Shown here: positions 1-64,000 of the stretch, one piece after another
Numbering within the stretch: the stretch's first letter is position 1
Layout of the letters: every line of letters starts with the position of its first letter
The notes under the pieces: model-generated
What the model saw: the letters and a program-made list of their open reading frames with translations, nothing else
Told to the model about the DNA's origin: nothing
Database searches by the model: none
Position numbers and translations under genes: made by a program
Origin: Acidobacteriota bacterium
GTDB lineage: Bacteria; Acidobacteriota; Terriglobia; Terriglobales; Acidobacteriaceae
Assembly: GCA_031296115.1 (NCBI GenBank)
Contig: JARLGI010000027.1
Location: 1 to 64,000, forward strand
DNA: 64,000 bases
Direction: 5' to 3'

Positions 1-848
1 GCGGTTATCGCACGATCCTAGAGGACGTTCTCCCCACCGCGCTGCGCAAGGCGGAAGATGAGATCCGCACCAACCTCGACAAGGCGGTGGAGTTGGGGAA
101 GTTCAGCAAGGCCACTGCCGACGGTGCTTTCAGCCGGCTGGTGTATGCGTCGTCGGTGGAACAAGCGGCGCGCGAAGCCGACCTGGTGATTGAGGCGGTG
201 CCGGAGGAGATGGAGTCGAAGATCGAGATCTTCACGCTCCTCGACAAGGTATGCCGCCCGGGGACCATCCTGGCGTCGAACACCTCGTCGCTCAGTGTGA
301 CCGAGATTGCTTCCGTTACCTATCGAGCACCGCGATGCGTGGGCATGCACTTCTTCAACCCCGTGCACAAGATGAAGCTGTTGGAGATTGTGCGCGCGCT
401 GGAAACCAGCGATCACACGCTGGCCGCCGCCTTCGAGGTGGGCACGCGCATGGGCAAGGAAGTTGTGATCATCAAGGAGTCGCCGGGCTTCATCACCAGC
501 CGCATCAATGCCATGATCGGCAACGAGGCGTTTTACATGTTGCAGGAGGGGGTAGCTTCGGCCCAAGACATCGACAAAGCCTTAAAGTTAGGCTTGAACC
601 ATCCAATGGGACCATTTGAAATGCTTGACCTTGTAGGACTGGACACGCGTCTGCACATTCTCGAATACCTGCACCGGACCCTGGGCGAGAAATTCCGTCC
701 GGCGCCACTGCTGGTGCAATATGTGAAGGCTGGGCGCCTGGGCCGCAAGGCGGGTCGTGGCGTCTACGAGTATCCCGGGCTAGAGCCGGGACGGGAAGGC
801 GCAACGAAGCAGCAGACGATCGAGGCCCCGGCCAAAGTGCAGAAGTAA
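1..848 (+). CDS. 3-hydroxyacyl-CoA (3-hydroxybutyryl-CoA) dehydrogenase, 5' partial
   Basis: NAD-dependent oxidation of L-3-hydroxyacyl-CoA to 3-ketoacyl-CoA in fatty-acid beta-oxidation or butanoyl-CoA metabolism. The frame is open from base 3 to the stop at 846-848, so the gene starts outside the window and the N-terminal GxGxxG nucleotide site is missing. What remains shows the ASNTSSLSVTEIA stretch, the GMHFFNPVHKM motif with the catalytic His, and the C-terminal dimerisation domain beginning near FITSRINAMIGNEAF with LNHPMGPFEMLDLVGLDT. The in-frame GTG at 87 is internal. Length after that point fits a stand-alone short dehydrogenase of about 290-300 residues, not the large fused FadB type. 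Family is firm; chain-length preference cannot be read here. Confidence 0.9.
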   Translation, partial: GYRTILEDVLPTALRKAEDEIRTNLDKAVELGKFSKATADGAFSRLVYASSVEQAAREADLVIEAVPEEMESKIEIFTLLDKVCRPGTILASNTSSLSVTEIASVTYRAPRCVGMHFFNPVHKMKLLEIVRALETSDHTLAAAFEVGTRMGKEVVIIKESPGFITSRINAMIGNEAFYMLQEGVASAQDIDKALKLGLNHPMGPFEMLDLVGLDTRLHILEYLHRTLGEKFRPAPLLVQYVKAGRLGRKAGRGVYEYPGLEPGREGATKQQTIEAPAKVQK

Positions 849-922
849 TCGAACATCTACGCTATGCGATTCATCGCCTTCTATCTTCTAAATGGGGGCG
901 GTCCGACAACATCCGGCAGCGC

Positions 923-1948
923 CTACTGAGATGCTGACTCGGGTGGACGATTTGCGGTTAGCCGAGCCAGGGCCGCGCGTGCCTGTTCGGCCTGCGGGCC
1001 ATTCGGGCTCTCCTTGAGATAGGTCTGGTATTCCGCGGTGGCTGCCAGCCCCTGCTGTTTCAATTCATAAACTCGGGCCGCAATGTAATGTGCCATGGCG
1101 TAGCCTTCATGGGAGACCTGGTGGACCTTGAGCGCGCTTTGTAGCGCCCCGTCGTAATCTTTCGTCTGAAATTCAGCGATTGCCAGCAGAGTCAGCGACG
1201 AGGGATCCTGGGGTGCGACCATCAGAGCCCGCTTCAAAGGCTCTTCCGCCTGCGCATATTGCTTGATGTTGATTAGATAACGGGAGTAATTGCGGTTGGC
1301 GTCGGCGTTCTTGTCGTTTACCTCCACAGCCTTTTGAAAAGCCGCTCCCGCTTTGTCGGTCTGGCCCATCTGGATAAGGGCCACCCCAAGATTGTCATAG
1401 GCGGCGTCGAACTGGGGATAGGCATCGATGGCTTTCTGAGACAGGTCAGCCGCCTTGGGAAAGTCCTTGTGCTTCATAGCGTCCATGCCCTTTTCGAACG
1501 GCTTCCTGGCGGAACCCGGAATGTTCAGTTGGCTGGCGGACGCCATTCCCGCACCGCTGGACTGGGCATTTTGCTGATCCCGGGGCTTAGGCTCAACCTG
1601 TACCGATACAACTGCCATGCGGTCCTGGTCGTTGATCTCCACCGGATCGGAGACCTTACTTTCAATCTCTATTCCGGAAACCCGCACCCGGAACGTACCT
1701 GCGCCCAGCATAGTTATGACGGCTTGCCCCGTCGAGTCGGTGAATCCCTGGGCGAGGGGCACGCCGCCGTTGGTAATCACTTCCACCATCAGTTGGGGGC
1801 CGGCGCTATGTTCATTGGCGTACTTGACGTAAACGTGGATCTCGACCGGGGTCTGCTGCGTCTGTCCGCCGCGCCGTTGGGCGAAGGCTACGCAGCCGAA
1901 ACAGAGAGAAAATGCCAGAGCGAAGGCAATGAGCTTAGGCCGGTACAT
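923..1948 (-). CDS. Exported tetratricopeptide-repeat protein
   Basis: Predicted periplasmic TPR scaffold of 341 residues from the ATG at 1948. A signal peptide (MYRPKLIAFALAFSLCFGC, then AFA-Q cleavage) is followed by a beta-rich domain of about 100 residues resembling a carboxypeptidase-regulatory-like fold (TDSTGQAVITMLGAGTFRV). After a Ser/Ala linker there are at least four TPR-like units (AAYDNLGVALIQMGQTDKAG, DANRNYSRYLINIKQYAQAE and others). An ATG 21 bases upstream (1969) is in frame, but 1948 is preceded by a good GGAGTGG ribosome site and begins exactly at the signal peptide. It lies alone, separated from the next minus-strand gene by a terminator hairpin. No specific partner can be named. 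Confidence 0.75.
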   Translation of the reverse strand: MYRPKLIAFALAFSLCFGCVAFAQRRGGQTQQTPVEIHVYVKYANEHSAGPQLMVEVITNGGVPLAQGFTDSTGQAVITMLGAGTFRVRVSGIEIESKVSDPVEINDQDRMAVVSVQVEPKPRDQQNAQSSGAGMASASQLNIPGSARKPFEKGMDAMKHKDFPKAADLSQKAIDAYPQFDAAYDNLGVALIQMGQTDKAGAAFQKAVEVNDKNADANRNYSRYLINIKQYAQAEEPLKRALMVAPQDPSSLTLLAIAEFQTKDYDGALQSALKVHQVSHEGYAMAHYIAARVYELKQQGLAATAEYQTYLKESPNGPQAEQARAALARLTANRPPESASQ

Positions 1949-2068
1949 AACCACTCCGGGCGCGGCCATTTACCGCGCGATTGGCATGAATTGTAACGCA
2001 ATCCGCAGTCAACGATTGTCACAGATTGGGAACATAGCGGACCTCCGAGCAGCCGCATAAGCGGGTGT

Positions 2069-2101
2069 CCAAAGAAATGGAGGCCAGATGATCTGGCCTC
2101 C
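2069..2101 (-). terminator. Rho-independent terminator of the ECF sigma operon
   Basis: A perfect 10-bp stem (GGAGGCCAGA, 2079-2088, with its complement at 2092-2101) with a 3-nt loop lies 22 bases after the stop of the 2124-2990 gene. Read on the minus strand the stem is followed by ATTTCTTTGG, a U-rich tail. Confidence 0.75.
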
Positions 2102-2123
2102 GTCCGAAGCGAGCACTGCGAAC

Positions 2124-2990
2124 TTACGGTTTCATCGGCATGTAGATTGGCTCATGTTGCTTGCCGGTTTCTATCTTGTAATCGGAGGGAACCTGGAACA
2201 ACGTAGGGTCAGGCTCGGCGCGAGTGATACTGGTCAACTTGGTCGTCACCGTGCCCATCATGGGGTCGTTGTGCGTCGTCATTAGCGGCATCTGAAGGTC
2301 GGTCGAGATCCAGCGTTCGGTGACCACCTCAATCGCCTTGGCATTTCCAATCTGGCCAGCGGGGATGGTACGGGTGACGCGAGTACCTTCGGCTTGCAGG
2401 CCGTTGATGGCCTTTGTTCCCAAGGATTCTTTGTTGATCGCGGGGCGCGCGATCTCATCACCACGGGGCTCCGGTGGTCCCATATCAGGCTCGCCCTTCG
2501 GAGGACCCTGACCGTGCTTCGGGGGGTGCATAGGCATCTGACGCGCTGTCTTGTTGACGGGATTCAGGACGTACCGGTATCCCGCGACGGGATCGCTGAT
2601 GACGATCATGCTGCGCTTGGCGGCGCCAGTGGCCGGCGTGTTCAGCTCAAATCCAATTTCGCGGCGCACCCGGCCAGCCGAGTCGCGATAGATTTTCGTC
2701 TGGTTCTCATTGTGGATGGTGTTGCCATCAGCCAGCGTGGTGTCGCGGGTCACGACCAGGCTGCCACTCATAGGCACGCCTTTCACCAGCTTGCCCTCTT
2801 CCATGCCATCGTGCATCATGCCGCCCATTGGGCCCGGTCCCATAAACATGACGTCATGCGACGGCGGGGGCGGCGGCGGAGGTGGCGCGTCACTCTGGGC
2901 AAACGCAACGCAGCCCAGTGCGACTACAAGAATGGCCAAGAGAAGGTTCCACGAGGCGATGCGATACAGTGCAATTTCTTTAATGCTCAT
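2124..2990 (-). CDS. Exported protein of unknown function, last gene of ECF sigma operon
   Basis: 288 residues, not recognised as a named family. It has an N-terminal hydrophobic signal (LLLAILVVALGCVAFAQ), then an eight-proline run, a Met/Gly/His-rich stretch (MFMGPGPMGGMMHDGM), and a mostly beta-like body. Sequences such as YRDSAGRVRREIGFELN and SMIVISDPVAGYRYVLNP look like a secreted or outer-membrane-facing domain. GGGGA precedes the ATG at a sensible spacing. It starts 42 bases after the anti-sigma gene, so it is probably the effector or sensor gene of that operon. The His/Met-rich segment could bind metal, but that is only a guess. Confidence 0.7.
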   Translation of the reverse strand: MSIKEIALYRIASWNLLLAILVVALGCVAFAQSDAPPPPPPPPSHDVMFMGPGPMGGMMHDGMEEGKLVKGVPMSGSLVVTRDTTLADGNTIHNENQTKIYRDSAGRVRREIGFELNTPATGAAKRSMIVISDPVAGYRYVLNPVNKTARQMPMHPPKHGQGPPKGEPDMGPPEPRGDEIARPAINKESLGTKAINGLQAEGTRVTRTIPAGQIGNAKAIEVVTERWISTDLQMPLMTTHNDPMMGTVTTKLTSITRAEPDPTLFQVPSDYKIETGKQHEPIYMPMKP

Positions 2991-3032
2991 AGCATAGTCC
3001 CCAGTTCGATTCGATCCTTGTGTAATACGAAA

Positions 3033-3797
3033 TCAGTTCACGATGCGCACGGCTCGTACCACGCCGTCATAGCCCACAACCACGTCCGCGAGCTGCGGTG
3101 AATCTCGACCCTCGGCGGGCGATGGAGGAAGCTCCATTCGCACCAACTGCGCGTCGCTGGCGCAGCTCAGGGGATCGCAGAGCATTAGCGCCATGTAATC
3201 CTGCTCGCTGTTGGCCTGCGAGTCGCTCATCGCAGTCTCGTCCTCTGTAATCCCAGCCGCCGGAAGTCGCTTGACTGCAGACGCCCGCCGCGCCGATACC
3301 TCACGGGGCGGCAGTGTGATCTTTCCGGTGGAGTCGTTCGTTGCTGAAATCGTCATGGGCGTAGCTGCGACCACAATGGGCGACTTGGGCTGACTCTGCA
3401 CGGTTTCGCTGGGCGAGCGATACCGCCAAAGCCCGGCTCCCAATGCCAGGGCGACGACAACGGCTGCTGCGACCGCGGCGTAGGCGCCAATCTCGAAGAG
3501 GCGGCTGAACTGCATCGCGGCAGACGGGAATCGGATTACATTCGTGGGCTGCGCAACTTCAGTAGGCGCCTGCCGGAACTTTCGCAGCAGCTCTGCTTCC
3601 ACCCGGTGGCTGGCTTCCAGGCCGGCCGTACGCGCCTGCAGGGTCTGCAGGCTGGCAGCCAGCATGCGCTGCTTTTGCAACCACGCGTCGCACTGACGAC
3701 AGTCGTTGGCGTGTCCGACTAGGAGCTGATCCTGTGTACGCGCTAGCTCAAACAAGCTAAAGGAAGAGGCCGCGCGTTCGAATTCGTGACATGTCAT
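3033..3797 (-). CDS. Zinc-finger anti-sigma factor (membrane-anchored)
   Basis: Likely sequesters the ECF sigma factor encoded just upstream. The N-terminus carries the HxxxCxxC zinc-binding pattern (HANDCRQC) of anti-sigma proteins of the zf-HC2 type. A single transmembrane helix follows near residues 108-128 (AYAAVAAAVVVALALGAGLW), and then an exported C-terminal region of about 120 residues. The ATG at 3797 overlaps the TGA of the sigma gene in an ATGA arrangement, which indicates translational coupling; a GTG nine bases upstream would also be in frame. Function is inferred from motif plus gene order. Confidence 0.8.
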   Translation of the reverse strand: MTCHEFERAASSFSLFELARTQDQLLVGHANDCRQCDAWLQKQRMLAASLQTLQARTAGLEASHRVEAELLRKFRQAPTEVAQPTNVIRFPSAAMQFSRLFEIGAYAAVAAAVVVALALGAGLWRYRSPSETVQSQPKSPIVVAATPMTISATNDSTGKITLPPREVSARRASAVKRLPAAGITEDETAMSDSQANSEQDYMALMLCDPLSCASDAQLVRMELPPSPAEGRDSPQLADVVVGYDGVVRAVRIVN

Positions 3798-4402
3798 GAC
3801 AAACACCTCGCGGCAACGTTGCGGATGACCGGACCAGCTACGGCCGAATGTTGCAGCTTCTTACTCAGCACCTCGTGGGCACGATGCAGGCGCGAGCGGA
3901 TGGTGCCAATCGCACATCCCAGGGCGGAGGCAGCGTCGGCGTAGGTCTGCTCCTGCAGATCGCACAGCACGACGACCTCGCGGTAATGTTCGGGCAAGGA
4001 CAGCACAGCTTTCCACACCGCGCTGGAGACCTGTTCCCGCTGAATACCGTCGGATGGGTCATTCTCCACCAGGAGTGGGCGGGTTTCGTCTTCCGCGGGC
4101 GTGGTAAGTGTCGCCTCCGTGTAGTTGCGCTCCAGCGCCCGGCGCACATAGTTCCTGGCCACGCCGAACAGGTAGGCGCCGAGGGCGGCGCGTGACGGAT
4201 CGAAATCCTTGCCGCGCTGCACTAGGAAAATGAATACGTCCTGGGTCACCTCTTCCGCGATCTGTGGCGAGCCGCTCATGTGCAAGGCGAAACGAAACAC
4301 AGGCCCCTGGCGCCTGCGATAGAGGACCGTGAAAGCGTCTTCATTTCCTGCCAACGCCTCGGCCAGCAATTGCTCGTCGGTTCGGTCGGTCAGCAACAAC
4401 AC
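3794..4402 (-). CDS. RNA polymerase ECF-type sigma-70 factor
   Basis: 202-residue alternative sigma factor. Region 2 is visible from about residue 8 to 85 (DAFTVLYRRRQGPVFRFAL, then EEVTQDVFIFLV and YLFGVARNYVRR). Region 4 runs from about 130 to 185 (LPEHYREVVVLCDLQEQTY, then a helix-turn-helix ending in IGTIRSRLHRAHEVL). There is no region 1 or 3, as expected for the ECF group. It is the first gene of a three-gene operon with an anti-sigma factor and an exported protein, the usual architecture for cell-envelope stress signalling. The target regulon cannot be read from the window. Confidence 0.9.
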   Translation of the reverse strand: MLLLTDRTDEQLLAEALAGNEDAFTVLYRRRQGPVFRFALHMSGSPQIAEEVTQDVFIFLVQRGKDFDPSRAALGAYLFGVARNYVRRALERNYTEATLTTPAEDETRPLLVENDPSDGIQREQVSSAVWKAVLSLPEHYREVVVLCDLQEQTYADAASALGCAIGTIRSRLHRAHEVLSKKLQHSAVAGPVIRNVAARCLS

Positions 4403-4645
4403 CTCAGGGGTGGACCCGATCTCGTTTCGCTGGTATTTCCCCCAGCCGAGACCGGAGGTTCCGGGAATTTTGTGCCGTGACTGGATGTCGCATCATCGGG
4501 CGAGAAAGTCGGGCACCCTTACGGCTCCTTGGCGGCCAGCTCACCTCACAGTAAACCCCGGAAGAGGGAAAAGGATGCGGCCAGCGGGGGAGGCGACTTG
4601 CTTATGTGGGACGGCTCGAGGTGCCCAGAGGGGCTTTCCCGACAA

Positions 4646-5122
4646 TCACGCTAATCGACCAGCCATGAACAAACCCAACGCAATCATCGCAAACGCCGCT
4701 CCCATCGCCAGGAGGAGCAGCGGCGCCGCGAAGAAACGCGCGTTCCAACCTGCGCCGATGCGAGCCTGGTTTGGGTCACGCGGATCGTAACGGAGTGGAT
4801 GGCGGCTGCCGACGGTAAACTCCGCGGCACGGCGCTGCGTCTCTTCGTAGTTCTTGCTCTGGAAACTGGTGAGTTCCACGGTAATCGGCTTGCCCTCGAC
4901 CGTATACAGTAGCTGGAGTTGCGCGGCATACAACTGTTCGTGTGCCGGAGCGGGTTGGGTGACAACCTCGCTGCGCAGGACCTGGGCCTGGGTGGTTGGC
5001 CACGTCCGCAGAACCCGAATTTGCGTCCAGAAAAACGGCAGGCTGAAGATGATAAATAGCAAGCACAGGACGAGGCACGCCGCCCCGAAGAACTGCAGGC
5101 CGCCGCGTTGGTCGCTGCTCAT
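4646..5122 (-). CDS. DUF3592 membrane protein
   Basis: 158 residues with two transmembrane helices, one near residues 13-33 (AACLVLCLLFIIFSLPFFW) and one near 130-154 (FFAAPLLLLAMGAAFAMIALG). Between them lies an exposed beta domain containing TYRVEGK-like and HPLRYDPRDPNQARIG sequences, which is the DUF3592 signature (VxYDPxDPxxArl). The biochemical role of the family is unknown. It starts 37 bases after ccmD on the same strand and may be co-transcribed with the cytochrome c maturation genes. The 243 bases upstream of the sigma gene and downstream of this gene hold no further ORF I would support. Confidence 0.75.
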   Translation of the reverse strand: MSSDQRGGLQFFGAACLVLCLLFIIFSLPFFWTQIRVLRTWPTTQAQVLRSEVVTQPAPAHEQLYAAQLQLLYTVEGKPITVELTSFQSKNYEETQRRAAEFTVGSRHPLRYDPRDPNQARIGAGWNARFFAAPLLLLAMGAAFAMIALGLFMAGRLA

Positions 5123-5159
5123 CTAGATTGTCGCCATTCCGAATCGAAGTTGCAAGGGG

Positions 5160-5291
5160 TTACGGGTTCCGCTTCAGGTCCTTCATCTCTTCGCGGACCT
5201 TGCGAAAACGGCCCAGCAGGGTACCCAGATATCCCAGCAGGACGACCCAGGTCACGATGTAAGCGGCTTTCAGCGCCTCTGGACCGGTCAT
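5160..5291 (-). CDS. ccmD: CcmD-like small membrane protein (cytochrome c maturation)
   Basis: 43-residue protein with one membrane helix (AAYIVTWVVLLGYLGTLLG) followed by a basic/charged tail (RFRKVREEMKDLKR), which is the size and topology of CcmD, the subunit that helps release holo-CcmE from CcmABC. The ATG at 5291 overlaps the ccmC stop as ATGA. It can be missed because a longer frame (to 5663) runs through it. Identification rests on topology, size and position directly after ccmC, because CcmD sequences are poorly conserved. Confidence 0.75.
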   Translation of the reverse strand: MTGPEALKAAYIVTWVVLLGYLGTLLGRFRKVREEMKDLKRNP

Positions 5292-5977
5292 CGTGAACCT
5301 CCTTGCAGCGCAACCGCAGCGTGTTTGGCTTCCACGTTTTCTTCCAGCCGCTGCAGGCGGTAACGCAGCACCATCAGCACAATTCCCACGCAGGTAAACG
5401 ACAGCAGGTTCCAGAAGAAGGCTTGCAGCATGACGGGATCGAGGCCCGAATTTTCGCCGCCGCCCATCACCGGCGAAGGGTGCTGGGTACGGAACCAGCG
5501 GATCGACATGTAGACGATGGGCACGTCCACGAAGCCGAAGATGGCCAGCGCCGCGGCCAGGACCTGTGTCTGGCCTCCCGCTGAGAACCGCCGCAGCATG
5601 AGATAGCTCACGTAGATGAGCCACAGTACCAGCGTCGTCGTGAGCCGCGCATCCCAAGTCCACCAGATGCCCCAGACCGGCCGCGCCCAGATGGGTCCGG
5701 TAATCAGGACGATGGTGCAGAACGTCATGCCGACTTCAGCGGAGGCTGCAGCCAAAGCGTCGCTCGCGGTGTTCCGCTTCCACAGGTACACGACGGAAGC
5801 GAGGAAGTTCACCAGGAAGCACACGCCAGCGGTCCATGCGGAAGGAACGTGATAATAGAAGATGCGTTGGACGTCGCCCATCGTCTGCTCGGTGGGCGCG
5901 ACGTAAAGAGCCTGGTAGGTGCTGTAGGCCAGCAGGCCCAGGGTGAGCACGATAAATGCAATGAATAGTTGTTTCAT
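5288..5977 (-). CDS. ccmC: Heme exporter / heme-handling protein CcmC
   Basis: 229-residue integral membrane protein that loads heme onto CcmE in System I cytochrome c biogenesis. The Trp-rich WWD signature of heme-handling proteins is present (WGIWWTWDARLT), as are two candidate heme-ligand histidines (FYYHVPSAW and FRTQHPSP). About six hydrophobic helices are visible. The start is the ATG at 5977, overlapping the ccmB stop as ATGA; the frame is open to 6664, but that upstream part is only a shadow of ccmB. Family assignment is firm. Confidence 0.93.
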   Translation of the reverse strand: MKQLFIAFIVLTLGLLAYSTYQALYVAPTEQTMGDVQRIFYYHVPSAWTAGVCFLVNFLASVVYLWKRNTASDALAAASAEVGMTFCTIVLITGPIWARPVWGIWWTWDARLTTTLVLWLIYVSYLMLRRFSAGGQTQVLAAALAIFGFVDVPIVYMSIRWFRTQHPSPVMGGGENSGLDPVMLQAFFWNLLSFTCVGIVLMVLRYRLQRLEENVEAKHAAVALQGGSR

Positions 5978-6648
5978 TCCGCGTTGAGCACACTTTCGAA
6001 GAGAAGAAGACAGACTGCTGTGAATACCAAATCGTAAACCGCCAGCATCTTGATCCAGAAATCCGGGGAAGCTTCGCCCGTCAGGATGGAGGTCGTGGCG
6101 TCCACCATGGCGAGCACGGCCGGAATGGATATGGGGAAGAGAAGCAACGGCAGCATGATCTCGCGGCTGCGGGTACGGATGGACAGCGCCGCGAAAAAAG
6201 TTCCATTGACCACCAGCGCCCACGTCCCGAGCAAAGCCACTACTACCAACTGCCAGACCGGTCCCACGGAACGCAAATTGTAGAAGACCACAAACAGCGG
6301 CGTCATCAGGACTTCCAGCACCACAACGAACAGGAAGTTTCCCAGCGCCTTCGCCACGAACAAAGCGTTGGGCGGGGCGGGCGATACGCGGTAGGCATCC
6401 AGTACCTGGTTGCGTAGCTCGCGGGCCCATGTCTGGTTCAGTGCCACCACCGCTGCGAACAGGAACGCCACCCACACCAGGCCGCCAGCGATACTCCGCG
6501 ACTCTTCCGCTGTTGGGTTGAACGCGAAACTGAAGATGACCACCACCAGCAGCGCGAAGAACAGCATGGAGTTGATAGCGTCTTTGGAGCGCCACTCCAT
6601 GCGGAGGTCTTTGTGCAGGGTTGCGCGCGTAACGCTCAGGGTGGTCAT
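5974..6648 (-). CDS. ccmB: Heme ABC exporter permease CcmB
   Basis: 224-residue permease with about six transmembrane helices (for example NSMLFFALLVVVIFSFAF and QLVVVALLGTWALVVNGTF). It works with the CcmA ATPase to drive release of holo-CcmE from CcmC/D. The N-terminal KDLRMEWRSKDAINSMLFF and the GLVWVAFLFAAVVALN region match the family. Its ATG overlaps the ccmA stop and its own stop overlaps the ccmC start, so the three genes are translationally coupled. Confidence 0.93.
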   Translation of the reverse strand: MTTLSVTRATLHKDLRMEWRSKDAINSMLFFALLVVVIFSFAFNPTAEESRSIAGGLVWVAFLFAAVVALNQTWARELRNQVLDAYRVSPAPPNALFVAKALGNFLFVVVLEVLMTPLFVVFYNLRSVGPVWQLVVVALLGTWALVVNGTFFAALSIRTRSREIMLPLLLFPISIPAVLAMVDATTSILTGEASPDFWIKMLAVYDLVFTAVCLLLFESVLNAE

Positions 6649-7355
6649 CGTACGGCCTCCGCACCGGAGTTTGTGGTCACTGCCCTTCGCAGGACGGCCT
6701 CTCGCCTGACAATTTGCCCGGCCGACATGTGGACGAAGTCGTCGGCCACGCCTTCTATCAGCGCCGCCTGGTGAGTAACCACGACGATCGTCTTGCCATT
6801 GTCGCGGACATGGCCCAGCACTGCCGCCATCGCGCGGGCGGAATGGACATCAACATTGGAGAAGGGTTCGTCCAGCAGGATGAGATCAGGATCATGCAAT
6901 ACCGCGCGCGCCAGGGAGAGGCGCTGGCGCATGCCCTGCGAATACTGGCCGACACGCCGCAATAGCTCAGGATCAAGCCCCACCATCTGCATCGCATTGC
7001 TGCCGACGGAGTCATTGTGCAGGCCATAGAGCCCGGCAAAGTAACGCAGATTCTCCATGCCGCTCAGCTCGTCGTAGAGCAAGGGAGCGTGTCCCATGTA
7101 GCCCACGCGGTGGGCGACCTCGCGAAGTTTGCGAGTGCCGAGAAGCGTAACACTGCCCTGGCTCGGCTCCATTAGGCCGGCAACAACTCGCAGCAGCGTG
7201 CTCTTGCCGGCGCCGTTGTCACCGAGTACAACGTAGAGTCGTCCCGCAGCGAACCTGTCCGAGATATCGCGCAAAGCGGCGAACCGACCAAAAAACTTCA
7301 CCAGCTGTTCGAGGACGATGACAGGCTCGGCGGGAGAATCGGTTGTGCCTGTCAT
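6645..7355 (-). CDS. ccmA: Heme ABC exporter ATP-binding protein CcmA
   Basis: 236-residue ABC ATPase. Walker A is GDNGAGKST, the signature is YSQGMRQRLSLARA, Walker B is LILLDEPFSNVD, and the H-loop is VVVTHQ. Its size fits the small CcmA ATPase, and it is directly followed by ccmB with a 4-base overlap. Its start lies 34 bases after the ccmE stop. It powers the CcmABCD heme-release complex at the cytoplasmic face of the inner membrane. Confidence 0.92.
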   Translation of the reverse strand: MTGTTDSPAEPVIVLEQLVKFFGRFAALRDISDRFAAGRLYVVLGDNGAGKSTLLRVVAGLMEPSQGSVTLLGTRKLREVAHRVGYMGHAPLLYDELSGMENLRYFAGLYGLHNDSVGSNAMQMVGLDPELLRRVGQYSQGMRQRLSLARAVLHDPDLILLDEPFSNVDVHSARAMAAVLGHVRDNGKTIVVVTHQAALIEGVADDFVHMSAGQIVRREAVLRRAVTTNSGAEAVR

Positions 7356-7389
7356 AGGTGGTGGTTCCGCAACACTCTCCGGCAGGGAA

Positions 7390-7878
7390 CTACTGCCCCT
7401 GTGCCGCCGGCTGCGCGGAGGTCAGCGCTGCTTTCTGAGCGTTGGGCTCGGCTGCCGGTGTGGCGCTCGGTTGTCCCGGCTGTTTGGGAGCGTACTTGGA
7501 GGCGCACTTGGCTTGAAGGTTGGAGGCGTGAAAGACGCCGTCACGCCCGAACTTACCTTCTGCCAGGGCCTGGGCGTTGTCCTTAAAGGTGTCGGGCGGA
7601 GCTTCCGTGCCGGTGTAAACCACCGGCAAAGTGCGGCCTTCTTCGGCCAGCAGGAATTCCAGATGTGTACCCTGGCGCTTGATGGAGCCCGGCGCTACAT
7701 TGCCCGCCACGCGCAACCGCTTGCTGTAAGCGCCGTTGCCCATGCCGTTCAGTTCTTTGATGGTGACGTAGTAGCTTTTGCTGTCCTGCACGCCGGTGTA
7801 GGCAAGATAACCGAGCGCGACGACAATCACTCCGATGACAGCGCCAAAGCGGACATATCTGCGTCCCTGTTCAGACAT
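7390..7878 (-). CDS. ccmE: Cytochrome c maturation heme chaperone CcmE, CxxxY variant
   Basis: 162-residue membrane-anchored heme chaperone. An N-terminal helix (VRFGAVIGVIVVALGYLAY) is followed by the OB-fold core (LRVAGNVAPGSIKR, EGRTLPVVYTGTEAPDTF-like, GVFHASNLQAK) and a flexible Ala/Pro/Gln tail. The heme-binding motif, normally HxxxY (LAKHDENY in the classical protein), reads KCASKY here, so the covalent heme ligand His is replaced by Cys. The ATG at 7878 is used because GGAAGAGG lies about 9 bases upstream; a TTG at 7887 is in frame. It is the first gene of the ccm operon. The Cys variant is known from archaea and some sulfate reducers ('System I*'). Confidence 0.88.
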   Translation of the reverse strand: MSEQGRRYVRFGAVIGVIVVALGYLAYTGVQDSKSYYVTIKELNGMGNGAYSKRLRVAGNVAPGSIKRQGTHLEFLLAEEGRTLPVVYTGTEAPPDTFKDNAQALAEGKFGRDGVFHASNLQAKCASKYAPKQPGQPSATPAAEPNAQKAALTSAQPAAQGQ

Positions 7879-8036
7879 AAAACCCAACCTCTTCCAACGC
7901 TATGAAACTGCCGTGGTGCACAGGAAATCGTGCTCCGAGGCACTCGATAAGGATACCGCCTTTGACCTCACAACGCCATGTGACTTTGGTCACATGGCGC
8001 GCGTGATTGTCGCAAGAAGAAACGGAGCCCTCGAAA

Positions 8037-8432
8037 TTACGCCGCGCCGCGCTGCCGAAGCGACTCGGCAAGGCCAGCCCGGACCAACTCGATTAACTCA
8101 GACGGAGGGGTCGGCTTGGTTCGGAATTGGACGTGCATGCCTTCGTACTCGCTCATCGCATCCGGCATGCCGCTCAACACCACGACGGGCACCCAGTTAT
8201 TCCGGGCGCGAAGCTGGCGGACGAATTCCGCACCGTTGCAGACCGGCATAACATGGTCCGTTACCACAAGCCCAATGTGGTCGCCCAGAACACACAGCGT
8301 GGCCAGGGCGCTTTCCGCTGTGGTGGCGGTCGATACCGTGAATCCGGCATTTCGCAGCACGGCTTCACGGACCTTAAGCTGAACAAGATTGTCGTCGATC
8401 AGCAGTACCTGGCTGAAGCCGTCCATATCCAT
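8037..8432 (-). CDS. Single-domain response regulator (receiver only)
   Basis: 131 residues consisting only of a receiver domain. The acidic pair is in VLLIDDN, the phospho-acceptor Asp is in LVVTDHVMP, the switch Ser is in VVVLSGMP, and the conserved Lys is in FRTKPTPP. No output domain follows, so it probably works as a CheY-like relay or allosteric protein. It is isolated: no histidine kinase is adjacent. Two Met codons (8432 and 8426) are possible starts; AAAGG suits the second slightly better. The ~160 bases between it and ccmE hold no gene. Confidence 0.87.
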   Translation of the reverse strand: MDMDGFSQVLLIDDNLVQLKVREAVLRNAGFTVSTATTAESALATLCVLGDHIGLVVTDHVMPVCNGAEFVRQLRARNNWVPVVVLSGMPDAMSEYEGMHVQFRTKPTPPSELIELVRAGLAESLRQRGAA

Positions 8433-8641
8433 ACCTTTATTTCGAGCGATCAGCCCTTGTGGTCACCGGATCTGGCATCTAACCGGCTGCAAGCCGGAAA
8501 ACCTTTGTTTTTAACGGTAAACGTGGTGTTCACATGAGCCAAAGGACGCGAAAACAGACATCCCGCTGCGGGTGCGCTGACAACCGCCGCAGGTGGCGGC
8601 TCGCCGTCCCAGACAGCGAGCAAGGGACTTGGAAAAGAACG

Positions 8642-8917
8642 TTAGGCGCTACGCTGCTGGGCGCTGATCTCATGCAGCGCCTGGAGCCAGTCTTGCTCGG
8701 GAGAACCGCCGATCCCGTTTCGCTGGAGGTACAGTTCATAGGCGCGTACGCGGATTCTCTCTTCCAGACTTAGGGGTGGCGGCGACTCAACCACAATCTC
8801 GGGCGCCTTCGATTTCGGCTGCTTCGCCTGTAAGCCATTCCCATTTTCGGAATTGGCCTTGCGACTCCGTTTCTTCGGCGCGCTGCTTGCATCAGTGGCC
8901 CGTGGTGCTTTCGGCAT
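8642..8917 (-). CDS. DUF2934 domain protein
   Basis: 91 residues from the ATG at 8917, which has GGAG about 9 bases upstream; a longer TTG frame to 8950 is possible. The first half is Lys/Arg/Ser-rich and probably disordered (PKKRSRKANSENGNG). The second half carries the DUF2934 pattern IRVRAYELYLQRNGIGGS followed by EQDWLQALHEI. The family is common in acidobacteria and proteobacteria and its function is unknown. The 8433-8641 gap upstream of the response regulator contains no supported gene. Confidence 0.75.
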   Translation of the reverse strand: MPKAPRATDASSAPKKRSRKANSENGNGLQAKQPKSKAPEIVVESPPPLSLEERIRVRAYELYLQRNGIGGSPEQDWLQALHEISAQQRSA

Positions 8918-9130
8918 TGTACTTACACTCCTATACCCTTTGAATTTCAACGGGTCCTCGCCCTAAAGTCGCGGCCCGTTGCCTTTCTTCTACTATACCC
9001 AATCACGGCCAAACTTGGGGCGCGAAGGTGGTGATTTCCACAACTTTCAGCGACTCAAACGAGTTAAGTGCTGCTCGTCACGTCCTGCGGTGCAAGTTGC
9101 TCTCCCATCATCACTTTTGGTGTCCAATGC

Positions 9131-10459
9131 ATGTCAGAAGTAGCGGCCGAACCGGGAACTAATCAGGCAACAGTTGCGTATCAGACATCGGGCGGAGTCC
9201 CTGTCACTTTCATGATGTTTTTCGAGACTCTCCGGCAGACCTTGCGAACGTTGTGGGCGCACAAGCTGCGCTCCTTCCTGACGATGTTCGGCATCGCCTG
9301 GGGCGTTGGTTCGCTGCTGCTTCTGGTGGGCCTGGGCGAGGGATTCCGGTCGGGCAACAAGCGCGAATTGAATTCGCTGGGCGAAGACATCATGTTCATG
9401 TTCCCGGGGCGCGCCCCTGCCGTCGCCGGCAACATGAGTTCCGGCCGCCCCTACAAGATGACCTATCGCGATTACGTCGACATTCAGCGCGAGGCGCCGC
9501 ACGTGCGCGCGGTTGCGCCGGTCCTGATGCGCCAGGACATTCGCGAGGTCAGCGACTACGGCAACACCAACGGACAGGTGGTAGGTGTTCCTCCGCATTT
9601 CAATACCATTCGCTACCTTCCGCTGGACAGCGGACGCTGGCTGAATGACGCCGACGACGCACAAAAGCACTTCGTGTGCGTGATCGGGGACGAAATGGTG
9701 AAGAACCTGTTCCCGGGAGGGCGAACCCCGGTCGGCAGCTCGATTCTGCTGAATGACGTTCGCTTCGAAGTGGTGGGAGTCGTAAAGCGCGTCGGGCACG
9801 GCGATGACAACTCGACCAACAATCGGGTCTTCCTTACGTACACCATGATGCACGAGTTCTTCCCGCTGGCGGGCGAGCAGGAGCAGGACGCGGTTTCATT
9901 CCTGAACTACCGGCCGCGCGCCCGCGATGAACATGATCTGGCGCGGCAGGAAGTACGCAAGATCGTGGCACGCAATCACGGCTTCGACTGGCACAACGAG
10001 GACGCTTTCGAGGATTGGGACACCGTTAAGAATGCCGAGATGGTAGGCAAGATTTTCGACGTGATGGACATCTTTCTCGGCGGAGTCGGCCTGGTGACCC
10101 TGACGCTGGGCGCGATCGGCATCGTCAACATCATGCTGGTGGCAGTGACCGAACGGACGCGGGAGATTGGACTGCGCAAGGCGCTGGGCGCAACCAAGCG
10201 CAGCATCCTCCTACAGTTCTTCCTGGAAGGCGCGTTTCTGACGCTGTTGAGCGGCGGTATTGGAATGGGCGGTGCTGCCTTGCTGATGGGCGCCATGAGC
10301 GGTGTGGGACAGGTCCCGGGCTTCGATCCGCCGACCATGTCCTTCATGTCAGCGACCGTCGCTATTGGGACGCTGGCCTTGGCCGGAATTTTTGCGGGAC
10401 TCTATCCCGCCAGCAAGGCCGCAAACCTGCAGCCCGTGGAAGCCTTGAGGCAGGAGTAA
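9131..10459 (+). CDS. MacB/FtsX-type ABC transporter permease
   Basis: Permease of the MacB_PCD/FtsX class, about 442 residues. The first helix is preceded by LWAHKLRSFLTMFGIAWGVG. A large periplasmic MacB_PCD domain follows (roughly residues 70-290), then three C-terminal helices (GLVTLTLGAIGIVNIMLV, FLTLLSGGIGMGGAALL, ATVAIGTLALAGIFAGLYPA). The TERTREIGLRKALGAT motif typical of FtsX permeases is present. The start is uncertain: ATG 9131 is chosen, while 9212/9215 would begin closer to the membrane anchor. No ATPase gene is adjacent. It is paired with a second permease 3 bases downstream. Confidence 0.88.
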   Translation: MSEVAAEPGTNQATVAYQTSGGVPVTFMMFFETLRQTLRTLWAHKLRSFLTMFGIAWGVGSLLLLVGLGEGFRSGNKRELNSLGEDIMFMFPGRAPAVAGNMSSGRPYKMTYRDYVDIQREAPHVRAVAPVLMRQDIREVSDYGNTNGQVVGVPPHFNTIRYLPLDSGRWLNDADDAQKHFVCVIGDEMVKNLFPGGRTPVGSSILLNDVRFEVVGVVKRVGHGDDNSTNNRVFLTYTMMHEFFPLAGEQEQDAVSFLNYRPRARDEHDLARQEVRKIVARNHGFDWHNEDAFEDWDTVKNAEMVGKIFDVMDIFLGGVGLVTLTLGAIGIVNIMLVAVTERTREIGLRKALGATKRSILLQFFLEGAFLTLLSGGIGMGGAALLMGAMSGVGQVPGFDPPTMSFMSATVAIGTLALAGIFAGLYPASKAANLQPVEALRQE

Positions 10460-10462
10460 GCC

Positions 10463-11704
10463 ATGGTGAAAGATCTACTCATGCAGGCCTACGGCGCCAT
10501 GCGCCACAACCGGCGCCGTACTGCGCTCACCATGCTGGGCATGGCATGGGGCATCGCCACCGTGGTTCTTCTCCTGGCCTACGGCGCGGGATTCGGGCGC
10601 GCGATTGAAACCATCTTCGCCAATTGGGGCACGCGCATCATCGGAGTTTTTCCCGGCCGCACTTCTCAGCAGGCCGGCGGGCAGAAGGCGGGCACCAAGA
10701 TCAAGTTCACTATTGACGACATTGACCGTATCGTGAACGCCGCGCCCCTGGTGCACCGCATCACCCCCATGGTGGAGAAGCAGAGCACTGTCTCGCAGGA
10801 CGTTCGCACCTACACACTGCCCATCAATGGCGTGAATCCCAACATGTTTCAAATCCAGGCGCTGCACCTCGGCGAGGGCCGCTTGCTGAACGAAGCCGAC
10901 CAGATGTCGCGCGCCCGTGTCGTGGTGATTGGCTCCGAGGCGAAGACCAAGCTGTTCTCGGGGCAGTATGCGCTCGGCCAGTTCATTCGCATCGACGGCA
11001 TCAGCTTCCAGGTGGTCGGCGTATTGTCGGCGCACATGCAAGAAGGTGACGACAGCGTCAACAAGGTGATCTACATTCCGTTCACCACCATGGGCGACCT
11101 GAAGGACACGCACTATCTTGACGGCATCTGGCTCGACTATGAAGGCAACGAATTCGAACTGGTGGAGCACCAAGTGCGCGGCGTGCTGGCCCAACAATAC
11201 AACTTCAAGCCAGACGACAAGCGTGCGATCTTCGTGTTCAACATGATGAAGCAGTTGAAGCAGTTCCAGATCATCACCACCGGTCTGCAAATCCTGCTGG
11301 CGTTCATCGGCACGCTCACCCTGGGCATCGGTGGCGTAGGCCTGATGAACATCATGCTGGTCTCGGTGACCCAGCGCACCCGCGAGATCGGAGTAGAGAA
11401 AGCGCTGGGCGGCCGCCGCCGCGACATCCTTTTTCAGTTCCTGGCGGAAGCGCTGGCCATTACCTTCATCGGCGGCATCTGCGGCATCATCCTTGCCTAC
11501 GCCGTTTCTATGGGCGTAGGACGGCTTACCTTCTATAGCGCGATTGCCAAGAATGCCGAGGCCGCCGACATCCGCCTTATCATCGATCCCATGATTGTGA
11601 TGGTGGCAACCGTCATCCTGACCTTCGTCGGGTTAATCAGCGGCATGCTGCCGGCGATTAAGGCCTCGCGCCTGGACCCGATCGAAGCGCTGCGGTACGA
11701 ATAG
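10463..11704 (+). CDS. MacB/FtsX-type ABC transporter permease (second of pair)
   Basis: 413 residues, same architecture as the preceding gene. N-terminal helix (TALTMLGMAWGIATVVLLLA), MacB_PCD-like periplasmic domain, then three C-terminal helices and the VTQRTREIGVEKALGG motif. The ATG at 10463 follows the previous stop by 3 bases, so the two are co-translated and probably form a heterodimeric transporter or mechanotransmission complex. Neither the ATPase nor a membrane-fusion subunit is next to them, so the complex must borrow these from elsewhere. Substrate unknown. Confidence 0.88.
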   Translation: MVKDLLMQAYGAMRHNRRRTALTMLGMAWGIATVVLLLAYGAGFGRAIETIFANWGTRIIGVFPGRTSQQAGGQKAGTKIKFTIDDIDRIVNAAPLVHRITPMVEKQSTVSQDVRTYTLPINGVNPNMFQIQALHLGEGRLLNEADQMSRARVVVIGSEAKTKLFSGQYALGQFIRIDGISFQVVGVLSAHMQEGDDSVNKVIYIPFTTMGDLKDTHYLDGIWLDYEGNEFELVEHQVRGVLAQQYNFKPDDKRAIFVFNMMKQLKQFQIITTGLQILLAFIGTLTLGIGGVGLMNIMLVSVTQRTREIGVEKALGGRRRDILFQFLAEALAITFIGGICGIILAYAVSMGVGRLTFYSAIAKNAEAADIRLIIDPMIVMVATVILTFVGLISGMLPAIKASRLDPIEALRYE

Positions 11705-11884
11705 GCGTCGCCGATCATCCGCAGGACAAGATGAGCGCCTGTTACCCTTCGTCGCCGAACTAGGCCGCGGGCGGCAAGTACTCGCTCCGGCTGTCCTGGG
11801 TTTTCCCGAATTGGGGAGCGGAACGGACACATTCGGGAACGCTGGCCGACTTCCCAGTAGTAATGTCCGCCAGCCCGGACCTGT

Positions 11885-12641
11885 TCAGAAAACGGGAGGA
11901 CGGTCGAGCGAGGATTGTTCAACTGGCAGATTGAGCCCGTACTTGGCTGTGATATGTAGAACGAGTTCGCGGAACCAGACCGGAGCAGTCGGGGCAACAT
12001 AGACCTTCTCCAAGAGCTCGGGTAACCGCACTGGAATGAACCGGCCACGTTTCCGGATTCGGCTGTCGGATCAGAATTTGAGCGGCGCTATTGCGGGGGG
12101 TCAGGGGCCGAAGGTAGATGTTGAATCAGCGCTCGGAGTTCGCGTTCATGGGCAAACAACTTGCGCTTCCGCATGTATCGGTAGAGGGCGTTGTCCTCCC
12201 GCATCCACTCGGTCCCGTAGTCCATGTACTCCATACGCCGACGAAGGTGCCGGCCGGCAATTCATTATGCAGCCTGATATAAGTCGACTGTATTGCGACG
12301 GCATCGCACGTCCTGGCGTACAGCTTCCACATCGCATCGGACTCGTGCTCATTCATGTGCCAGCAGTTGATCAGCGTCCACTGACGTTCAAACTCATGAT
12401 AAGAGGACACACCCTCTAAAGTGGGGATGGGTATCTTCCCTTCGTAAACCATCGGCCACATTACCCTATTGATGTGTGAGTTGGCTCCCTCGTACGGATC
12501 GCCTAGCATGTCAGCCCGCGAGAAATATAGCGCTCCGCTATCCAGCAGTGAAACGTACTTGGAGAAGTCCACGTACCGCCACACTTTGATGTTGGGGTCA
12601 TTCGGTGCTTTAAAGACCGGATGGTTCGATTCTGCAGGCAT
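11885..12641 (-). pseudogene. Broken DUF2971 family gene, coding signal in three frames
   Basis: Reading from the ATG at 12641, the first ~135 codons carry the DUF2971 start (VWRYVDFSKYVSLL, LYFSRADMLGDPYEGA, CWHMNEHESDAMWKLY). Near 12238 the match jumps to the +1 frame (MEYMDYGTEWMREDNALYRY, then KRKLFAHERELRALIQ), ending at a TAG at 12088. The family's usual C-terminus then reappears in a third frame (LPELLEKVYVAPTAPVWF, AKYGLNLPVEQSSL), ending at the TGA at 11885. The total span of about 757 bases equals the usual ~250-residue length. At least two indels are needed. The molecular role of the family is unknown. Sequencing error cannot be excluded. Confidence 0.8.
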
Positions 12642-13728
12642 CGGCGCTATTGTAGCCCGCTGCGGAGCGAAACGAGCAGGTCGAACGGTCGAACGCGAAG
12701 TCCCCGGAAACGCCCTCATGGGAAGAAAACGTTCCCATTGGATCGACGAGACACCGGAACTTGGGCGGTTACGAGTAAGAAATCGCCATCGCACACGTGA
12801 TCGCGCCGAGAACGATTGCCGAAAGATTGAGTCGAGTAAAATCTTAGCCCAACGCTGCAGTAGTGGGTAGCGTGAACCAGAAACCCCGAGCCCCTTCAGG
12901 GGGAGGAACTTGTACGTACCCATGCAAGCCTGGCTAACCCTGCTTTTGCTGGTCGCGATGTTCGCCGCGCGCAAATGGACCTTCACGGCGCCGACAGTTG
13001 ACGGAAGGACCATTCCGAGCGAGTGGAGCCTGAGATTTGAATTCAAGAGAAACGGCACCAAAGCACTGCCGCAGTGCACTTCGCCGCTCTCATAATTTAC
13101 GCAATCGGGAAGAGAGTGGCGGCAACTTGGCAAAGCAAAGGCTGACCGTCGGCGCCTGGCTCGCGTTTAGATTCCAGGTAATAAGACTGAGCATCCGGCA
13201 GCTCATTTTTCCCGATTCAACAACTTAGGCCCTCTTTTTGTTTTCCATCGCGACGGAGAAGGCTGTTTACCCTCGCTGACGGTGGCGCTTCGTGCGATCA
13301 GAACAACTGTCAAGTGTTGTGCGACTTCCATCATCGCAAGCTCGCTGGCAAAGGCGGACGTGGCTGAGAGCGCGCGCTCTTGAGGGGTATGGGGTCTCCA
13401 ATCGCTAGGAACTGGCGCCGTCTGACACTCGCGCATCATTTCCTTGCGCACTCGCGAATTTTGAACTTTTAGGGCCTCACAGGATGAGCGCATGAGCAGC
13501 ACGGAGCACGCGTGGACGGGACGGTCACTGAGACAGAATCGTCGCAGCTCAGATGAGCGTCCATGCCGATTACTTGTGTAATAGCGATTTCGCAACAGCT
13601 ATCCGGGTCGTCGTGACTGCCGACAACCGGCGATTTATCGCAAGTGGGTTCGAATCGAAATGTCGAGCGTAGTCGATTGAAATAACGAACCGGGACGGTT
13701 TTCTGCCGCCCCGGCTTGATAGTGTCGG
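12642..13728. other. Gene-poor interval of about 1.1 kb
   Basis: No frame here looks like a convincing gene. A plus-strand frame at 12925-13095 and a minus-strand frame at 13203-13595 (130 residues) exist but lack recognisable motifs, good ribosome sites or codon bias. The interval contains one copy of a short imperfect repeat (13565-13604) and a possible repeat-like stretch near 12875-12910 (ACCCCGAGCCCCTTCAGGGG). Confidence 0.5.
13565..13604 (+). repeat. Short imperfect direct repeat, copy 1
   Basis: Starts GCCGATTACTTG and continues with GATTT..CAACAGC..ATC. It matches the segment at 15406-15445 at about four of five positions and in the same orientation. The two copies bracket the DUF1254/DUF1214 lipoprotein gene. 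Confidence 0.6.
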
Positions 13729-15156
13729 CTACTTCGCCTCGTTTATGGCCGGCGGCTTCCAACTTCCGTCAAGAATGGAAGGTGGGGTCTCCTTCGGCCA
13801 GTACAGCCGCAGCATCGGAATGAATTTAGCCTTTGGCGCAGGCAGCCAGTTGGCTTCCTTCGCCTTGCCCGGAGAGTCGGCCTGGAGATACAGGTCCACC
13901 GAACCATCAGCGTTGGTGATGAACTTGTTGCGCTGGCTCAAGGTGTAGCGGTTGAGCGGGTTCGGCACGAAGAAATAAGCCGCATCGTACATGGTGAGCG
14001 ACCAGAAGCCGTTGACTGGTGGCATCTGGCCCTTATCGAAGTGCAGGGTGTACTTCTTCGAAGCCCCATCATAGTCGCCGCCGCTCCCGTCCTTTTGCCC
14101 CACAGGATAGATCGCGTCCTGGGGCCGGTTGGCGCCAAGACCGAAGGCGGTAACGAACGCCCGATCTAGATAGTCGGTGCCGTAGAGACCCGCCTTCGGG
14201 AGGATTAGCCACCCGTTGACGGGATCAACCTTCTTGGCGAACTCCACGATCCTCGCCTGACCCAGCTTGGGCACAACCTTGATGGCCTCTTTGTCGAAAG
14301 CCCCGAGCTTGCTCGGATCAAAATCCTGCCCCGGTACCAAGCCGATCTTCGCCATGTTTGCAACCATCGGCGCATCTTCGGGCGCGGGCGGGTTGGCCTT
14401 CAGCAACTGCGCCAGGTAAGTGAAGTAAGCGACAACATCCAAGTGATCGACTTGGTCGCGGGTCGCGGTCTTCATGTCCATGCTGGGGTCGACCTGACCG
14501 GCAGGAGGAGTGTAGGGCTTGCCATACGAACTCAGCGGAACCAGCGAGGATTTGTCCTGCACAGCGTGTACAGCAGCGTAGTCGGCGGGAGTCCCGGTGC
14601 AATAAATTCGGCCGATGATAAACACCAGGGCCGTAGGCGACTTATATTCCGTCACTCCTGCGGGCAGCGTGCCCGACCATCCCGGCCCGGTGATGGCGTA
14701 CTTCTGGGCCTTGCTGCCGGTGGTGCGCTTGCCGGGAACCTGGAAGACATCGGTCCAACCATCCAGCATCGGCATCAGGTAGTAGCGGTCTCCCATGTCG
14801 GGAAAACTGAAGATCCACGGCTCCTTCGAAACATCCAGCCACGCTGTGAGGTACAGCGTGTCAGCGTTGGGGGCGGTAACGCTGTGGTTGTCGACGGGCG
14901 GATAGGTCCGGAACCTGACAAGCTGGCCCATGGGCGCGTGTGCCGAGTCGGGAGTGGCTACGTTGGTAAACACTTTGCGCGTCATGTCCATGGTGACCAG
15001 CGGATAGCCGTAAATGTAAGCGTCGACCGCGGTTTTGACGGCATCTTCGACCCCGGGCTGGGCGGTGGCGGCAGACTTCGTGCCCGAATCCGAGCAGGCG
15101 ATTAGGCCCAGCACAACGGTGAGAATCAACAACAGAACTGCATGCTTACCCTTCAT
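13729..15156 (-). CDS. DUF1254/DUF1214 domain lipoprotein
   Basis: 475 residues. The N-terminus is a lipoprotein signal (LLLILTVVLGLIACSDSG) with Cys as the lipidation site. The DUF1254 half begins with VDAYIYGYPLVTMDMTRKVF and includes TAPNADTLYLTAWLDVSKEP. The DUF1214 half near the C-terminus contains FDKGQMPPVNGFWSLTMYD and the ending LRLYWPKETPPSILDGSWKPP. Both halves are conserved and the length is normal. Proteins of this pair are widespread in soil bacteria; their activity is not established. The gene stands alone, bracketed by a short repeat. Confidence 0.9.
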   Translation of the reverse strand: MKGKHAVLLLILTVVLGLIACSDSGTKSAATAQPGVEDAVKTAVDAYIYGYPLVTMDMTRKVFTNVATPDSAHAPMGQLVRFRTYPPVDNHSVTAPNADTLYLTAWLDVSKEPWIFSFPDMGDRYYLMPMLDGWTDVFQVPGKRTTGSKAQKYAITGPGWSGTLPAGVTEYKSPTALVFIIGRIYCTGTPADYAAVHAVQDKSSLVPLSSYGKPYTPPAGQVDPSMDMKTATRDQVDHLDVVAYFTYLAQLLKANPPAPEDAPMVANMAKIGLVPGQDFDPSKLGAFDKEAIKVVPKLGQARIVEFAKKVDPVNGWLILPKAGLYGTDYLDRAFVTAFGLGANRPQDAIYPVGQKDGSGGDYDGASKKYTLHFDKGQMPPVNGFWSLTMYDAAYFFVPNPLNRYTLSQRNKFITNADGSVDLYLQADSPGKAKEANWLPAPKAKFIPMLRLYWPKETPPSILDGSWKPPAINEAK

Positions 15157-15578
15157 ATGTTCTCCTAATCCTGTGCGATGCCCGTCCAGGTCTTGTCGAA
15201 CAGCACGTTCTCAAGTCCTGTATTTTGAGGGTGCTCAATGATAACAGGCCCAGTGATCTCATCTAAACCCATTCGTATCTCGCCGCCGACCGACACGGGC
15301 TCCACCGGTATCACGGGCGACTCGGACGCTGGCTTCGCAGAGAATATAGAGATAGATGTTGAGAACAGGCGACTACACAAGCAATCCCAAAACGGGGCGT
15401 TTCCGGCCGATTACTTGGAAAATGGAGATTTCACAACAGCAATCAGAGACAGCTGAGCTGTGACACTGGCGTGATGGAGGTCACGACAGTTTGCAAGTCT
15501 TCTCAGCTGAATTGGAGACATAGCGGAGACACAGAGCACTCGCTTTTAGGTGGTATTGCAGTAAAGCCGCATGTTTAT
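15157..15578. other. Intergenic region between DUF1254 lipoprotein and tRNA-Glu
   Basis: It contains a minus-strand open frame (15165-15380, about 70 codons, TTG start) ending 8 bases before the lipoprotein gene. That frame has no recognised family and I do not call it. It also contains the second copy of the short repeat. Promoter elements of the lipoprotein gene must lie here but none stands out. Confidence 0.4.
15406..15445 (+). repeat. Short imperfect direct repeat, copy 2
   Basis: Matches 13565-13604 (shared GCCGATTACTTG and GATTTC.CAACAGC). It sits upstream of the DUF1254/DUF1214 gene, while copy 1 sits downstream. Confidence 0.6.
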
Positions 15579-15653
15579 TGGTAGCGCTACCGGGAATCGA
15601 ACCCGGGTTTGAAGATTGAGAATCTTCCGTCCTAACCCCTAGACGATAGCGCC
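15579..15653 (-). tRNA. tRNA-Glu (anticodon CUC)
   Basis: Read on the minus strand, the cloverleaf is complete. The acceptor arm is GGCGCTA with TAGCGCT (a G-U first pair), with D arm GTCT/GGAC. The anticodon stem GAAGA/TCTTC encloses the loop TTCTCAA, giving anticodon CUC. The T arm is CCGGG-TTCGATT-CCCGG. Discriminator A and CCA are encoded. The anticodon assigns glutamate (GAG codons). Confidence 0.93.
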
Positions 15654-15752
15654 ACGCAGGAAGACCGTTCGATTATAACAAAACAGCCGCAAGTCCTGGC
15701 ACGGCTGCTCTCAAGAAAAGCGTTCATCCCCGCCTCTAGCGCGCCTTTGCGA

Positions 15753-15788
15753 GGGGTGTTGACAACCCCCGGGTCCCCGTAGCAGAAT
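15753..15788 (+). promoter_or_regulatory. Candidate promoter/operator for imuA-imuB-dnaE2
   Basis: A perfect -35 hexamer TTGACA (15759-15764) lies inside a near-palindrome, GGGGTGTTGACAACCCC (15753-15769, six of eight base pairs symmetrical), with CAGAAT 18 bases on as a -10. It lies about 115 bases before imuA. A palindrome covering the -35 is where a repressor such as LexA would act, but it does not match a LexA box I know. Confidence 0.35.
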
Positions 15789-15903
15789 CTCATTGATAGG
15801 CGAATGAAAAGCGAAAGTAGATGATTCGGTCTGCTCCTTTTGGGCGGACCGATTTCCCCGTTCTGAGTCTGCTGCTATTCGCTCCCTCGCCCTTGAGGTC
15901 CTT

Positions 15904-16815
15904 ATGCCGTCTTCCGCTGTGCTTCGTGCCCGCATCGAGTCGTCCCTCGGCGAGCGCCTCTCCTCTGCGCTGTTGCTGCGCGAACATGCTGTCCCGTTGA
16001 CCGTGCCCATCGGCGTGGCGGCGCTCGACGTTCTCACCGGAGGTCTGCCTCGCGGGGCGCTCAGCGAAATTACCGGCCCGGCCTCCTCCGGACGCACCGG
16101 GGTGATGCTGGCTGCGCTGGCGGGAGCGACATGGCGCCAGGAGGTGTGCGCCCTGGTGGATGCCAGTGACAGCTTTGATCCAGCATCGGCGGCGGTCGCC
16201 GGCGTGGATCTCGACCGCCTGCTGTGGGTCCGATGTGCCCGCCATGCGAACCCGCGACGCAGAAACGATACACCGCGCGGACATCTGGAGGGTTTTGCTC
16301 CGGGTCCTGGCTTTGCATTCGGCGCAGCGCTGGAACAGGTGCTGAAGGTCACCGACCTCCTGTTGCAAGCTGGAGGTTTTGGCATGGTGGTACTCGACTT
16401 GGGCGACATCCCTGTCGCGAGCGCCCGGCGCGTGCCGCTGACCTCATGGTTCCGTTTTCGCCGTGCTGTGGAACCCACCGCGACGGTTTTGCTGCTGGTG
16501 GAGCAGGAGCCGTCGGCGAAAAGCTGCGCTTCGCTGGCGGTTTGTCTGCAGGCAGAAACTGTTTGTGCGTGCGATTCCGCTCCTTATCAGACGCAGGAAG
16601 CCATGGCGCGACGGTGCAATCCTTTTCGCAAAGCCAACCCGTGGAACGCTGAGAGCAGTCAGATGCCGCCTGACACTCCGGAGAACAACCCTGTGAGTCA
16701 CGCCGCACTGTTACATGGCATGTGCCTGCGCGCCCAGGTAGTGCGCTGCTCCACGACACAGCGTAAACCTGCGCAGTCGACAGGTACCAGTTTTGAACTA
16801 CGTGCGGCCCTGTAA
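15904..16815 (+). CDS. imuA: ImuA-like RecA-fold protein of the mutasome
   Basis: 303 residues resembling the RecA core, the first component of the imuA-imuB-dnaE2 mutagenic translesion cassette. The N-terminus has VPIGVAALDVLTGGLPRGAL and a P-loop-like GPASSGRTG, as in RecA-like ImuA/SulA-like proteins. A Walker-B-like segment (FGMVVLDLGDI) follows. The C-terminal ~100 residues are poorly conserved. Gene order (30 bases upstream of imuB, then dnaE2) is the strongest evidence. Its proposed role is to stimulate ImuB/DnaE2 on damaged DNA. SOS control is expected from the family but no clear LexA site is seen. Confidence 0.85.
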   Translation: MPSSAVLRARIESSLGERLSSALLLREHAVPLTVPIGVAALDVLTGGLPRGALSEITGPASSGRTGVMLAALAGATWRQEVCALVDASDSFDPASAAVAGVDLDRLLWVRCARHANPRRRNDTPRGHLEGFAPGPGFAFGAALEQVLKVTDLLLQAGGFGMVVLDLGDIPVASARRVPLTSWFRFRRAVEPTATVLLLVEQEPSAKSCASLAVCLQAETVCACDSAPYQTQEAMARRCNPFRKANPWNAESSQMPPDTPENNPVSHAALLHGMCLRAQVVRCSTTQRKPAQSTGTSFELRAAL

Positions 16816-16844
16816 TTCCCGCCATAGTAATTCCGAGGACACGG

Positions 16845-18623
16845 ATGTTTGCCTGCATTTACATTCCCGATTTTCCGGTGGAAGTTCTGGTTCGCGCCGA
16901 ACCAATCCTGCGCGAGCATCCCGTGGCTGTGCTCGAGGGCAAGCCGCCGCTGGTGCGTGTGGTGGCGCTCAATGACAAAGCTCGGCTGCTGGGGATCGAC
17001 GCAGGCATGACCAAGCTGCAAGCCTCTATTTTCGCGGCTTCGGAAGAGAAGGCGGCATCTGACGCGAACTCGGTGAGGCGCCCTTCCAAAGCCACGCAGA
17101 TTGAGTTTGCCTCGAGGCGCGTCACGGCCAAACCCCGGCCGGGGCTCGCCCTGTTGCGCCAGCGTTCGGCTGAGCAGGAGACCTCGGCCCACAGCGCACT
17201 GCTGGATGTGGCCCATGCCTTTACTCCTCGAGCGGAAGATACAGCCGCCGGTACGTTGCTGCTCGATCTGGATGGCTTGGAGCGGCTCTACGGTGCTCCG
17301 GCAAAAATGGCGTGTGACCTGGCAGCGCGGGTGAGCGCCGTCGGACTGGAAGGCAACATCGCGGTTGCTGCTAATGCCGATGCGGCGATGCATGCTGCCC
17401 GGGGATTCAGTGGTGTGACCGTGGTTCCTGTGGGCAGGGAAGCGCAAAGGCTTGGAGCGCTCCCCTTACATGTGTTGCTAAATGCATTCGACATTTCCTC
17501 ACAGAAAAAAACGTCTTCGGAAGAGGAGCGCAAGAAGTTACGCGAGCAAGTGCTCGACACCCTGGAGCGTTGGGGTGTGCGCGATTTCCGGACCCTGGCG
17601 CTCCTGCCCGATCATGCGCTGGCATCGCGGCTGGGCGAAACGGGAACGCGTTTGCAGCGCATGGCCCGCGGGGCCAGCACCCGGACGCTGGTGCTGTGCG
17701 AGCCGGCGGCGCGCTTCGAAGAAGCAATGGAGTTGGAATCTCCGCTGGAGACGCTGGAGCCATTGTCGTTCGTCTTTAACCGCTTGCTCGAGCAGTTATG
17801 CGCGCGGCTGGAAGCGCGAGCGCTGGCGGTACAGGAACTTGGCCTGCGCCTGCAATTAGAGCGGCAGGTAGCAGACGAGGAGAGCCTGAGTGCTGACGAA
17901 CTCACGGGCGGAGCAGGGAGGCCGGCTCTATTTCAGCGGCGGTTGCGGCTGCCGGTGGCCATGCGCGATGCCAAAGTTTTTCTCAAGCTGCTGCAACTGG
18001 AATTGGCGGCGCATCCTCCCGGCGCTCCGGTCATTAAGGCATGGATCTCGGCTGAACCTGCACCACCGCGCTCGGCGCAACGCGGGCTTTTCCTGCCGAT
18101 TACTCCGGAAGCGGAAAAGCTGGAGATAACGCTGGAGCGCATTCACGGCGTGGTGGGCGAGCGGCGGGCGGGGATCGCGCGCCTGCTGGATACGCACCGG
18201 CGAGACAGGTTTGCCATCGAACGCTTCACGGCTGCCGAGGAAGCTAGGCAGGAGATATCTACCACATTGTCGGACATCAAGGAGCAACCATGCCTGGCGC
18301 TACGGATATTTCGGCCCGCCTGGCAGCTACAGGTGCGAATCAGCGAGGGAAGGCCAGTCAAATTGGCCGCCACGGTACAAGCCAAGGACTGTCCAGCACT
18401 CGACGGCAAAGTTGTGTGGTCGGCTGGACCGTGGCGCTCGTCGGGAGATTGGTGGGCCGAAAATGGTAAGGATGCGAGTTCCGGGAAAGAGAGTGCCGGT
18501 GGCTGGGACCGCGAGGAATGGGACGTGGCATTGGCCAGGGAAGACAGCAGCGCCGTGGCGCTCTATCGCATTTATCGCGACTTGGCCAGCGGCCAGTGGT
18601 TCGCCGACGCCAGCTACGACTGA
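16845..18623 (+). CDS. imuB: ImuB, Y-family polymerase-like mutasome scaffold
   Basis: 592 residues. The palm/fingers part begins with FACIYIPDFPVEVLVRAEP; a true Y-family polymerase would have the metal-binding Asp plus further acidic residues, but here the early segment and the LLLDLDGLERLYG region lack the full catalytic set, as in ImuB. A helix-hairpin-helix region follows (WGVRDFRTLALLPDHALASR). The long C-terminal extension would bind the beta clamp and ImuA/DnaE2. It ends directly before dnaE2 (TGA then ATG with no gap), so translation is coupled. It is inferred to recruit DnaE2 to lesions. Confidence 0.9.
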   Translation: MFACIYIPDFPVEVLVRAEPILREHPVAVLEGKPPLVRVVALNDKARLLGIDAGMTKLQASIFAASEEKAASDANSVRRPSKATQIEFASRRVTAKPRPGLALLRQRSAEQETSAHSALLDVAHAFTPRAEDTAAGTLLLDLDGLERLYGAPAKMACDLAARVSAVGLEGNIAVAANADAAMHAARGFSGVTVVPVGREAQRLGALPLHVLLNAFDISSQKKTSSEEERKKLREQVLDTLERWGVRDFRTLALLPDHALASRLGETGTRLQRMARGASTRTLVLCEPAARFEEAMELESPLETLEPLSFVFNRLLEQLCARLEARALAVQELGLRLQLERQVADEESLSADELTGGAGRPALFQRRLRLPVAMRDAKVFLKLLQLELAAHPPGAPVIKAWISAEPAPPRSAQRGLFLPITPEAEKLEITLERIHGVVGERRAGIARLLDTHRRDRFAIERFTAAEEARQEISTTLSDIKEQPCLALRIFRPAWQLQVRISEGRPVKLAATVQAKDCPALDGKVVWSAGPWRSSGDWWAENGKDASSGKESAGGWDREEWDVALAREDSSAVALYRIYRDLASGQWFADASYD

Positions 18624-21600
18624 ATGTATATCGAACTCCACACCCGCTCGGCCTTCAGCTTCCTCGAAGGTGCATCCGTCCCCGAGGAGTTAGCCGAGGT
18701 GTGCGCCGCGCATCAGATGCCGGCCATGGCCTTGCTCGATCGCGATGGAGTGTACGGCGCGCCACGTTTTCATCTGGCGATGAAGAAGCTTAATCTCCAG
18801 GCGCATATCGGAGCGGAAATCACGTTTGTGCTTCCGTCGACCAAGACCCTTTACTCTCCCGATCTCGCTCTCCCGCGCCTGCCGCTGCTATGCGCCACCC
18901 GCGAAGGCTACCAGAACCTCTGCCGCCTGGTGACGCGCATGAAGTTGCGTGCGCCTAAGAACCCGGTATCACTGCCGCGCGGCGCGAAAGCTGACGACGG
19001 CCTTATCTTCCGCATGCAAGCAACGGCCTCCCTCGCCGATCTCAGCGAGTATGCCGCTGGGCTGATCTGCCTTACCGGGGGCGACGAAGGTTCCCTGGTG
19101 CACGCATTAGCCAGCGGCGGCGTGGAAGCGGCTCGCAGCTCGCTTGAACAACTTATCGCCATCTACGGTCGCAACAATGTCTACGTCGAACTGCAGCGCC
19201 ATTCCAGCCGGGCACAGGAGGCCCGCAACCAGGCAGCTATAGAGTTGGCGCGCAGACTGCATCTGCCGCTCCTGGCCACACAAGGCGCGCAGCATGCCAA
19301 GCCGGAAGCGCGCCAGATTCTCGATGTTTTCACCTGCATCCGCCACCACCGCACGCTCGACACTGCCGGACGCCTGCTGGCTGTCAATAGCGAGCGCTAC
19401 ATCAAATCGCCTCTGCAGATGCTGCAACTGTTCGCCGACTTGCCCGAAGCGACTGCCAACACCCTCGAACTATCGTCGCGGTTGGAATTCACCCTGAACG
19501 ATCTGGGCTACCAGTTTCCGCGCTATCCCGTTCCGGAGGGCGAGACCATGAACTCGTTTCTGCGGGCCCACTCGATGGAAGGTGCGCGCGACCGCTATCT
19601 GCGGCCGGGGCAGGGCGAGTTGTGGCAGCGGGCACAACGCCAGATCGAACGCGAGCTGAAACTCATCGAGCACCTCGACCTTGCAGGGTATTTCCTCATC
19701 GTGTGGGACATCGTGCGCTTCTGCCGCGAGCAGGGCATCCTGGTGCAGGGGCGCGGCTCCGCCGCCAACAGCGCCGTCTGTTATTCGCTGGGGATCACTG
19801 CCGTCGATCCCGTCGACATGGAGTTGCTGTTCGAGCGCTTTCTGTCAGAGGAGCGCGGCGAGTGGCCCGACATCGATCTTGACCTGCCTAGCGGTGATCA
19901 GCGCGAGCGCGCCATCCAGTATGTCTATCAACGCTACGGCAAGCTGGGCGCGGCCATGACGGCCAACGTCATCACCTATCGCGGACGCTCGGCGGCGCGC
20001 GAGGTGGGTAAGGCGCTCAGCTTTGACGAGGAGACGCTCAACCGCCTCTCCGGCTTGGTCAGCGCGTGGGAGTACAAAGATCCGGGCGATACGTTGGAGC
20101 GGCAATTCCGCGATGCCGGCTTCGACCTGCGGCACCCGCGCATTCGCAAGTTCTTTGAGCTCTGTCTGGCAGTGCAGGACCTGCCGCGACATCTGGGACA
20201 ACACTCCGGCGGGATGGTGATCTGCCAGGGGCAGCTCGATTCCGTGGTGCCGCTGGAGCCGGCGACCATGCCCGGCCGCGTGGTGGTGCAGTGGGACAAG
20301 GAAGATTGTGCCGACATGGGCATCATCAAGGTGGACCTGCTGGGCCTAAGGATGATGGCGGCGCTGGAGGATTGCATCACCCTCATCCACGATCACTACC
20401 AGGAAGATGTGGACCTCGCCAAGCTTTCGCCGGATGATCCCACAGTGTATGATACGCTGCAAAAAGCCGACACGGTTGGCATTTTCCAGATCGAGAGCCG
20501 GGCGCAGATGTCGTGTCTGCCGCGGCTGCATCCCACGCACTTCTACGACATTGTGATACAGGTGGCCATCATTCGTCCCGGACCGATCGTAGGCCAGATG
20601 GTGAATCCTTATCTTATGCGGCGGCAGGGAAGGCAGCCGGTTGTTTACCCCCATCCTTCACTGGAGCCGGTGCTGGAGCGCACACTGGGAGTGCCGCTCT
20701 TCCAGGAACAACTGTTGCGCATGGCGATGATCGCTGCCGGCTTCAGCGGCGGTGAGGCCGAGGAACTGCGCCGTGCCTTCGGCTTCAAACGCAGCGAGAA
20801 GCGCATGCGTGACATCGAGATCAAGCTGCGCCAGGGCCTGGACCGCAACGGCATCCCGCCAGAAGCGCAAGAGCAAATCATTCTCTCCATCACCTCCTTC
20901 GCGCTCTACGGATTTCCCGAGTCGCACGCCGCCAGCTTTGCGCTCATTGCCTATGCCAGCGCCTATCTGAAGTGCCACTACCTGGCGGCATTCACCGCGG
21001 CGCTGCTCAATAACCAGCCGATGGGCTTTTATCATCCTTCAACCGTGGTGAAGGACGCGCAGAGGCACGGATTGCGCGTGCGATCGGTGGATATCACGCA
21101 GTCGGAGTGGAATTGCACGCTTGAGCCGCTGAAAAAGGACGGAGTTCCGAACCTGGCCTTGCGCATGGGTCTCCGCTATGCCCGCGGACTGCGCGAGGAG
21201 ACGGCGCAGGCCATCGTCCAGGAGCGCTCGAAACATCCCTTCGAGTCGATCGCCGATCTTGCCCACCGCGTTCCCGAACTGCGCCGGAATGATTTGGTGC
21301 TACTGGCATCCATCGGAGCTCTGAACTCAATTGGCTGCAAGACGGAGAACATGGGTGGAGCAGCGCTTCAGCGCTGCATTGAAGAGTTACCCGGAAGCCC
21401 GGTTTTAGCCGCTGAGGTAGTCACAAAGCATTTACCTCAGGCGCTAAAGCGCGAAATCTTAACGAACTCTGACTGCAAGCCTGAAGGCCTGCTCCACCCG
21501 CCGCCGGCAAAACAACCTCCGCCCAGCCTGCAGCGCCTGCACCGTCGGGACGCCTTGTGGCAGGTGGAGCGCGCTGCGCGCTTTGCCGGGCCGCTACTGG

Positions 21601-22085
21601 ACGGCATCGCCGAAAGCGACGCCGGTTCGCCGCTGGCAGCCATGACGCCGGACGAACGGCTGGTGGCCGATTTCCACGGTACCGGCCTGACGGTTGGTCC
21701 GCATCCCATGGCCTATCGCCGGGCCGCACTGCGGCGGGTGCGCGTGCTCTCGGCCAAGGAGCTGGCGGAAGTTCCTCACGGGCGCCACGTTCGCACCGCG
21801 GGGTGCATCATCGCGCGGCAGCGCCCCGGCACGGCCAAGGGTTTCGTCTTCCTCAGTCTGGAGGACGAAACCGGCATCAGTAACGCGATCATCTCGCCCG
21901 ACATCCTGGAGAAGAACCGGGTGACGATTCTGGCAGAAAGATTCCTGCTGCTGGAAGGTGCATTGCAGAACCAGGAGGGCGTGATCTCCGTGCGCGTGGA
22001 GCGGGTGGCGCCCATGCGCGAAGCCTATGCCATCGATACCCTGGACATCACCGATGCCGATGTGCGCTCACACGATTTCCATTGA
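18624..22085 (+). CDS. dnaE2: Error-prone DNA polymerase III alpha subunit DnaE2
   Basis: 1153-residue C-family polymerase for SOS mutagenesis and translesion synthesis. The N-terminal PHP domain begins YIELHTRSAFSFLEGAS. The polymerase core has GRGSAANSAVCYSLGI and the catalytic PDIDLDLPSGD, with further motifs IKVDLLGLRMM and FPESHAASFALIAYASAYLK. A helix-hairpin-helix region and a C-terminal OB fold (RTAGCIIARQRPGTAKGF) finish the protein. About 65 extra residues lie between IGALNSIG and HRRDALWQ, which are normally almost adjacent. They are encoded by a palindromic repeat insertion (21355-21499) plus flanks and keep the frame. Otherwise length and motifs are normal. Confidence 0.95.
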   Translation: MYIELHTRSAFSFLEGASVPEELAEVCAAHQMPAMALLDRDGVYGAPRFHLAMKKLNLQAHIGAEITFVLPSTKTLYSPDLALPRLPLLCATREGYQNLCRLVTRMKLRAPKNPVSLPRGAKADDGLIFRMQATASLADLSEYAAGLICLTGGDEGSLVHALASGGVEAARSSLEQLIAIYGRNNVYVELQRHSSRAQEARNQAAIELARRLHLPLLATQGAQHAKPEARQILDVFTCIRHHRTLDTAGRLLAVNSERYIKSPLQMLQLFADLPEATANTLELSSRLEFTLNDLGYQFPRYPVPEGETMNSFLRAHSMEGARDRYLRPGQGELWQRAQRQIERELKLIEHLDLAGYFLIVWDIVRFCREQGILVQGRGSAANSAVCYSLGITAVDPVDMELLFERFLSEERGEWPDIDLDLPSGDQRERAIQYVYQRYGKLGAAMTANVITYRGRSAAREVGKALSFDEETLNRLSGLVSAWEYKDPGDTLERQFRDAGFDLRHPRIRKFFELCLAVQDLPRHLGQHSGGMVICQGQLDSVVPLEPATMPGRVVVQWDKEDCADMGIIKVDLLGLRMMAALEDCITLIHDHYQEDVDLAKLSPDDPTVYDTLQKADTVGIFQIESRAQMSCLPRLHPTHFYDIVIQVAIIRPGPIVGQMVNPYLMRRQGRQPVVYPHPSLEPVLERTLGVPLFQEQLLRMAMIAAGFSGGEAEELRRAFGFKRSEKRMRDIEIKLRQGLDRNGIPPEAQEQIILSITSFALYGFPESHAASFALIAYASAYLKCHYLAAFTAALLNNQPMGFYHPSTVVKDAQRHGLRVRSVDITQSEWNCTLEPLKKDGVPNLALRMGLRYARGLREETAQAIVQERSKHPFESIADLAHRVPELRRNDLVLLASIGALNSIGCKTENMGGAALQRCIEELPGSPVLAAEVVTKHLPQALKREILTNSDCKPEGLLHPPPAKQPPPSLQRLHRRDALWQVERAARFAGPLLDGIAESDAGSPLAAMTPDERLVADFHGTGLTVGPHPMAYRRAALRRVRVLSAKELAEVPHGRHVRTAGCIIARQRPGTAKGFVFLSLEDETGISNAIISPDILEKNRVTILAERFLLLEGALQNQEGVISVRVERVAPMREAYAIDTLDITDADVRSHDFH
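21355..21499 (+). repeat. Palindromic repeat element inserted in frame in dnaE2
   Basis: A 145-bp element bounded by a perfect 10-bp inverted repeat (GGTGGAGCAG at 21355-21364, CTGCTCCACC at 21490-21499). Inside are GCAGCGC-TTCA-GCGCTGC, CTGAGGTA paired with TACCTCAG, and GCGCTAAAGCGC, all palindromic. It has the same style as other hairpin repeats in this window. It contributes about 48 codons with no stop. Confidence 0.75.
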
Positions 22086-22352
22086 GCGGCAGCAGCCCTA
22101 ACCTGAACACCCGCGATATCCACGATCCCACAACCCAGACGGCCAAAGTGCAATTTCCGGCCACCAAGGGCTGAAGGCCTCTCCCATCCGAACCTCGGAC
22201 GTCAATCGAACAATTTGCAAAAGTGTGCAATTCTAGACAGTCTTAACGATTGGGATGTTATAGTTTCTCCACCAGTACCAATTGCAATCGCTGTGCTCTG
22301 CCTATAACGGGGAGAACCTCCGGTTAGAGATAAATAGTGAAAGGCGGCATCC

Positions 22353-23627
22353 TTGTTCAAGGGTTGTCTTTGCAAGATATCGGCCTATCTATTGCTCACG
22401 ATCCTTGTGGTCCCTACTATCTCGGCGCAGGACAAAGCCGCCGCCCCCGACCATCTGTTCCTGCCTGACGGAACTCCCATTCCTGTCCAGCTTGCGGAAA
22501 ACGTCTCCTCGTCGAAAGCTCATGTCGGCGACCAGGTCAATTTTGTCGTGGTTCGGGATGTTGCCTTGGATGGTTTCACCATCATTCCGGCTGGGACCGT
22601 GGCTCATGGTACTGTCACAGGAATAAAAGGTAAGCGGTTGCTCGGAATCGGAGCCAAGGTTTCCCTGAAACTCGATTCCGTACACCTGGTCAACGGCGAG
22701 GAGGTCGCGATACGCGGCAGCAAAGAAGTGAAAGGTGGCTCGCGCACCAAGCTCATGCTGGCAGCCATGATTGCCACTGGTGTGATCTTCCTGCCGGCCG
22801 CGCCGGTTTTTCTACTCACTCGCGGCCGCGAGAGCACGGCCATCAAGAGCACGGAGATAACCGCGCAAGTGGACGGCACGACCTCGGTCCAGTTAGCTGG
22901 GCTGCGGCGTTCGCCGGACGGCACGGCTGAACTGGACGAGATGATGGATTACCTGCCGGCGCGTGTCTTTAATGCGGAAGGACGCGAAGGCGACATGCTC
23001 AACCTGGTATTTGTCGCCCAGCCGGAGGAACTGCAGGCGGCGTTCGCGCGGGCTGGCTGGGTCAAGACTGACAAGTGGAAGCCTATTTTCGTATGGCATT
23101 TGTTACGCAAGCGGACCAATGACGCACAGTTGCCGATGGCCAGGTTCTACCTTTTCGGTCGCGTGCAGGACTATTCCTACGCTTTACCCGATCCGGAGGC
23201 CGTGATGTCTCGGCGCCATCATCTGCGCATCTGGAAGACGCATTCTACGGTTGGCGGCACGCCTGTCTGGGCGGGGGCTGCCACCCATGATGTGGCCATT
23301 GAAATCGCCAAGAACGGCCGCTTGATCAATCACCGCATCGATCCCGCGGTGGATGTCGAGCGCGATTTCGTCGGTGCCGATCTCACAGACACGGCTTCCG
23401 TTACCCGGCAGCGATATATTTACGGCCCCGATCCCGTGTTCCAGGCGAAGACCGCCTCCGGCGAGAGCTATCATTCCGACAGCCGGATCCTTCTGCTCGA
23501 CCTTCAGAAAGTGCTGCCTGCGACGACCACCGTTCAAAGCGAGGCGTCGGCTGCTACCCGCTCGAGTACGCTCAACATCCCAATCCCGGTCTCTTTTTCT
23601 CCCGATGAGATGGCCCAGCCCCGTTGA
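22353..23627 (+). CDS. Exported protein with LssY C-terminal-like domain
   Basis: 424 residues with a signal peptide (SAYLLLTILVVPTISAQ). The first part is a beta-rich domain with LPDGTPIPVQLAENVSSSKA and GDQVNFVVVRDVALDG, a pattern common in acidobacterial exported proteins. One internal hydrophobic segment (MLAAMIATGVIFLPAAPVFL) follows. The second half resembles the LssY C-terminal domain (DMLNLVFVAQPEELQAAFAR, AGWVKTDKWKP, RHHLRIWKT). A TTG start at 22353 is used because AAAGGCGG sits just upstream and no ATG fits. Function unknown; the domain is linked to envelope proteins. The 22086-22352 gap contains nothing I can name. Confidence 0.75.
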   Translation: MFKGCLCKISAYLLLTILVVPTISAQDKAAAPDHLFLPDGTPIPVQLAENVSSSKAHVGDQVNFVVVRDVALDGFTIIPAGTVAHGTVTGIKGKRLLGIGAKVSLKLDSVHLVNGEEVAIRGSKEVKGGSRTKLMLAAMIATGVIFLPAAPVFLLTRGRESTAIKSTEITAQVDGTTSVQLAGLRRSPDGTAELDEMMDYLPARVFNAEGREGDMLNLVFVAQPEELQAAFARAGWVKTDKWKPIFVWHLLRKRTNDAQLPMARFYLFGRVQDYSYALPDPEAVMSRRHHLRIWKTHSTVGGTPVWAGAATHDVAIEIAKNGRLINHRIDPAVDVERDFVGADLTDTASVTRQRYIYGPDPVFQAKTASGESYHSDSRILLLDLQKVLPATTTVQSEASAATRSSTLNIPIPVSFSPDEMAQPR

Positions 23628-23755
23628 AGCCGCCCGACTAGAATTCCTGTCCGAACCAGACCTAAACGCGTTGGGCAGGTTCCCGCGACTGCGGAATCCC
23701 CCGCGGTTAACTAGCCGGTGGTCAACGGATAAGGGCTGGTAATTAGCGGCCTGGA

Positions 23756-24137
23756 CTAGGCTGCGCGGGCCTTCGCCATCTGCGGCTTGCTGCGCCGGAA
23801 GTCCTGCCACTGGAGAACAATGTCAGCCCGCGGAACGGAGAAGATCAGGCACGTCGAGACTATGGTCTCGATTGCCTTGACGTTGCTGTCCCATCCCGTG
23901 AGCCCGCCCGATGACGCGCACCTCGACGAAAACCAGGGCCACCGCGCCGGCCAGCCCATGCGGCAAGAGCCAGCACTCGAAAGGCTGGTAGTGCTGCCAC
24001 GCCGGATCGGCAGAATTGATGAGGAAGCGTTCGTTGTGGTACAGCACGTACGCCATCATCAGGCCGATGAAGACGAAGAGCAGGTTCTTGGAGCGAAGCC
24101 ACGGGAGTCGTTGCCGCGGCACGGACACGGTTGCCAT
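23756..24137 (-). pseudogene. Deletion-derivative of a DUF2306 membrane protein (tandem copy)
   Basis: The first ~70 codons from the ATG at 24137 nearly match the intact neighbour (MATVSVPRQRL, FIGLMMAYVLYHNERFLIN, HYQPFECWLLPHGLAG). The sequence then jumps past about 120 residues to the neighbour's C-terminal part. After a frame change it reads GLTGWDSNVKAIETIVSTCL and DIVLQWQDFRRSKPQMAKAR, ending in a TAG at 23756. The upstream sequences of the two copies also match (AAGGATGCG / GAGGATGCG). It is therefore a tandem duplicate that lost its middle and its frame. Confidence 0.85.
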
Positions 24138-24218
24138 AGATTCTTACCCAACCCCAAGAAAGGATGCGGTATACTACCGCAGAATTCCCTTATCGAATTC
24201 TCGTTAAAACAATTGCCT

Positions 24219-24896
24219 TTAGGCGGCGACGGCGCGGGCCTTGGCCGGCAGCGGACGGCTGCGCAGAAGTTCCTGCCATTGGAGCGCAATGTCCGCCGCG
24301 AAGATGGAGAACGCAAGACAGACCCATACCACGGTCTGGATCATCGCCGGACCCCGGTTATCCAATCCAGTGATGCCCAGCACCACGCGGACGCCCAGAA
24401 AGACCATGGGCCCCACCGCAAAACTGCGGACCATCCACTGGCGATGCTGTTGGACTTTTCCCTTAAGGATGAAGGCTAAGGCGATTCCGGTGGTCAGCAT
24501 CCATAAGGTGCCGTGCGTCACGGCAACCATACTGAAAGACCGCGTAGCTCCCAATCGCTCTTGCGAGTACTGGATGTAAATCCCCAGAGGACCTGCGATG
24601 AAAGCGCCCGCAACGTATACCCTGCCTACGACTCGATGCAGCTTCCTGTAACGCTGCCGCAGGCGGTCGGAGAACTGCAGCGGTCCCAGGAACAGGGCGC
24701 AGGCTCCGGCGATTCCATGGGGCAACAGCCACCACTTGAACGGCTGGTAGTGGTTCCACACCGGTGCGTGGTAGTTAACCAGAAAGCTCTCATTGTGGTA
24801 CAAAACGTAGGCCACCATCAAGCCGATGAAGGCGAAGACCAGTTGCTTGGAGCCTAGCCGCACGAGTCGTTGCCGCGGCACGGACACGGTTGCCAT
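24219..24896 (-). CDS. DUF2306 membrane protein
   Basis: 225 residues with about six transmembrane helices (VFAFIGLMVAYVLYHNESFL, PHGIAGACALFLGPLQFSDR, RVYVAGAFIAGPLGIYI, VAVTHGTLWMLTTGIALAFI, and others). The PHGIAGACALFLGPLQF segment, RKLHRVVGRVYV, and the histidines in HRVVGR and QHRQWMVRS fit the DUF2306 family. These are predicted heme-b-type or related membrane proteins of unknown function. It is preceded by a shortened copy of itself downstream on the same strand. The stop is close to the start region of that copy, separated by 81 bases. Confidence 0.85.
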   Translation of the reverse strand: MATVSVPRQRLVRLGSKQLVFAFIGLMVAYVLYHNESFLVNYHAPVWNHYQPFKWWLLPHGIAGACALFLGPLQFSDRLRQRYRKLHRVVGRVYVAGAFIAGPLGIYIQYSQERLGATRSFSMVAVTHGTLWMLTTGIALAFILKGKVQQHRQWMVRSFAVGPMVFLGVRVVLGITGLDNRGPAMIQTVVWVCLAFSIFAADIALQWQELLRSRPLPAKARAVAA

Positions 24897-25038
24897 AAAA
24901 AGCTCACCGCCTTGGGGAGAGGATGCGTCATCCTACAGCGCAGTAGCACTTCTGTCTACGCCACTTCGGGAAGACCCTGGCTGGTACTTTCGTGGTTCGC
25001 TATTCAGAGTGTTTGCTACTGGGCGTGGCTCGACTGGC

Positions 25039-25758
25039 TCAACCGCGCGTGCTGACAGCCACTTCTATCTCCTGCATGATCGCCTCGGCTGCCTTCGCGG
25101 GGTCGGCGGCTTCAAGGATTGGCCGTCCCACGACCAGATGAGTAGTTCCGGCGGCGATGGCGTCGCGGGGCGTGACCACGCGCGCCTGGTCTTCGGCGGC
25201 TGCACCTGAGGGTCGCACTCCGGGAGTCACGATGGCAAACCCGCCCCCCAACTCACGGCGCAACTGTGCGGCCTCCAGCGCCGAGGCGACCAGACCTCCA
25301 CAGCCGGCGTTGCGGGCCAGCGCTCCTAGGCGTAAGACCTGGGTGGCGACGCTGCTGGCGATGCCCAACTCTTGGAGGTCAGCGTCCGACAGGCTGGTGA
25401 GAACCGTGACCGCCAGCACCATTGGCTTGGCGGTGGACTGGCTTGCGGCCTCGGCAGCCGCCTTGAGCATCTTGCTGCCGCCCAAGGCATGAACGGTCAA
25501 CATGCTGACGCCTAGCGCGGAGGCCGACTGAACGGCCCCGGCGACGGTGTTCGGGATGTCGTGGAACTTGAGATCGAGGAAGACTTTACGGCCGGACGAA
25601 ATGAGGTCGCGCACCATCTGCGGACCCTCCGCAGTAAACAGTTGCTTGCCGACTTTGTAGGTGGAGGCGGCTTCGCCGATAGATTGAACGATCTGGCAGG
25701 CTTGGGCGGCACCGGAGACATCCAGCGCAACAATCAGGCGGTCGCGGGCGGCAAGCAT
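25039..25758 (-). CDS. pyrF: Orotidine 5'-phosphate decarboxylase
   Basis: 239 residues catalysing OMP to UMP, the last step of de novo pyrimidine synthesis, in the cytosol. The TIM-barrel pattern is clear: LIVALDVSGAAQACQIVQ at the N-terminus, the catalytic DLKFHDIPNTVAGAV with the Asp-Lys-Asp charge network, VTVLTSLSDADL, and the phosphate-binding TPGVRPSG and HLVVGRPI at the C-terminus. The ATG at 25758 gives normal length. It is monocistronic here, with no other pyr genes nearby. Confidence 0.95.
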   Translation of the reverse strand: MLAARDRLIVALDVSGAAQACQIVQSIGEAASTYKVGKQLFTAEGPQMVRDLISSGRKVFLDLKFHDIPNTVAGAVQSASALGVSMLTVHALGGSKMLKAAAEAASQSTAKPMVLAVTVLTSLSDADLQELGIASSVATQVLRLGALARNAGCGGLVASALEAAQLRRELGGGFAIVTPGVRPSGAAAEDQARVVTPRDAIAAGTTHLVVGRPILEAADPAKAAEAIMQEIEVAVSTRG

Positions 25759-25859
25759 CGGGAGCTAGTTTAGCAGCAATCGGTTGTCAGACCTCGGCTG
25801 TAACGAATTGCCTTTACTGATTGCTGACGGCTGATTGCTGAAGGCTGGAAGGGTGTGCC

Positions 25860-25881
25860 CTCAGGGGCCAACGCCCCTGAG
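25860..25881 (+). repeat. Short hairpin repeat (9-bp stem)
   Basis: CTCAGGGGC (25860-25868) pairs perfectly with GCCCCTGAG (25873-25881) across a 4-base loop. It lies in the 272-base gap between pyrF and rlpA. CTTTAGACCGGC follows at about 25906, and a similar CTTTAGACTGGC occurs near 42010. The same gap carries a GATTGCTGA run. It belongs to the window's scattered hairpin repeats. Confidence 0.55.
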
Positions 25882-26030
25882 ACCTACGCTAGCTTGTGTG
25901 CCGTTCTTTAGACCGGCTTGCCAAGAGTTGGGGACCCCGCGGAAGCGAATTCCGGCAGAAAACGATTGGCGGCGGGCCTGAGAGACCCGCACTACCAAAT
26001 TCGCTTGTTCAATTAGTTAGAAGGACAAGA

Positions 26031-26501
26031 TCACTGCAGGCCGTCGTTCTCGGCGATTTCTGGCGTCTCAATCAGGTCGAGACGTACCATGTCAACGCCG
26101 TGCTTGCTCATGTCGAGCATTTTGGCCGCGCCGTAGGACAGATCGATGATCCGGCTCTTCGTGACTGGTCCGCGATCGTTAATGCGGACCACCACCGAGC
26201 GGGCGGTCTTCAAATCTGTGACCTTAACCCAGCAACCTAGGGGTAAAGTGCGGTGTGCCGCGGTGAATTGAAACATGTCGTACGGTTCGCCGCTTGCAGT
26301 TTGTTTATGCTGGAAGACGCGCCCGTACCACGAGGCCTTACCGACCTGCACCTTGCGGAGCGTGCTCGGGTGAGGCGTAATCGTGTCCTGGGTCTGTCCT
26401 GGGGCCCCTCGCCTCGAATCCGGTGTGCTATTACCGGGTGCCGCGCCCAGCGCGGTGGTGAAAACTAGCACCGCCGCTGCCTGGCTAAGTACTCGTAACA
26501 T
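26031..26501 (-). CDS. rlpA: RlpA-like double-psi beta-barrel protein (septal lytic transglycosylase family)
   Basis: 156 residues from the ATG at 26501, which has GAGAGG seven bases upstream. A signal peptide (LSQAAAVLVFTTALGAAPG) is followed by a short linker. The RlpA core comes next: VGKASWYGRVFQHKQTASGE, FTAAHRTLPLGCWVKVTD, then VVVRINDRGPVTKSRIIDLS and YGAAKMLDMSKHGVDMVRL. The family cleaves naked peptidoglycan glycan strands, and the catalytic Asp region (NDRGP) is kept. There is no C-terminal SPOR domain, so septal targeting must differ from the E. coli protein. Confidence 0.9.
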   Translation of the reverse strand: MLRVLSQAAAVLVFTTALGAAPGNSTPDSRRGAPGQTQDTITPHPSTLRKVQVGKASWYGRVFQHKQTASGEPYDMFQFTAAHRTLPLGCWVKVTDLKTARSVVVRINDRGPVTKSRIIDLSYGAAKMLDMSKHGVDMVRLDLIETPEIAENDGLQ

Positions 26502-26831
26502 TAAACACCTCTCATCGTTAAGTTGGTCCTCCCTGACATGTCTTGTAAGTCTATCCACCGTAAGAAGTAAGAGTCAACCCGCGAAAGTGGTAGTGACGGG
26601 TTTTTCACTTGTCAGTTGCGACAATTCGTGCTAAGCGGCCATCAGTGACCGCTATGGCTGAACTTCCGGACGCGACCGGACGGAGATGCACTCAATCCGA
26701 AAGCCTTACGGGAGGACTGGCAGAAGTAAGCCTCTACATATCAGCGACTTACGTTGACATGATGAAGGCGGAGGATCGTATCGCAGCGAGTTCGGGTAAC
26801 CTGCGGGTCACATTTGCGGTAAAGTCGTGCC
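26502..26831. other. Divergent promoter region between rlpA and thiD
   Basis: No supported gene. The region contains the upstream sequences of both divergent genes and a short hairpin-forming pair AGCGG...CCGCT near 26634-26655. A plus-strand frame from 26609 runs into thiD in another frame and is not supported. Confidence 0.4.
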
Positions 26832-27647
26832 ATGGGCCAGAGGGCGGTCATTCTGAGCATCGCGGGTTACGATCCGTCATCGGGAGCAGGAATTACTGCC
26901 GATATAAAGACGGCCGCTGCCAATGGCTACTACGCAATTACCTGCATTACCGCCCTGACCGTGCAGTCAAGCCAGGGCGTCTTTGGCATACAGCCGGTCG
27001 ATCCCGAGCTGGTTGCCCGGACGTTGCGGACGCTTGCGGGCGATGTCGAAATCGCTGCTGTACGGATCGGGATGCTGGGTTCGGGCGAGGTCGCCAGCGT
27101 GGTGGCCGACTTCCTGGAAGCTGGAGACTTGCCTAACGTGGTGCTTGACCCGGTCTTGCGGTCGTCGACCGGCGCGGCGCTGCTGGATGCTGCCGGTTTG
27201 GAGACCTTGCGCAGCAGATTGCTGCGAGTGGTGGACATCGTCACCCCGAACGTGGAGGAAGCTGCAATCCTGGCTGGAGCCAGGCAGATCGAGACCGACG
27301 AGCCGTGGGAAGTCCTGCTGCCGCAGATTCGAGCTATCACCAAGAAACTACATATGTTAGGCTGTCGTGGGGTCGTAGTCACTGGCGGTCATTTGGCCGA
27401 TGCCAACGACTACCTGAGTATTTCAACCGGAGAAGCGTGCCAAGAGGAGGTCTTTCCAGGCCAGCGCATCGTCTCGCGTTCCACCCATGGAACCGGATGC
27501 GCTTTCGCCACGGCTTTGGCTTGCCAACTGGCCTTGGGAAGGGAATTGCCTGAGGCCGTTCCAGCCGCCAAGGCGTATGTTCGCCGCGCGATTGAGACAG
27601 CATATCCGGTCGGAAAGGGAACCGGGCCGCTGAACCATTTGGGATGA
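26832..27647 (+). CDS. thiD: Hydroxymethylpyrimidine / phosphomethylpyrimidine kinase
   Basis: 271-residue ribokinase-fold enzyme that phosphorylates HMP and HMP-P in thiamine pyrophosphate synthesis. The N-terminal ILSIAGYDPSSGAGITADIK is the family signature (usually DPSGGAGIQADIK; Ser replaces one Gly here). Further motifs are AVRIGMLGS, VVLDPVLRSSTG, VTPNVEEAAIL, GVVVTGGHL, and the anion-hole HGTGCAFATALAC. The ATG at 26832 gives the expected length. No other thi gene is next to it, and no TPP riboswitch is apparent upstream. Confidence 0.94.
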   Translation: MGQRAVILSIAGYDPSSGAGITADIKTAAANGYYAITCITALTVQSSQGVFGIQPVDPELVARTLRTLAGDVEIAAVRIGMLGSGEVASVVADFLEAGDLPNVVLDPVLRSSTGAALLDAAGLETLRSRLLRVVDIVTPNVEEAAILAGARQIETDEPWEVLLPQIRAITKKLHMLGCRGVVVTGGHLADANDYLSISTGEACQEEVFPGQRIVSRSTHGTGCAFATALACQLALGRELPEAVPAAKAYVRRAIETAYPVGKGTGPLNHLG

Positions 27648-27805
27648 CGCCCGACGGACGATTCACGACCGGCGGTGGTTTCGGTGTACTGCTCTTTTGC
27701 CCGGCTGTTTCAGATTTGTCATGGGCGCAACCATGATTTCTGCGTCCTTGGCAGCTGCTGTTGGGCGCCACGCTTATCAGGTAAACTTCTCATAAGCCAT
27801 CGGCG

Positions 27806-29038
27806 ATGAAACCTTACCAGCGAGCCCTTTGTGTCCTGAGTATCTGCTGCGTCTTCGGCATGGGCAGCGCTGTGGGCCAGAATTCCACGGCTTCGTCAGT
27901 GAATCCGCAGGTCCCGACAAGGTCTGACAACGACCCGACCACGCGCAAAGGCTTCGACCACTTCTACAACCTGGAGTACGACAAGGCGATCCGCGAGTTC
28001 GAGAGCGCCCAGCAGGCGCATCCCGGCGACCCCTTCGCGGTAAACCACCTGCTGTCCGCGGTGATATTTAAGGAACTGCTGCGCATTGGAACGCTCGATA
28101 CCGAGGCCTACGCCGGAGACACTTTTCTTAATAAGGAGCACAGCGAACCACTTGACCCCAAAGTCCGCGAGCGGGTCAAGCAGCTCACCGACCAGGCGTT
28201 GGCACTGGCGCAGGCCCAGCTGAGCAAGAATCCCAACGACGTGAATGCACTTTACGTGCGGGGAGTGACTCGCGGTCTGCGCGCGACCTACCTGGGAATC
28301 GCCGAGAAGGCATGGTACGGCGCGTTGCGCAGCGCCATGGCTGCGCGTCACGACCACGAGCGCGTGCTGGAGCTTGACCCCAAGTATGTGGACGCGAAGG
28401 TCGTAGTCGGCACGGACCTCTACATCGTGGGCAGTCTGAGCTGGCCGGTGAAGGTGGCTGCGTCAATTGTGGGAATCAGCGGTAACAAGCAGAAGGGACT
28501 GGACTACTTGCGAGAGGCTGCGGCTGGAGCTCACAGCGAGGTGGCCAGCGACGCCAAGATCGTGTTCGCGCTCTTTCTGCGCCGCGAGCAGAAATACGAT
28601 GAAGCGCTCCAGGTGGTCGCAGGCATGCAAACCGAGTGGCCGCGCAACTTCCTGGTTGCCGCTGAATACGCCCACCTGATGAACGCGGCCGGTCACGGAC
28701 CGGATGCCATCGCGGCCTATCGCAAGGTGATTGACGGATGCCATCGCAATGCGTATTCGATGTGCCATATTGAGGTGCCAGCTTACGGATTGGGCGAGGC
28801 GATGCGCGGGCAACGCGACTGCGCAGGCGCTGCTGAAGCTTACGAGTTGGCGGCCAGCAACGGCAAAGATCCTGAGCTGAAGCAGAAAGCGACGCTCGCG
28901 GCGGGCGAGATGTTCGACGTGCTGCAGAAGCGCGATACTGCGTTGGAGAAATATCGAGCGGTGATTGCGGAAAACTCGGCAACGCCTTCGGCGGACCTGG
29001 CGCGACGCTACATGAAGCAGGCTTACAAGACACCGTGA
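27806..29038 (+). CDS. Exported TPR-containing protein
   Basis: 410 residues. The signal peptide (LCVLSICCVFGMGSAVGQ) is followed by TPR-like helical repeats: FDHFYNLEYDKAIREFESAQ, VLELDPKYVDAKVVVGTDLY, FALFLRREQKYDEALQVVAG, AHLMNAAGHGPDAIAAYRKV, LEKYRAVIAENSATPSADL. The combination of an early single TPR and a long middle domain is common in acidobacteria. It probably acts as a periplasmic scaffold. No enzymatic motif is seen, and it sits between thiD and a PspC gene with no obvious operon link. Confidence 0.78.
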   Translation: MKPYQRALCVLSICCVFGMGSAVGQNSTASSVNPQVPTRSDNDPTTRKGFDHFYNLEYDKAIREFESAQQAHPGDPFAVNHLLSAVIFKELLRIGTLDTEAYAGDTFLNKEHSEPLDPKVRERVKQLTDQALALAQAQLSKNPNDVNALYVRGVTRGLRATYLGIAEKAWYGALRSAMAARHDHERVLELDPKYVDAKVVVGTDLYIVGSLSWPVKVAASIVGISGNKQKGLDYLREAAAGAHSEVASDAKIVFALFLRREQKYDEALQVVAGMQTEWPRNFLVAAEYAHLMNAAGHGPDAIAAYRKVIDGCHRNAYSMCHIEVPAYGLGEAMRGQRDCAGAAEAYELAASNGKDPELKQKATLAAGEMFDVLQKRDTALEKYRAVIAENSATPSADLARRYMKQAYKTP

Positions 29039-29116
29039 ATCTTGTGTTAATTCAGGGCTTTGCGCCCGGGGAACCTTTTTTCGCGCCGCGCGTATCTTCT
29101 ACTATGCGGAGGCTCT

Positions 29117-29443
29117 ATGTACTGTAACTACTGCGGAAAAGTGATTCAGGACGACGCCAACGTTTGCGCCTATTGCGGACGCCGCATCGGCTCGGTCGCC
29201 GGAGGACGTCACAAGTTGATGCGCTCGCGCACCGATCGCAAAATCGCCGGCGTTTGCGCGGGTTTCGCCGAGTACTTCGACCTAGATGTCACCGTGGTCC
29301 GAGTGGTCTGGCTCATCGTCGCCTTGTTCGGTGGCGGCGGCGTGCTGGCCTACATCATCGCCTGGATCGTGATGCCCCAAGAGCCGGAATATATTCCGGT
29401 GGCTCCGCCGGCCGTTCCACCCCAGCCGTACCAGGGACCGTAA
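29117..29443 (+). CDS. Zinc-ribbon PspC-domain membrane protein
   Basis: 108 residues from the ATG at 29117, directly after a GGAGG site. A zinc ribbon at the N-terminus (CNYCGKVIQDDANVCAYCG) carries two CxxC pairs. The PspC domain follows (LMRSRTDRKIAGVCAGFAEY, VRVVWLIVALFGGGGVLAYI) with its amphipathic helix and membrane helix, and a Pro-rich tail ends the protein. PspC proteins take part in phage-shock-type membrane stress responses, but stand-alone copies like this are common in acidobacteria. No pspA is nearby. Confidence 0.88.
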   Translation: MYCNYCGKVIQDDANVCAYCGRRIGSVAGGRHKLMRSRTDRKIAGVCAGFAEYFDLDVTVVRVVWLIVALFGGGGVLAYIIAWIVMPQEPEYIPVAPPAVPPQPYQGP

Positions 29444-29463
29444 TGCTCGCCGTTCTCGACCGC

Positions 29464-29490
29464 AAGGGGAGCGCAACTCCCCTTTCTGTT
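29464..29490 (+). terminator. Rho-independent terminator after the PspC gene
   Basis: AAGGGGAG (29464-29471), a 5-base loop CGCAA, and CTCCCCTT (29477-29484) form a perfect 8-bp stem, followed by the T-rich TCTGTTTCTCC. It ends just before the alpha/beta hydrolase start. Confidence 0.75.
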
Positions 29491-29501
29491 TCTCCTGACG
29501 C

Positions 29502-30302
29502 ATGCCAACACTTCGCAGCGCTGACGCCGAGCTGTTCTACCAGATCGCGGGCAGCGGTCCCGACGTGGTGCTGCTTCACCCTTTTCCGCTCAACCATTTC
29601 TTCTGGGCCGCGATAGCGGAGCAGCTCAGCAATCGTTACCGCGTCGTCCTTCCTGACCTGCGAGCACATGGCGATTCCGAACTGGGCGATGGACCGGCGA
29701 CGATGCCGACGCTGGCCGAAGACTTGGCGGCGCTCTGTCGCGAACTAAGAGTTCACAAAGCAACGTTTGCCGGCGTGTCCATCGGCGGCTACGCGCTGCT
29801 TGAATTCTGGCGGCGGCATCGCGACCACGTAGCAGCCCTCGTGCTGGCGAACACGCGACCCGGCGCGGAAACACCCCAGAGCAAGGCTGCGCGCCTACAA
29901 ACTGCCGACAAGGTGCTGCGCGAGGGAACGTCCGGCTTCATCGAAGAGATGCTGGCGAAATTGCTTTCGCAGAGCACCCGGACGAACCGGCCCGACACCG
30001 TTGACGCAGCCCGCCGCATGATGCAGAAGATGTCGCCTGCCGACATCGCCGGCGTGCAGCGCGGCATGGCGGAGCGTGCGGATTCCATCGCGACCCTGGC
30101 GACGATCAACGTGCCGACCTTGCTCATCAGCGGGGAAGAGGACGTCGTGCCGCTAAGCGAGTTCGAGTTGATGCACCAGCGGATCGCCGGCAGCGAGTTG
30201 CGCGTCCTATCGCGTGCGGGACACTACGCAGCGTTGGAGCAGCCGCAGGAATTCGGCGCCCTGCTGCGCGAATTCCTGGACAGCCGCCCCCCTCGCCAGT
30301 AG
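29502..30302 (+). CDS. Alpha/beta-fold hydrolase
   Basis: 266 residues. The oxyanion-hole strand is VVLLHPFPLNHFFW; the nucleophile elbow is GVSIGGYALLEFW, with Ser in GxSxG; an acidic residue lies in LLISGEEDVVPLSEF; and the catalytic His is in LSRAGHYAALEQP. It resembles 3-oxoadipate enol-lactonase or generic BioH/esterase-like enzymes, but the substrate cannot be fixed. The ATG at 29502 follows the PspC terminator by about 10 bases. Confidence 0.85.
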   Translation: MPTLRSADAELFYQIAGSGPDVVLLHPFPLNHFFWAAIAEQLSNRYRVVLPDLRAHGDSELGDGPATMPTLAEDLAALCRELRVHKATFAGVSIGGYALLEFWRRHRDHVAALVLANTRPGAETPQSKAARLQTADKVLREGTSGFIEEMLAKLLSQSTRTNRPDTVDAARRMMQKMSPADIAGVQRGMAERADSIATLATINVPTLLISGEEDVVPLSEFELMHQRIAGSELRVLSRAGHYAALEQPQEFGALLREFLDSRPPRQ

Positions 30303-31045
30303 CCCATCCGCCGCAAAGTTGGTTAACCAGAGGGTACATACCTCCCATCCCCCCTCCCAGGCTGTCTGCAACGTAGTCATAACAAAGGGAGTCAGAAAAG
30401 TATCGCGGCAAATATTGGGCGGCATGGAGTCATGCGTAAACTTTTATAAACAAACGGCTTATTGCAAAAATATCGTCGATTCGGCCTCTTTTCCGCTTCG
30501 CAGCTTTACAATTCCGGCGTGCGAAAAATAACCGAGTAGTTAACAGTCTGAACCCTGCGGGCCAGGTTAACGTCCCTGATCCGTTGGCACTAACCACCAA
30601 CCACTGAGTCTTCAAAGAGCTTCTCAGCTCCGGCCTGCCGTCAGGCTCCACCATGAGTTCTCTCCCGGCGTCATCCCCGCCCCCGGCAATGGTACTTCCA
30701 AGATGGTCATCTCGGTGGGCATCAACACTAAGCCGGGCACCTATCCGATTACGATCATCGCGACGGGTGGCGGCGTAAAGGCGACCACGACAATACATGT
30801 GCTTGTACCCTGACCCGGCAATCCTCACTCAAGCTCTTCAACGGGCAGACTGGGCACAGATCGTCCATCGGTTCCACAAGCTGCGGGTAAGACCGGAATC
30901 GGGAACTTGACGCTCTTCACAGAAGGAATCCTTACGAAGTAGGAGCCCTCTTGCAGCCGATTAGCGGTGACTCTCGGGATTGGGTCTGCCTGCCAAGGCC
31001 AGGACACCCCTTGCTGTGGTGGTTATCCCAAAAGCCGGCTTACAA
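30303..31045. other. 743-base interval with a protein-domain remnant
   Basis: AT-richer than its surroundings at 30400-30540. It holds the Ig-like domain fragment described separately (30621-30813). A minus-strand open frame at 30825-31007 contains LQEGSYFVRIPSVKSVKFPI; it might be a fragment of a real protein but I cannot name it. Confidence 0.45.
30621..30813 (+). pseudogene. C-terminal fragment of an Ig-like/surface-repeat domain protein
   Basis: Reading one frame gives SSGLPSGST and the next gives EFSPGVIPAPGNGTSKMVIS, then KPGTYPITIIATGGG and TTTIHVLVP before the TGA at 30811. This is the usual end of the bacterial Ig-like repeats found in large acidobacterial secreted proteins (SGLPSG...FSP...APGNGTS...PGTYPLTV). 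One frameshift falls near 30650. No open gene precedes it, so only the tail survives. Confidence 0.6.
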
Positions 31046-31582
31046 CTACTTCATAGCGCATTCGGGATGCTTGGCGAATTCCGCCTGTAATCCGGTGAGG
31101 TTGAACGTGCTCGAAGTGGGTATACCCGTGAGGAACGGTGTGAATTCGACGGAGACGGTCGGCACACTCAGCAGAGCTTGCAGGAAATGGATGCGCTCCG
31201 GTTCAGTTTTGCCGACGTAGTCGAAGGATTGGAAATTACTGTGAGACACCCAAGTCGTCGGTTGCCTGTGTTCCCCGATGGTCATCTCCAACACCAGCGA
31301 TGCGGAGTTTCCCCAGGCTGAGTATTCCTGCTCGGTCACGATGCCTCCCGGCGAATACGTGATTGCGTGCACGATTTTCTTGCCCTTTTGCTGGCAGACT
31401 ACGCCCAACACCGGGGTCTTCGCATGGCCGGAGTAGATCAATCCATAAGGCTGCTGTGCCATCACGCTCAGGGTGGTGACGCCGTTGTCGGAGGTCACAT
31501 GTACGTCTTGTCCCAAGAGGCCGGGCGGCCACAACGCACAGGCAATTGCCCCAGACATCAATATGGCTCGTAGCGTCTTCAT
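31046..31582 (-). CDS. Exported hypothetical protein
   Basis: 178 residues with a signal peptide (AILMSGAIACALWPPGLLGQ). The body is beta-rich with two lone cysteines (VLGVVCQQKGKK near the middle and CAMK at the end). No family is recognised. The ATG at 31582 is followed by an ordinary signal sequence, which supports the start. Neighbours give no clue: a remnant region lies on one side and a plus-strand hypothetical gene on the other. Confidence 0.6.
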   Translation of the reverse strand: MKTLRAILMSGAIACALWPPGLLGQDVHVTSDNGVTTLSVMAQQPYGLIYSGHAKTPVLGVVCQQKGKKIVHAITYSPGGIVTEQEYSAWGNSASLVLEMTIGEHRQPTTWVSHSNFQSFDYVGKTEPERIHFLQALLSVPTVSVEFTPFLTGIPTSSTFNLTGLQAEFAKHPECAMK

Positions 31583-31905
31583 GTCGTCCCTTGCTGTACC
31601 CGGGAAAGTGTTCCGCTGTTTTGCGAACAGTTAAGGATAAGCCCCAGTGTCAATGTCGGCACATGCGAGCCTGCAGCTGCTCTCAATTTGGGACCGCGAC
31701 CTGACATAGAAGCGCGGAGGCTCATCGCCTCGGCGTCTTCCGGTCGGCTTCGGTACACACGGCCAGCTGCTCAAAGCACTCGGCGCTGGCAAGCTCGGGA
31801 AAGTACTATAGGGCGTGGTCCGGGAGGCGCGCCTGCCATTCATCGCCGGCCGCTGTGATGGCCGTCACCATTCTCGGCTTCGCGGTTCGGTAGAATAGCG
31901 TCGTC
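31583..31905. other. Divergent upstream region
   Basis: 323 bases between two divergently transcribed hypothetical genes. No gene, no clear promoter and no strong hairpin were found. A minus-strand open frame (31631-31843) is rich in Arg, Pro and Ser and looks non-coding. Confidence 0.4.
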
Positions 31906-32328
31906 ATGCTGGATGCCTTTCTGGTACCCGAAAAAACCGTCCTCACCGCCAAGGGAGACAGCGAGCCGTTGGACATCAGCGCTGCCTCGAACCCCGTATT
32001 CCTGCTTACGCTGTCCGTCACCAGCGTGGTTGAACAGGAGTCGATCGAGGTGTCAGTGTTCACCTCCGCCGACGGCACCACCTGGGACGCGAAAGCCGCA
32101 GCCGCGCTTCCGCAGAAGTTTTATGTGGGCGAATACCCGCTGTTGGTGGACTTGTCCGCGGCTGCCGGTCCGAAGTTTGTTCGCGCCCACTGGGAAGTGA
32201 GCCGCTGGGGACGGGGATCCACAACGCCCAAGTTCGAAATTGGCCTGCGGTTCCGCGAGGTTTCTCGCGAGTCGTTGGCGGAAGCCCAGGCGGAAGCGCA
32301 GAGCCGCCGCAAGCACGGTGGATTATGA
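31906..32328 (+). CDS. Hypothetical protein
   Basis: 140 residues, no signal peptide, mostly predicted beta strands in the first two-thirds (FLLTLSVTSVVEQESIEVSV, YVGEYPLLVDLS, KFVRAHWEVSRWGRGS) and a charged helical tail (ESLAEAQAEAQSRRKHGG). It may bind or decorate a larger assembly, but this is only a guess. Base composition matches its neighbours. It ends about 75 bases before a hairpin repeat that precedes aroA. Confidence 0.6.
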   Translation: MLDAFLVPEKTVLTAKGDSEPLDISAASNPVFLLTLSVTSVVEQESIEVSVFTSADGTTWDAKAAAALPQKFYVGEYPLLVDLSAAAGPKFVRAHWEVSRWGRGSTTPKFEIGLRFREVSRESLAEAQAEAQSRRKHGGL

Positions 32329-32402
32329 ATTTCGTTTAGTCCATGGGGTTCTCGTTCTGCGCCTCAAGGGCCCTAAAGGCCGTGTTTTCTTGGGCGGGGT
32401 TC

Positions 32403-32425
32403 GGCACGCGGCTGAAGCCGTGCCC
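32403..32425 (+). repeat. Hairpin repeat before aroA
   Basis: GGCACG, then CGGCTGAAGC, then CGTGCC form a tight palindrome in the gap between the 140-residue gene and aroA. The GGCTGAAGCC-type core is shared with the other repeats in this window. Confidence 0.6.
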
Positions 32426-32491
32426 TGACACGAAGCTCCGGCTGATGCAAAGAACTTGCGCCTCAGGGCACTAGCGCACACGGCGCCAACC

Positions 32492-33787
32492 ATGCCAGAA
32501 AGCAAAGCAGTCCCCATCCATCCCGCCCGCAACGTGCTGGGCAGCCTGCGAGTGCCGGGCGACAAATCCATCTCTCACCGTTACGCTATGCTGGCGACGT
32601 TGGCGGAAGGGCCGTCGCGGTTGCACAACTTTTCCCTGGGCGCCGACTGCGCCAGCACGCTGGGCTGCGTTCAGGCGCTGGGTGCCAAGGTCGAGCGCGA
32701 CGAGCAGGGTCGCCTGACCATTGAAGGCTTGGGTCCGCGGCTGAAAGCTCCCGCTGTGCCGCTCGATTGCGGCAATTCAGGATCGACCATGCGCATGCTG
32801 GCGGGCATCGTCGCGGGGCAGTCGTTTGCCAGCGAGATGCTTGGCGACGAGTCGCTCTCGCGACGTCCCATGAAGCGCATCATTGAGCCGTTGACGCAGA
32901 TGGGAGCGGAGATTCGCGCCACGCAAGACGGTTGCGCGCCGCTGCACATCACCGGCGGCAAGCTGCACGGCATCGAGTATCGCCCGCTCGTGGCCAGCGC
33001 GCAGGTGAAATCCTGCCTGCTGTTTGCCGGACTGCTGGCCGAGGGCGTCACAACCGTGGAGGAGCCCATGCGCACTCGCGATCATGGCGAGCTGGCGCTG
33101 CGGGCTTTCGGGGTAAAGGTCGAGCGCAAGCAGGCAGGCGTCTCGATACAGGGTGGGCAGCAGCTTCATCCTTTGGAAGTGACCATCCCCGGCGACATTT
33201 CGTCCGCCGCGTTCTTTCTCTGTGCCGCGTCCATCTTTCCGGAATCAAACCTGGTCATCGATGGAGTGTCGCTGAACCCCACGCGCTCGGCGCTGCTCGA
33301 CGTGCTGGCCGCCATGGGTTGCAGGATTTCGATGCTCCGCGTGGAAGAACAGCACGGCGAACTGGTGGGCACGATCTCACTGGTGCCGGGCAAGGGCCCG
33401 CATCTGGTCATCGCGGGAGCGCAGACAGCCGCGCTGGTTGACGAACTTCCCGTGCTGGCGGCGATCGCTCCGTACACCGCCGGCGGCTTGGAAGTTCGCG
33501 ATGCCGGCGAATTACGGGTGAAGGAATCGGACCGGCTGGCTGTCGTCACGCAGAACCTGTTGGCCATGGGCGCCCAGGTTGAGCAAACTGCCGACGGCTG
33601 GCGCATTCCGGGGGTGCAGAAGCTGCATGGAGCGGAAATAAACTCGTTCGGCGACCATCGCATCGCCATGGCGTTCGCCATTGCGGCCTTGCGGGCCGAG
33701 GGCGACACGCTCATTCGCAATCCCGAATGCGTTGCGATTTCGTATCCCAACTTTTTCCAGGACCTGGAACAGGTAGTCGAGCGATAG
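32492..33787 (+). CDS. aroA: 3-phosphoshikimate 1-carboxyvinyltransferase (EPSP synthase)
   Basis: 431 residues from the ATG at 32492. It transfers the enolpyruvyl group from PEP to shikimate 3-phosphate in aromatic amino-acid synthesis. Signatures: LRVPGDKSISHRYAM near the N-terminus, LDCGNSGSTMRMLAG, LRVKESDRLA, and FGDHRIAMAFAIA at the C-terminus. An in-frame upstream Met at 32456 would add 12 residues that do not resemble the family. No other aro gene is adjacent. It converges on the DedA-rhodanese gene with only 5 bases between the stops if that gene is read through its UGA. Confidence 0.95.
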   Translation: MPESKAVPIHPARNVLGSLRVPGDKSISHRYAMLATLAEGPSRLHNFSLGADCASTLGCVQALGAKVERDEQGRLTIEGLGPRLKAPAVPLDCGNSGSTMRMLAGIVAGQSFASEMLGDESLSRRPMKRIIEPLTQMGAEIRATQDGCAPLHITGGKLHGIEYRPLVASAQVKSCLLFAGLLAEGVTTVEEPMRTRDHGELALRAFGVKVERKQAGVSIQGGQQLHPLEVTIPGDISSAAFFLCAASIFPESNLVIDGVSLNPTRSALLDVLAAMGCRISMLRVEEQHGELVGTISLVPGKGPHLVIAGAQTAALVDELPVLAAIAPYTAGGLEVRDAGELRVKESDRLAVVTQNLLAMGAQVEQTADGWRIPGVQKLHGAEINSFGDHRIAMAFAIAALRAEGDTLIRNPECVAISYPNFFQDLEQVVER

Positions 33788-33792
33788 GCTTC

Positions 33793-34782
33793 TTACGCTG
33801 AGTGTTCGGTGGCCCAGGAAGCGCCCGACTGCGGCTCAGCAGAGACTGAGTCCACATCGGCCATGGGATAGCCCAGCCTCTTCCACTCATAGAAACCGCC
33901 CAACAGCGGACGGACGCGGCGAATACCGTGCTTTCGCAGTTGCAGCGCCACCCGGGCGCTGGTCGCTTCGTTCGGTCAAGTACAGAAGAGGATGAGCTCT
34001 CCATCGCGGGCAATCTCGCTGTTGCGGCTTTCCAGATCCTCCGGCGCAATCTGCAACGCTCCGGGAAGGGTGCGCGGATCGGTCAACACATCCAGCGGGT
34101 GCCGCAGGTCGACGATCACCACAGCCTCGCCCGCTTCCATCTTGTGCTTCAACTCGTCGGGGGTAATGCGGTCGCCCTTCACCTGCTCGATGAAGCGATT
34201 GCGCTCGCGCCAGCGAAAGAGAACGTAAGCAACCACTCCGGCAAGGAAGAGCACCAACATCCACCCGCCGAAACGCTGGGTGTAGAAGGCGGCGCGGTCG
34301 AGCTGCTTGCCGAAAAGGAAGCCCACCCCTGCGAATGCGCCCGTCCACAGGAGCGCGCCTGCGAAGTCGAAGAGCAGGAACTTGGGGAATTCGACTCCCA
34401 CCATGCCGGCTAACGTGGGAGCGGCGGTGTTCAGCCCGGGGACGAACTTGCAGATGAGCAGCGTGCGAGCGCCGTACCTGGTGAACGTCGACTCGGTGCG
34501 GCGTACGCAAGAGTCCGGTTCCAGCGCAATCCGGCACAGCAAATTCAGGACCACGCCGCCGCGCTTCTTTCCGAAGCCGTACCAAAAGGTGTCCGCGAGC
34601 AGGGAAGCGATGGAGGAAGTGAGAATGACAAAGGCCAGATGCATCCGGCCCTGCGAGGCCAGCGCGCCGGCTGCCAGCAGCAGCGGCGACGCCGGAATGG
34701 GCAGTCCGCCCTGCTCCATGAGAACCCATCCGAAGAGCAGCAGGTAGCCGTAGTGCACCACGAATTGGAGAGTCTCAGTCAT
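33793..34782 (-). CDS. DedA-family membrane protein fused to rhodanese domain, with in-frame UGA
   Basis: From the ATG at 34782 the frame encodes a DedA/SNARE-associated transporter-like domain: GGLPIPASPLLLAAGALASQ, GARTLLICKFVPGLNTAAPT, and several helices. A rhodanese domain follows (VVIVDLRHPLDVLTDPRTLP, LILFCT). At 33976-33978 the frame has a UGA where homologues, as I recall them, have Cys (CxCPNEATSAR). It then continues without another stop for 60 residues (PNEATSARVALQLRKHG, VRPLLGGFYEWKRLGYP), ending at a TAA at 33793. That end lies 5 bases from the aroA stop. A hairpin 14 bases after the UGA fits a bacterial SECIS. It is either a selenoprotein (332-residue-class readthrough) or a nonsense mutant; truncation would leave the rhodanese domain incomplete. 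Confidence 0.75.
33943..33961 (-). promoter_or_regulatory. SECIS-like hairpin downstream of in-frame UGA
   Basis: On the minus strand, CAGCGCC pairs perfectly with GGCGCTG around a 5-base loop CGGGU. It begins 14 bases after the UGA at 33978-33976, and the apical loop begins 21 bases after it, with a G at loop position 2. These values fit the published bacterial SECIS rules as I remember them. The region is GC-rich, so chance is possible. Confidence 0.35.
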
Positions 34783-34949
34783 CAGCGGGTGGCACAGGCG
34801 GTACAAGGAAAAGCGTGACCTTCCTATTGATGCAAGAGCGGCGCAAAAGTTCCGCTGGGAACCGATTATTGTCTGTCATGCAATCGTAATTCAGCCGCCA
34901 GGGAGGGCACGCGGCGACCGCTGGCGCGCGGCTATAATCAAATGTCCGT

Positions 34950-36002
34950 ATGACGGTTACGACGATACAAGAAAAATTCGCCGCGGGCGACGCCCACATG
35001 GAGAAATACCGCGGGGCGGAGACGCCGTCCAGGTTCGGCGACGCTGCTCGAGAGTTCCGAGCGTTGCTGGAAGGCAGCGCCATCTTCGACATGAGCTGGC
35101 AGGCCAAGCTCGTGTTGAGCGGGGAAGACCGCGTGCGCTGGCTGAACGGCATGGTGACCAACAATATCCGCGACCTGGCGCCGGCACATGGCGTGTACAG
35201 TTTTCTGTTGAGTGCCCAGGGCCGCATTCAGGGGGACATGGTCGCTTACAATCGCGGCGACTACCTGCTGGTGACGACGGACCGGGAGCAGGCGCCTGCC
35301 ATCGCGGCCACTTTTGACCGATATATCATCATGGACGATGTCGAGGTGGGGGACATCAGCGACAAACTTGCCGCGGTGGGCATCGCCGGCCCAAAAGCTT
35401 CCAAAGTCTTATCCAGTGCAGGGATTGACGTCACAAGTCTTGAACCGGGCCAGCTAATGGACGCCGTGTGGCGTGACGCCGGCATCTCCGTCGCGCGCAG
35501 CGTGCGGCCCCAGATGGATGGGTACGAGATCTGGCTGGCGGTGGAGAACGTGGAGAAGGCCTGGGACGCGCTGGTCCTGACGGGGGCCAAGCCGGCCGGC
35601 AGCGACGCGCTCGAACTCTACCGGATTGTGCGCGGCGTGCCGCGCTTCGGCGTCGATCTGCGAGAGCGCGATCTGCCGCAAGAGACGGAACAGTTGTACG
35701 CGCTAAATTTTGCGAAGGGCTGCTATATCGGGCAGGAGATTGTGGAGCGCATTCGCGCGCTCGGCGGAGTGCATCGCACGTTTACTGGGTTTGAGTTGAA
35801 CGGCGATCCGCCGCAGGCGGGGACCAAGGTCCGCGCCAACGACAAGGACGTGGGAGAAATCACCAGCGCCGCACGAATTCCGTTTCCGCAACACGAGCGC
35901 ACCTTGGCTTTAGGCTACTTGCGGCGCGAGACAGGCCGTCCCGGTGCGGCCGTGCAGATCGGCGAGCAGACCGCAACGGTGCATGCGCTGCCGTTCGCCT
36001 AG
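34950..36002 (+). CDS. ygfZ: Folate-binding protein YgfZ (GcvT-like)
   Basis: 350 residues. YgfZ binds tetrahydrofolate and supports Fe-S cluster repair and enzymes such as MiaB. The N-terminal GcvT-like domain shows FDMSWQAKLVLSGEDRVRW and MVTNNIRDLAPAHG. The diagnostic motif is FAKGCYIGQEIVERIRALG, matching the K-G-C-[FY]-x-G-Q-E signature with its conserved Cys. It begins on the plus strand, 70 bases ahead of the DUF1844 gene, in the probable ygfZ-DUF1844-MBL-ribF run. Family firm. Confidence 0.93.
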   Translation: MTVTTIQEKFAAGDAHMEKYRGAETPSRFGDAAREFRALLEGSAIFDMSWQAKLVLSGEDRVRWLNGMVTNNIRDLAPAHGVYSFLLSAQGRIQGDMVAYNRGDYLLVTTDREQAPAIAATFDRYIIMDDVEVGDISDKLAAVGIAGPKASKVLSSAGIDVTSLEPGQLMDAVWRDAGISVARSVRPQMDGYEIWLAVENVEKAWDALVLTGAKPAGSDALELYRIVRGVPRFGVDLRERDLPQETEQLYALNFAKGCYIGQEIVERIRALGGVHRTFTGFELNGDPPQAGTKVRANDKDVGEITSAARIPFPQHERTLALGYLRRETGRPGAAVQIGEQTATVHALPFA

Positions 36003-36071
36003 CCACATTTCTTCCGTATTAGCTTTAGCATTCTTCAGCCCGTAAACGGAGTAGCTTCGACAGGAAAAACT

Positions 36072-36707
36072 ATGGCAGAAAAAGAACAGAAACCGGAATT
36101 TGTAGTGACGGACCGCCGCTTGTTCAGTACCGATGGCGAATTGCGCCACGACGTGGTGGCCGACGAAGAGCTTCGCGCCGCCCACGAGCGTGAAACTCAA
36201 GATACCCAGCAGCGCGTCAATGATGAGCGGGCCGCACGGCAGCAGCCCGAAGCGCCGACCTCCACGGTCACGACACATGCCGACGAGCCCGAGTTGCCGG
36301 CGCCCAGCTCTGCCGAACAGCAGGCGTCCGCCGACGCCTACAGTGCCTCGACGCGGCAGTTCGACGAGCATCTCGAAAAGGAAATGCGCAAGCAGGGACA
36401 GCCGCACCGGGCGCAGGACTTCGAGATGACCTTCGAGAAGTTCATCGTCTCGATTTACATGACGGCACTGATGCAGCTCGGACTGGCGGCCCCGCAGGGG
36501 GAGAAGCCCGCGGTGGATCTTATCGGCGCGCGGCAGACCATCGATACACTATCCATCATTCAGGAGAAGACCAAAGGCAATCTCGCCCCGGCGGAAGAAA
36601 ACATGCTGCAGAACCTGCTCTATGAGCTGCGCATGGCCTATCTGGAAGTCACCAACATGCTCACACGTTCGCCCCAGGCCCCGGGGGGTGATGGCAAGCT
36701 GAAATGA
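36072..36707 (+). CDS. DUF1844 protein
   Basis: 211 residues. The N-terminal ~110 residues are acidic, Gln/Ala/Glu-rich and probably disordered. The C-terminal ~80 residues carry the DUF1844 pattern: FEKFIVSIYMTALMQLGLA, ARQTIDTLSIIQEKTKGNL and ENMLQNLLYELRMAYLEV. The family is found in acidobacteria, planctomycetes and others, with unknown function. Its stop overlaps the start of the MBL gene by 4 bases (ATGA), so the two are translationally linked. Confidence 0.85.
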   Translation: MAEKEQKPEFVVTDRRLFSTDGELRHDVVADEELRAAHERETQDTQQRVNDERAARQQPEAPTSTVTTHADEPELPAPSSAEQQASADAYSASTRQFDEHLEKEMRKQGQPHRAQDFEMTFEKFIVSIYMTALMQLGLAAPQGEKPAVDLIGARQTIDTLSIIQEKTKGNLAPAEENMLQNLLYELRMAYLEVTNMLTRSPQAPGGDGKLK

Positions 36708-37483
36708 AAGCCACGCTCACGGTGCTGGGCAGCGGGACGTCGATGGGAGTGCCCACCATCGGCTGCAACTGCCCCGTCTGCACCTCCGCCGATCCGCACG
36801 ACCGGCGCTTACGGCCGTCCGTGATGGTGCAGTGGGACGAGCACACGGTGCTCATCGACACCACACCCGACTTCCGCGAGCAGGCCATCCGCGAGGGCAT
36901 CCGAAAGATCGACGCCGTGCTTTACACTCACGGCCACGCCGACCACATTCTCGGACTGGACGATATCCGGCCGCTGAGTTTTCCCCGCGTCACCGGCGGC
37001 GGCAAGATACCGCTGTTCGCCAGCGATGCGACCTCACAAACCCTGCGCAGCGTCTTTCGCTACATCTTCGAAGCTGACTACAAGTATGGCGGCCTGGCGC
37101 AGGTGGAAATTCGGCCGGTGAACGGTCCAGTGGAGTTGTTTGGCGCGCGGTTCGAGCCATTGCCCGTCTTTCATGGCGATACTGCGATCGAAGCTTTCCG
37201 TTTCGGTTCGGCGGCGTATCTCACCGATTTCAGCAGCGTGCCGGAGGAATCGCTCACTAAGCTGTACGGCCTCGATGTCCTGTTTCTCGACGCGTTGCGG
37301 CACCATCCGCATCCCACGCACTCAACCGTGGAGAACTCGCTGAAGCTGGTGGAGCGGTTGCAACCGAAGCGCGCCTACTTCACCCACATCTCGCACGATT
37401 TGCCGCATGAAGCGACCAACGCCGCGCTGCCGGCCAGCGTTCGCTTGGCCCACGATGGCCTGAAACTCGACTTCGATCTCTAG
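36704..37483 (+). CDS. MBL-fold metal-dependent hydrolase (PhnP/YycJ-like)
   Basis: 259 residues. The metal-binding HxHxDH motif is visible in LYTHGHADHILGLDDIRPLS, with further ligands in LPVFHGD, SAAYLTDFSSVPEE, and FTHISHDLPH. The N-terminus (LTVLGSGTSMGVPTIGCNC, CTSADPHDRRLRPS) is typical of phosphodiesterase-like MBL proteins related to PhnP and the YycJ group; the four-Cys/His pattern GCNCPVC may bind an extra metal. Coupled by overlap to the DUF1844 gene. Substrate unknown, probably a cyclic phosphate or nucleotide diester. Confidence 0.88.
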   Translation: MKATLTVLGSGTSMGVPTIGCNCPVCTSADPHDRRLRPSVMVQWDEHTVLIDTTPDFREQAIREGIRKIDAVLYTHGHADHILGLDDIRPLSFPRVTGGGKIPLFASDATSQTLRSVFRYIFEADYKYGGLAQVEIRPVNGPVELFGARFEPLPVFHGDTAIEAFRFGSAAYLTDFSSVPEESLTKLYGLDVLFLDALRHHPHPTHSTVENSLKLVERLQPKRAYFTHISHDLPHEATNAALPASVRLAHDGLKLDFDL

Positions 37484-37495
37484 GACGACGCCTGC

Positions 37496-38443
37496 ATGCA
37501 AGTGTTCCGCAAACTCGAGGATGTGCCGCCCGACCTGGGTCCCACGGTGGTGAGTGTTGGGAACTTTGATGGCGTGCACCTTGCCCACCAGGAGGTCGTG
37601 CGACGCATGGCGGAGCGCGCACACGCCCTCGGCGGCAAGGCGATGATCCTGACCTTCGAGCCGCACCCGTTGCGCATTCTGCGTCCCGACGTCGCGCCCA
37701 AGCTGCTGACCCCACTGGTGCAGAAGTTGCAGTTGCTGGAGCAGACGCGGGTGGATGCCGTCCTGGTACTGCCCTTTACCCGGGACCTGTCGCTGATGAC
37801 GGCGCACGATTTCGCCCGCCAGGTGCTGATGGAAAAGCTCCATGCGCGTGAGGTACACGAGGGCTACAACTTCCACTTTGGTCACAAGGCGCAAGGCAAC
37901 GTGAAGACGCTGGGTAAACTGGGCGAGGAGATGGGCTTTACCGCGGTGGTCTACCCGGAGCAGTTGCTGCGCGGGCACCACGTCTCCAGCAGCGAAATCC
38001 GGCCGTTGATTACAGAAGGCAGCATGGGAGAGGCACGTGCGCTTCTGGGCCGCCCGTTCAGCATTTTTTCCACTCCCGGGCGCGGGCGCGGCTATGGGCA
38101 CAAGTACACCGTCCCCACCATCAATCTGTCGCGTTACGACGAACTGGTTCCGGCCGACGGGGTTTACATCACCTGGCTGCGGGTCGGCGGCGAATGTTTC
38201 CAGGCAGTGACGAACGTGGGCAAACGTCCGACCTTTGGCGCCGATTCCTTCGCCATCGAGAGTCACCTGCTGAACTTTCATCTCATTGAGTTGCTGGCCG
38301 AGACGGAGCTGGAACTCATCTTCCTGAAACGCATTCGCGCGGAGATCAAGTTCCCCTCGGTGGAAGCGCTACGCGAGCAGATTGCCAAAGACGTGCACCG
38401 GGCCAGGCGGTATTTCCGGCTGCTGAAGGTGTTTGGCGAGTAG
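37496..38443 (+). CDS. ribF: Bifunctional riboflavin kinase / FAD synthetase
   Basis: 315 residues. The N-terminal FMN adenylyltransferase half shows VVSVGNFDGVHLAHQEVV (nucleotidyl-transferase HxxH variant; the second His follows Ala, where Gly is usual) and MILTFEPHPLRILRPD, then HHVSSSEIRPLITEG. The C-terminal riboflavin kinase half has GYGHKYTVPTINLSRYDE and VTNVGKRPTFGA. It makes FMN and FAD from riboflavin. It starts 12 bases after the MBL gene on the same strand. Confidence 0.93.
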   Translation: MQVFRKLEDVPPDLGPTVVSVGNFDGVHLAHQEVVRRMAERAHALGGKAMILTFEPHPLRILRPDVAPKLLTPLVQKLQLLEQTRVDAVLVLPFTRDLSLMTAHDFARQVLMEKLHAREVHEGYNFHFGHKAQGNVKTLGKLGEEMGFTAVVYPEQLLRGHHVSSSEIRPLITEGSMGEARALLGRPFSIFSTPGRGRGYGHKYTVPTINLSRYDELVPADGVYITWLRVGGECFQAVTNVGKRPTFGADSFAIESHLLNFHLIELLAETELELIFLKRIRAEIKFPSVEALREQIAKDVHRARRYFRLLKVFGE

Positions 38444-38625
38444 CTCTTTGCGCTGACCGCTCTCACCCCTGTGAGGCGAGCCTGATTGCTATTTCACAAA
38501 GGATAAGTTTCGCAGCGTGCCGCGAATAGAGCTTGCGTGTCTCAAAACTGTGTCACTGCCTAGCAGTACGAACGATTTGCTCCGGCGCGCGTAACCTGAT
38601 AACTTTTCCGTTTACCTTGAAACTC

Positions 38626-39219
38626 ATGAAGATCGCCACTCGCCTCGTTCTCTTTTGCGTCCTTGCCGGCTTGCCGTTGCTGGCGCAAACTCCCACTGAC
38701 AGCCCGGTTGATGCGCTGCGTGAGCCCGGATGGCACTGGGGACTGTTTATCGGGGGCAGCCAGTCGTTTGCCAATACGCCAAGCGCGCAAAGCCTGGTGC
38801 TTGGTGGGCGCGTAGGAAGAGTGCTGACGCACGAGGTCGGCCAGAACGCCCTGCGCGGCTCCTTCGAGATGGCCTTCGACGTCATTCCGCTGAACGAGTT
38901 CTGGATCCACGGCGCGCAGTATGCCGGAGGGATCGATCCTCTTGTGGCGAAGTGGAACTTCACCGGGGGGCGCACGGTATCGCCGTATATTGCCGCCGTC
39001 GGCGGCATTCTGTTCAGCACGAAAGATCTCCCGCCGGGCAATACCTCGCAGGTGAACTTCACCAGCGGCGGCGAATTGGGCGCGCAGTGGTTTTATCGCG
39101 AGCGCCGCTCCATCGATTTCTCCGCCAAGGTCTATCACTTATCGAACGCGTCGCTCGGGCGAAAGAACCCCGGCATCAACGGCGCGGTGCAGTTCATGCT
39201 GGGCTATACGTGGCATTGA
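38626..39219 (+). CDS. Lipid A 3-O-deacylase-like (PagL/acyloxyacyl hydrolase family) protein
   Basis: 197 residues from the ATG at 38626. A signal peptide (TRLVLFCVLAGLPLLAQ) precedes a predicted eight-stranded outer-membrane barrel. The C-terminal KVYHLSNASLGRKNPGIN matches the PagL active-site pattern HxSNxxLGxxNPGxN, with the catalytic His and Ser in HLSNAS. PagL removes an acyl chain from lipid A in the outer membrane, which alters envelope properties. The long upstream frame from 38533 is not needed. No operon partner. Confidence 0.85.
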   Translation: MKIATRLVLFCVLAGLPLLAQTPTDSPVDALREPGWHWGLFIGGSQSFANTPSAQSLVLGGRVGRVLTHEVGQNALRGSFEMAFDVIPLNEFWIHGAQYAGGIDPLVAKWNFTGGRTVSPYIAAVGGILFSTKDLPPGNTSQVNFTSGGELGAQWFYRERRSIDFSAKVYHLSNASLGRKNPGINGAVQFMLGYTWH

Positions 39220-39224
39220 AAGAC

Positions 39225-39440
39225 GGCAACTAGCGACTAGCAATTAACAACTGGCAAATAGCGACTAGCCTAGACCCCGGGCTCGGCGTGAGTTAGTTTG
39301 CCGGACACCAGACCTCTTGGACGGTGGGAAATGATTGGTCGCGGCAGGATATTGGTTTCTCTTTACTAGCTACTAGCTACTAGTTGCTAATTACTAATTG
39401 CCAGTTGCTAATTGCTGCTTGCTAGTTGCTAGCCGCTGGC
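39225..39440. repeat. Paired tracts of ~7-bp periodic tandem repeats
   Basis: The left tract (about 39225-39268) repeats GCAACTAGC, GACTAGC, AATTAAC, AACTGGC, AAATAGC. The right tract (about 39365-39432) is mostly the reverse complement style (TAGTTGCTAATTACTAATTG, GCCAGTTGC, TAATTGCTG). Together they form an imperfect inverted repeat around a ~95-base unique centre between the PagL and ftcD genes. A related short tract lies at 54433-54465. Confidence 0.7.
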
Positions 39441-39462
39441 CGCTTCTTTATCCTCATCGCTT

Positions 39463-40935
39463 ATGCCAGCACTCGTAGAATGTGTACCGAACTTCTCGGA
39501 AGGGCGTGACAAGTCCCGGGTCGACGCCATTATCGAAGCCATGAAGATGGACGGTGTATACCTTCTCGACCGCGAGATGGACGCCGACCACAACCGCTGT
39601 GTCATCACCCTGGTGGGCGATCCCGTCAACGTTGCAGAGGCCGCGATTCGCGGCGTGGGTAAAGCCGCCGAGCTCATCGACCTGACGAAGCACGCCGGAG
39701 CGCATCCCCGGCTGGGCGCGGCCGACGTGATCCCGTTCATCCCCATTGAAGGCGTGACCCTGGAAGACTGCGTGGCTTTGGCGCGTCGCACGGGCGAGGA
39801 AATCTGGAGGCGCTACAAGGTGCCTGTGTATCTCTACGAGGCTGCCGCGCGAACCCCCGAGCGCCAGAACCTGGAGAACATACGGCGGGGACAATTCGAA
39901 GGCATTCGCGAAGACATCAAGACCAACCCGGCGCGCAAGCCGGATTTCGGCAATGCCGAGCTGCACCCCACGGCGGGAGCTACCGTGGTGGGTGCGCGCA
40001 AGTTCCTAGTGGCCTACAACGTCTACCTCAACACGCCGGATGTGGACATTGCCAAGAAGGTGGCGAAGTCGATTCGCTTTTCAAACGGTGGCCTGCGCTA
40101 TGTCAAAGGCATGGGCGTGCCGGTGCGCGGCTTGGCGCAGGTTTCCATGAACCTCACCGATACCGACCAGACATCGATTGCCCGCGTCTTCGAGTACGTC
40201 AAGCGCGAAGCGGCGCGCTACGGCGTGATGCCGGTATCGAGCGAGATCGTCGGGCTCATCCCCAAGAAGGCGCTGGAGGACGCTGCCGAGTGGTTTCTGC
40301 AGGTGGAAAATTTCGATTCGTCGCTCATCCTGGAGAACCGGCTGGCGGCGGTGATGAGCGGCAAGATGGCGGTCGGCGGAATTCGCGCCGGGGTAGAACC
40401 CTTTATCGAACAGCTGGCCGCACCAACCGCAGCGCCGGGAGGCGGATGCGCGTCGGCAGCGACGGGAGCCATGGCAGCGGCGCTGGGCAGCATGGTCGCC
40501 GGTATGTCGCGCGGCAAGAAGGCCTACGCGCAGCATGAGCGCCAGTTGAGCGATGCGCTGGCCCGGCTTGCCGAATTGCGCGAACAGCTGAAGGCCTCGA
40601 TCGACGCTGACGCCGCCTCGTTCAACGAAGTGATGGCGGCGTTCAAGAAGGGGAAAAATCATCCGGAAGCGCAGGCTGAAGTTGAAGCTGCAACAAAAAA
40701 GGCCACATTGGTGCCGCTCACCGTCGCGGAGCGGGCGGGGGAAGTGCGACAGATTGTGGAATCACTGCGACCGCTTACGAATCCGAAGATGGCATCGGAC
40801 TTGGCGGTGGGCGTCGCACTGGCGAACGCCGCAATCCAGGGCGCGCTGGCGAATGTCGAGATTAACTTGGGCGACATCAAGGACGAGGCCTTCCTAGCCG
40901 ATGTACGGCAGCGGGTGACGGACGTGAATGCCTAG
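39463..40935 (+). CDS. ftcD: Glutamate formimidoyltransferase / formimidotetrahydrofolate cyclodeaminase
   Basis: 490 residues, a two-domain fusion. The N-terminal transferase half has ALVECVPNFSEGRDKSRVD and KHAGAHPRLGAADVIPFI with the catalytic His. The C-terminal cyclodeaminase half (from about residue 310) begins LAAPTAAPGGGCASAATGAM and continues in a helical bundle. It transfers the formimino group from formiminoglutamate to tetrahydrofolate and then deaminates it, closing histidine degradation with HutU and HutI further right. Length matches fused FtcD. Confidence 0.92.
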   Translation: MPALVECVPNFSEGRDKSRVDAIIEAMKMDGVYLLDREMDADHNRCVITLVGDPVNVAEAAIRGVGKAAELIDLTKHAGAHPRLGAADVIPFIPIEGVTLEDCVALARRTGEEIWRRYKVPVYLYEAAARTPERQNLENIRRGQFEGIREDIKTNPARKPDFGNAELHPTAGATVVGARKFLVAYNVYLNTPDVDIAKKVAKSIRFSNGGLRYVKGMGVPVRGLAQVSMNLTDTDQTSIARVFEYVKREAARYGVMPVSSEIVGLIPKKALEDAAEWFLQVENFDSSLILENRLAAVMSGKMAVGGIRAGVEPFIEQLAAPTAAPGGGCASAATGAMAAALGSMVAGMSRGKKAYAQHERQLSDALARLAELREQLKASIDADAASFNEVMAAFKKGKNHPEAQAEVEAATKKATLVPLTVAERAGEVRQIVESLRPLTNPKMASDLAVGVALANAAIQGALANVEINLGDIKDEAFLADVRQRVTDVNA

Positions 40936-41033
40936 AATTCATTGACGGACCGCGGGAAGACGTTTTCGAGATGAGCAACGACACCAAGTCATTCCGCGTC
41001 TTTACAGACAGAGTCGGGTTACAATCAATATCT

Positions 41034-41969
41034 ATGAAGCAGTTCTTAACCGCCCTTTTCCTGAGCGCGGCGCTGTGTTTGCCGGCGTTGGCTGAGCCCG
41101 TCAGTAGCAGTGCCCGGACCGTGATTCCTTCCGCCATCCAGCAGATCATCTCGGTGGACTACCGTGCGCTGCGTGATTCGCCGACTGCGCGCGCGCTCAA
41201 AGATCGCGTATTGCCGGACAATCTCAAGGAGTTTGAGACGGCGCTGCGCACGGCAGGCCTCAATCCCGACGAGGACGCCGAACAGATTACGTTCGTGACC
41301 TATCGTCCGGCGAAAGGGGGGATAAGCGCCATCGGCATCGCACAGGGACCGTTCAAGCAGAAGGAATTCCTGCAGAAGATGCTGGTGAAGAAGATCAAGC
41401 CGCAGAAGTATGCGCTGTCGTACCTGTATCCCATGGGTACGGGCATGCAGCTGGTTTTCCTGGATCCTTCTACCATCGTGTTCGGAGAAAGCGCAGCACT
41501 CAAGGGTGCTCTCGACGTGCACGACAATGGAGCGGAATCGCTGGAGTCGAACCGCACGATTAATGATCTGATCTCCAGCGTCGACGACTCGCCGGTTTGG
41601 AGCGTGCTCGACCAGTTGGGCACCCAAAACATGATGAGGTCGGCGTTGGGGCAGGCGGCGTCGCTCGGCGATTACGATGTTGTCAAGAAACGGCTGCTGG
41701 CTTCGGACTACGTAATGAATTTCGCCAACGGCGTGACCTTTGACCTTAACGTGAAGACTTCCGACACCATGAGCGCGGCGACCATAGCCGCGCTGTTGAA
41801 GGCGGGCTTGCTCTACCGCAAGATGGGCGCCACGCCGACGGAGAAGGTCGCCTTGGAAAACACCACGGTGGACAATTCCCACGACATGCTGCACATGCAC
41901 TTCAAGACCGACGACCAGCGCTTCCAGGCCCTGTTGAAGTCGGATTTGTTTGCCGCCATCTCACACTGA
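41034..41969 (+). CDS. Exported protein of unknown function
   Basis: 311 residues from the ATG at 41034. The signal peptide is KQFLTALFLSAALCLPALA. The body shows QIISVDYRALRDSPTARALK, EQITFVTYRPAKGGISAIG, FGESAALKGALDVHDNG and FANGVTFDLNVKTSDTM, a pattern seen repeatedly in acidobacterial secreted proteins that may form a conserved beta/alpha fold. No named family is assigned. It lies between ftcD and a hairpin repeat. Confidence 0.65.
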   Translation: MKQFLTALFLSAALCLPALAEPVSSSARTVIPSAIQQIISVDYRALRDSPTARALKDRVLPDNLKEFETALRTAGLNPDEDAEQITFVTYRPAKGGISAIGIAQGPFKQKEFLQKMLVKKIKPQKYALSYLYPMGTGMQLVFLDPSTIVFGESAALKGALDVHDNGAESLESNRTINDLISSVDDSPVWSVLDQLGTQNMMRSALGQAASLGDYDVVKKRLLASDYVMNFANGVTFDLNVKTSDTMSAATIAALLKAGLLYRKMGATPTEKVALENTTVDNSHDMLHMHFKTDDQRFQALLKSDLFAAISH

Positions 41970-42106
41970 AGCAGTTTCAGAGTCGGCGTCGACCGCGTGG
42001 AGCCAGCCTTTAGACTGGCGTCAATATCCTTCCCGCACTATAAAAACTGGACCGGTGCGATCATTTCTCAATGACCGCAGCGGCTCAAGCGGCCTGCCCG
42101 TCCGCA

Positions 42107-42136
42107 GGGTACGCGGCGCTGAAGCGCCCTCTACCC
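42107..42136 (+). repeat. Hairpin repeat upstream of TPR protein
   Basis: GGCGC-TGAA-GCGCC at the centre is flanked by GGGTA and TACCC. It sits at 42107-42136 in the 224-base gap before the FlgO/TPR gene and overlaps the spurious N-terminal extension of its frame. About 90 bases upstream is CTTTAGACTGGC, which resembles CTTTAGACCGGC near the pyrF-rlpA hairpin. Confidence 0.6.
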
Positions 42137-42193
42137 GGTTCTATCCGCTGGGTGAATTGTCGAGCTGCGGAGTCCGGCTATAATCGAGGTACT

Positions 42194-43843
42194 TTGCCAA
42201 GCTTGCTGATTGGGTCTTCGCACCGCTTTCTTCTCGTCCTCGCCGTGATCGGCCTGCTGTGCGGGTCGGCTGCAGGACAGGTATCCTCCGGCACCCAGAC
42301 GGTGATGGTGATGCCGTTCGAGAACCTGTCGACGGCGTCCGGGTTGGAGTGGATCAGCGAGGCGTTTCCCGAAGTGCTGTCGCAACGCATGACTTCGCCG
42401 CGGGTGTACGTGGTCAGCCGCGATGACCGCACCTATGCGTTCGACCACGCGGGAATTCCGGCAAACGTGCACCCGTCACGGGCCACTATCTACCGGATTG
42501 CCGAGCAGATGGATGCGGACTACGTGGTGCTGGGCAGCTATAGCTTCGACGGCAAAACTTTCAGCGCTTCCGCACAGTTGCTCGATATGAAGAAGCTGCA
42601 CCTCTATCCGGCCGTGCAGAGCAGCGGCCCCTTAACCAATCTGATCGACTTGCAGACCCTGCTCGCATGGGAGCTTCTGGAGCAGATGCCGACCCCGCCC
42701 CCCGTCAGTCGTGAGCAGTTTTTGAAAACCTCCTCGCCCATCCGGCTGGATGCTTTCGAGAACTACATTCGCGGGATTACGGCCACCGATCACTCGCAGA
42801 AAGCGCGGTATTTTCGTACTGCCCTCAAGCTGAATCCCAGTTATACGCAGGCCATGCTGCAACTGGGCAAGACCTACTACGATAACCACGAGTACGAGCT
42901 GGCCTCCTCGTGGTTCAGCCGCGTTCCCAAGGACGACCCCGCGGCGGGCGATGCCAACTTTCTGCTGGGAATGTCGGAATATTACCGCGGTAGCTTCGAC
43001 AAGTCGTTTGCCGCGTTCAATTATCTTGCCAGCCGCTTGCCTTTGACCGAGGTCTACAACAACCTGGGCGTGGTGGAAGACCGTCGCGGGCATCACTCAT
43101 CCGCCGTTGAATACCTCTCCAAGGCCGTCAACGCCGATCCGAATGAGGAGGATTATCGCTTTAACTTGGCCGTCGCGCTGTACAAGAATGGCGACGCCGC
43201 CGGGGCCGCGAGGCAGTTGCATGAAGCCTTGCAGCGTCGTCCCAACGATGGGGAGGCCAAGTCGTTTCTCGACGCAATCAACCGCGGCGCGCCATCTGCC
43301 TACGCCCAAGCTGCGAATGCGGCGCCGGGCAGTGAAAGCGCTCTGTTGCCGTCGACGCAGTCGCGAATTCCGCTCGAGCGCATCAAGCGTAATTACGACG
43401 AAGCTTCCTACCGGCAGCTTGAGATGGAGATCCACAATCTTGCCGCAGCCCGCTTGTCCAAAATGGACCGCCGCACGCAGGCGACCTACCATCTGGAGCG
43501 GGGCAAGGAATTACTTGCGCAAAACATGCCGGATGCGGCGGAGACAGAATTTCGCGACGCCATCAATGTTGACTACGGCAATGTGGCTGCCCATGCGCAA
43601 TTGGCGAATGTGCTGGAGAAGAAGGGCGACTTGAGCCAGGCGCGGTCGGAGGCGCAGTTGTCGGTCCGATTGCAGCCGAATGTTGATGCCATACTGGTCA
43701 TGGCGCGGATATTCATGAAGCAAAACCAGTTACAGGCTGCGAGCAACGAGGTCGACCGGGCACTTGCGCTGGAGCCAGCCAGCTCGGCGGCGGTGACTCT
43801 GAAGCAGGAGATTGCAGCCAAGCAGACTGTTTCGAGACAATAG
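42194..43843 (+). CDS. Exported FlgO/TolB-N-like and TPR-domain protein
   Basis: About 549 residues with a TTG start at 42194 (GAGGT a few bases upstream; TTG at 42203 is an alternative). A signal peptide (FLLVLAVIGLLCGSAAG) is followed by a domain with VMVMPFENLSTASGLEWISE and YVVLGSYSFDGKTFSASAQL, which resembles FlgO/CsgG-like or TolB N-terminal folds. Multiple TPRs run through the rest (ALKLNPSYTQAMLQLGKTYY, YLSKAVNADPNEEDYRFNLA, LEKKGDLSQARSEAQLSVRL). An envelope-associated protein is likely. The 590-residue frame from 42071 includes repeat sequence and is not preferred. Confidence 0.75.
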   Translation: MPSLLIGSSHRFLLVLAVIGLLCGSAAGQVSSGTQTVMVMPFENLSTASGLEWISEAFPEVLSQRMTSPRVYVVSRDDRTYAFDHAGIPANVHPSRATIYRIAEQMDADYVVLGSYSFDGKTFSASAQLLDMKKLHLYPAVQSSGPLTNLIDLQTLLAWELLEQMPTPPPVSREQFLKTSSPIRLDAFENYIRGITATDHSQKARYFRTALKLNPSYTQAMLQLGKTYYDNHEYELASSWFSRVPKDDPAAGDANFLLGMSEYYRGSFDKSFAAFNYLASRLPLTEVYNNLGVVEDRRGHHSSAVEYLSKAVNADPNEEDYRFNLAVALYKNGDAAGAARQLHEALQRRPNDGEAKSFLDAINRGAPSAYAQAANAAPGSESALLPSTQSRIPLERIKRNYDEASYRQLEMEIHNLAAARLSKMDRRTQATYHLERGKELLAQNMPDAAETEFRDAINVDYGNVAAHAQLANVLEKKGDLSQARSEAQLSVRLQPNVDAILVMARIFMKQNQLQAASNEVDRALALEPASSAAVTLKQEIAAKQTVSRQ

Positions 43844-43873
43844 AGTACGAAGGTCCTCCGGAAGGAGGCAGAT

Positions 43874-45160
43874 ATGGTACGCGTCCGGTTGATTCTTGGC
43901 TGCCTGCTCTTGGCCGTGTTGTGCACGGGCCTGGCGTCAGCTAACAGCATTGTCAAGATCCGCGTCGATGACACGATACAGCCCATCACCGCTGAATACA
44001 TCGATCGCGCCATCGAGCAGGCCCGCCAGACCAACGCGGACGCCGTGCTCATCGAGCTCAGCACGCCCGGCGGTCTGCTGGACTCCACCCGGTCCATCAT
44101 CGAGAAGATACTGGCCTCACCGGTCCCGGTGATTGTGTATGTGGCACCCACCGGCGCGCGTGCCGCCTCTGCGGGGTTCTTCATCCTGGAAGCGGCGGAC
44201 GTGGCGGCCATGGCTCCCGGCACCAATACCGGAGCAGCCCATCCGGTGGAGTTCGGCGGCGGGAAGATGGACGACACCATGAAGACCAAGGTCGAGAATG
44301 ACTCGGCGGCCTTCATGCGCTCTTTCGTCGGGCCCCGGGGACGCAATGTCGTGCTGGCGGAGACTGCCGTCCGCGAATCGAAGTCATGGACCGATCAGGA
44401 AGCTCTGCAGCAGCATCTGATCGACGTCGTAGCTAAGGACCAACAGGATATGCTGCATCAGCTGGACGGGCGCGCCATCAGGCGCTTCGACGGCAAGCAG
44501 GTCACGCTACATCTTGCCAGCGATGCCATCGATGAGATGCCGATGACTGTCCGGCAACGCATCCTGGATTTCCTACTAGACCCCAACATCGCATTTCTCG
44601 TGCTGGCGGTCGGCGCGCTCGCGCTCTATGCGGAGTTCAACCATCCGGGCGCGATCGTCCCGGGCGTGGTGGGCGTGGTGTTCATCCTGCTGGCGATGTT
44701 TGCCCTCAACCTGCTGCCCACTCGCTATGCGTCCTTCATACTGATTCTCGCGTCGTTCATTCTGTTCGCCCTGGAGGCCAAGTTTGCCACCCACGGCATA
44801 CTTGGGCTGGGGGGAATCGTCCTGCTCACTCTGGGCGGTTTTCTGCTGGTGGACGGTCCCATCCCCCAACTGCGGGTTCACATCCTGACCGCGCTGGTCA
44901 TCAGCATCCCTCTTGGCTGTATCACGGTATTCCTGATGAGCATTGCCCTGAAGGCGCGGCGCAATAAGGTGGTGACGGGCGCCCAAGGACTAATCGGAGC
45001 GATTGGCGAGGCGCGAACTGACATCGACCCCGAAGGGAAGGTCTTTATCGTTGGCGAGTTGTGGAATGCGCACGCTCGTTCGCGGGTGAGCATGGGGGAG
45101 CCGGTGGTGGTTACCAAGGTGGAGGGTTTGGAACTGGAAGTGGAGAAATCCAGGGTCTAG
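43874..45160 (+). CDS. NfeD-family ClpP-class membrane serine protease
   Basis: 428 residues. A signal sequence (LILGCLLLAVLCTGLASA) precedes the ClpP/crotonase-like protease domain: VLIELSTPGGLLDSTRSIIE, IVYVAPTGARAASAGFFIL with the nucleophile Ser and the following stretch ADVAAMAPGTNTGAA. Four to five transmembrane helices follow (residues ~240-350) and a C-terminal NfeD OB-fold domain (GAQGLIGAIGEARTDIDPEG). NfeD1 proteases cleave stomatin-like proteins and take part in membrane quality control. A stomatin gene normally follows but is absent here. Confidence 0.9.
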   Translation: MVRVRLILGCLLLAVLCTGLASANSIVKIRVDDTIQPITAEYIDRAIEQARQTNADAVLIELSTPGGLLDSTRSIIEKILASPVPVIVYVAPTGARAASAGFFILEAADVAAMAPGTNTGAAHPVEFGGGKMDDTMKTKVENDSAAFMRSFVGPRGRNVVLAETAVRESKSWTDQEALQQHLIDVVAKDQQDMLHQLDGRAIRRFDGKQVTLHLASDAIDEMPMTVRQRILDFLLDPNIAFLVLAVGALALYAEFNHPGAIVPGVVGVVFILLAMFALNLLPTRYASFILILASFILFALEAKFATHGILGLGGIVLLTLGGFLLVDGPIPQLRVHILTALVISIPLGCITVFLMSIALKARRNKVVTGAQGLIGAIGEARTDIDPEGKVFIVGELWNAHARSRVSMGEPVVVTKVEGLELEVEKSRV

Positions 45161-45188
45161 GACGAATGGGACGAGGTAAGTTCCAGTC

Positions 45189-45218
45189 TGTAATACAATT
45201 GACAAGTTGTAGTACAAT
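45189..45218 (+). promoter_or_regulatory. Tandem operator-like palindromes before the VapBC-type pair
   Basis: TGTAATACAAT (45189-45199) and TGTAGTACAAT (45208-45218) differ by one base and are 19 bases apart. Each is an imperfect palindrome of the TTGTA-N-TACAA kind. TTGACA at 45199-45204 and TACAAT at 45213-45218 fall inside. With TACAAT as -10, transcription would start at or next to the ATG at 45225, that is, leaderless. Autorepression by the RHH antitoxin is inferred. Confidence 0.6.
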
Positions 45219-45224
45219 GGGTTT

Positions 45225-45455
45225 ATGAAGTCGAATGTGCAGGCGCGATTGGATCGCAAGTCTCAGTTGGCGCTGGAATCGATGGTCCGCAAGCTGGGAT
45301 GGAGCCCTTCCCAAGTAGTTCGGGAGGGGGTTCGTTTGCTTGCTGCGTGCTACACCGTCCCTACCAAGATCAAGGTAATCGGTGTTGGCCGTTTTGCTTC
45401 TGGTCTGCCGGATTTAGGCTCCAACAAAAAGCGTCTAGACGGCTTTGGGCGATGA
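45225..45455 (+). CDS. Ribbon-helix-helix antitoxin (VapB/CopG-like)
   Basis: 76 residues. The N-terminal ~45 residues (SNVQARLDRKSQLALESMV, then RKLGWSPSQVVREGVRLLA) form a ribbon-helix-helix DNA-binding domain. The C-terminal tail (KKRLDGFGR and preceding) would wrap the toxin. The stop overlaps the toxin ATG as ATGA, the usual TA arrangement. The tandem operator-like sites just upstream support autoregulation of the operon. Family by fold; exact antitoxin class is inferred from the partner. Confidence 0.8.
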   Translation: MKSNVQARLDRKSQLALESMVRKLGWSPSQVVREGVRLLAACYTVPTKIKVIGVGRFASGLPDLGSNKKRLDGFGR

Positions 45456-45868
45456 CACCGGTACTGCTCGATACCGGTGTCATCGTGGCCCTTCTGGACC
45501 GCAGCGAGCATTACCATTCCCGGTGTGTGGCTGCCGTTGCAGGACTGGGGCGGCCCTTGGTGACGTGCGAGGCAGTCATTGCCGAGAGTTGCTATCTGTT
45601 GCGTGGGCTTTCAGGCGCTCCTGAGACAGTTCTCGAGAACGTCGCGCATGGGATCTTTCTGATTCCGTTTCAGCTCTTGCGCTCTGCGCCTGCGGTGCGG
45701 AGCATTCTACGAAAATATCGCGACTTGCCGGCCGATCTGGCAAACGCCTGTTTGATCCACCTAGCCGATGAACTCAATACGGGAGAGATTCTTACGTTGG
45801 ATTCCGACTTCGGGTTTTACCGTTGGCGCAAGAACCGCGGTTTTCAATTACTTATGGAGTTGGACTGA
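45452..45868 (+). CDS. PIN-domain ribonuclease toxin (VapC-like)
   Basis: 138 residues. The acidic PIN active-site residues are in VLLDTGVIVALLDRSEH, TCEAVIAESCYLL, DLPADLANACLIHLAD and ILTLDSDFGFYR, so the quartet is intact. VapC toxins cleave tRNA or rRNA until bound by the antitoxin encoded just upstream. It ends 6 bases from the converging pseudopilin gene. The longer frame from 45299 is an out-of-phase extension and is not real. Confidence 0.85.
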   Translation: MTPVLLDTGVIVALLDRSEHYHSRCVAAVAGLGRPLVTCEAVIAESCYLLRGLSGAPETVLENVAHGIFLIPFQLLRSAPAVRSILRKYRDLPADLANACLIHLADELNTGEILTLDSDFGFYRWRKNRGFQLLMELD

Positions 45869-45874
45869 CAATCC

Positions 45875-46291
45875 CTACCACGTGTTGTACGCCGTTCCCT
45901 CACTTGAGTTCTGGTCACTTCCGCTGTGCACATCCATGATCCCCGGGGCGCTCTGGTCTGGCGACATAAGGCTGTCATCCGTCACGGGCACCCACGTGTC
46001 ACGCGAGTTAGTGAAGGGATCTTTGGGAAGCTGCTTGAGGTAACCGGCGTCGACGATGTCCTGCAGCGACTGCGGCGCCTTTTGCTTGTCGAGGGTGTAC
46101 TGGTCGATAACCGAGCGCATGGTGTAGAGGTCGTCCCGCAGCGCAGTTTCCTTGGCGTGCAGTATCGACTGCGAGTAGTTGGGGATGGCGAGCGCCAGCA
46201 GAATGACGATGATGCTGATGACCACCATCAGCTCGATCAAGGTAAATCCGCGTTGTAGCCTGCGCCGAGTCATGTTCGCTTGCTGAGTCAT
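45875..46291 (-). CDS. Type II-like pseudopilin (GspG family)
   Basis: 138 residues. The prepilin peptidase site and hydrophobic helix are clear: RGFTLIELMVVISIIVILLA, with Gly-1, Phe+1 and Glu+5. The GspG-like core follows (YSQSILHAKETALRDDLYTM, LKQLPKDPFTNSRDTW, and GTAYNTW at the end), like the major pseudopilin. Its ATG overlaps the TAA of the upstream pseudopilin gene. Together with that gene and the secretin it forms an operon-like cluster. It could serve a type II secretion or a type IV pilus-like system. Confidence 0.87.
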   Translation of the reverse strand: MTQQANMTRRRLQRGFTLIELMVVISIIVILLALAIPNYSQSILHAKETALRDDLYTMRSVIDQYTLDKQKAPQSLQDIVDAGYLKQLPKDPFTNSRDTWVPVTDDSLMSPDQSAPGIMDVHSGSDQNSSEGTAYNTW

Positions 46292-46770
46292 TACCACGTT
46301 TTGTACTTCGTGCCGTCGAGGCCGGTGCCCTCCGACTTGGTGTAAACGTCGAAGACGCTCTGGCCGCCGAAAGAGTCGGAATCCGGGTCGTCCTGCATGG
46401 AGCGCAGGCCCCACTCCGGTTTGCCCGTCATGGGATCCACCGGGATGCGCCGCAGAAAACGCAGTTTCTTCCCGTTGGAATCCACGCCTTTTACCAGCGT
46501 TTCCAAGTCCGGGGGATATCCCTGGCTGTCGAGTTTCACCTGAAAAGCACCGCGGTCGGCCGCATCCTTATAGCGGTCGATAGCGTCGCGCATCTCCCAC
46601 AAATCGCGTCGCAGCTCGCGCTCCTTAGTGCGCTGGATGGTCACGCGCACCACCGGCATGGCAGCCGCCGTCAGAATCATCAGGATCGTCATGGCCACGA
46701 TCAGCTCGACGATCGTAAAACCATTCCTGTGCCGGCGCAGATGCGGCGCTGGCGGCGCGCCGCCATCCAT
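46291..46770 (-). CDS. Pseudopilin-like protein
   Basis: 159 residues from the ATG at 46770 (TTG at 46809 is an alternative). The prepilin motif RNGFTIVELIVAMTILMILT has the Gly-Phe cleavage site and Glu+5. The soluble part (ELRRDLWEMRDAIDRYKDAA, LRRIPVDPMTGKPEW, DGTKYKTW) is GspG-like and ends with the same YxTW pattern as its neighbour. It is the middle gene of secretin - pseudopilin - pseudopilin on the minus strand. Confidence 0.85.
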   Translation of the reverse strand: MDGGAPPAPHLRRHRNGFTIVELIVAMTILMILTAAAMPVVRVTIQRTKERELRRDLWEMRDAIDRYKDAADRGAFQVKLDSQGYPPDLETLVKGVDSNGKKLRFLRRIPVDPMTGKPEWGLRSMQDDPDSDSFGGQSVFDVYTKSEGTGLDGTKYKTW

Positions 46771-46875
46771 GGGCAAGCGACAACTGGATTGAGTGAGATG
46801 CACTGCCAATATTTTAGCCCTTCTGGGCCACGCAGGCGGCGGTCTCGCGCGCCTGCCAAAGGTTAGACGACGTTG

Positions 46876-49218
46876 CTAGTGAACCGTAACGATGGCTTGC
46901 GAGCCTCCCGCGGGGGTGCTTTGCATGGCGGCGTTTTTCACCACCGCCCGATTGATGCTCAAGGTCGCCTGTCCCGGGGCCCGAGCTTGGAACGTCAACG
47001 TGAATACCGAGCCATCGCCGTTGATTCCCGGACTTCCTGGCGGCCGCGAAGCCGTTAGCTGCAGGATGCCGGCCAGGCTGTCGTCCCGGTTTACCAGCGC
47101 CACCGTCTGCCCGTCCTGGGATAACAGTGCTCCGTTGGAGACGTTCACCAATTGCAGCACCCGCGGGTTGTACATCACCTGCACGGGGACCGAGAAAACG
47201 TTCTGCCCGCCGGCCAGGTTTACGTTGACTGTGAACGTCGAGCCGACCGCCTGCTCGAGGGTCGGCGGGTCAAAGCTGACGATGGCGCTGCCCGCAGGAG
47301 CCGACGCCGTGGGCGGCTGCGTATTCGAGACACCCTGCGGCTGAACGCCGGGATTGTTGGGTTGACCTTGATTGGGTGAGCCCGGCTGAACCATAGGCTG
47401 TCCAGTCGGCGCCTGACCCGGCTGCTGCGGGGCAGGTGGTGGCGTGCTATCACGGCGCAAGGAAATCGTGTTGGCGGTGCCCACGTCGATCGCCCGCGTA
47501 TTGCTGGCTGTGACGTCCTGGGCGCGCACAATGTGAGGTATCAGCACGAAGACGATCTCGTTGTCTTTGACCTCGGTCTGGGTTGAGGAGAAGAGCCACT
47601 TGAAAAACGGGATCTGCGCTAGGCCGGGAATCCCGGACAGCGACTTGGTCTGCAAGTCTTCCAAAATGCCGCCGAGAATGTTGACCTCGCCTTCCTTCAG
47701 GCGAATGTCCTGCTCGATCTTGCGCTGCCCAATCACTGGCTGCTGAATGCCGCCGATGTTCTGGTAAGAAGTCACAGCCGAGATGTCCATGGACAGCTTC
47801 AGGGAGATGTCGTCGAGACCGTGAACGTGCGGGGTGATGTCGATGTTCACACCCACATCAATGTAGTTGAACTGGGTATTCACCAGCGGGTTGATGCCGA
47901 CTCCCCCGATGCCGGGCTGGAACGATCCGGTCGCGACCGGCACCCGCTCACCGATCTTGAGCGAGGCCTTCTGGCCGTCGGAGGCGCGGATTTGCGGCTG
48001 TTGCAGCAGTTTGCTGTTGCTGTCGTTGAGTAGGAAGTTGGCCGTTGCCGGCGGAATGGTGACGGCGAAGTTCGTGGCGTTCAGGTGCGCCAGTTCGTTC
48101 AGGGTGATAGTGCCCGTGGTGGGTCCCGTGGTTGTAGTCGCGGTGCCATTGCCGGTGCCGACGTTTTGCCCCGATGTGGAGGTCGTGGTACTGCTGTTGC
48201 TCTGCAATGCTACTGTGACGCTGGTTGGCGGATTGATGCCCAGATTGCGCAACTTGTCACGACTGACCTGCATGATCGCGACCTCGACCACCACTTCGGG
48301 CCGCGACTTGTCCAGGTCCTCGATGAGCTTCTCCGCCATGGCAATCTGGTCGGGTGTCCCGCGGACCACAATGGCCTGCTGGGAAGCGAACTGCTGCAGG
48401 CGCTGCGTATCGAGCAGCGTACGCAGGATGTTAACCAGGTCCTGCAGCTCGTTGGGCTGGGAGAGGTTCGTCAGGTAGAACGTGCGGATGACGCTCTGCT
48501 CCAGCTCCTTGCGCTTGGCCGGCGTGTCGGCCGCCACGAAGATGGTATTGGGTGTGACCGGGCGCCAGAAGGTCTTCGATTCCAGGGCAGTAATCTGCAG
48601 CGCTTCTTCCAGCGTGACCCCGTTCAGGTCCACACGGATTCGACGGGAGTTGTAGTCGGGATCGAACAGAACGTTGATTCCCGCCAACCGGCCGATGGTC
48701 TCATACACGGTCTTGGCGTCCTCGCTCATCTTGAGCGTGATCGGCGTGGGGGTAATGGGCGCCAACTCGACCGGGCCGGTGGCCTCTTCCATTCGCTTGG
48801 TCAAACTGGACTGCGGCGTCGGCGCAGATGGCGCCGGATTCTGGCTCTTCAGCAGAAGCTGGCGGATCTTGTTAGCTAGCTGCTGCGCAATAAAGCTCGA
48901 AGGATCGATGGCGATGGCCTGTTCGAAATCCGTCAGCGCCTCCTGCAGCTTGCCGGCATTCATCAGGGTTTCGCCCTGGTGCACGTAGGACGCGGAGGCC
49001 AGGAATCGCACGTACTCAGCGGCCGTGCGATAGCGCAGGTCCGACGGCTTCAGCTCGTAGGCCTGGTGATAGAAGTTGTAGGCCGCTATGTAGTCCTGGC
49101 GGACCTCAGCCTGCTTACCCTTGTCATACAAGGACTTGGCAGCCTTGTCTTGAGTAGCGAATGCGGGTAAGGCGACGGCGATAAGTAGCAGTGCCAGGAC
49201 ACAGGTCAGCCGTTTCAT
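46876..49218 (-). CDS. Secretin (GspD/PilQ-like) with C-terminal cohesin-like domain
   Basis: 780 residues from the ATG at 49218 (GTG at 49221 is in frame). Signal peptide (VLALLLIAVALPAFATQ), TPR-like repeats to about residue 130, N0/STN and N1 domains (TLEEALQITALESKTFWRPV, TPDQIAMAEKLIEDLDK), then the secretin core (LKIGERVPVATGSFQPG, NILGGILEDLQTKSLSGIPG, FFKWLFSSTQTEVKDNEIV). A Pro/Gln-rich linker leads to an unusual C-terminal domain from about residue 640 (FDPPTLEQAVGSTFTVNVNL, VPVQVMYNPRVLQLVNVSNG) with cohesin-like strands. It forms the outer-membrane pore for the pseudopilins beside it. Confidence 0.9.
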   Translation of the reverse strand: MKRLTCVLALLLIAVALPAFATQDKAAKSLYDKGKQAEVRQDYIAAYNFYHQAYELKPSDLRYRTAAEYVRFLASASYVHQGETLMNAGKLQEALTDFEQAIAIDPSSFIAQQLANKIRQLLLKSQNPAPSAPTPQSSLTKRMEEATGPVELAPITPTPITLKMSEDAKTVYETIGRLAGINVLFDPDYNSRRIRVDLNGVTLEEALQITALESKTFWRPVTPNTIFVAADTPAKRKELEQSVIRTFYLTNLSQPNELQDLVNILRTLLDTQRLQQFASQQAIVVRGTPDQIAMAEKLIEDLDKSRPEVVVEVAIMQVSRDKLRNLGINPPTSVTVALQSNSSTTTSTSGQNVGTGNGTATTTTGPTTGTITLNELAHLNATNFAVTIPPATANFLLNDSNSKLLQQPQIRASDGQKASLKIGERVPVATGSFQPGIGGVGINPLVNTQFNYIDVGVNIDITPHVHGLDDISLKLSMDISAVTSYQNIGGIQQPVIGQRKIEQDIRLKEGEVNILGGILEDLQTKSLSGIPGLAQIPFFKWLFSSTQTEVKDNEIVFVLIPHIVRAQDVTASNTRAIDVGTANTISLRRDSTPPPAPQQPGQAPTGQPMVQPGSPNQGQPNNPGVQPQGVSNTQPPTASAPAGSAIVSFDPPTLEQAVGSTFTVNVNLAGGQNVFSVPVQVMYNPRVLQLVNVSNGALLSQDGQTVALVNRDDSLAGILQLTASRPPGSPGINGDGSVFTLTFQARAPGQATLSINRAVVKNAAMQSTPAGGSQAIVTVH

Positions 49219-49548
49219 CACGTCCTTAAGAACCCCAGGGATTGTGCCGGATCCTTCGTCCCGACGCTGCCAGCGGTGCGAAGGCTCCGGAGTATGAGAC
49301 TTTGGCCCACGTCAAACGTGAGCAGTTTGCGGCCCCGTATGCGGCCGAGGTGTAACGGAACAAAGTACCGCTACCGTTGCAATTATAACATCGTGAGGCT
49401 GCAGGAAATGACTGCATTCACCGTGTGTTAGCATGAACGCTTTGCGGCTCTAGAGTCCGTTTTTACCACCCCTGGCGGGCGCTCCGGTCACGTCCGATGC
49501 GTGCCCATAACATGCGCAATCGAGTGGGGCAGCGCTCCGAAAAATCCT
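49219..49548. other. Divergent region between secretin and smpB
   Basis: 330 bases without a supported gene. It contains the divergent promoters of the secretin operon (minus) and smpB (plus). The stretch near 49376-49420 is AT-richer. No clear terminator or operator seen. Confidence 0.4.
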
Positions 49549-50079
49549 ATGGCTCGTCATTTACAAGCACCGGCGCGTCCCGAGAAAGTAAAGAAGACCG
49601 CCCCGCGCGATCCGGTCGCCAGCGGCGAGCGCGATGCCTTGGTCAACCGGGCCGCGTCGCACAACTACTTTCTGCTGGAGAAGTTTGAGGCCGGCGTCGC
49701 CCTGCGCGGCACCGAGGTGAAGTCCGTCCGCGGCGGGCGCGCCAACCTCAAAGACGCCTACGGTTTGGTGAAAGACGGCGAGCTGTGGCTGATCAATGCT
49801 CACATCGGGCCTTACGAGCATGGCAACATCTTTAACCACGAACCCTTGCGCACCCGGAAGTTGCTGGTACACAAGAACGAGCTTCATAAACTGATTGGCA
49901 AGACGCAGAACAAGGGCTTGACTCTCATCCCTACCCGGCTTTACTTCCGGAATGGCCGGGTAAAGGTCGAAATGGCGCTGGCGAAAGGCAAGCAGTTGTG
50001 GGACAAGCGCGAAACTGAGCGCCGCAAGACCGCTGATGCCGAGGCGCGCGACGCCATCGGCAGGAGCAGGAAGACTTGA
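49549..50079 (+). CDS. smpB: SsrA-binding protein SmpB
   Basis: 176 residues from the ATG at 49549. SmpB delivers tmRNA to stalled ribosomes in trans-translation. The core is visible: ASHNYFLLEKFEAGVALRGT, EVKSVRGGRANLKDAY, GNIFNHEPLRTRKLLVHKNE, LTLIPTRLYFRNGRVKVEMA, and the C-terminal GKQLWDKRETERRKTADAEA. The N-terminal ~25 residues are a short basic extension (RPEKVKKTAPRDP) common outside the proteobacteria. The longer frame from 49501 lacks support. No tmRNA gene is seen next to it. Confidence 0.94.
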   Translation: MARHLQAPARPEKVKKTAPRDPVASGERDALVNRAASHNYFLLEKFEAGVALRGTEVKSVRGGRANLKDAYGLVKDGELWLINAHIGPYEHGNIFNHEPLRTRKLLVHKNELHKLIGKTQNKGLTLIPTRLYFRNGRVKVEMALAKGKQLWDKRETERRKTADAEARDAIGRSRKT

Positions 50080-50083
50080 CCGT

Positions 50084-50584
50084 ATGCGTTGCTTATTGAT
50101 GGCGCTAGTCTTCGCGGGAAGTTGGCTCGCCTCGGGCGCGGCAAATGCACAACAGAAGCAGCAGCCAATGTTAGAACAACGGCAAACGGTAGAGCAGGCG
50201 TTCACGAGATTTGCTGAGTGGGTTCGATCGAAACAGGCAAATGTGTGTCACAGACCTCACCTCGAATGATGGTTTATTCGTGGGTGTCGATGGGCCACTC
50301 GTTTCGAAGGAAGTGTTGAACAAGAAACTCACTTCCGATCCAGCATTGCGATGTGCGTTCTGGGGGTCGGAGTGTTAGGGTCGCGCCTCAGCTATGAGCG
50401 CGCTTCCAGCGTTTTGCAGCGTTCGACACTGTCAACCAAGTATGGCAAGCCATATCTATTTAAGTCTCACTGGCAAATCGAGGTCACACTTAAGGGTTCC
50501 TTGGATGAATGCAAGCAGGATTTCCCACTGATATTTCAACTGGAAAATGGCTTTTGGCGGATCGTAGCCTTGCCTTATACATAA
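50084..50584 (+). pseudogene. Broken gene for a small exported protein
   Basis: Three consecutive frames carry what looks like one protein. From the ATG at 50084: a signal peptide (LLMALVFAGSWLASGAANAQ) and VEQAFTRFAEWVRSKQAN. At a GTGTGT tract near 50242 the reading shifts to VTDLTSNDGLFVGVDGPLVS and LNKKLTSDPALRCAFWGSE. A second shift near 50370 gives SYERASSVLQRSTLSTKYGK and GFWRIVALPYT before the TAA at 50582. The sum would be about 165 residues. No family recognised. Confidence 0.65.
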
Positions 50585-50659
50585 GGCTAATTCGATTCGA
50601 TATCAGGAACATCGGCTACATCCCGCGATAATCTGATTCAAGGGCTGGAGAACGACATT

Positions 50660-52189
50660 ATGAAAACCACTCTTCACACCGCATCGCCTTCGCAAATCGA
50701 AACCGAGTGCCTGGTTGTCCCGGTGCTCGACGCCCTCCAAAACAACAACGGCGACAAATCCGACAAGCACGACCCCCGGCTGCAAACCGCGGACAAGGCC
50801 GTCATCGCTGCCGCTGCCGATCTCATCGCTTCTGGCGAGGTGACCGGCAAGATGCTGGAGATGACGTTGCTGCACAAGCCGGCTGGCCTGAAGGCCAAAC
50901 GCCTGCTCCTGCTCGGAGGCGGCAAAGCCAAGAGCTTCTCCTCGTACGAGCTGCGCAGGCTGGCCGGCGCGGCGGTGCGCAATCTAAAATCCAAGGACCT
51001 GAAGAGCTTCGCGTTCCTTGCCCCGAAGCTGGCGAAGAGTGGCATGGACGATGCCGTGAAATCCATCGTCGAGGGCGCCTTTGTCGGCAACTTCGATCCC
51101 GACTATTACAAGAGCGATCGCAAAGAGCAGAAGATCGAGGAGCTAGCCATCGTGGCTCCGGCGCAGCCGAACCGCAGGCCGCTCACGACCGCGATGGAAC
51201 AGGGGCGGATCATCGGCGAAGCGCAGAACTTCACCCGCGACCTGGTGAATGAGCCGGCCAATCGCATGACGCCCACAATCCTGGCTGAGCGCGCGAGAAA
51301 GATGTGTGAGGAAACCGGGTTGAAGTGTGAAATCTACGGCCCGGAAAAAATCAAAGCGTTGAAGATGGGTGCGTTCTGGAGCGTTTCGCAAGGTTCCGAG
51401 GAAGAGCCGCGCCTGATCGTCCTGCGCCACGAGCCCGACCGTGCGCCCAAGGGGCGCGTACTGGGACTGGTGGGGAAGGGAATTACCTTCGACAGCGGCG
51501 GCATCTCCCTAAAGCCTGGCGACGGCATGGAGAAGATGAAGTATGACATGGCCGGTGGCGCGGCCATGATTGGCGCCATGCGGGCCATCGCGCAACTCAA
51601 GCCGAACGTGCGCGTCATCGGTATCGTTTGCGCCAGCGAGAACATGCCGTCCGGCAAGGCGCAGAAGCCGGGTGACGTGCAGATTGCCATGAACGGCAAG
51701 TCCATCGAGATCATCAACACGGACGCCGAAGGCCGCCTGGTACTGGCGGACGGCCTGCACTACGCCCGCCAGCTCGGCTGCACCCATCTGATCGACGCCG
51801 CCACGCTAACCGGCGCCTGCGTTGTCGCGCTGGGGATGGTCAACGTCGGGGTTTTCTCCAACAACGATGGCTTCTACAAGAGCTTCAGCAAGTCGCTGCA
51901 GAAGTCGGGCGAGAAGATGTGGCGGCTGCCGGTCGATGAAGAGTATCGCGAGATGATCAAGTCCAACATCGCCGATATCGTCAACAGCGCGGGACGCTGG
52001 GGCGGCGCGGTGACGGCGGCCATGTTCCTGAAGGAGTTCGTGAGCGACGCGCCATGGATCCATCTCGATATTGCCGGGGTCGCCTGGATGGAAGACAACA
52101 AGCCGTGGATCGCCAAAGGGCCATCGGGGGTTCCGGTGCGTTCGCTGGTGGAGTTTGTGCGCGACATGGCCGGGAGTTCCGACAGATAA
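50660..52189 (+). CDS. pepA: Leucyl aminopeptidase (M17)
   Basis: 509 residues. Zinc/manganese exopeptidase releasing N-terminal residues, cytosolic. The C-terminal catalytic domain shows GKGITFDSGGISLKPGDGME, KYDMAGGAAMIGAM, and the signature NTDAEGRLVLADGL, with the second-half motif HLIDAATLTGACVVALG. The N-terminal macro-like domain is normal in length. In proteobacteria PepA can also bind DNA, but this cannot be judged here. It follows a broken gene and is followed by an orphan terminator-ended region. Confidence 0.94.
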   Translation: MKTTLHTASPSQIETECLVVPVLDALQNNNGDKSDKHDPRLQTADKAVIAAAADLIASGEVTGKMLEMTLLHKPAGLKAKRLLLLGGGKAKSFSSYELRRLAGAAVRNLKSKDLKSFAFLAPKLAKSGMDDAVKSIVEGAFVGNFDPDYYKSDRKEQKIEELAIVAPAQPNRRPLTTAMEQGRIIGEAQNFTRDLVNEPANRMTPTILAERARKMCEETGLKCEIYGPEKIKALKMGAFWSVSQGSEEEPRLIVLRHEPDRAPKGRVLGLVGKGITFDSGGISLKPGDGMEKMKYDMAGGAAMIGAMRAIAQLKPNVRVIGIVCASENMPSGKAQKPGDVQIAMNGKSIEIINTDAEGRLVLADGLHYARQLGCTHLIDAATLTGACVVALGMVNVGVFSNNDGFYKSFSKSLQKSGEKMWRLPVDEEYREMIKSNIADIVNSAGRWGGAVTAAMFLKEFVSDAPWIHLDIAGVAWMEDNKPWIAKGPSGVPVRSLVEFVRDMAGSSDR

Positions 52190-52370
52190 AGGCGCGGCGG
52201 GCAGCCCCAGGCGGCACGGGGTTTAAAAAGCTAAGAGCAAGTGATGAAGGCCGATGTACCACAGTGTGAGATATCGCGACTGGAGGAAGCGGGGTGGCAT
52301 ACGTTGTGGTACTCCGCTATTGTCAGGTGTCTCACATTGAGGGAGCGATTGGTATAGCAATCGGCGAGAA

Positions 52371-52495
52371 GTGTTCACAAAATTTTAATATGCTATTGAT
52401 GATTCCCTGTCCTTCAGCCGGTACTCTATACGCAATTGCAAACCTGATCGGAGAGAGGGGAGCGAGCTAAACAGCCGCTCCCCATTTTGTTTGTG
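52371..52495 (+). ncRNA. Candidate small RNA or leader between pepA and hutU
   Basis: An AT-rich promoter-like stretch (TTCACA near 52374, then TTTTAATATGCTATTGATG) is followed by about 70 bases without an ORF and a perfect terminator. No gene lies between the stop of pepA (182 bases upstream) and this terminator, so the terminator belongs either to an extended pepA transcript or to a short independent RNA. The rest of the 554-base gap to hutU shows no gene. Confidence 0.35.
52457..52493 (+). terminator. Rho-independent terminator, orphan
   Basis: GGGGAGCG (52457-52464) pairs perfectly with CGCTCCCC (52476-52483) and is followed by ATTTTGTTTG. Strong by shape, and directional: only the plus-strand side has a U-rich tail. 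Confidence 0.8.
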
Positions 52496-52743
52496 CGTGA
52501 AGCCTAGGGAGTGACCCGGGGTGGCGGCCGAGGCTTGGTTATCGTGCGTGGCGGACGCCGGTACTGACTGAAGCAGCGACAGTAACCTGGTAAATGACGC
52601 TCTACCGTGATGGTTCGTAGATGCTTTCGCATGCCCCCATGAGACTGGCAGGGTATTGTGGCATGGAATGCGCTCCGTCCCGGAGACTAGCTGACCGCCG
52701 GCCACTATGCACCAGCCGGCGCTTTGCACTACCATCGTGCTGT

Positions 52744-54435
52744 ATGCCGGTCGCTACCGATTCCTCTACCCATGCTTACGCCCCCGTGCGGGCGCCGCAC
52801 GGCAATCAGCTCTCCTGCAAGGGATGGGCGCAGGAAGCTGCCATGCGAATGCTGATGAACAATCTCGATCCCGATGTCGCCGAACGCCCGCAAGACCTCG
52901 TGGTGTACGGCGGCACCGGCAAAGCAGCCCGCAACTGGGAGTGCTACCACGCCATCGTCAATTCGCTGAAGTCGCTCGATAACGACGATACGCTGCTGGT
53001 GCAGTCGGGCAAGCCGGTCGGCATCTTCCGCACCCACGAATACGCGCCGCGCGTGCTCATCTGCAACTCCAACCTGGTCGGCCACTGGTCGAACTGGGAG
53101 AAGTTCAACGAGCTGGAGAAGCTCGGACTCACGATGTACGGCCAGATGACCGCCGGCTCCTGGATCTACATCGGCTCGCAGGGCATCATCCAGGGCACCT
53201 ACGAGACGTTCTCCGCGGCGGGCGAGAAACACCTGGGCGGCGAGCTGGCGGGCAAGCTCATCGTGTCCGGCGGCATGGGCGGCATGAGCGGCGCGCAGCC
53301 GCTGGCGGCCACCATGACCGGCGCGTGCTATCTCGGCATCGAGATCGATCCCGAGCGCATTAAAAAGCGCCTGCGCACCGGCTATTGCGACTTCATGGTC
53401 AACTCGCTCGACGAAGCGCTGCGCATCCTGAAGAACGCTGTGCGCAAGAAGGAAAACATCTCCGTCGGGCTGGTGGGCAATTGCGGCGACGTCATCCCTA
53501 AGCTGGCCGAGCGCGGCGTGGTTCCCGACATTCTTACCGACCAGACCTCGGCGCACGATCCCCTGAACGGCTACGTGCCCAACGGCATGTCGCTGGAATC
53601 GGCGATGGCGCTGCGCAAGAGTGATCCCAAGGCCTATGTCGAGCGCTCCCTCGACACCATGGCGCGGCACGTGGAAGGCATGCTCAAGCTGCAGAAGATG
53701 GGCTCGGTGACCTTCGACTACGGTAACAACATCCGCACCTTCGCCTTCGAGCATGGCGTAAAGAACGCATACGACTTTCCGGGATTCGTGCCCGCCTACA
53801 TTCGTCCACTGTTCTGCGAGGGACGCGGGCCGTTCCGCTGGGCGGCGCTGTCGGGCGATCCCGCCGACATTCATGCGACCGACGAGCTGGTGCAGGAGAT
53901 GTTCCCCGAGAACAAAATCCTCAGCCGCTGGATTGATCTGGCGCGCAAGCGGATCAAGTTCCAGGGACTGCCCTCACGCATCTGCTGGCTGGGCTACGGC
54001 GAGCGCGCGCAGTTCGGGCTGGCGCTCAACGAGATGGTGAAGAGCGGCAAGCTGAAAGCGCCGATTGTTATGGGCCGCGACCATCTCGACTGCGGCTCGG
54101 TCGCCTCGCCGTTCCGCGAGACCGAATCTATGAATGACGGCAGCGACGCGATTGCTGATTGGCCGCTGCTGAATGCGCTGCTGAACACCGCCAGCGGTGC
54201 GTCGTGGGTCTCCATCCACAATGGCGGAGGAGTTGGCATCGGTTACTCGCAGCACGCCGGACAGGTGACGGTCGCCGATGGCAGCGACGGCATGGCCAAA
54301 CGAATTGAGCGCGTGCTGACGAACGATCCCGGCATCGGCGTGGCGCGGCATGTAGACGCGGGCTATGACGAAGCGAAGCAGTTTGCGGAGGAGAAGGGGG
54401 TCAAAGTGCCGATGGGTGGAGCGACGGGCAGCTAG
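52744..54435 (+). CDS. hutU: Urocanate hydratase
   Basis: 563 residues from the ATG at 52744. It converts urocanate to imidazolonepropionate with bound NAD in histidine degradation. Signatures: [79 protein letters not shown] and the NAD-binding and catalytic [20 protein letters not shown]. Length matches the family. The frame open from 52621 gives a longer product whose first 41 residues do not resemble HutU. HutI follows about 135 bases downstream. Confidence 0.95.
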
Positions 54436-54569
54436 CGATTAGCAACTGGCGATCAGCAATTCGCTTGAGGCAATCCACCGTCAGCGTTCAGTTCCTTAGT
54501 TTGTCATCCTGGGCGAGGACTTTAGTCCGAGTTGAGGGACCTGCTGTTCACAATCAAAGCGAGAGCGAC

Positions 54570-55874
54570 TTGCCTTCCGATAGCCAGCGATCTTCGGCCA
54601 CTCTTCTCACCCACGCCGCGCAACTGCTGACCCTGCGCTACCCATCCGGCGATACAGGGCCGCGCCGCGGCGCGCAGACGCGCGAGCTCGGCCTGATCGA
54701 AGATGGCGCGCTCCTGATTGCGGACGGAAAGATTGTTACCGTCGGCACGACCGGCGAAGTTGCCAAGCACGAATTCCTGACAGCCGCACCGGCGCATATC
54801 GAGGAGATCGACTGCTCCGGCAAAGTTGTTCTTCCGGGATTTGTGGACTCCCACACCCATCCCGTATTCACCGCGCCACGGCTCATGGACTTCGAGAAGC
54901 GCATTTCGGGTGCGAGCTACGAAGCGATTGCCGAGGCCGGCGGCGGCATTCGCGCCAGCCTGCGCGGCGTGCGCGACGCCCGCACAGAGGAGCTGGCGGA
55001 GCACATCGTCAGCGGCCTAGGCGAGATGGCCGCGTACGGCACGACCACGGTCGAATGCAAGTCCGGCTACGGGCTGAATTTCGCCGCCGAGATGAAGTCG
55101 CTGGAGGCAATTCGTGAGGCCTCGCATCAATGTCCGGGCTACGTGGCCGCGACACTGATGGCGGCGCACGTTGTCCCGCCGGAGCATCGCGAGAATCCCG
55201 AGGAGTACGTCCGCATCATCTGCGCAGACATGATCCCCACGGCGGCGAAACTGAAGCTGGCATCGTTCGTGGATGTTTTTGTCGAGCGCGGTGCCTTCAC
55301 CATGGAGCAGTCACAGCGCATTCTGCGCAGCGCGGTGGAGCACAATCTGGGGGTCCGCGCTCACGTGTGTCAGCTGACGCCGGCGAAACTAGCGCCGTTG
55401 CTGCAATTCCATCCCGCGTCGCTCGACCACATGGACTTCGTCAGCGACGAGGACGCCGCCTTGCTGGCGAGACTGGACACCATTGCCACCCTGCTGCCGG
55501 CGGCGAACTACTTCCTTGGCCTGGACAAATTCCCGCCCGCGCGCAAGCTGATCGACGTCGGCGTGGCGGTTGCGCTGGCGACCGACTACAACCCGGGCAC
55601 CTCGCCAACCACCTCCATGCCCTTCGTTCTGTCGGCAGCCTGCACGCACATGAAGATGTCGCCGGCCGAGGCCATCGTTGCCGCCACCTACAACGGTGCG
55701 TGCGCCCTGCGGCTGCAGGGCCGAAAGGGAAGTATCGAACCAGGCAAAGATGCCGACATCGCCATCTTCGAAGCTGAAGATTACCGCGAACTGGCCTACT
55801 GGTTTGGGGTCAACCGCTGCCGCCAGACGCTGCTCAACGGGATCGCGTATTCCCAGGGCGCGAACGGCCATTAG
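54570..55874 (+). CDS. hutI: Imidazolonepropionase
   Basis: About 434 residues from a TTG at 54570 (GAGAGCG just upstream; the frame is open to 54465). It hydrolyses 4-imidazolone-5-propionate to N-formimino-glutamate, the substrate of FtcD further left in this window. Amidohydrolase features: VVLPGFVDSHTHPVFTAPR with the HxH metal site, GTTTVECKSGYGLNF, ATLMAAHVVPPEHRENPEEY, LDHMDFVSDEDAALLARLD and the C-terminal GSIEPGKDADIAIFEAEDYR. The N-terminus is uncertain because no ATG fits. Confidence 0.92.
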   Translation: MPSDSQRSSATLLTHAAQLLTLRYPSGDTGPRRGAQTRELGLIEDGALLIADGKIVTVGTTGEVAKHEFLTAAPAHIEEIDCSGKVVLPGFVDSHTHPVFTAPRLMDFEKRISGASYEAIAEAGGGIRASLRGVRDARTEELAEHIVSGLGEMAAYGTTTVECKSGYGLNFAAEMKSLEAIREASHQCPGYVAATLMAAHVVPPEHRENPEEYVRIICADMIPTAAKLKLASFVDVFVERGAFTMEQSQRILRSAVEHNLGVRAHVCQLTPAKLAPLLQFHPASLDHMDFVSDEDAALLARLDTIATLLPAANYFLGLDKFPPARKLIDVGVAVALATDYNPGTSPTTSMPFVLSAACTHMKMSPAEAIVAATYNGACALRLQGRKGSIEPGKDADIAIFEAEDYRELAYWFGVNRCRQTLLNGIAYSQGANGH

Positions 55875-55915
55875 CAGGCGGGAGGCCTGATTTCCTGCCG
55901 CGTGTCAATCAGGTT

Positions 55916-55954
55916 TACCCTCGCTCAGGTGCGCTTTGCACCAGCTGAGGGGTA
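55916..55954 (+). repeat. Hairpin repeat after hutI
   Basis: TACCCTC...GGTGC-GCTTT-GCACC...GAGGGGTA forms a long imperfect palindrome in the 214-base gap between hutI and the M1 aminopeptidase. Its flanking CTCAG/CTGAG bases are shared with the element in dnaE2. Confidence 0.6.
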
Positions 55955-56088
55955 CTTGAACCCAGCCGCTTACGCATTTTAGCTGCAATCGTCTAACATG
56001 GTGCTATAAGTGGTGGAGCCATGGCCTGGTCTTCCACGTACCTCCTTTCATCGCTGTCGAGTATCTTCAAATTCTTTAGAGAGTGTCC

Positions 56089-58752
56089 ATGAAACGATTT
56101 CTGCTTTTGTTTGCAGCCGGGCTGCTTGCCTGCTCTACAGCCGTGGCTCAGCGTCTCCCCGGAGGCGCATCTCCCGATCATTACGCGCTCACCGTCAACA
56201 TCAACTTCCCGACTAACTCGTACGAAGGCGACGAGACCATCGATCTCAACCTCAGCAAGCCCAGCAATACCATCACGCTGAACGCGGTCGAAATCGACTT
56301 CCACGAAGTGACCGTCACCGCGGACGGGCAGACGCAAACCGGCAAAGTCTCGAGCGACGAAAAGAACGAGATGGCGACCTTCACCGTTGACAAGCAGGTT
56401 CCTGCCGGTGCGGCCAAGGTGCACATCAAGTTCACCGGACATCTGAACGACAAGCTGCGCGGTTTTTACCTGAGCACCTACAAGGGCCGCAAGTATGAGG
56501 TCTCGCAGATGGAGGCCACCGACGCGCGCGTCGCGTTCCCCTGCTTCGACGAACCGGACTACAAGGCCACGTTTGACATCAGCGCCATCGTAGACAAAGG
56601 CGACATCGCCATCTCCAACGGCAAGGTTGTGTCCGACACTCCTGGTCCCGGCGACAAGCACACCATCAAGTTTTCCACATCGCCCAAGATGTCGAGCTAC
56701 CTAGTCGCGCTGACCGTGGGCGACTGGAAGTGCGCCTCCGATTCAGTGGACGGCATCGCGCTCAACGTCTGCACCGTACCCGGCAAGGAGAACGAAACGC
56801 GATTTGCGCTGGATGCCACGAAGGCCATCCTGCATTACTACAACAATTACTACGCCATCAAATATCCGCTGCCCAAGCTGGATCAGATCGCGGTGCCTGA
56901 CTTCCAGGCCGGCGCCATGGAAAATTGGGGCGCCATTATCTATCGCGAGACGGCCCTGCTGATCGACGACAAGACCTCTTCCGTTGGTGCGAAGCAGGCG
57001 GTGGCCGAAACCATCGCCCACGAAGTCGCACATCAGTGGTTCGGCGATCTCGTCACCATGAAGTGGTGGGACGATATATGGCTTAACGAAGGCTTTGCCA
57101 CCTGGATGACCCCGCATCCCGTCGCTCAGTGGAAGCCGGAATGGTTGGAGAGGCAGGACGTGGTGGTGGGAGTAAGCCGCTCGCTTGGTGTTGACTCGGT
57201 GGAAAACATCCGGCCGATACACCAAGCGGCGGAGACCCGCGGTGAGATTCAGAACCTGTTCGACGGCATCGCCTACGGCAAGACGGCCGCTGTGTTACAC
57301 ATGCTGGAGTCTTACTTGGGGCATGACGCCTTCCGTGCCGGTGTAAATCTCTACCTGAAGCAACACGCCTACGGAAACGCTACCGCGTCTGATTTCTGGG
57401 ATGCGATGGCGCGCAGTTCCAAACAGCCAATCGACAAGATCATGCCGACCTTCGTCATGCAGCCCGGTGCGCCGTTTGTCGGCGTCGAGGCAAAGTGCGA
57501 GGGCGGCAACACCACGTTGAACCTGTCGCAGAAGCGCTATTTGGAAACGCCCCAGGGTTTCAACCAGCCTAATGATCAGATCTGGCAGATTCCGATTTGC
57601 GCCAAGGGCCTCAACGAAAGTTCCGCCGGACAGCAGCAGTGCTTCCTGCTGACGCAGCGGCAGCAGCAGTTCACCCTGAAGGGCTGCTTCAAGTTCGTTT
57701 TTCCCAACTCCAATGCATTGGGCTACTACCGCTTCGACTACGATGCGGCAGCGCTGCATCAACTGGGCAACGCCGTCGACCAGGTGCTCACGCCCGAAGA
57801 GCGCATCGCTCTGCTGGGCGACGAGTGGGCGCTGATGCGAATCGGCAAGCACACTGTGGGAGACTATCTTGCCTTGGGCGACCAACTGAAGAACACCCCG
57901 GGGACTGCGCTGGCGGAGGAATTCAGCAATCGCTTGGGCTTTATTGCCGACCATATGGTGACCGACGCAGACCAGCCGGCCTTCCAGGCCTGGGTGCGGC
58001 GGACCTTCGCACCGAAGATGCAAGAGCTGGGATACGCCGGCCGGCCGAACGACACCCCTGCCGACAAACAAAATCGCGCCGACCTCTTTCGGGTGCTAGG
58101 CGAGGTGGGGAACGATCCGGAGGTCATTCAGCAGGCCAAGGCGCTGGTGCAGCAGTACATGAAGGACAGCACCTCCGTCGATCCGACGTTGGCCGGCGCC
58201 GTGGTGAGCGTCGCCGCACGCAACGGCGATGCTGAAATGTACCAGCAGTACAAAGCACAATTGCAAAAAGTGAAATCACCGCAACTGTATTACCGGTTCT
58301 TCTTCGGACTGGCAGGATTCCCGCAGGAGGCACTGATCAAGCAGACGCTGGAATCCACGCTGACTCCGGAGGTCCGCGGTCAGGACCTCTACGTTCTGGT
58401 GGGCTTGCTGCAAAATACGGCGAGCCAGAAGACCACCTGGGATTTCATGCGCCGGAACTTTGACCAGATCATGAAGAAGACTGGCGGCGGACTGGGTGGA
58501 GTGGAAGTGTTTCTCTATGGGGCCGAGGGCTTCTGTAGCGCTCAGCAGGCCACCGAGGTGAAACAGTTCTTCGAGCAGCACCCGTTCCCCGGCACCGAGC
58601 GCAACCAGAAGGAAGTCATCGAGTCGATCAATGGCTGCGTCGAATTGCGCGACCAGCAGGAGGGCAATCTGGCGGCATGGCTGCAGCAGAACGGCAATTC
58701 AAACGCCTCCAACAACGGGGGCAATAGCAGCCCGGCTTCTGCCGCGCGTTAG
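56089..58752 (+). CDS. M1 family aminopeptidase
   Basis: 887 residues from the ATG at 56089; an in-frame GTG at 56083 precedes it. The signal peptide (FLLLFAAGLLACSTAVAQ) makes it exported. M1 signatures: the substrate-binding GAMENWGAIIYRE and the zinc site HEVAHQWFGD, with the distal Glu ligand in WLNEGFATWM. A Ca-free C-terminal helical domain (ERAP1-like) follows. It removes N-terminal residues from peptides, here presumably in the periplasm. The C-terminus has a short Asn/Ser-rich tail. A terminator follows closely. Confidence 0.94.
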   Translation: MKRFLLLFAAGLLACSTAVAQRLPGGASPDHYALTVNINFPTNSYEGDETIDLNLSKPSNTITLNAVEIDFHEVTVTADGQTQTGKVSSDEKNEMATFTVDKQVPAGAAKVHIKFTGHLNDKLRGFYLSTYKGRKYEVSQMEATDARVAFPCFDEPDYKATFDISAIVDKGDIAISNGKVVSDTPGPGDKHTIKFSTSPKMSSYLVALTVGDWKCASDSVDGIALNVCTVPGKENETRFALDATKAILHYYNNYYAIKYPLPKLDQIAVPDFQAGAMENWGAIIYRETALLIDDKTSSVGAKQAVAETIAHEVAHQWFGDLVTMKWWDDIWLNEGFATWMTPHPVAQWKPEWLERQDVVVGVSRSLGVDSVENIRPIHQAAETRGEIQNLFDGIAYGKTAAVLHMLESYLGHDAFRAGVNLYLKQHAYGNATASDFWDAMARSSKQPIDKIMPTFVMQPGAPFVGVEAKCEGGNTTLNLSQKRYLETPQGFNQPNDQIWQIPICAKGLNESSAGQQQCFLLTQRQQQFTLKGCFKFVFPNSNALGYYRFDYDAAALHQLGNAVDQVLTPEERIALLGDEWALMRIGKHTVGDYLALGDQLKNTPGTALAEEFSNRLGFIADHMVTDADQPAFQAWVRRTFAPKMQELGYAGRPNDTPADKQNRADLFRVLGEVGNDPEVIQQAKALVQQYMKDSTSVDPTLAGAVVSVAARNGDAEMYQQYKAQLQKVKSPQLYYRFFFGLAGFPQEALIKQTLESTLTPEVRGQDLYVLVGLLQNTASQKTTWDFMRRNFDQIMKKTGGGLGGVEVFLYGAEGFCSAQQATEVKQFFEQHPFPGTERNQKEVIESINGCVELRDQQEGNLAAWLQQNGNSNASNNGGNSSPASAAR

Positions 58753-58770
58753 AGAACATTAACCCCGCGT

Positions 58771-58802
58771 AAGAAAGGGCGTCCCTTCGGGACGTCCTTC
58801 TT
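58771..58802. terminator. Bidirectional terminator between M1 aminopeptidase and tetR
   Basis: AAGAAAGGGCGTCCC pairs imperfectly with GGGACGTCCTTCTT around TTC. A-rich/T-rich sequences on both sides suit termination in both directions, as expected for the converging genes. Confidence 0.6.
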
Positions 58803-58808
58803 GTGGAG

Positions 58809-59489
58809 CTATTGCCCGGGCGGAAAAAGATAACGCGACAACATCAGCTTCATTTCCGCGATCACGCGGTCGCGTTCCTCGCGAGTGGGTTGCTCATAGG
58901 CGAATGCGATCAGCCGCTCGCCGGTCTCGCTCACGACGCGCAGCATCAGGTCGAACTCCGGCGTGTTGGCAATGCCCAGCCTCACTAGCAGGAAATTTTT
59001 CAGCAGCGCGGGCAGTCCGACGACGGGGGACGCTTGCCGTTCCTTGGTCGCCGCGCTGATGTAGCTGCCAAACGCAAGTGTGCGGAAGTCAGGATGCGCG
59101 TCCAGGTAGCCGACATAGGCGTCAATCGCGTGATTGAGGATGACGACCGGATCGAAGGTCGCAAGGTTCGAGAATTCGCGTTCGAGGGTTTTTTCCAAAG
59201 CCTCTTCGAAAATGGGACGGAATTGTTCGATGTGCCGGACAGCGATGGCGTCGATGATGCTCTGCTTGTCGGGAAAGAAACGGTACAGTGCGCCAATCGA
59301 AAGCCCGGCCTCGGCAGCAATCCGCGTAGTCGTCACGGCCTCCAGCGGCATCTGCTGAAGCAGGGAACTGGCGGCGTCGAGCACTCGCTGCACGGTGTGC
59401 TGGCTGCGGCCTTGGACGGGAACTCGGCGATGCGGAACCGGCAGCTCGGCTTCGAGTCCAGGCGCATCAGGTTGATTCGTAAGGGCCAT
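58809..59489 (-). CDS. TetR/AcrR family transcriptional regulator
   Basis: 226 residues from the ATG at 59489; the frame is open to 59543. The N-terminal DNA-binding domain shows VQRVLDAASSLLQQMPLEAV and the helix-turn-helix TRIAAEAGLSIGALYRFFPD, followed by KQSIIDAIAVRH, the family pattern. The C-terminal ligand-binding domain is variable. It is divergent from hpnH, separated by about 125 bases, so regulation of hpnH or of a hopanoid-related operon is plausible. Confidence 0.88.
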   Translation of the reverse strand: MALTNQPDAPGLEAELPVPHRRVPVQGRSQHTVQRVLDAASSLLQQMPLEAVTTTRIAAEAGLSIGALYRFFPDKQSIIDAIAVRHIEQFRPIFEEALEKTLEREFSNLATFDPVVILNHAIDAYVGYLDAHPDFRTLAFGSYISAATKERQASPVVGLPALLKNFLLVRLGIANTPEFDLMLRVVSETGERLIAFAYEQPTREERDRVIAEMKLMLSRYLFPPGQ

Positions 59490-59614
59490 AGCTTCAAGAA
59501 GGGCGGTAAGACAACTGCTGCCTCCATTGACATAATCCCACAAATCAGGTAAAAGCGAAAGAGAGTTCGCGTTCTTGTTTACCTCCTAAGCGAATCTAGA
59601 GGGGTTCTTGCTGC

Positions 59615-60736
59615 ATGGCTGTGCCAGTTTCCCAGATGTGGACGGTTGCAACCTACGTCCTCAAACAGAAGATCAAGGGCCGCAAGCGCTATCCGCTGGT
59701 GCTGATGCTGGAGCCGCTGTTCCGCTGCAACCTGGCTTGCGCTGGCTGCGGCAAGATCCAGTATCCCGCGCACGTTCTCAAGCAGAACCTTTCGCCTGAC
59801 GAGTGTTTCCGTGCGGTGGACGAGTGTGGCGCGCCGATGGTGTCCATTCCCGGTGGCGAGCCGCTGATGCATCCGCAGATCGCCGAGATCGTTGACGGCC
59901 TGGTCGCGCGCAAGAAGTACATTTATCTGTGCACCAACGCGCTGCTGCTGAAGGAAAAGATTGGCCTGTTCAAGCCCAGTAAGTACCTGACGTTCTCGGT
60001 GCATCTCGACGGCGAGCGCGAGAACCACGATTTCTCCGTCTGCCGCGAAGGCGGATACGAGATCGCCGTAGACGCCATGCGGGAAGCGCTGCGCCGCGGC
60101 TTCCGCGTCACCACCAACACCACGCTGTTCGACGGCGCCGATCTCAACAGCGTGCGCGCCTTTTTCGACGAGATGATGGAACTCGGGGTTGAGGGCATGA
60201 TGCTTTCGCCCGGCTACTCGTACGACAAGGCGCCCGACCAGAAGCACTTCCTGGGACGCGCGCGTACTCGGCGGCTGTTCAACGCCATGCTCGCCAACCG
60301 CAGCAAGAAGTGGGTGTTCAACCAGTCGCCGCTGTTCCTGGAATTCCTCATGGGCAAGCGTGATTATCCTTGCACGCCTTGGGGAATGCCGACCTTCAAT
60401 CTCTTCGGCTGGCAGAAGCCGTGTTATCTGTTGCAGGACGGCTACGCTGATACCTTCGACGAGCTGATGTGCGAAACTGAGTGGGCCAATTACGGAACCG
60501 AGTCGGGCAATCCTAAGTGCGCCAATTGCATGGTCCACAGCGGATACGAAGCGTCGGCGGTGAACGACACGTTCGGTTCGCTCAGTGGATTTCTGGCAAC
60601 GGTCCGTGCGACCTTCTCGACGCAGTACAAGGACGACGAGGCGCTTTCGATGCTGAAGGAGCACGTTCGTCCGGTGCATGCCTACAATCCGCTGGTGCAG
60701 ATTGGGTCTACGACGGCCGAGGAGACGCACGCATGA
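59615..60736 (+). CDS. hpnH: Adenosyl-hopene transferase HpnH (radical SAM)
   Basis: 373 residues. HpnH adds 5'-deoxyadenosyl to diploptene to form adenosyl-hopane, the first step of extended C35 hopanoid synthesis. The radical SAM CxxxCxxC cluster is in [16 protein letters not shown]. Other matches are [38 protein letters not shown] and [18 protein letters not shown]. Additional Cys ([12 protein letters not shown] near residue 308) may be structural. Its stop overlaps the next ORF's start as ATGA. A divergent TetR gene lies upstream. Confidence 0.93.
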
Positions 60737-61152
60737 GCGAGCCACAACGTAACCTGACCGCTGATGCACTTGAAGTTGCACCTGCTGCGGCGCATCACAG
60801 GATCGAGGGCTGGGTTCCTGAGCTTGCTTTGGAGGCCGAACTGCGCGACGCGCTGGAGAAGGCATTCGACTATCGCGGTGACGTGACTATCACGCTCAAG
60901 GACGGCTCGCGGGTTGAGGGATACATCTTCGACCGGCGAAACGGCGCCACTCTCGAAACATCTGTTGTGCGACTCATCCCGCAAAACTCTGCGCAGAAAC
61001 TTTCCATCGCTTATTCCGACATCGCCGCGCTGGCCTTTACGGGCCGCGACACCGCTGCTGGGAAGAGCTGGGAAGCGTGGGTCCGCAAGTACTGGGAGAA
61101 GAAAGCTGCCGGCGAGACCCACATTGCGCTCGAGCCGGAGAGCCTGGAATGA
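60733..61152 (+). CDS. Hypothetical protein coupled to hpnH
   Basis: 139 residues from the ATG at 60733, which overlaps the hpnH stop as ATGA. The N-terminal ~50 residues include [20 protein letters not shown], and the centre has [20 protein letters not shown] and [20 protein letters not shown]. The beta-rich central part resembles small Sm-like or barrel domains (a 'KDGSxVxGYIFDR' pattern). A soluble helper of HpnH or of hopanoid modification is suggested by coupling only. Confidence 0.7.
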
Positions 61153-61291
61153 GCCTCTCCTGTCAATCCGGTGCTGGCCGCGCATCATTCCATGGGCCGT
61201 GCGGAGCTCTATTTCGTCGAGGCAACTTAACAGTTCTTGACTCAGTCTACTGCCAGCCGACTGCACCGCTTGTGAGACAATTACTCGTTAC

Positions 61292-62161
61292 ATGGTCAGA
61301 CGATATACGGTCTTTCGTAGTTTCTTTCTGACACTTCTGGCGACCTCGTGATCGCCAGTGTTTCTCCGGCGATTGCCCAGCAGCAGCCGTCCAGCCAGGA
61401 GACCCCGGAAAACCTGCCATACGAAAACGGTAGCGCCCGCTGGCGAGCGACTGCCCGGTCTGCAAGCGTCAGGGAGCATTAGCGGAACAGTCATTGACCA
61501 ATTCGGGGCTGTCGCCGTCGGCGCTCGCGTGCAACTTACGCGTGAGGACCAAGCGCCAACGCAAGAGATACTGTCGGGCTACAACGGGCAATTCTCCTCT
61601 ACCGGTCTCACTCCTGGGCCGTTTCGTCTCACCATTACGTCGGCAGGTTTTGAGAACCAGGTGTTCTCCGGAAATCTCCGCGCGGGAGAGGCTTTCATCG
61701 CGCCGGAGTTCGTGCTGGCGGTTGCTCCCGCGGTGGAGGAAGTGCGGGTCGCACTCACGCAATTCGAGGTGGCGCAAGAGCAGATCAAGGAGCAGGAGAA
61801 GCAACGGGTACTTTGCTTCATTCCAAACTTCTATGTCACCTACGTTCCCGATGCCGCTCCTCTCGCACCCAAGCAAAAGTTCGAGCTTGCCTGGAAGTCT
61901 GTTTCGGATCCCATTACCATCGTGGGCGTTGGCGCACTTACGGGAATTGAGCAGGCGGCCGATCAATACGGTGGATACGGGCAAGGTGCGCAAGGCTATG
62001 CGAAACGTTTCGGCGCGACCTACGGCGACGTTTTCATAGGAACGTTCATCGATAGCGCGATCCTGACATCAGTTCTGAAACAGGATCCACGCTACTTTTA
62101 CAGAGGAACCGGCACGACGCGATCGGGGCCAGGCCGCCGGCCCGGAGTGTTACAAAAGTGA
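61292..62161 (+). pseudogene. Frameshifted, truncated exported protein with carboxypeptidase-regulatory-like domain
   Basis: Three frames are needed. From the ATG at 61292: RRYTVFRSFFLTLLATS, a signal peptide start. The next frame gives LVIASVSPAIAQQQPSS and QETPENLPYE, then the third gives LPGLQASGSISGTVIDQFGA, a carboxypeptidase-regulatory-like domain (FRLTITSAGFENQVF). A helical part follows and the sequence stops at TRSGPGRRPGVLQK, where homologues, as I recall them, continue for about 100 more residues (DPRYFYKGTGTTRSR...). So the gene has at least two frameshifts plus a lost C-terminus. Confidence 0.7.
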
Positions 62162-62228
62162 CCCATGTCACTGACGGTAAAACGGCGCGGGCCCTACCCT
62201 TGGGTTAGATCTCCGCAGGAGGGCAGTT

Positions 62229-62609
62229 GTGAGTAAGAAATCACAATCCCATCGCAAGACGACTGTCGTGGTGTGCCCGGCAAATGAGTTGCCAGCCGAG
62301 GTCAGCCTCGATGAGAACCTGCAAATGGAATCGTGCTCGCGCTGGCCACAGAATGAAGAGTGTGCGCAAGCATGCATTCCCCAGGTGCAGTTCTCGCCGG
62401 AGAGCCTGGAGGATTTTGCGGCAACGCACTTGGGTGAACAATGCATTGGCTGCGGAACGGTGCTGACGAGCCAGGACTGGTACAACAATCGCCTGGGCGC
62501 CGTTCACCGTACCGGCGGTACACCTGACAAGGTTGTGAAAACAATCATCGCTGCGCAAGACAAGAAATCTCCGCTGTGTTCGGCGTGCTATTCCACCAGC
62601 CAAACGTAA
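62229..62609 (+). CDS. Small cysteine-rich protein of unknown function
   Basis: 126 residues with a GTG start at 62229 preceded by GGAGGG. Nine cysteines occur: one near the N-terminus, then CSRWPQNEECAQAC, CIGCG in the centre and CSACYS near the end, consistent with one or two zinc-ribbon or knuckle folds. The second half contains LTSQDWYNNRLGAVHRTGG and TPDKVVKTIIAAQDKKSPLC. No family recognised. It lies alone between a broken gene and the sulfatase. Confidence 0.6.
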   Translation: MSKKSQSHRKTTVVVCPANELPAEVSLDENLQMESCSRWPQNEECAQACIPQVQFSPESLEDFAATHLGEQCIGCGTVLTSQDWYNNRLGAVHRTGGTPDKVVKTIIAAQDKKSPLCSACYSTSQT

Positions 62610-62687
62610 GCAGGGAATTGTAGCCACTGACGTCACAGGGCAGACCCAAGTTAGTTTTGGGTCTACCCCGGTTTGTCTGGATGCCAG

Positions 62688-64000
62688 TTATTCGCTGGCG
62701 TGGTTGTTGCGTTCAGCCGCCTGAAGCTTCTGAATGTCGGCCGGCGACAACTGCGGCCGGTCGATGGTCAGGGTCAGCTTGTCAAGCTTCCCGGTGAAGG
62801 TGAACGGAATCTGATAGTCCTGGTCGTCCACTGGTGTTCCGGTGTCGGCCCCGACGTCAAAGTTCTCGTCCCACTGCAGGATCAGCGGCAGCGTGTGCTC
62901 CATCGCCTGCGTGGCCACCGCCTCGCCGTCGACCTTCAGGACCCCGGTACCGCCCTGGCCGATGCCGCTCATGTTGTTAAAGGCGAGCGTGCCCATGCCC
63001 AGGCCGTTGTACTTGAAGTCGAACTCCAGCGTGTGCTTGCCAGGCGAGAGCGCCTCCGGAGCTTGCCACTTCACTCGCTTCAGGTCGACCAGGTTCCAGG
63101 TGAACACCGGCTTGCCCTTCAGCACGTAGAAGCCGTAGCCGCCGAAGCGGCCGCCCTGGGTGACGATCATGCCGTCGCCTCCACCCTGCGGAATCTCGAC
63201 CTCAGCCTTGAAGTTGTACGACGCGTTGAGGATGCTTGGGGCATCACCGTTGGGCGTGCCCGTCATCTCACCGGTATACGTGAAAACGCTGCGTCCCGCG
63301 CTGAGACTGGGTCGCGGTGTGACCAACCGGGTCGCCACCGACGCATCGAGCGGCATGACCTGGTATTTTGCCGCCTCCTGCCAGAAAAGCTTATCCATCT
63401 CCTTCACTTTGTCCGGATACTTGGCGGCGACGTTGTCGAACTGCGTCCAGTCATGCGTGACGTCGTACAGTTCATAGGGGAAGCTCGCCGGGTCCTGGCT
63501 GACTGGCCCCGCAACCACCCAGGGTGGACGCATCACCTTGGTGCTGGCAATCCAGCCGTCATGATAGATGGCATGGTCGCCCATCATCTCGAAGTACTGG
63601 GTATGGTGGGTCGAAGGCGCGTTGGCGTTGGCCTTGTCGAAAGTATAGACCATGCTGGCGCCCTCGATGGGCTTCTGCGGGATGCCATCCACCACGGTTG
63701 GCTGTGGAATGCCGGTGGCTTCGAGAATCGTCGGCACGATGTCAATAATGTGGTGGAACTGGTTGCGGATCCCACCGGCGTCCTTGATGCGGTTGGGCCA
63801 TGCGATTGCCATGCCCTGCCGCACGCCGCCGAAATGCGAGGCGATCTGCTTGGTCCAGGAGAACGGCGTGTCGAACGCCCATGTCCACGGCACGGCCATG
63901 TGCGCATAGGTCTGGTCTGAGCCCCAGGCGTCGTAGAAATACTTCAACTGATCCTCGACCGGCACCATTACGCCGTTGAACATGGCCACCTCGTTAGGTG
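62688..64000 (-). CDS. Sulfatase (arylsulfatase family), 5' partial
   Basis: The minus-strand frame is open to the window edge, so the N-terminal catalytic part with the formylglycine site (Cys/Ser-x-Pro-x-Arg) is missing. The remaining ~437 residues include the later sulfatase core: DAWGSDQTYAHMAVPWTWAF, HFGGVRQGMAIAWPNRIKD, NQFHHIIDIVPTILEATGIP and YELYDVTHDWTQFDNVA. A long beta-sandwich C-terminal domain follows (LSAGRSVFTYTGEMTGTPN, GGRFGGYGFYVLKGKPVFTW). It would hydrolyse sulfate esters, substrate unknown, possibly in the periplasm. Confidence 0.88.
   Translation of the reverse strand, partial: PNEVAMFNGVMVPVEDQLKYFYDAWGSDQTYAHMAVPWTWAFDTPFSWTKQIASHFGGVRQGMAIAWPNRIKDAGGIRNQFHHIIDIVPTILEATGIPQPTVVDGIPQKPIEGASMVYTFDKANANAPSTHHTQYFEMMGDHAIYHDGWIASTKVMRPPWVVAGPVSQDPASFPYELYDVTHDWTQFDNVAAKYPDKVKEMDKLFWQEAAKYQVMPLDASVATRLVTPRPSLSAGRSVFTYTGEMTGTPNGDAPSILNASYNFKAEVEIPQGGGDGMIVTQGGRFGGYGFYVLKGKPVFTWNLVDLKRVKWQAPEALSPGKHTLEFDFKYNGLGMGTLAFNNMSGIGQGGTGVLKVDGEAVATQAMEHTLPLILQWDENFDVGADTGTPVDDQDYQIPFTFTGKLDKLTLTIDRPQLSPADIQKLQAAERNNHASE

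Follow-up and report, generated by a model that had tools for sequence, protein, structure and literature searches.

Does the single UGA inside a gene that joins a DedA-type membrane domain to a rhodanese encode selenocysteine (Sec), or does it mark a gene in decay? An earlier note on this DNA had raised both possibilities for a locus in the window, the whole 64,000-nucleotide stretch that we analyzed. Reading the sequence confirmed the frame as the note had described it. On the minus strand, the frame from 34782 to 33793 opens with an ATG, runs for 268 codons to a TGA at 33978-33976, and continues for 60 codons to a TAA at 33795-33793. The TGA is the only one in an otherwise open frame, the 60 codons past it are conserved, and the closing TAA lies 5 bases from the stop of aroA (aroA end 33787, opposite strand). 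The features of the gene are as follows, where counts of fusions refer to an alignment of 98 sequences (35 UGA orthologs, 38 Cys orthologs, and 25 from a second DedA-rhodanese family).

33793..34782, minus strand: probable selenoprotein gene for the DedA-rhodanese fusion, from ATG to TAA (329 residues, Sec269 included)
34321..34698, minus strand: VTT/DedA membrane domain, residues 29-154 (Pfam PF09335, 56 bits against a cut-off of 33.9)
33877..34164, minus strand: rhodanese domain, residues 207-302 (Pfam PF00581, 34.5 bits against a cut-off of 22.2)
33982..33984, minus strand: Cys267, the canonical cysteine of rhodaneses, which opens the CTU motif (conserved in all 98 fusions)
33976..33978, minus strand: putative Sec codon UGA, residue 269 (from the reading of the frame and the TGA/Cys codons in relatives)

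The rhodanese domain passes the PF00581 gathering score and has the active-loop cysteine, C267, and the matches listed when the PDB was searched by fold and by sequence fall on the rhodanese part of the protein and are themselves rhodaneses. The motif that the note had given for homologues proved correct, with the Cys forms reading CTCPSEATAAK or CSCPNEATSAR, and the UGA takes the place of the second Cys of CxC while the canonical C267 is retained. The start position, 268 codons 5' of the UGA, is conserved in most orthologs. Readthrough at the UGA would yield a protein of 329 residues, with a membrane domain of the DedA fold at the front and, behind it, a rhodanese whose active loop reads C267-T-U269. 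When selenium is absent, the product would end at residue 268 and consist of the membrane domain and a broken rhodanese.

In this window, the gene is flanked by aroA (32456-33787) and a ygfZ/gcvT-like gene (34950-36002). We saw these neighbors at this locus only among 30 loci with flanks of up to about 1.5 kb and at none of the 29 related loci, which suggests that the gene moves between neighborhoods. A tRNA gene at 15582-15653 on the minus strand is the sole Rfam match in the 64-kb window at the gathering score.

We compared the codon for residue 269 among relatives, using genome samples from the window's own phylum. The codon is UGA in all nine same-genus genomes, this one included, which answers the question about close relatives that the note had asked. 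Orthologs of the DedA-rhodanese gene were present in 47 of 100 relatives (own genome included; all orthologs listed down to E 1.5e-21 were read), with TGA in 25, TGC or TGT in 22, and any other codon in none. A sample of 297 Acidobacteriota genomes gave a match at E 1e-12 or better in 66, and 27 further loci listed from this phylum sample had TGA in 11 and TGC or TGT in 16. Over all 82 distinct loci read, a count that includes weaker matches, some of them picked because of their TGA, 58 had TGA and 24 had TGC or TGT. Two loci (L015 and L044) have TGC/TGT at the Sec position, and the TGA counted for them is the terminal stop; one locus with an unmapped codon (L092) was left out, and L055 is a second copy of L029. 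A separate scan of named loci searched for a peptide pattern that has Cys at this position, and the 80 of 303 loci that it kept are therefore Cys forms by construction and are uninformative on UGA frequency; their titles are nearly all Acidobacteriota, with one labeled Rhodanobacteraceae.

These counts bear directly on the alternative that the gene is decaying and that the UGA is a true stop created by a nonsense mutation. A nonsense mutation would account for a single stop within the frame with about a fifth of the protein past it, but the same codon is shared across the genus and by 25 of the 47 relatives with an ortholog, and it alternates only with Cys, never with TAA, TAG, or another residue. 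The part of the gene 3' of the UGA is also conserved, with synonymous sites frozen directly past the UGA (see below). We therefore consider this alternative, which the note had kept alongside its own proposal, barely credible. A sequencing error or a private mutation is excluded by the nine same-genus genomes. In a tree of 46 orthologs, no fewer than 7 switches between UGA and Cys are required, and well supported branches make 3 of these unavoidable, so that Sec and Cys have been exchanged on more than one occasion. Two marks of bacterial selenoproteins, Sec/Cys pairs among homologues and an in-frame UGA with conserved coding sequence downstream, were found for this gene.

A search of the genome for the Sec machinery, which the note had proposed as a check, recovered the full set. 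The tRNA-Sec scored 67.1 bits and was called tRNA-SeC by ARAGORN, and SelB (383.8 bits), SelA (565.1 bits), and SelD (365.7 bits) were all above their cut-offs. The selD gene (L096, from base 1501) has an in-frame TGA of its own at the active site, KAAG-U-ASK, and is the known Sec form of SelD. In the relatives, tRNA-Sec was counted from long-form RF01852 matches of at least 58.8 bits, since the gathering score of 47 also passes tRNA-Ile; the RF01852 matches of 58-60 bits at L090 and L091 are tRNA-Ile genes by ARAGORN.

Of the 25 genomes with UGA, 22 have tRNA-Sec, SelA, and SelB, and the other 3 have two of the three (in their assemblies, G002 and G037 are without SelB and G015 is without tRNA-Sec), so that by this one-sided rule no UGA genome (0 of 25) is devoid of machinery. 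Among the 22 genomes with Cys, 14 have none of the three components, 7 have all three, and 1 has two. The association between codon and machinery has a Fisher p of 9.4e-7 when descent is ignored, and a tree-aware test was not significant (3 independent pairs, median p of 1); most of the contrast is due to a single large clade of Cys forms in which the machinery was lost. One genome in a 590-contig assembly (G059) has SelA, SelB, and a UGA in a gene of the second DedA-rhodanese family (L063), but it has a Cys codon in the ortholog (L039), and no tRNA-Sec was found.

The machinery also bears on whether the UGA might be decoded as Trp or Cys, through a changed code or leaky readthrough that does not involve selenium. 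Relatives do have Cys at the same place, as decoding to Cys would lead one to expect, but orthologs use UGA as their terminal stop, including one in the same genus (L005), and the genome has the full Sec machinery along with a SelD that has its own in-frame UGA. We judge decoding as another residue to be very improbable. A changed genetic code was rejected, since the orthologs themselves terminate in TGA.

As a SECIS element, we examined the following candidate.

33943..33961, minus strand: proposed SECIS hairpin with a 7-bp stem (5-bp conserved core) and the 5-base loop CGGGU (from folding and conservation)

The hairpin, CAGCGCC-CGGGU-GGCGCUG, begins 14 bases past the UGA, and its 7-bp stem and 5-base loop are as the note had claimed. 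It lies within the published limits for bacterial SECIS elements that PMC13188914 quotes, with a loop of 5, a stem of 5-7, a G in the first two loop positions, a UGA-to-loop distance of 21 bases, and a folding energy of -12.5 kcal/mol. The fold was no stronger than that of shuffled sequence in three windows (z of +0.49, -0.56, and -0.42), and we dropped fold strength as SECIS evidence since the shuffles fold equally well.

Conservation was more telling. In 24 UGA orthologs, codons +6 to +10 showed a mean synonymous entropy of 0.29 bits versus 1.30 bits at other conserved codons, with 0 of 20000 draws as low, and the same freeze was found in the 25 loci of the second DedA-rhodanese family (0.26 versus 1.22 bits; 0 of 20000 draws). 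The 22 Cys orthologs showed no freeze in these codons (1.35 versus 1.29 bits; 12212 of 20000 draws as low). The strong evidence for the putative hairpin is this above-chance conservation at synonymous sites in the UGA bearers, not its fold energy. The consensus fold has four pairs and -5.41 kcal/mol in UGA bearers versus -0.24 kcal/mol in Cys bearers. Two-sided changes occur in 2 of the 7 pairs (the changes seen are G-C to A-U in three related loci and C-G to G-C at the stem base), and the two outermost pairs fail to form in 24 and 33 of the 56 rows. The Cys alignment, where no hairpin is expected, has 5 pairs with two-sided changes, and we dropped covariation as the main evidence because it is weak. 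Our model R1 scores this hairpin site at 77.1 bits, with the next site in the window at 15.3 bits, a high score by construction because the site was in the training set.

A codon that alternates only with Cys, a SECIS-type hairpin behind it, and SelB and tRNA-Sec in the genome together imply that ribosomes should insert Sec at residue 269. From the sequence comparisons, we put the probability that the gene encodes a selenoprotein, with the UGA read as Sec269, at 0.93 or more. The selenocysteine reading of the earlier note has therefore held up: the machinery is present, the UGA is not private to one assembly, and none of the contrary findings that the note had listed was made.

Part of this result falls within known selenoprotein biology. 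Acidobacteria have been known to have selenoproteins since 2006, according to the accessible text of PMC1794560. A rhodanese selenoprotein with the CxU motif is form 3 (NF041203) in the list of PMC13188914, and PMC9312934 gives one as COG0607 form 2. NF041203 (rhodanese_LYCAU, rhodanese-like domain-containing selenoprotein form 3) is the best NCBIfam match of our protein (79.3 bits, E 1.9e-22), at a score that does not reach the curated cut-off of 115 bits. The two have in common a rhodanese with Sec as the second residue of CxU (here CTU), but the model spans 126 positions and covers the rhodanese only, whereas our protein adds a fused DedA membrane domain that has a Cys pair of its own.

TsoB (NF045694, rhodanese/DsbD fusion-like selenoprotein) is also, judged by its name in PMC13188914, a rhodanese selenoprotein joined to a membrane redox partner. 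The main text of that review gives TsoB two Sec residues in a UxxxxU motif, in contrast to the one CxU here, and our protein had no significant match to NF045694 at E 1, while some relatives matched weakly (about 1e-5 to 1e-7). DedA-rhodanese proteins that have no Sec, namely P. aeruginosa PA1209 and the COG0586 fusions, share the order of DedA followed by rhodanese (PMC12893004, PMC10127716); the accessible text of these two papers reports no selenocysteine, and PA1209 is set beside our protein by description. The main text of PMC13188914, a review of 119 families in which we saw no DedA fusion, makes no mention of DedA, VTT, PF09335, undecaprenyl, or antiporter. No DedA selenoprotein appeared among the titles of the literature searched, which covered few subscription papers. 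We regard the finding as partly known: the CxU rhodanese selenoprotein is already listed, and what is probably new is its fusion to DedA and the changes in that membrane domain.

CxU rhodaneses also turned up in other settings. The second, more distant DedA-rhodanese family (L056-L076 and L081-L084) has CTU and the same hairpin, with UGA in 25 of 25 loci fetched, all of which were chosen for TGA. CTU and a hairpin are also found in stand-alone short rhodaneses (L077-L080 and L085-L087). Four stand-alone acidobacterial rhodaneses were tested against NF041203, and three scored 107.7-114 bits and one scored 80.1 bits; the NF041203 cut-off may miss true members among the stand-alone CTU rhodaneses. 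At L094 (249-1274, plus strand), a single frame encodes a Na+/H+ exchanger domain followed by a CAU rhodanese domain, with a matching hairpin; the product may be an antiporter-rhodanese selenoprotein.

What the membrane half might do is suggested by four of its residues.

34534..34536, minus strand: Cys83 in the DedA domain, a candidate partner in redox exchange (conserved in all 98 fusions)
34507..34509, minus strand: Cys92 in the DedA domain, a candidate partner in redox exchange (conserved in 97 of the 98 fusions)
34447..34449, minus strand: Lys112, matching flippase Arg130 (Lys in all 98 fusions)
34429..34431, minus strand: Asn118, matching flippase Arg136 (all 98 fusions have N, S, G, A, or T here, and none has Arg)

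Both cysteines are present together in 97 of 98 fusions. The place of Cys83 is Ala in E. coli YghB and Gly in the genome's stand-alone DedA, and that of Cys92 is Tyr in YghB and Glu in the stand-alone DedA. The predicted structure (mean pLDDT of 85.7, pTM of 0.66, 43 sequences) has Cys83 closing helix 49-85 and Cys92 opening helix 89-113, with moderate confidence (72-74) for residues 81-100. Counting helices and re-entrant loops in the model, we infer that the Cys83/Cys92 turn and the rhodanese domain share one face of the membrane.

Our protein belongs to the same VTT fold family as the DedA flippases YghB and UptA. E. coli YghB requires Glu39, Asp51, Arg130, and Arg136, according to the accessible text of PMC10127716, and of these undecaprenyl-phosphate flippase residues only the Glu is retained here. 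It is possible that the selenoprotein has a working undecaprenyl-phosphate flippase as its DedA half and that the Sec-rhodanese is only a redox-sensing regulator. The placing of DedA-rhodanese fusions in COG0586, a putative flippase group, by PMC10127716, whose accessible text calls the rhodanese link unclear, agrees with a flippase, as does Glu23, which stands at the Glu39 place in 95 of 98 fusions. However, the place of the essential Asp51 is never acidic in 98 of 98 fusions, the two essential Arg are replaced as listed above, and Cys83 and Cys92 have been added. The genome's stand-alone DedA, by contrast, retains both Arg, the Glu, and an acidic residue. We consider a working flippase unlikely. 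A DedA half that has lost the flippase residues points instead to a redox or small-molecule conduit, which on residue conservation we think more likely than a flippase.

Under the conduit reading, C267 would carry a persulfide (or selenenyl-sulfide) as rhodaneses do, taking sulfane sulfur, and Sec269 would resolve the C267-bound sulfur as a selenenyl-sulfide. The Cys83/Cys92 pair of the DedA half would then exchange electrons or sulfane sulfur with the CxU center. Such a membrane seleno-thiol/persulfide relay, C267-Sec269-Cys83/Cys92, is suggested by the conserved residues and the order of the helices, and we give it somewhat less than even odds. Alternatively, the membrane half of the selenoprotein might move a small sulfur or selenium compound that is loaded or unloaded by the rhodanese loop; rhodaneses do deal with sulfane sulfur, and we rate this transport role as low in probability as the flippase. 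The relay, the redox-regulated flippase, and the sulfur/selenium transporter overlap as readings.

A broader picture can be offered tentatively, with less confidence than the relay itself. The protein may be a membrane-bound selenium relay in which a DedA fold has been turned from a lipid flippase into a redox conduit, with its phosphate-binding residues lost and a Cys pair gained, and is driven by the fused Sec-rhodanese; the CxU rhodanese would be a mobile module in Acidobacteriota. The fusion of rhodaneses to DedA proteins has been reported as unexplained (accessible text of PMC10127716), and the combination of an active-loop Sec with a Cys pair that only the fusion has would give a testable redox answer to what links the two. 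The natural Sec/Cys pairs among these proteins offer a ready comparison of what selenium adds. In many Acidobacteriota, gene finders that stop at UGA would report a protein that ends at residue 268 and has only half of the active loop.
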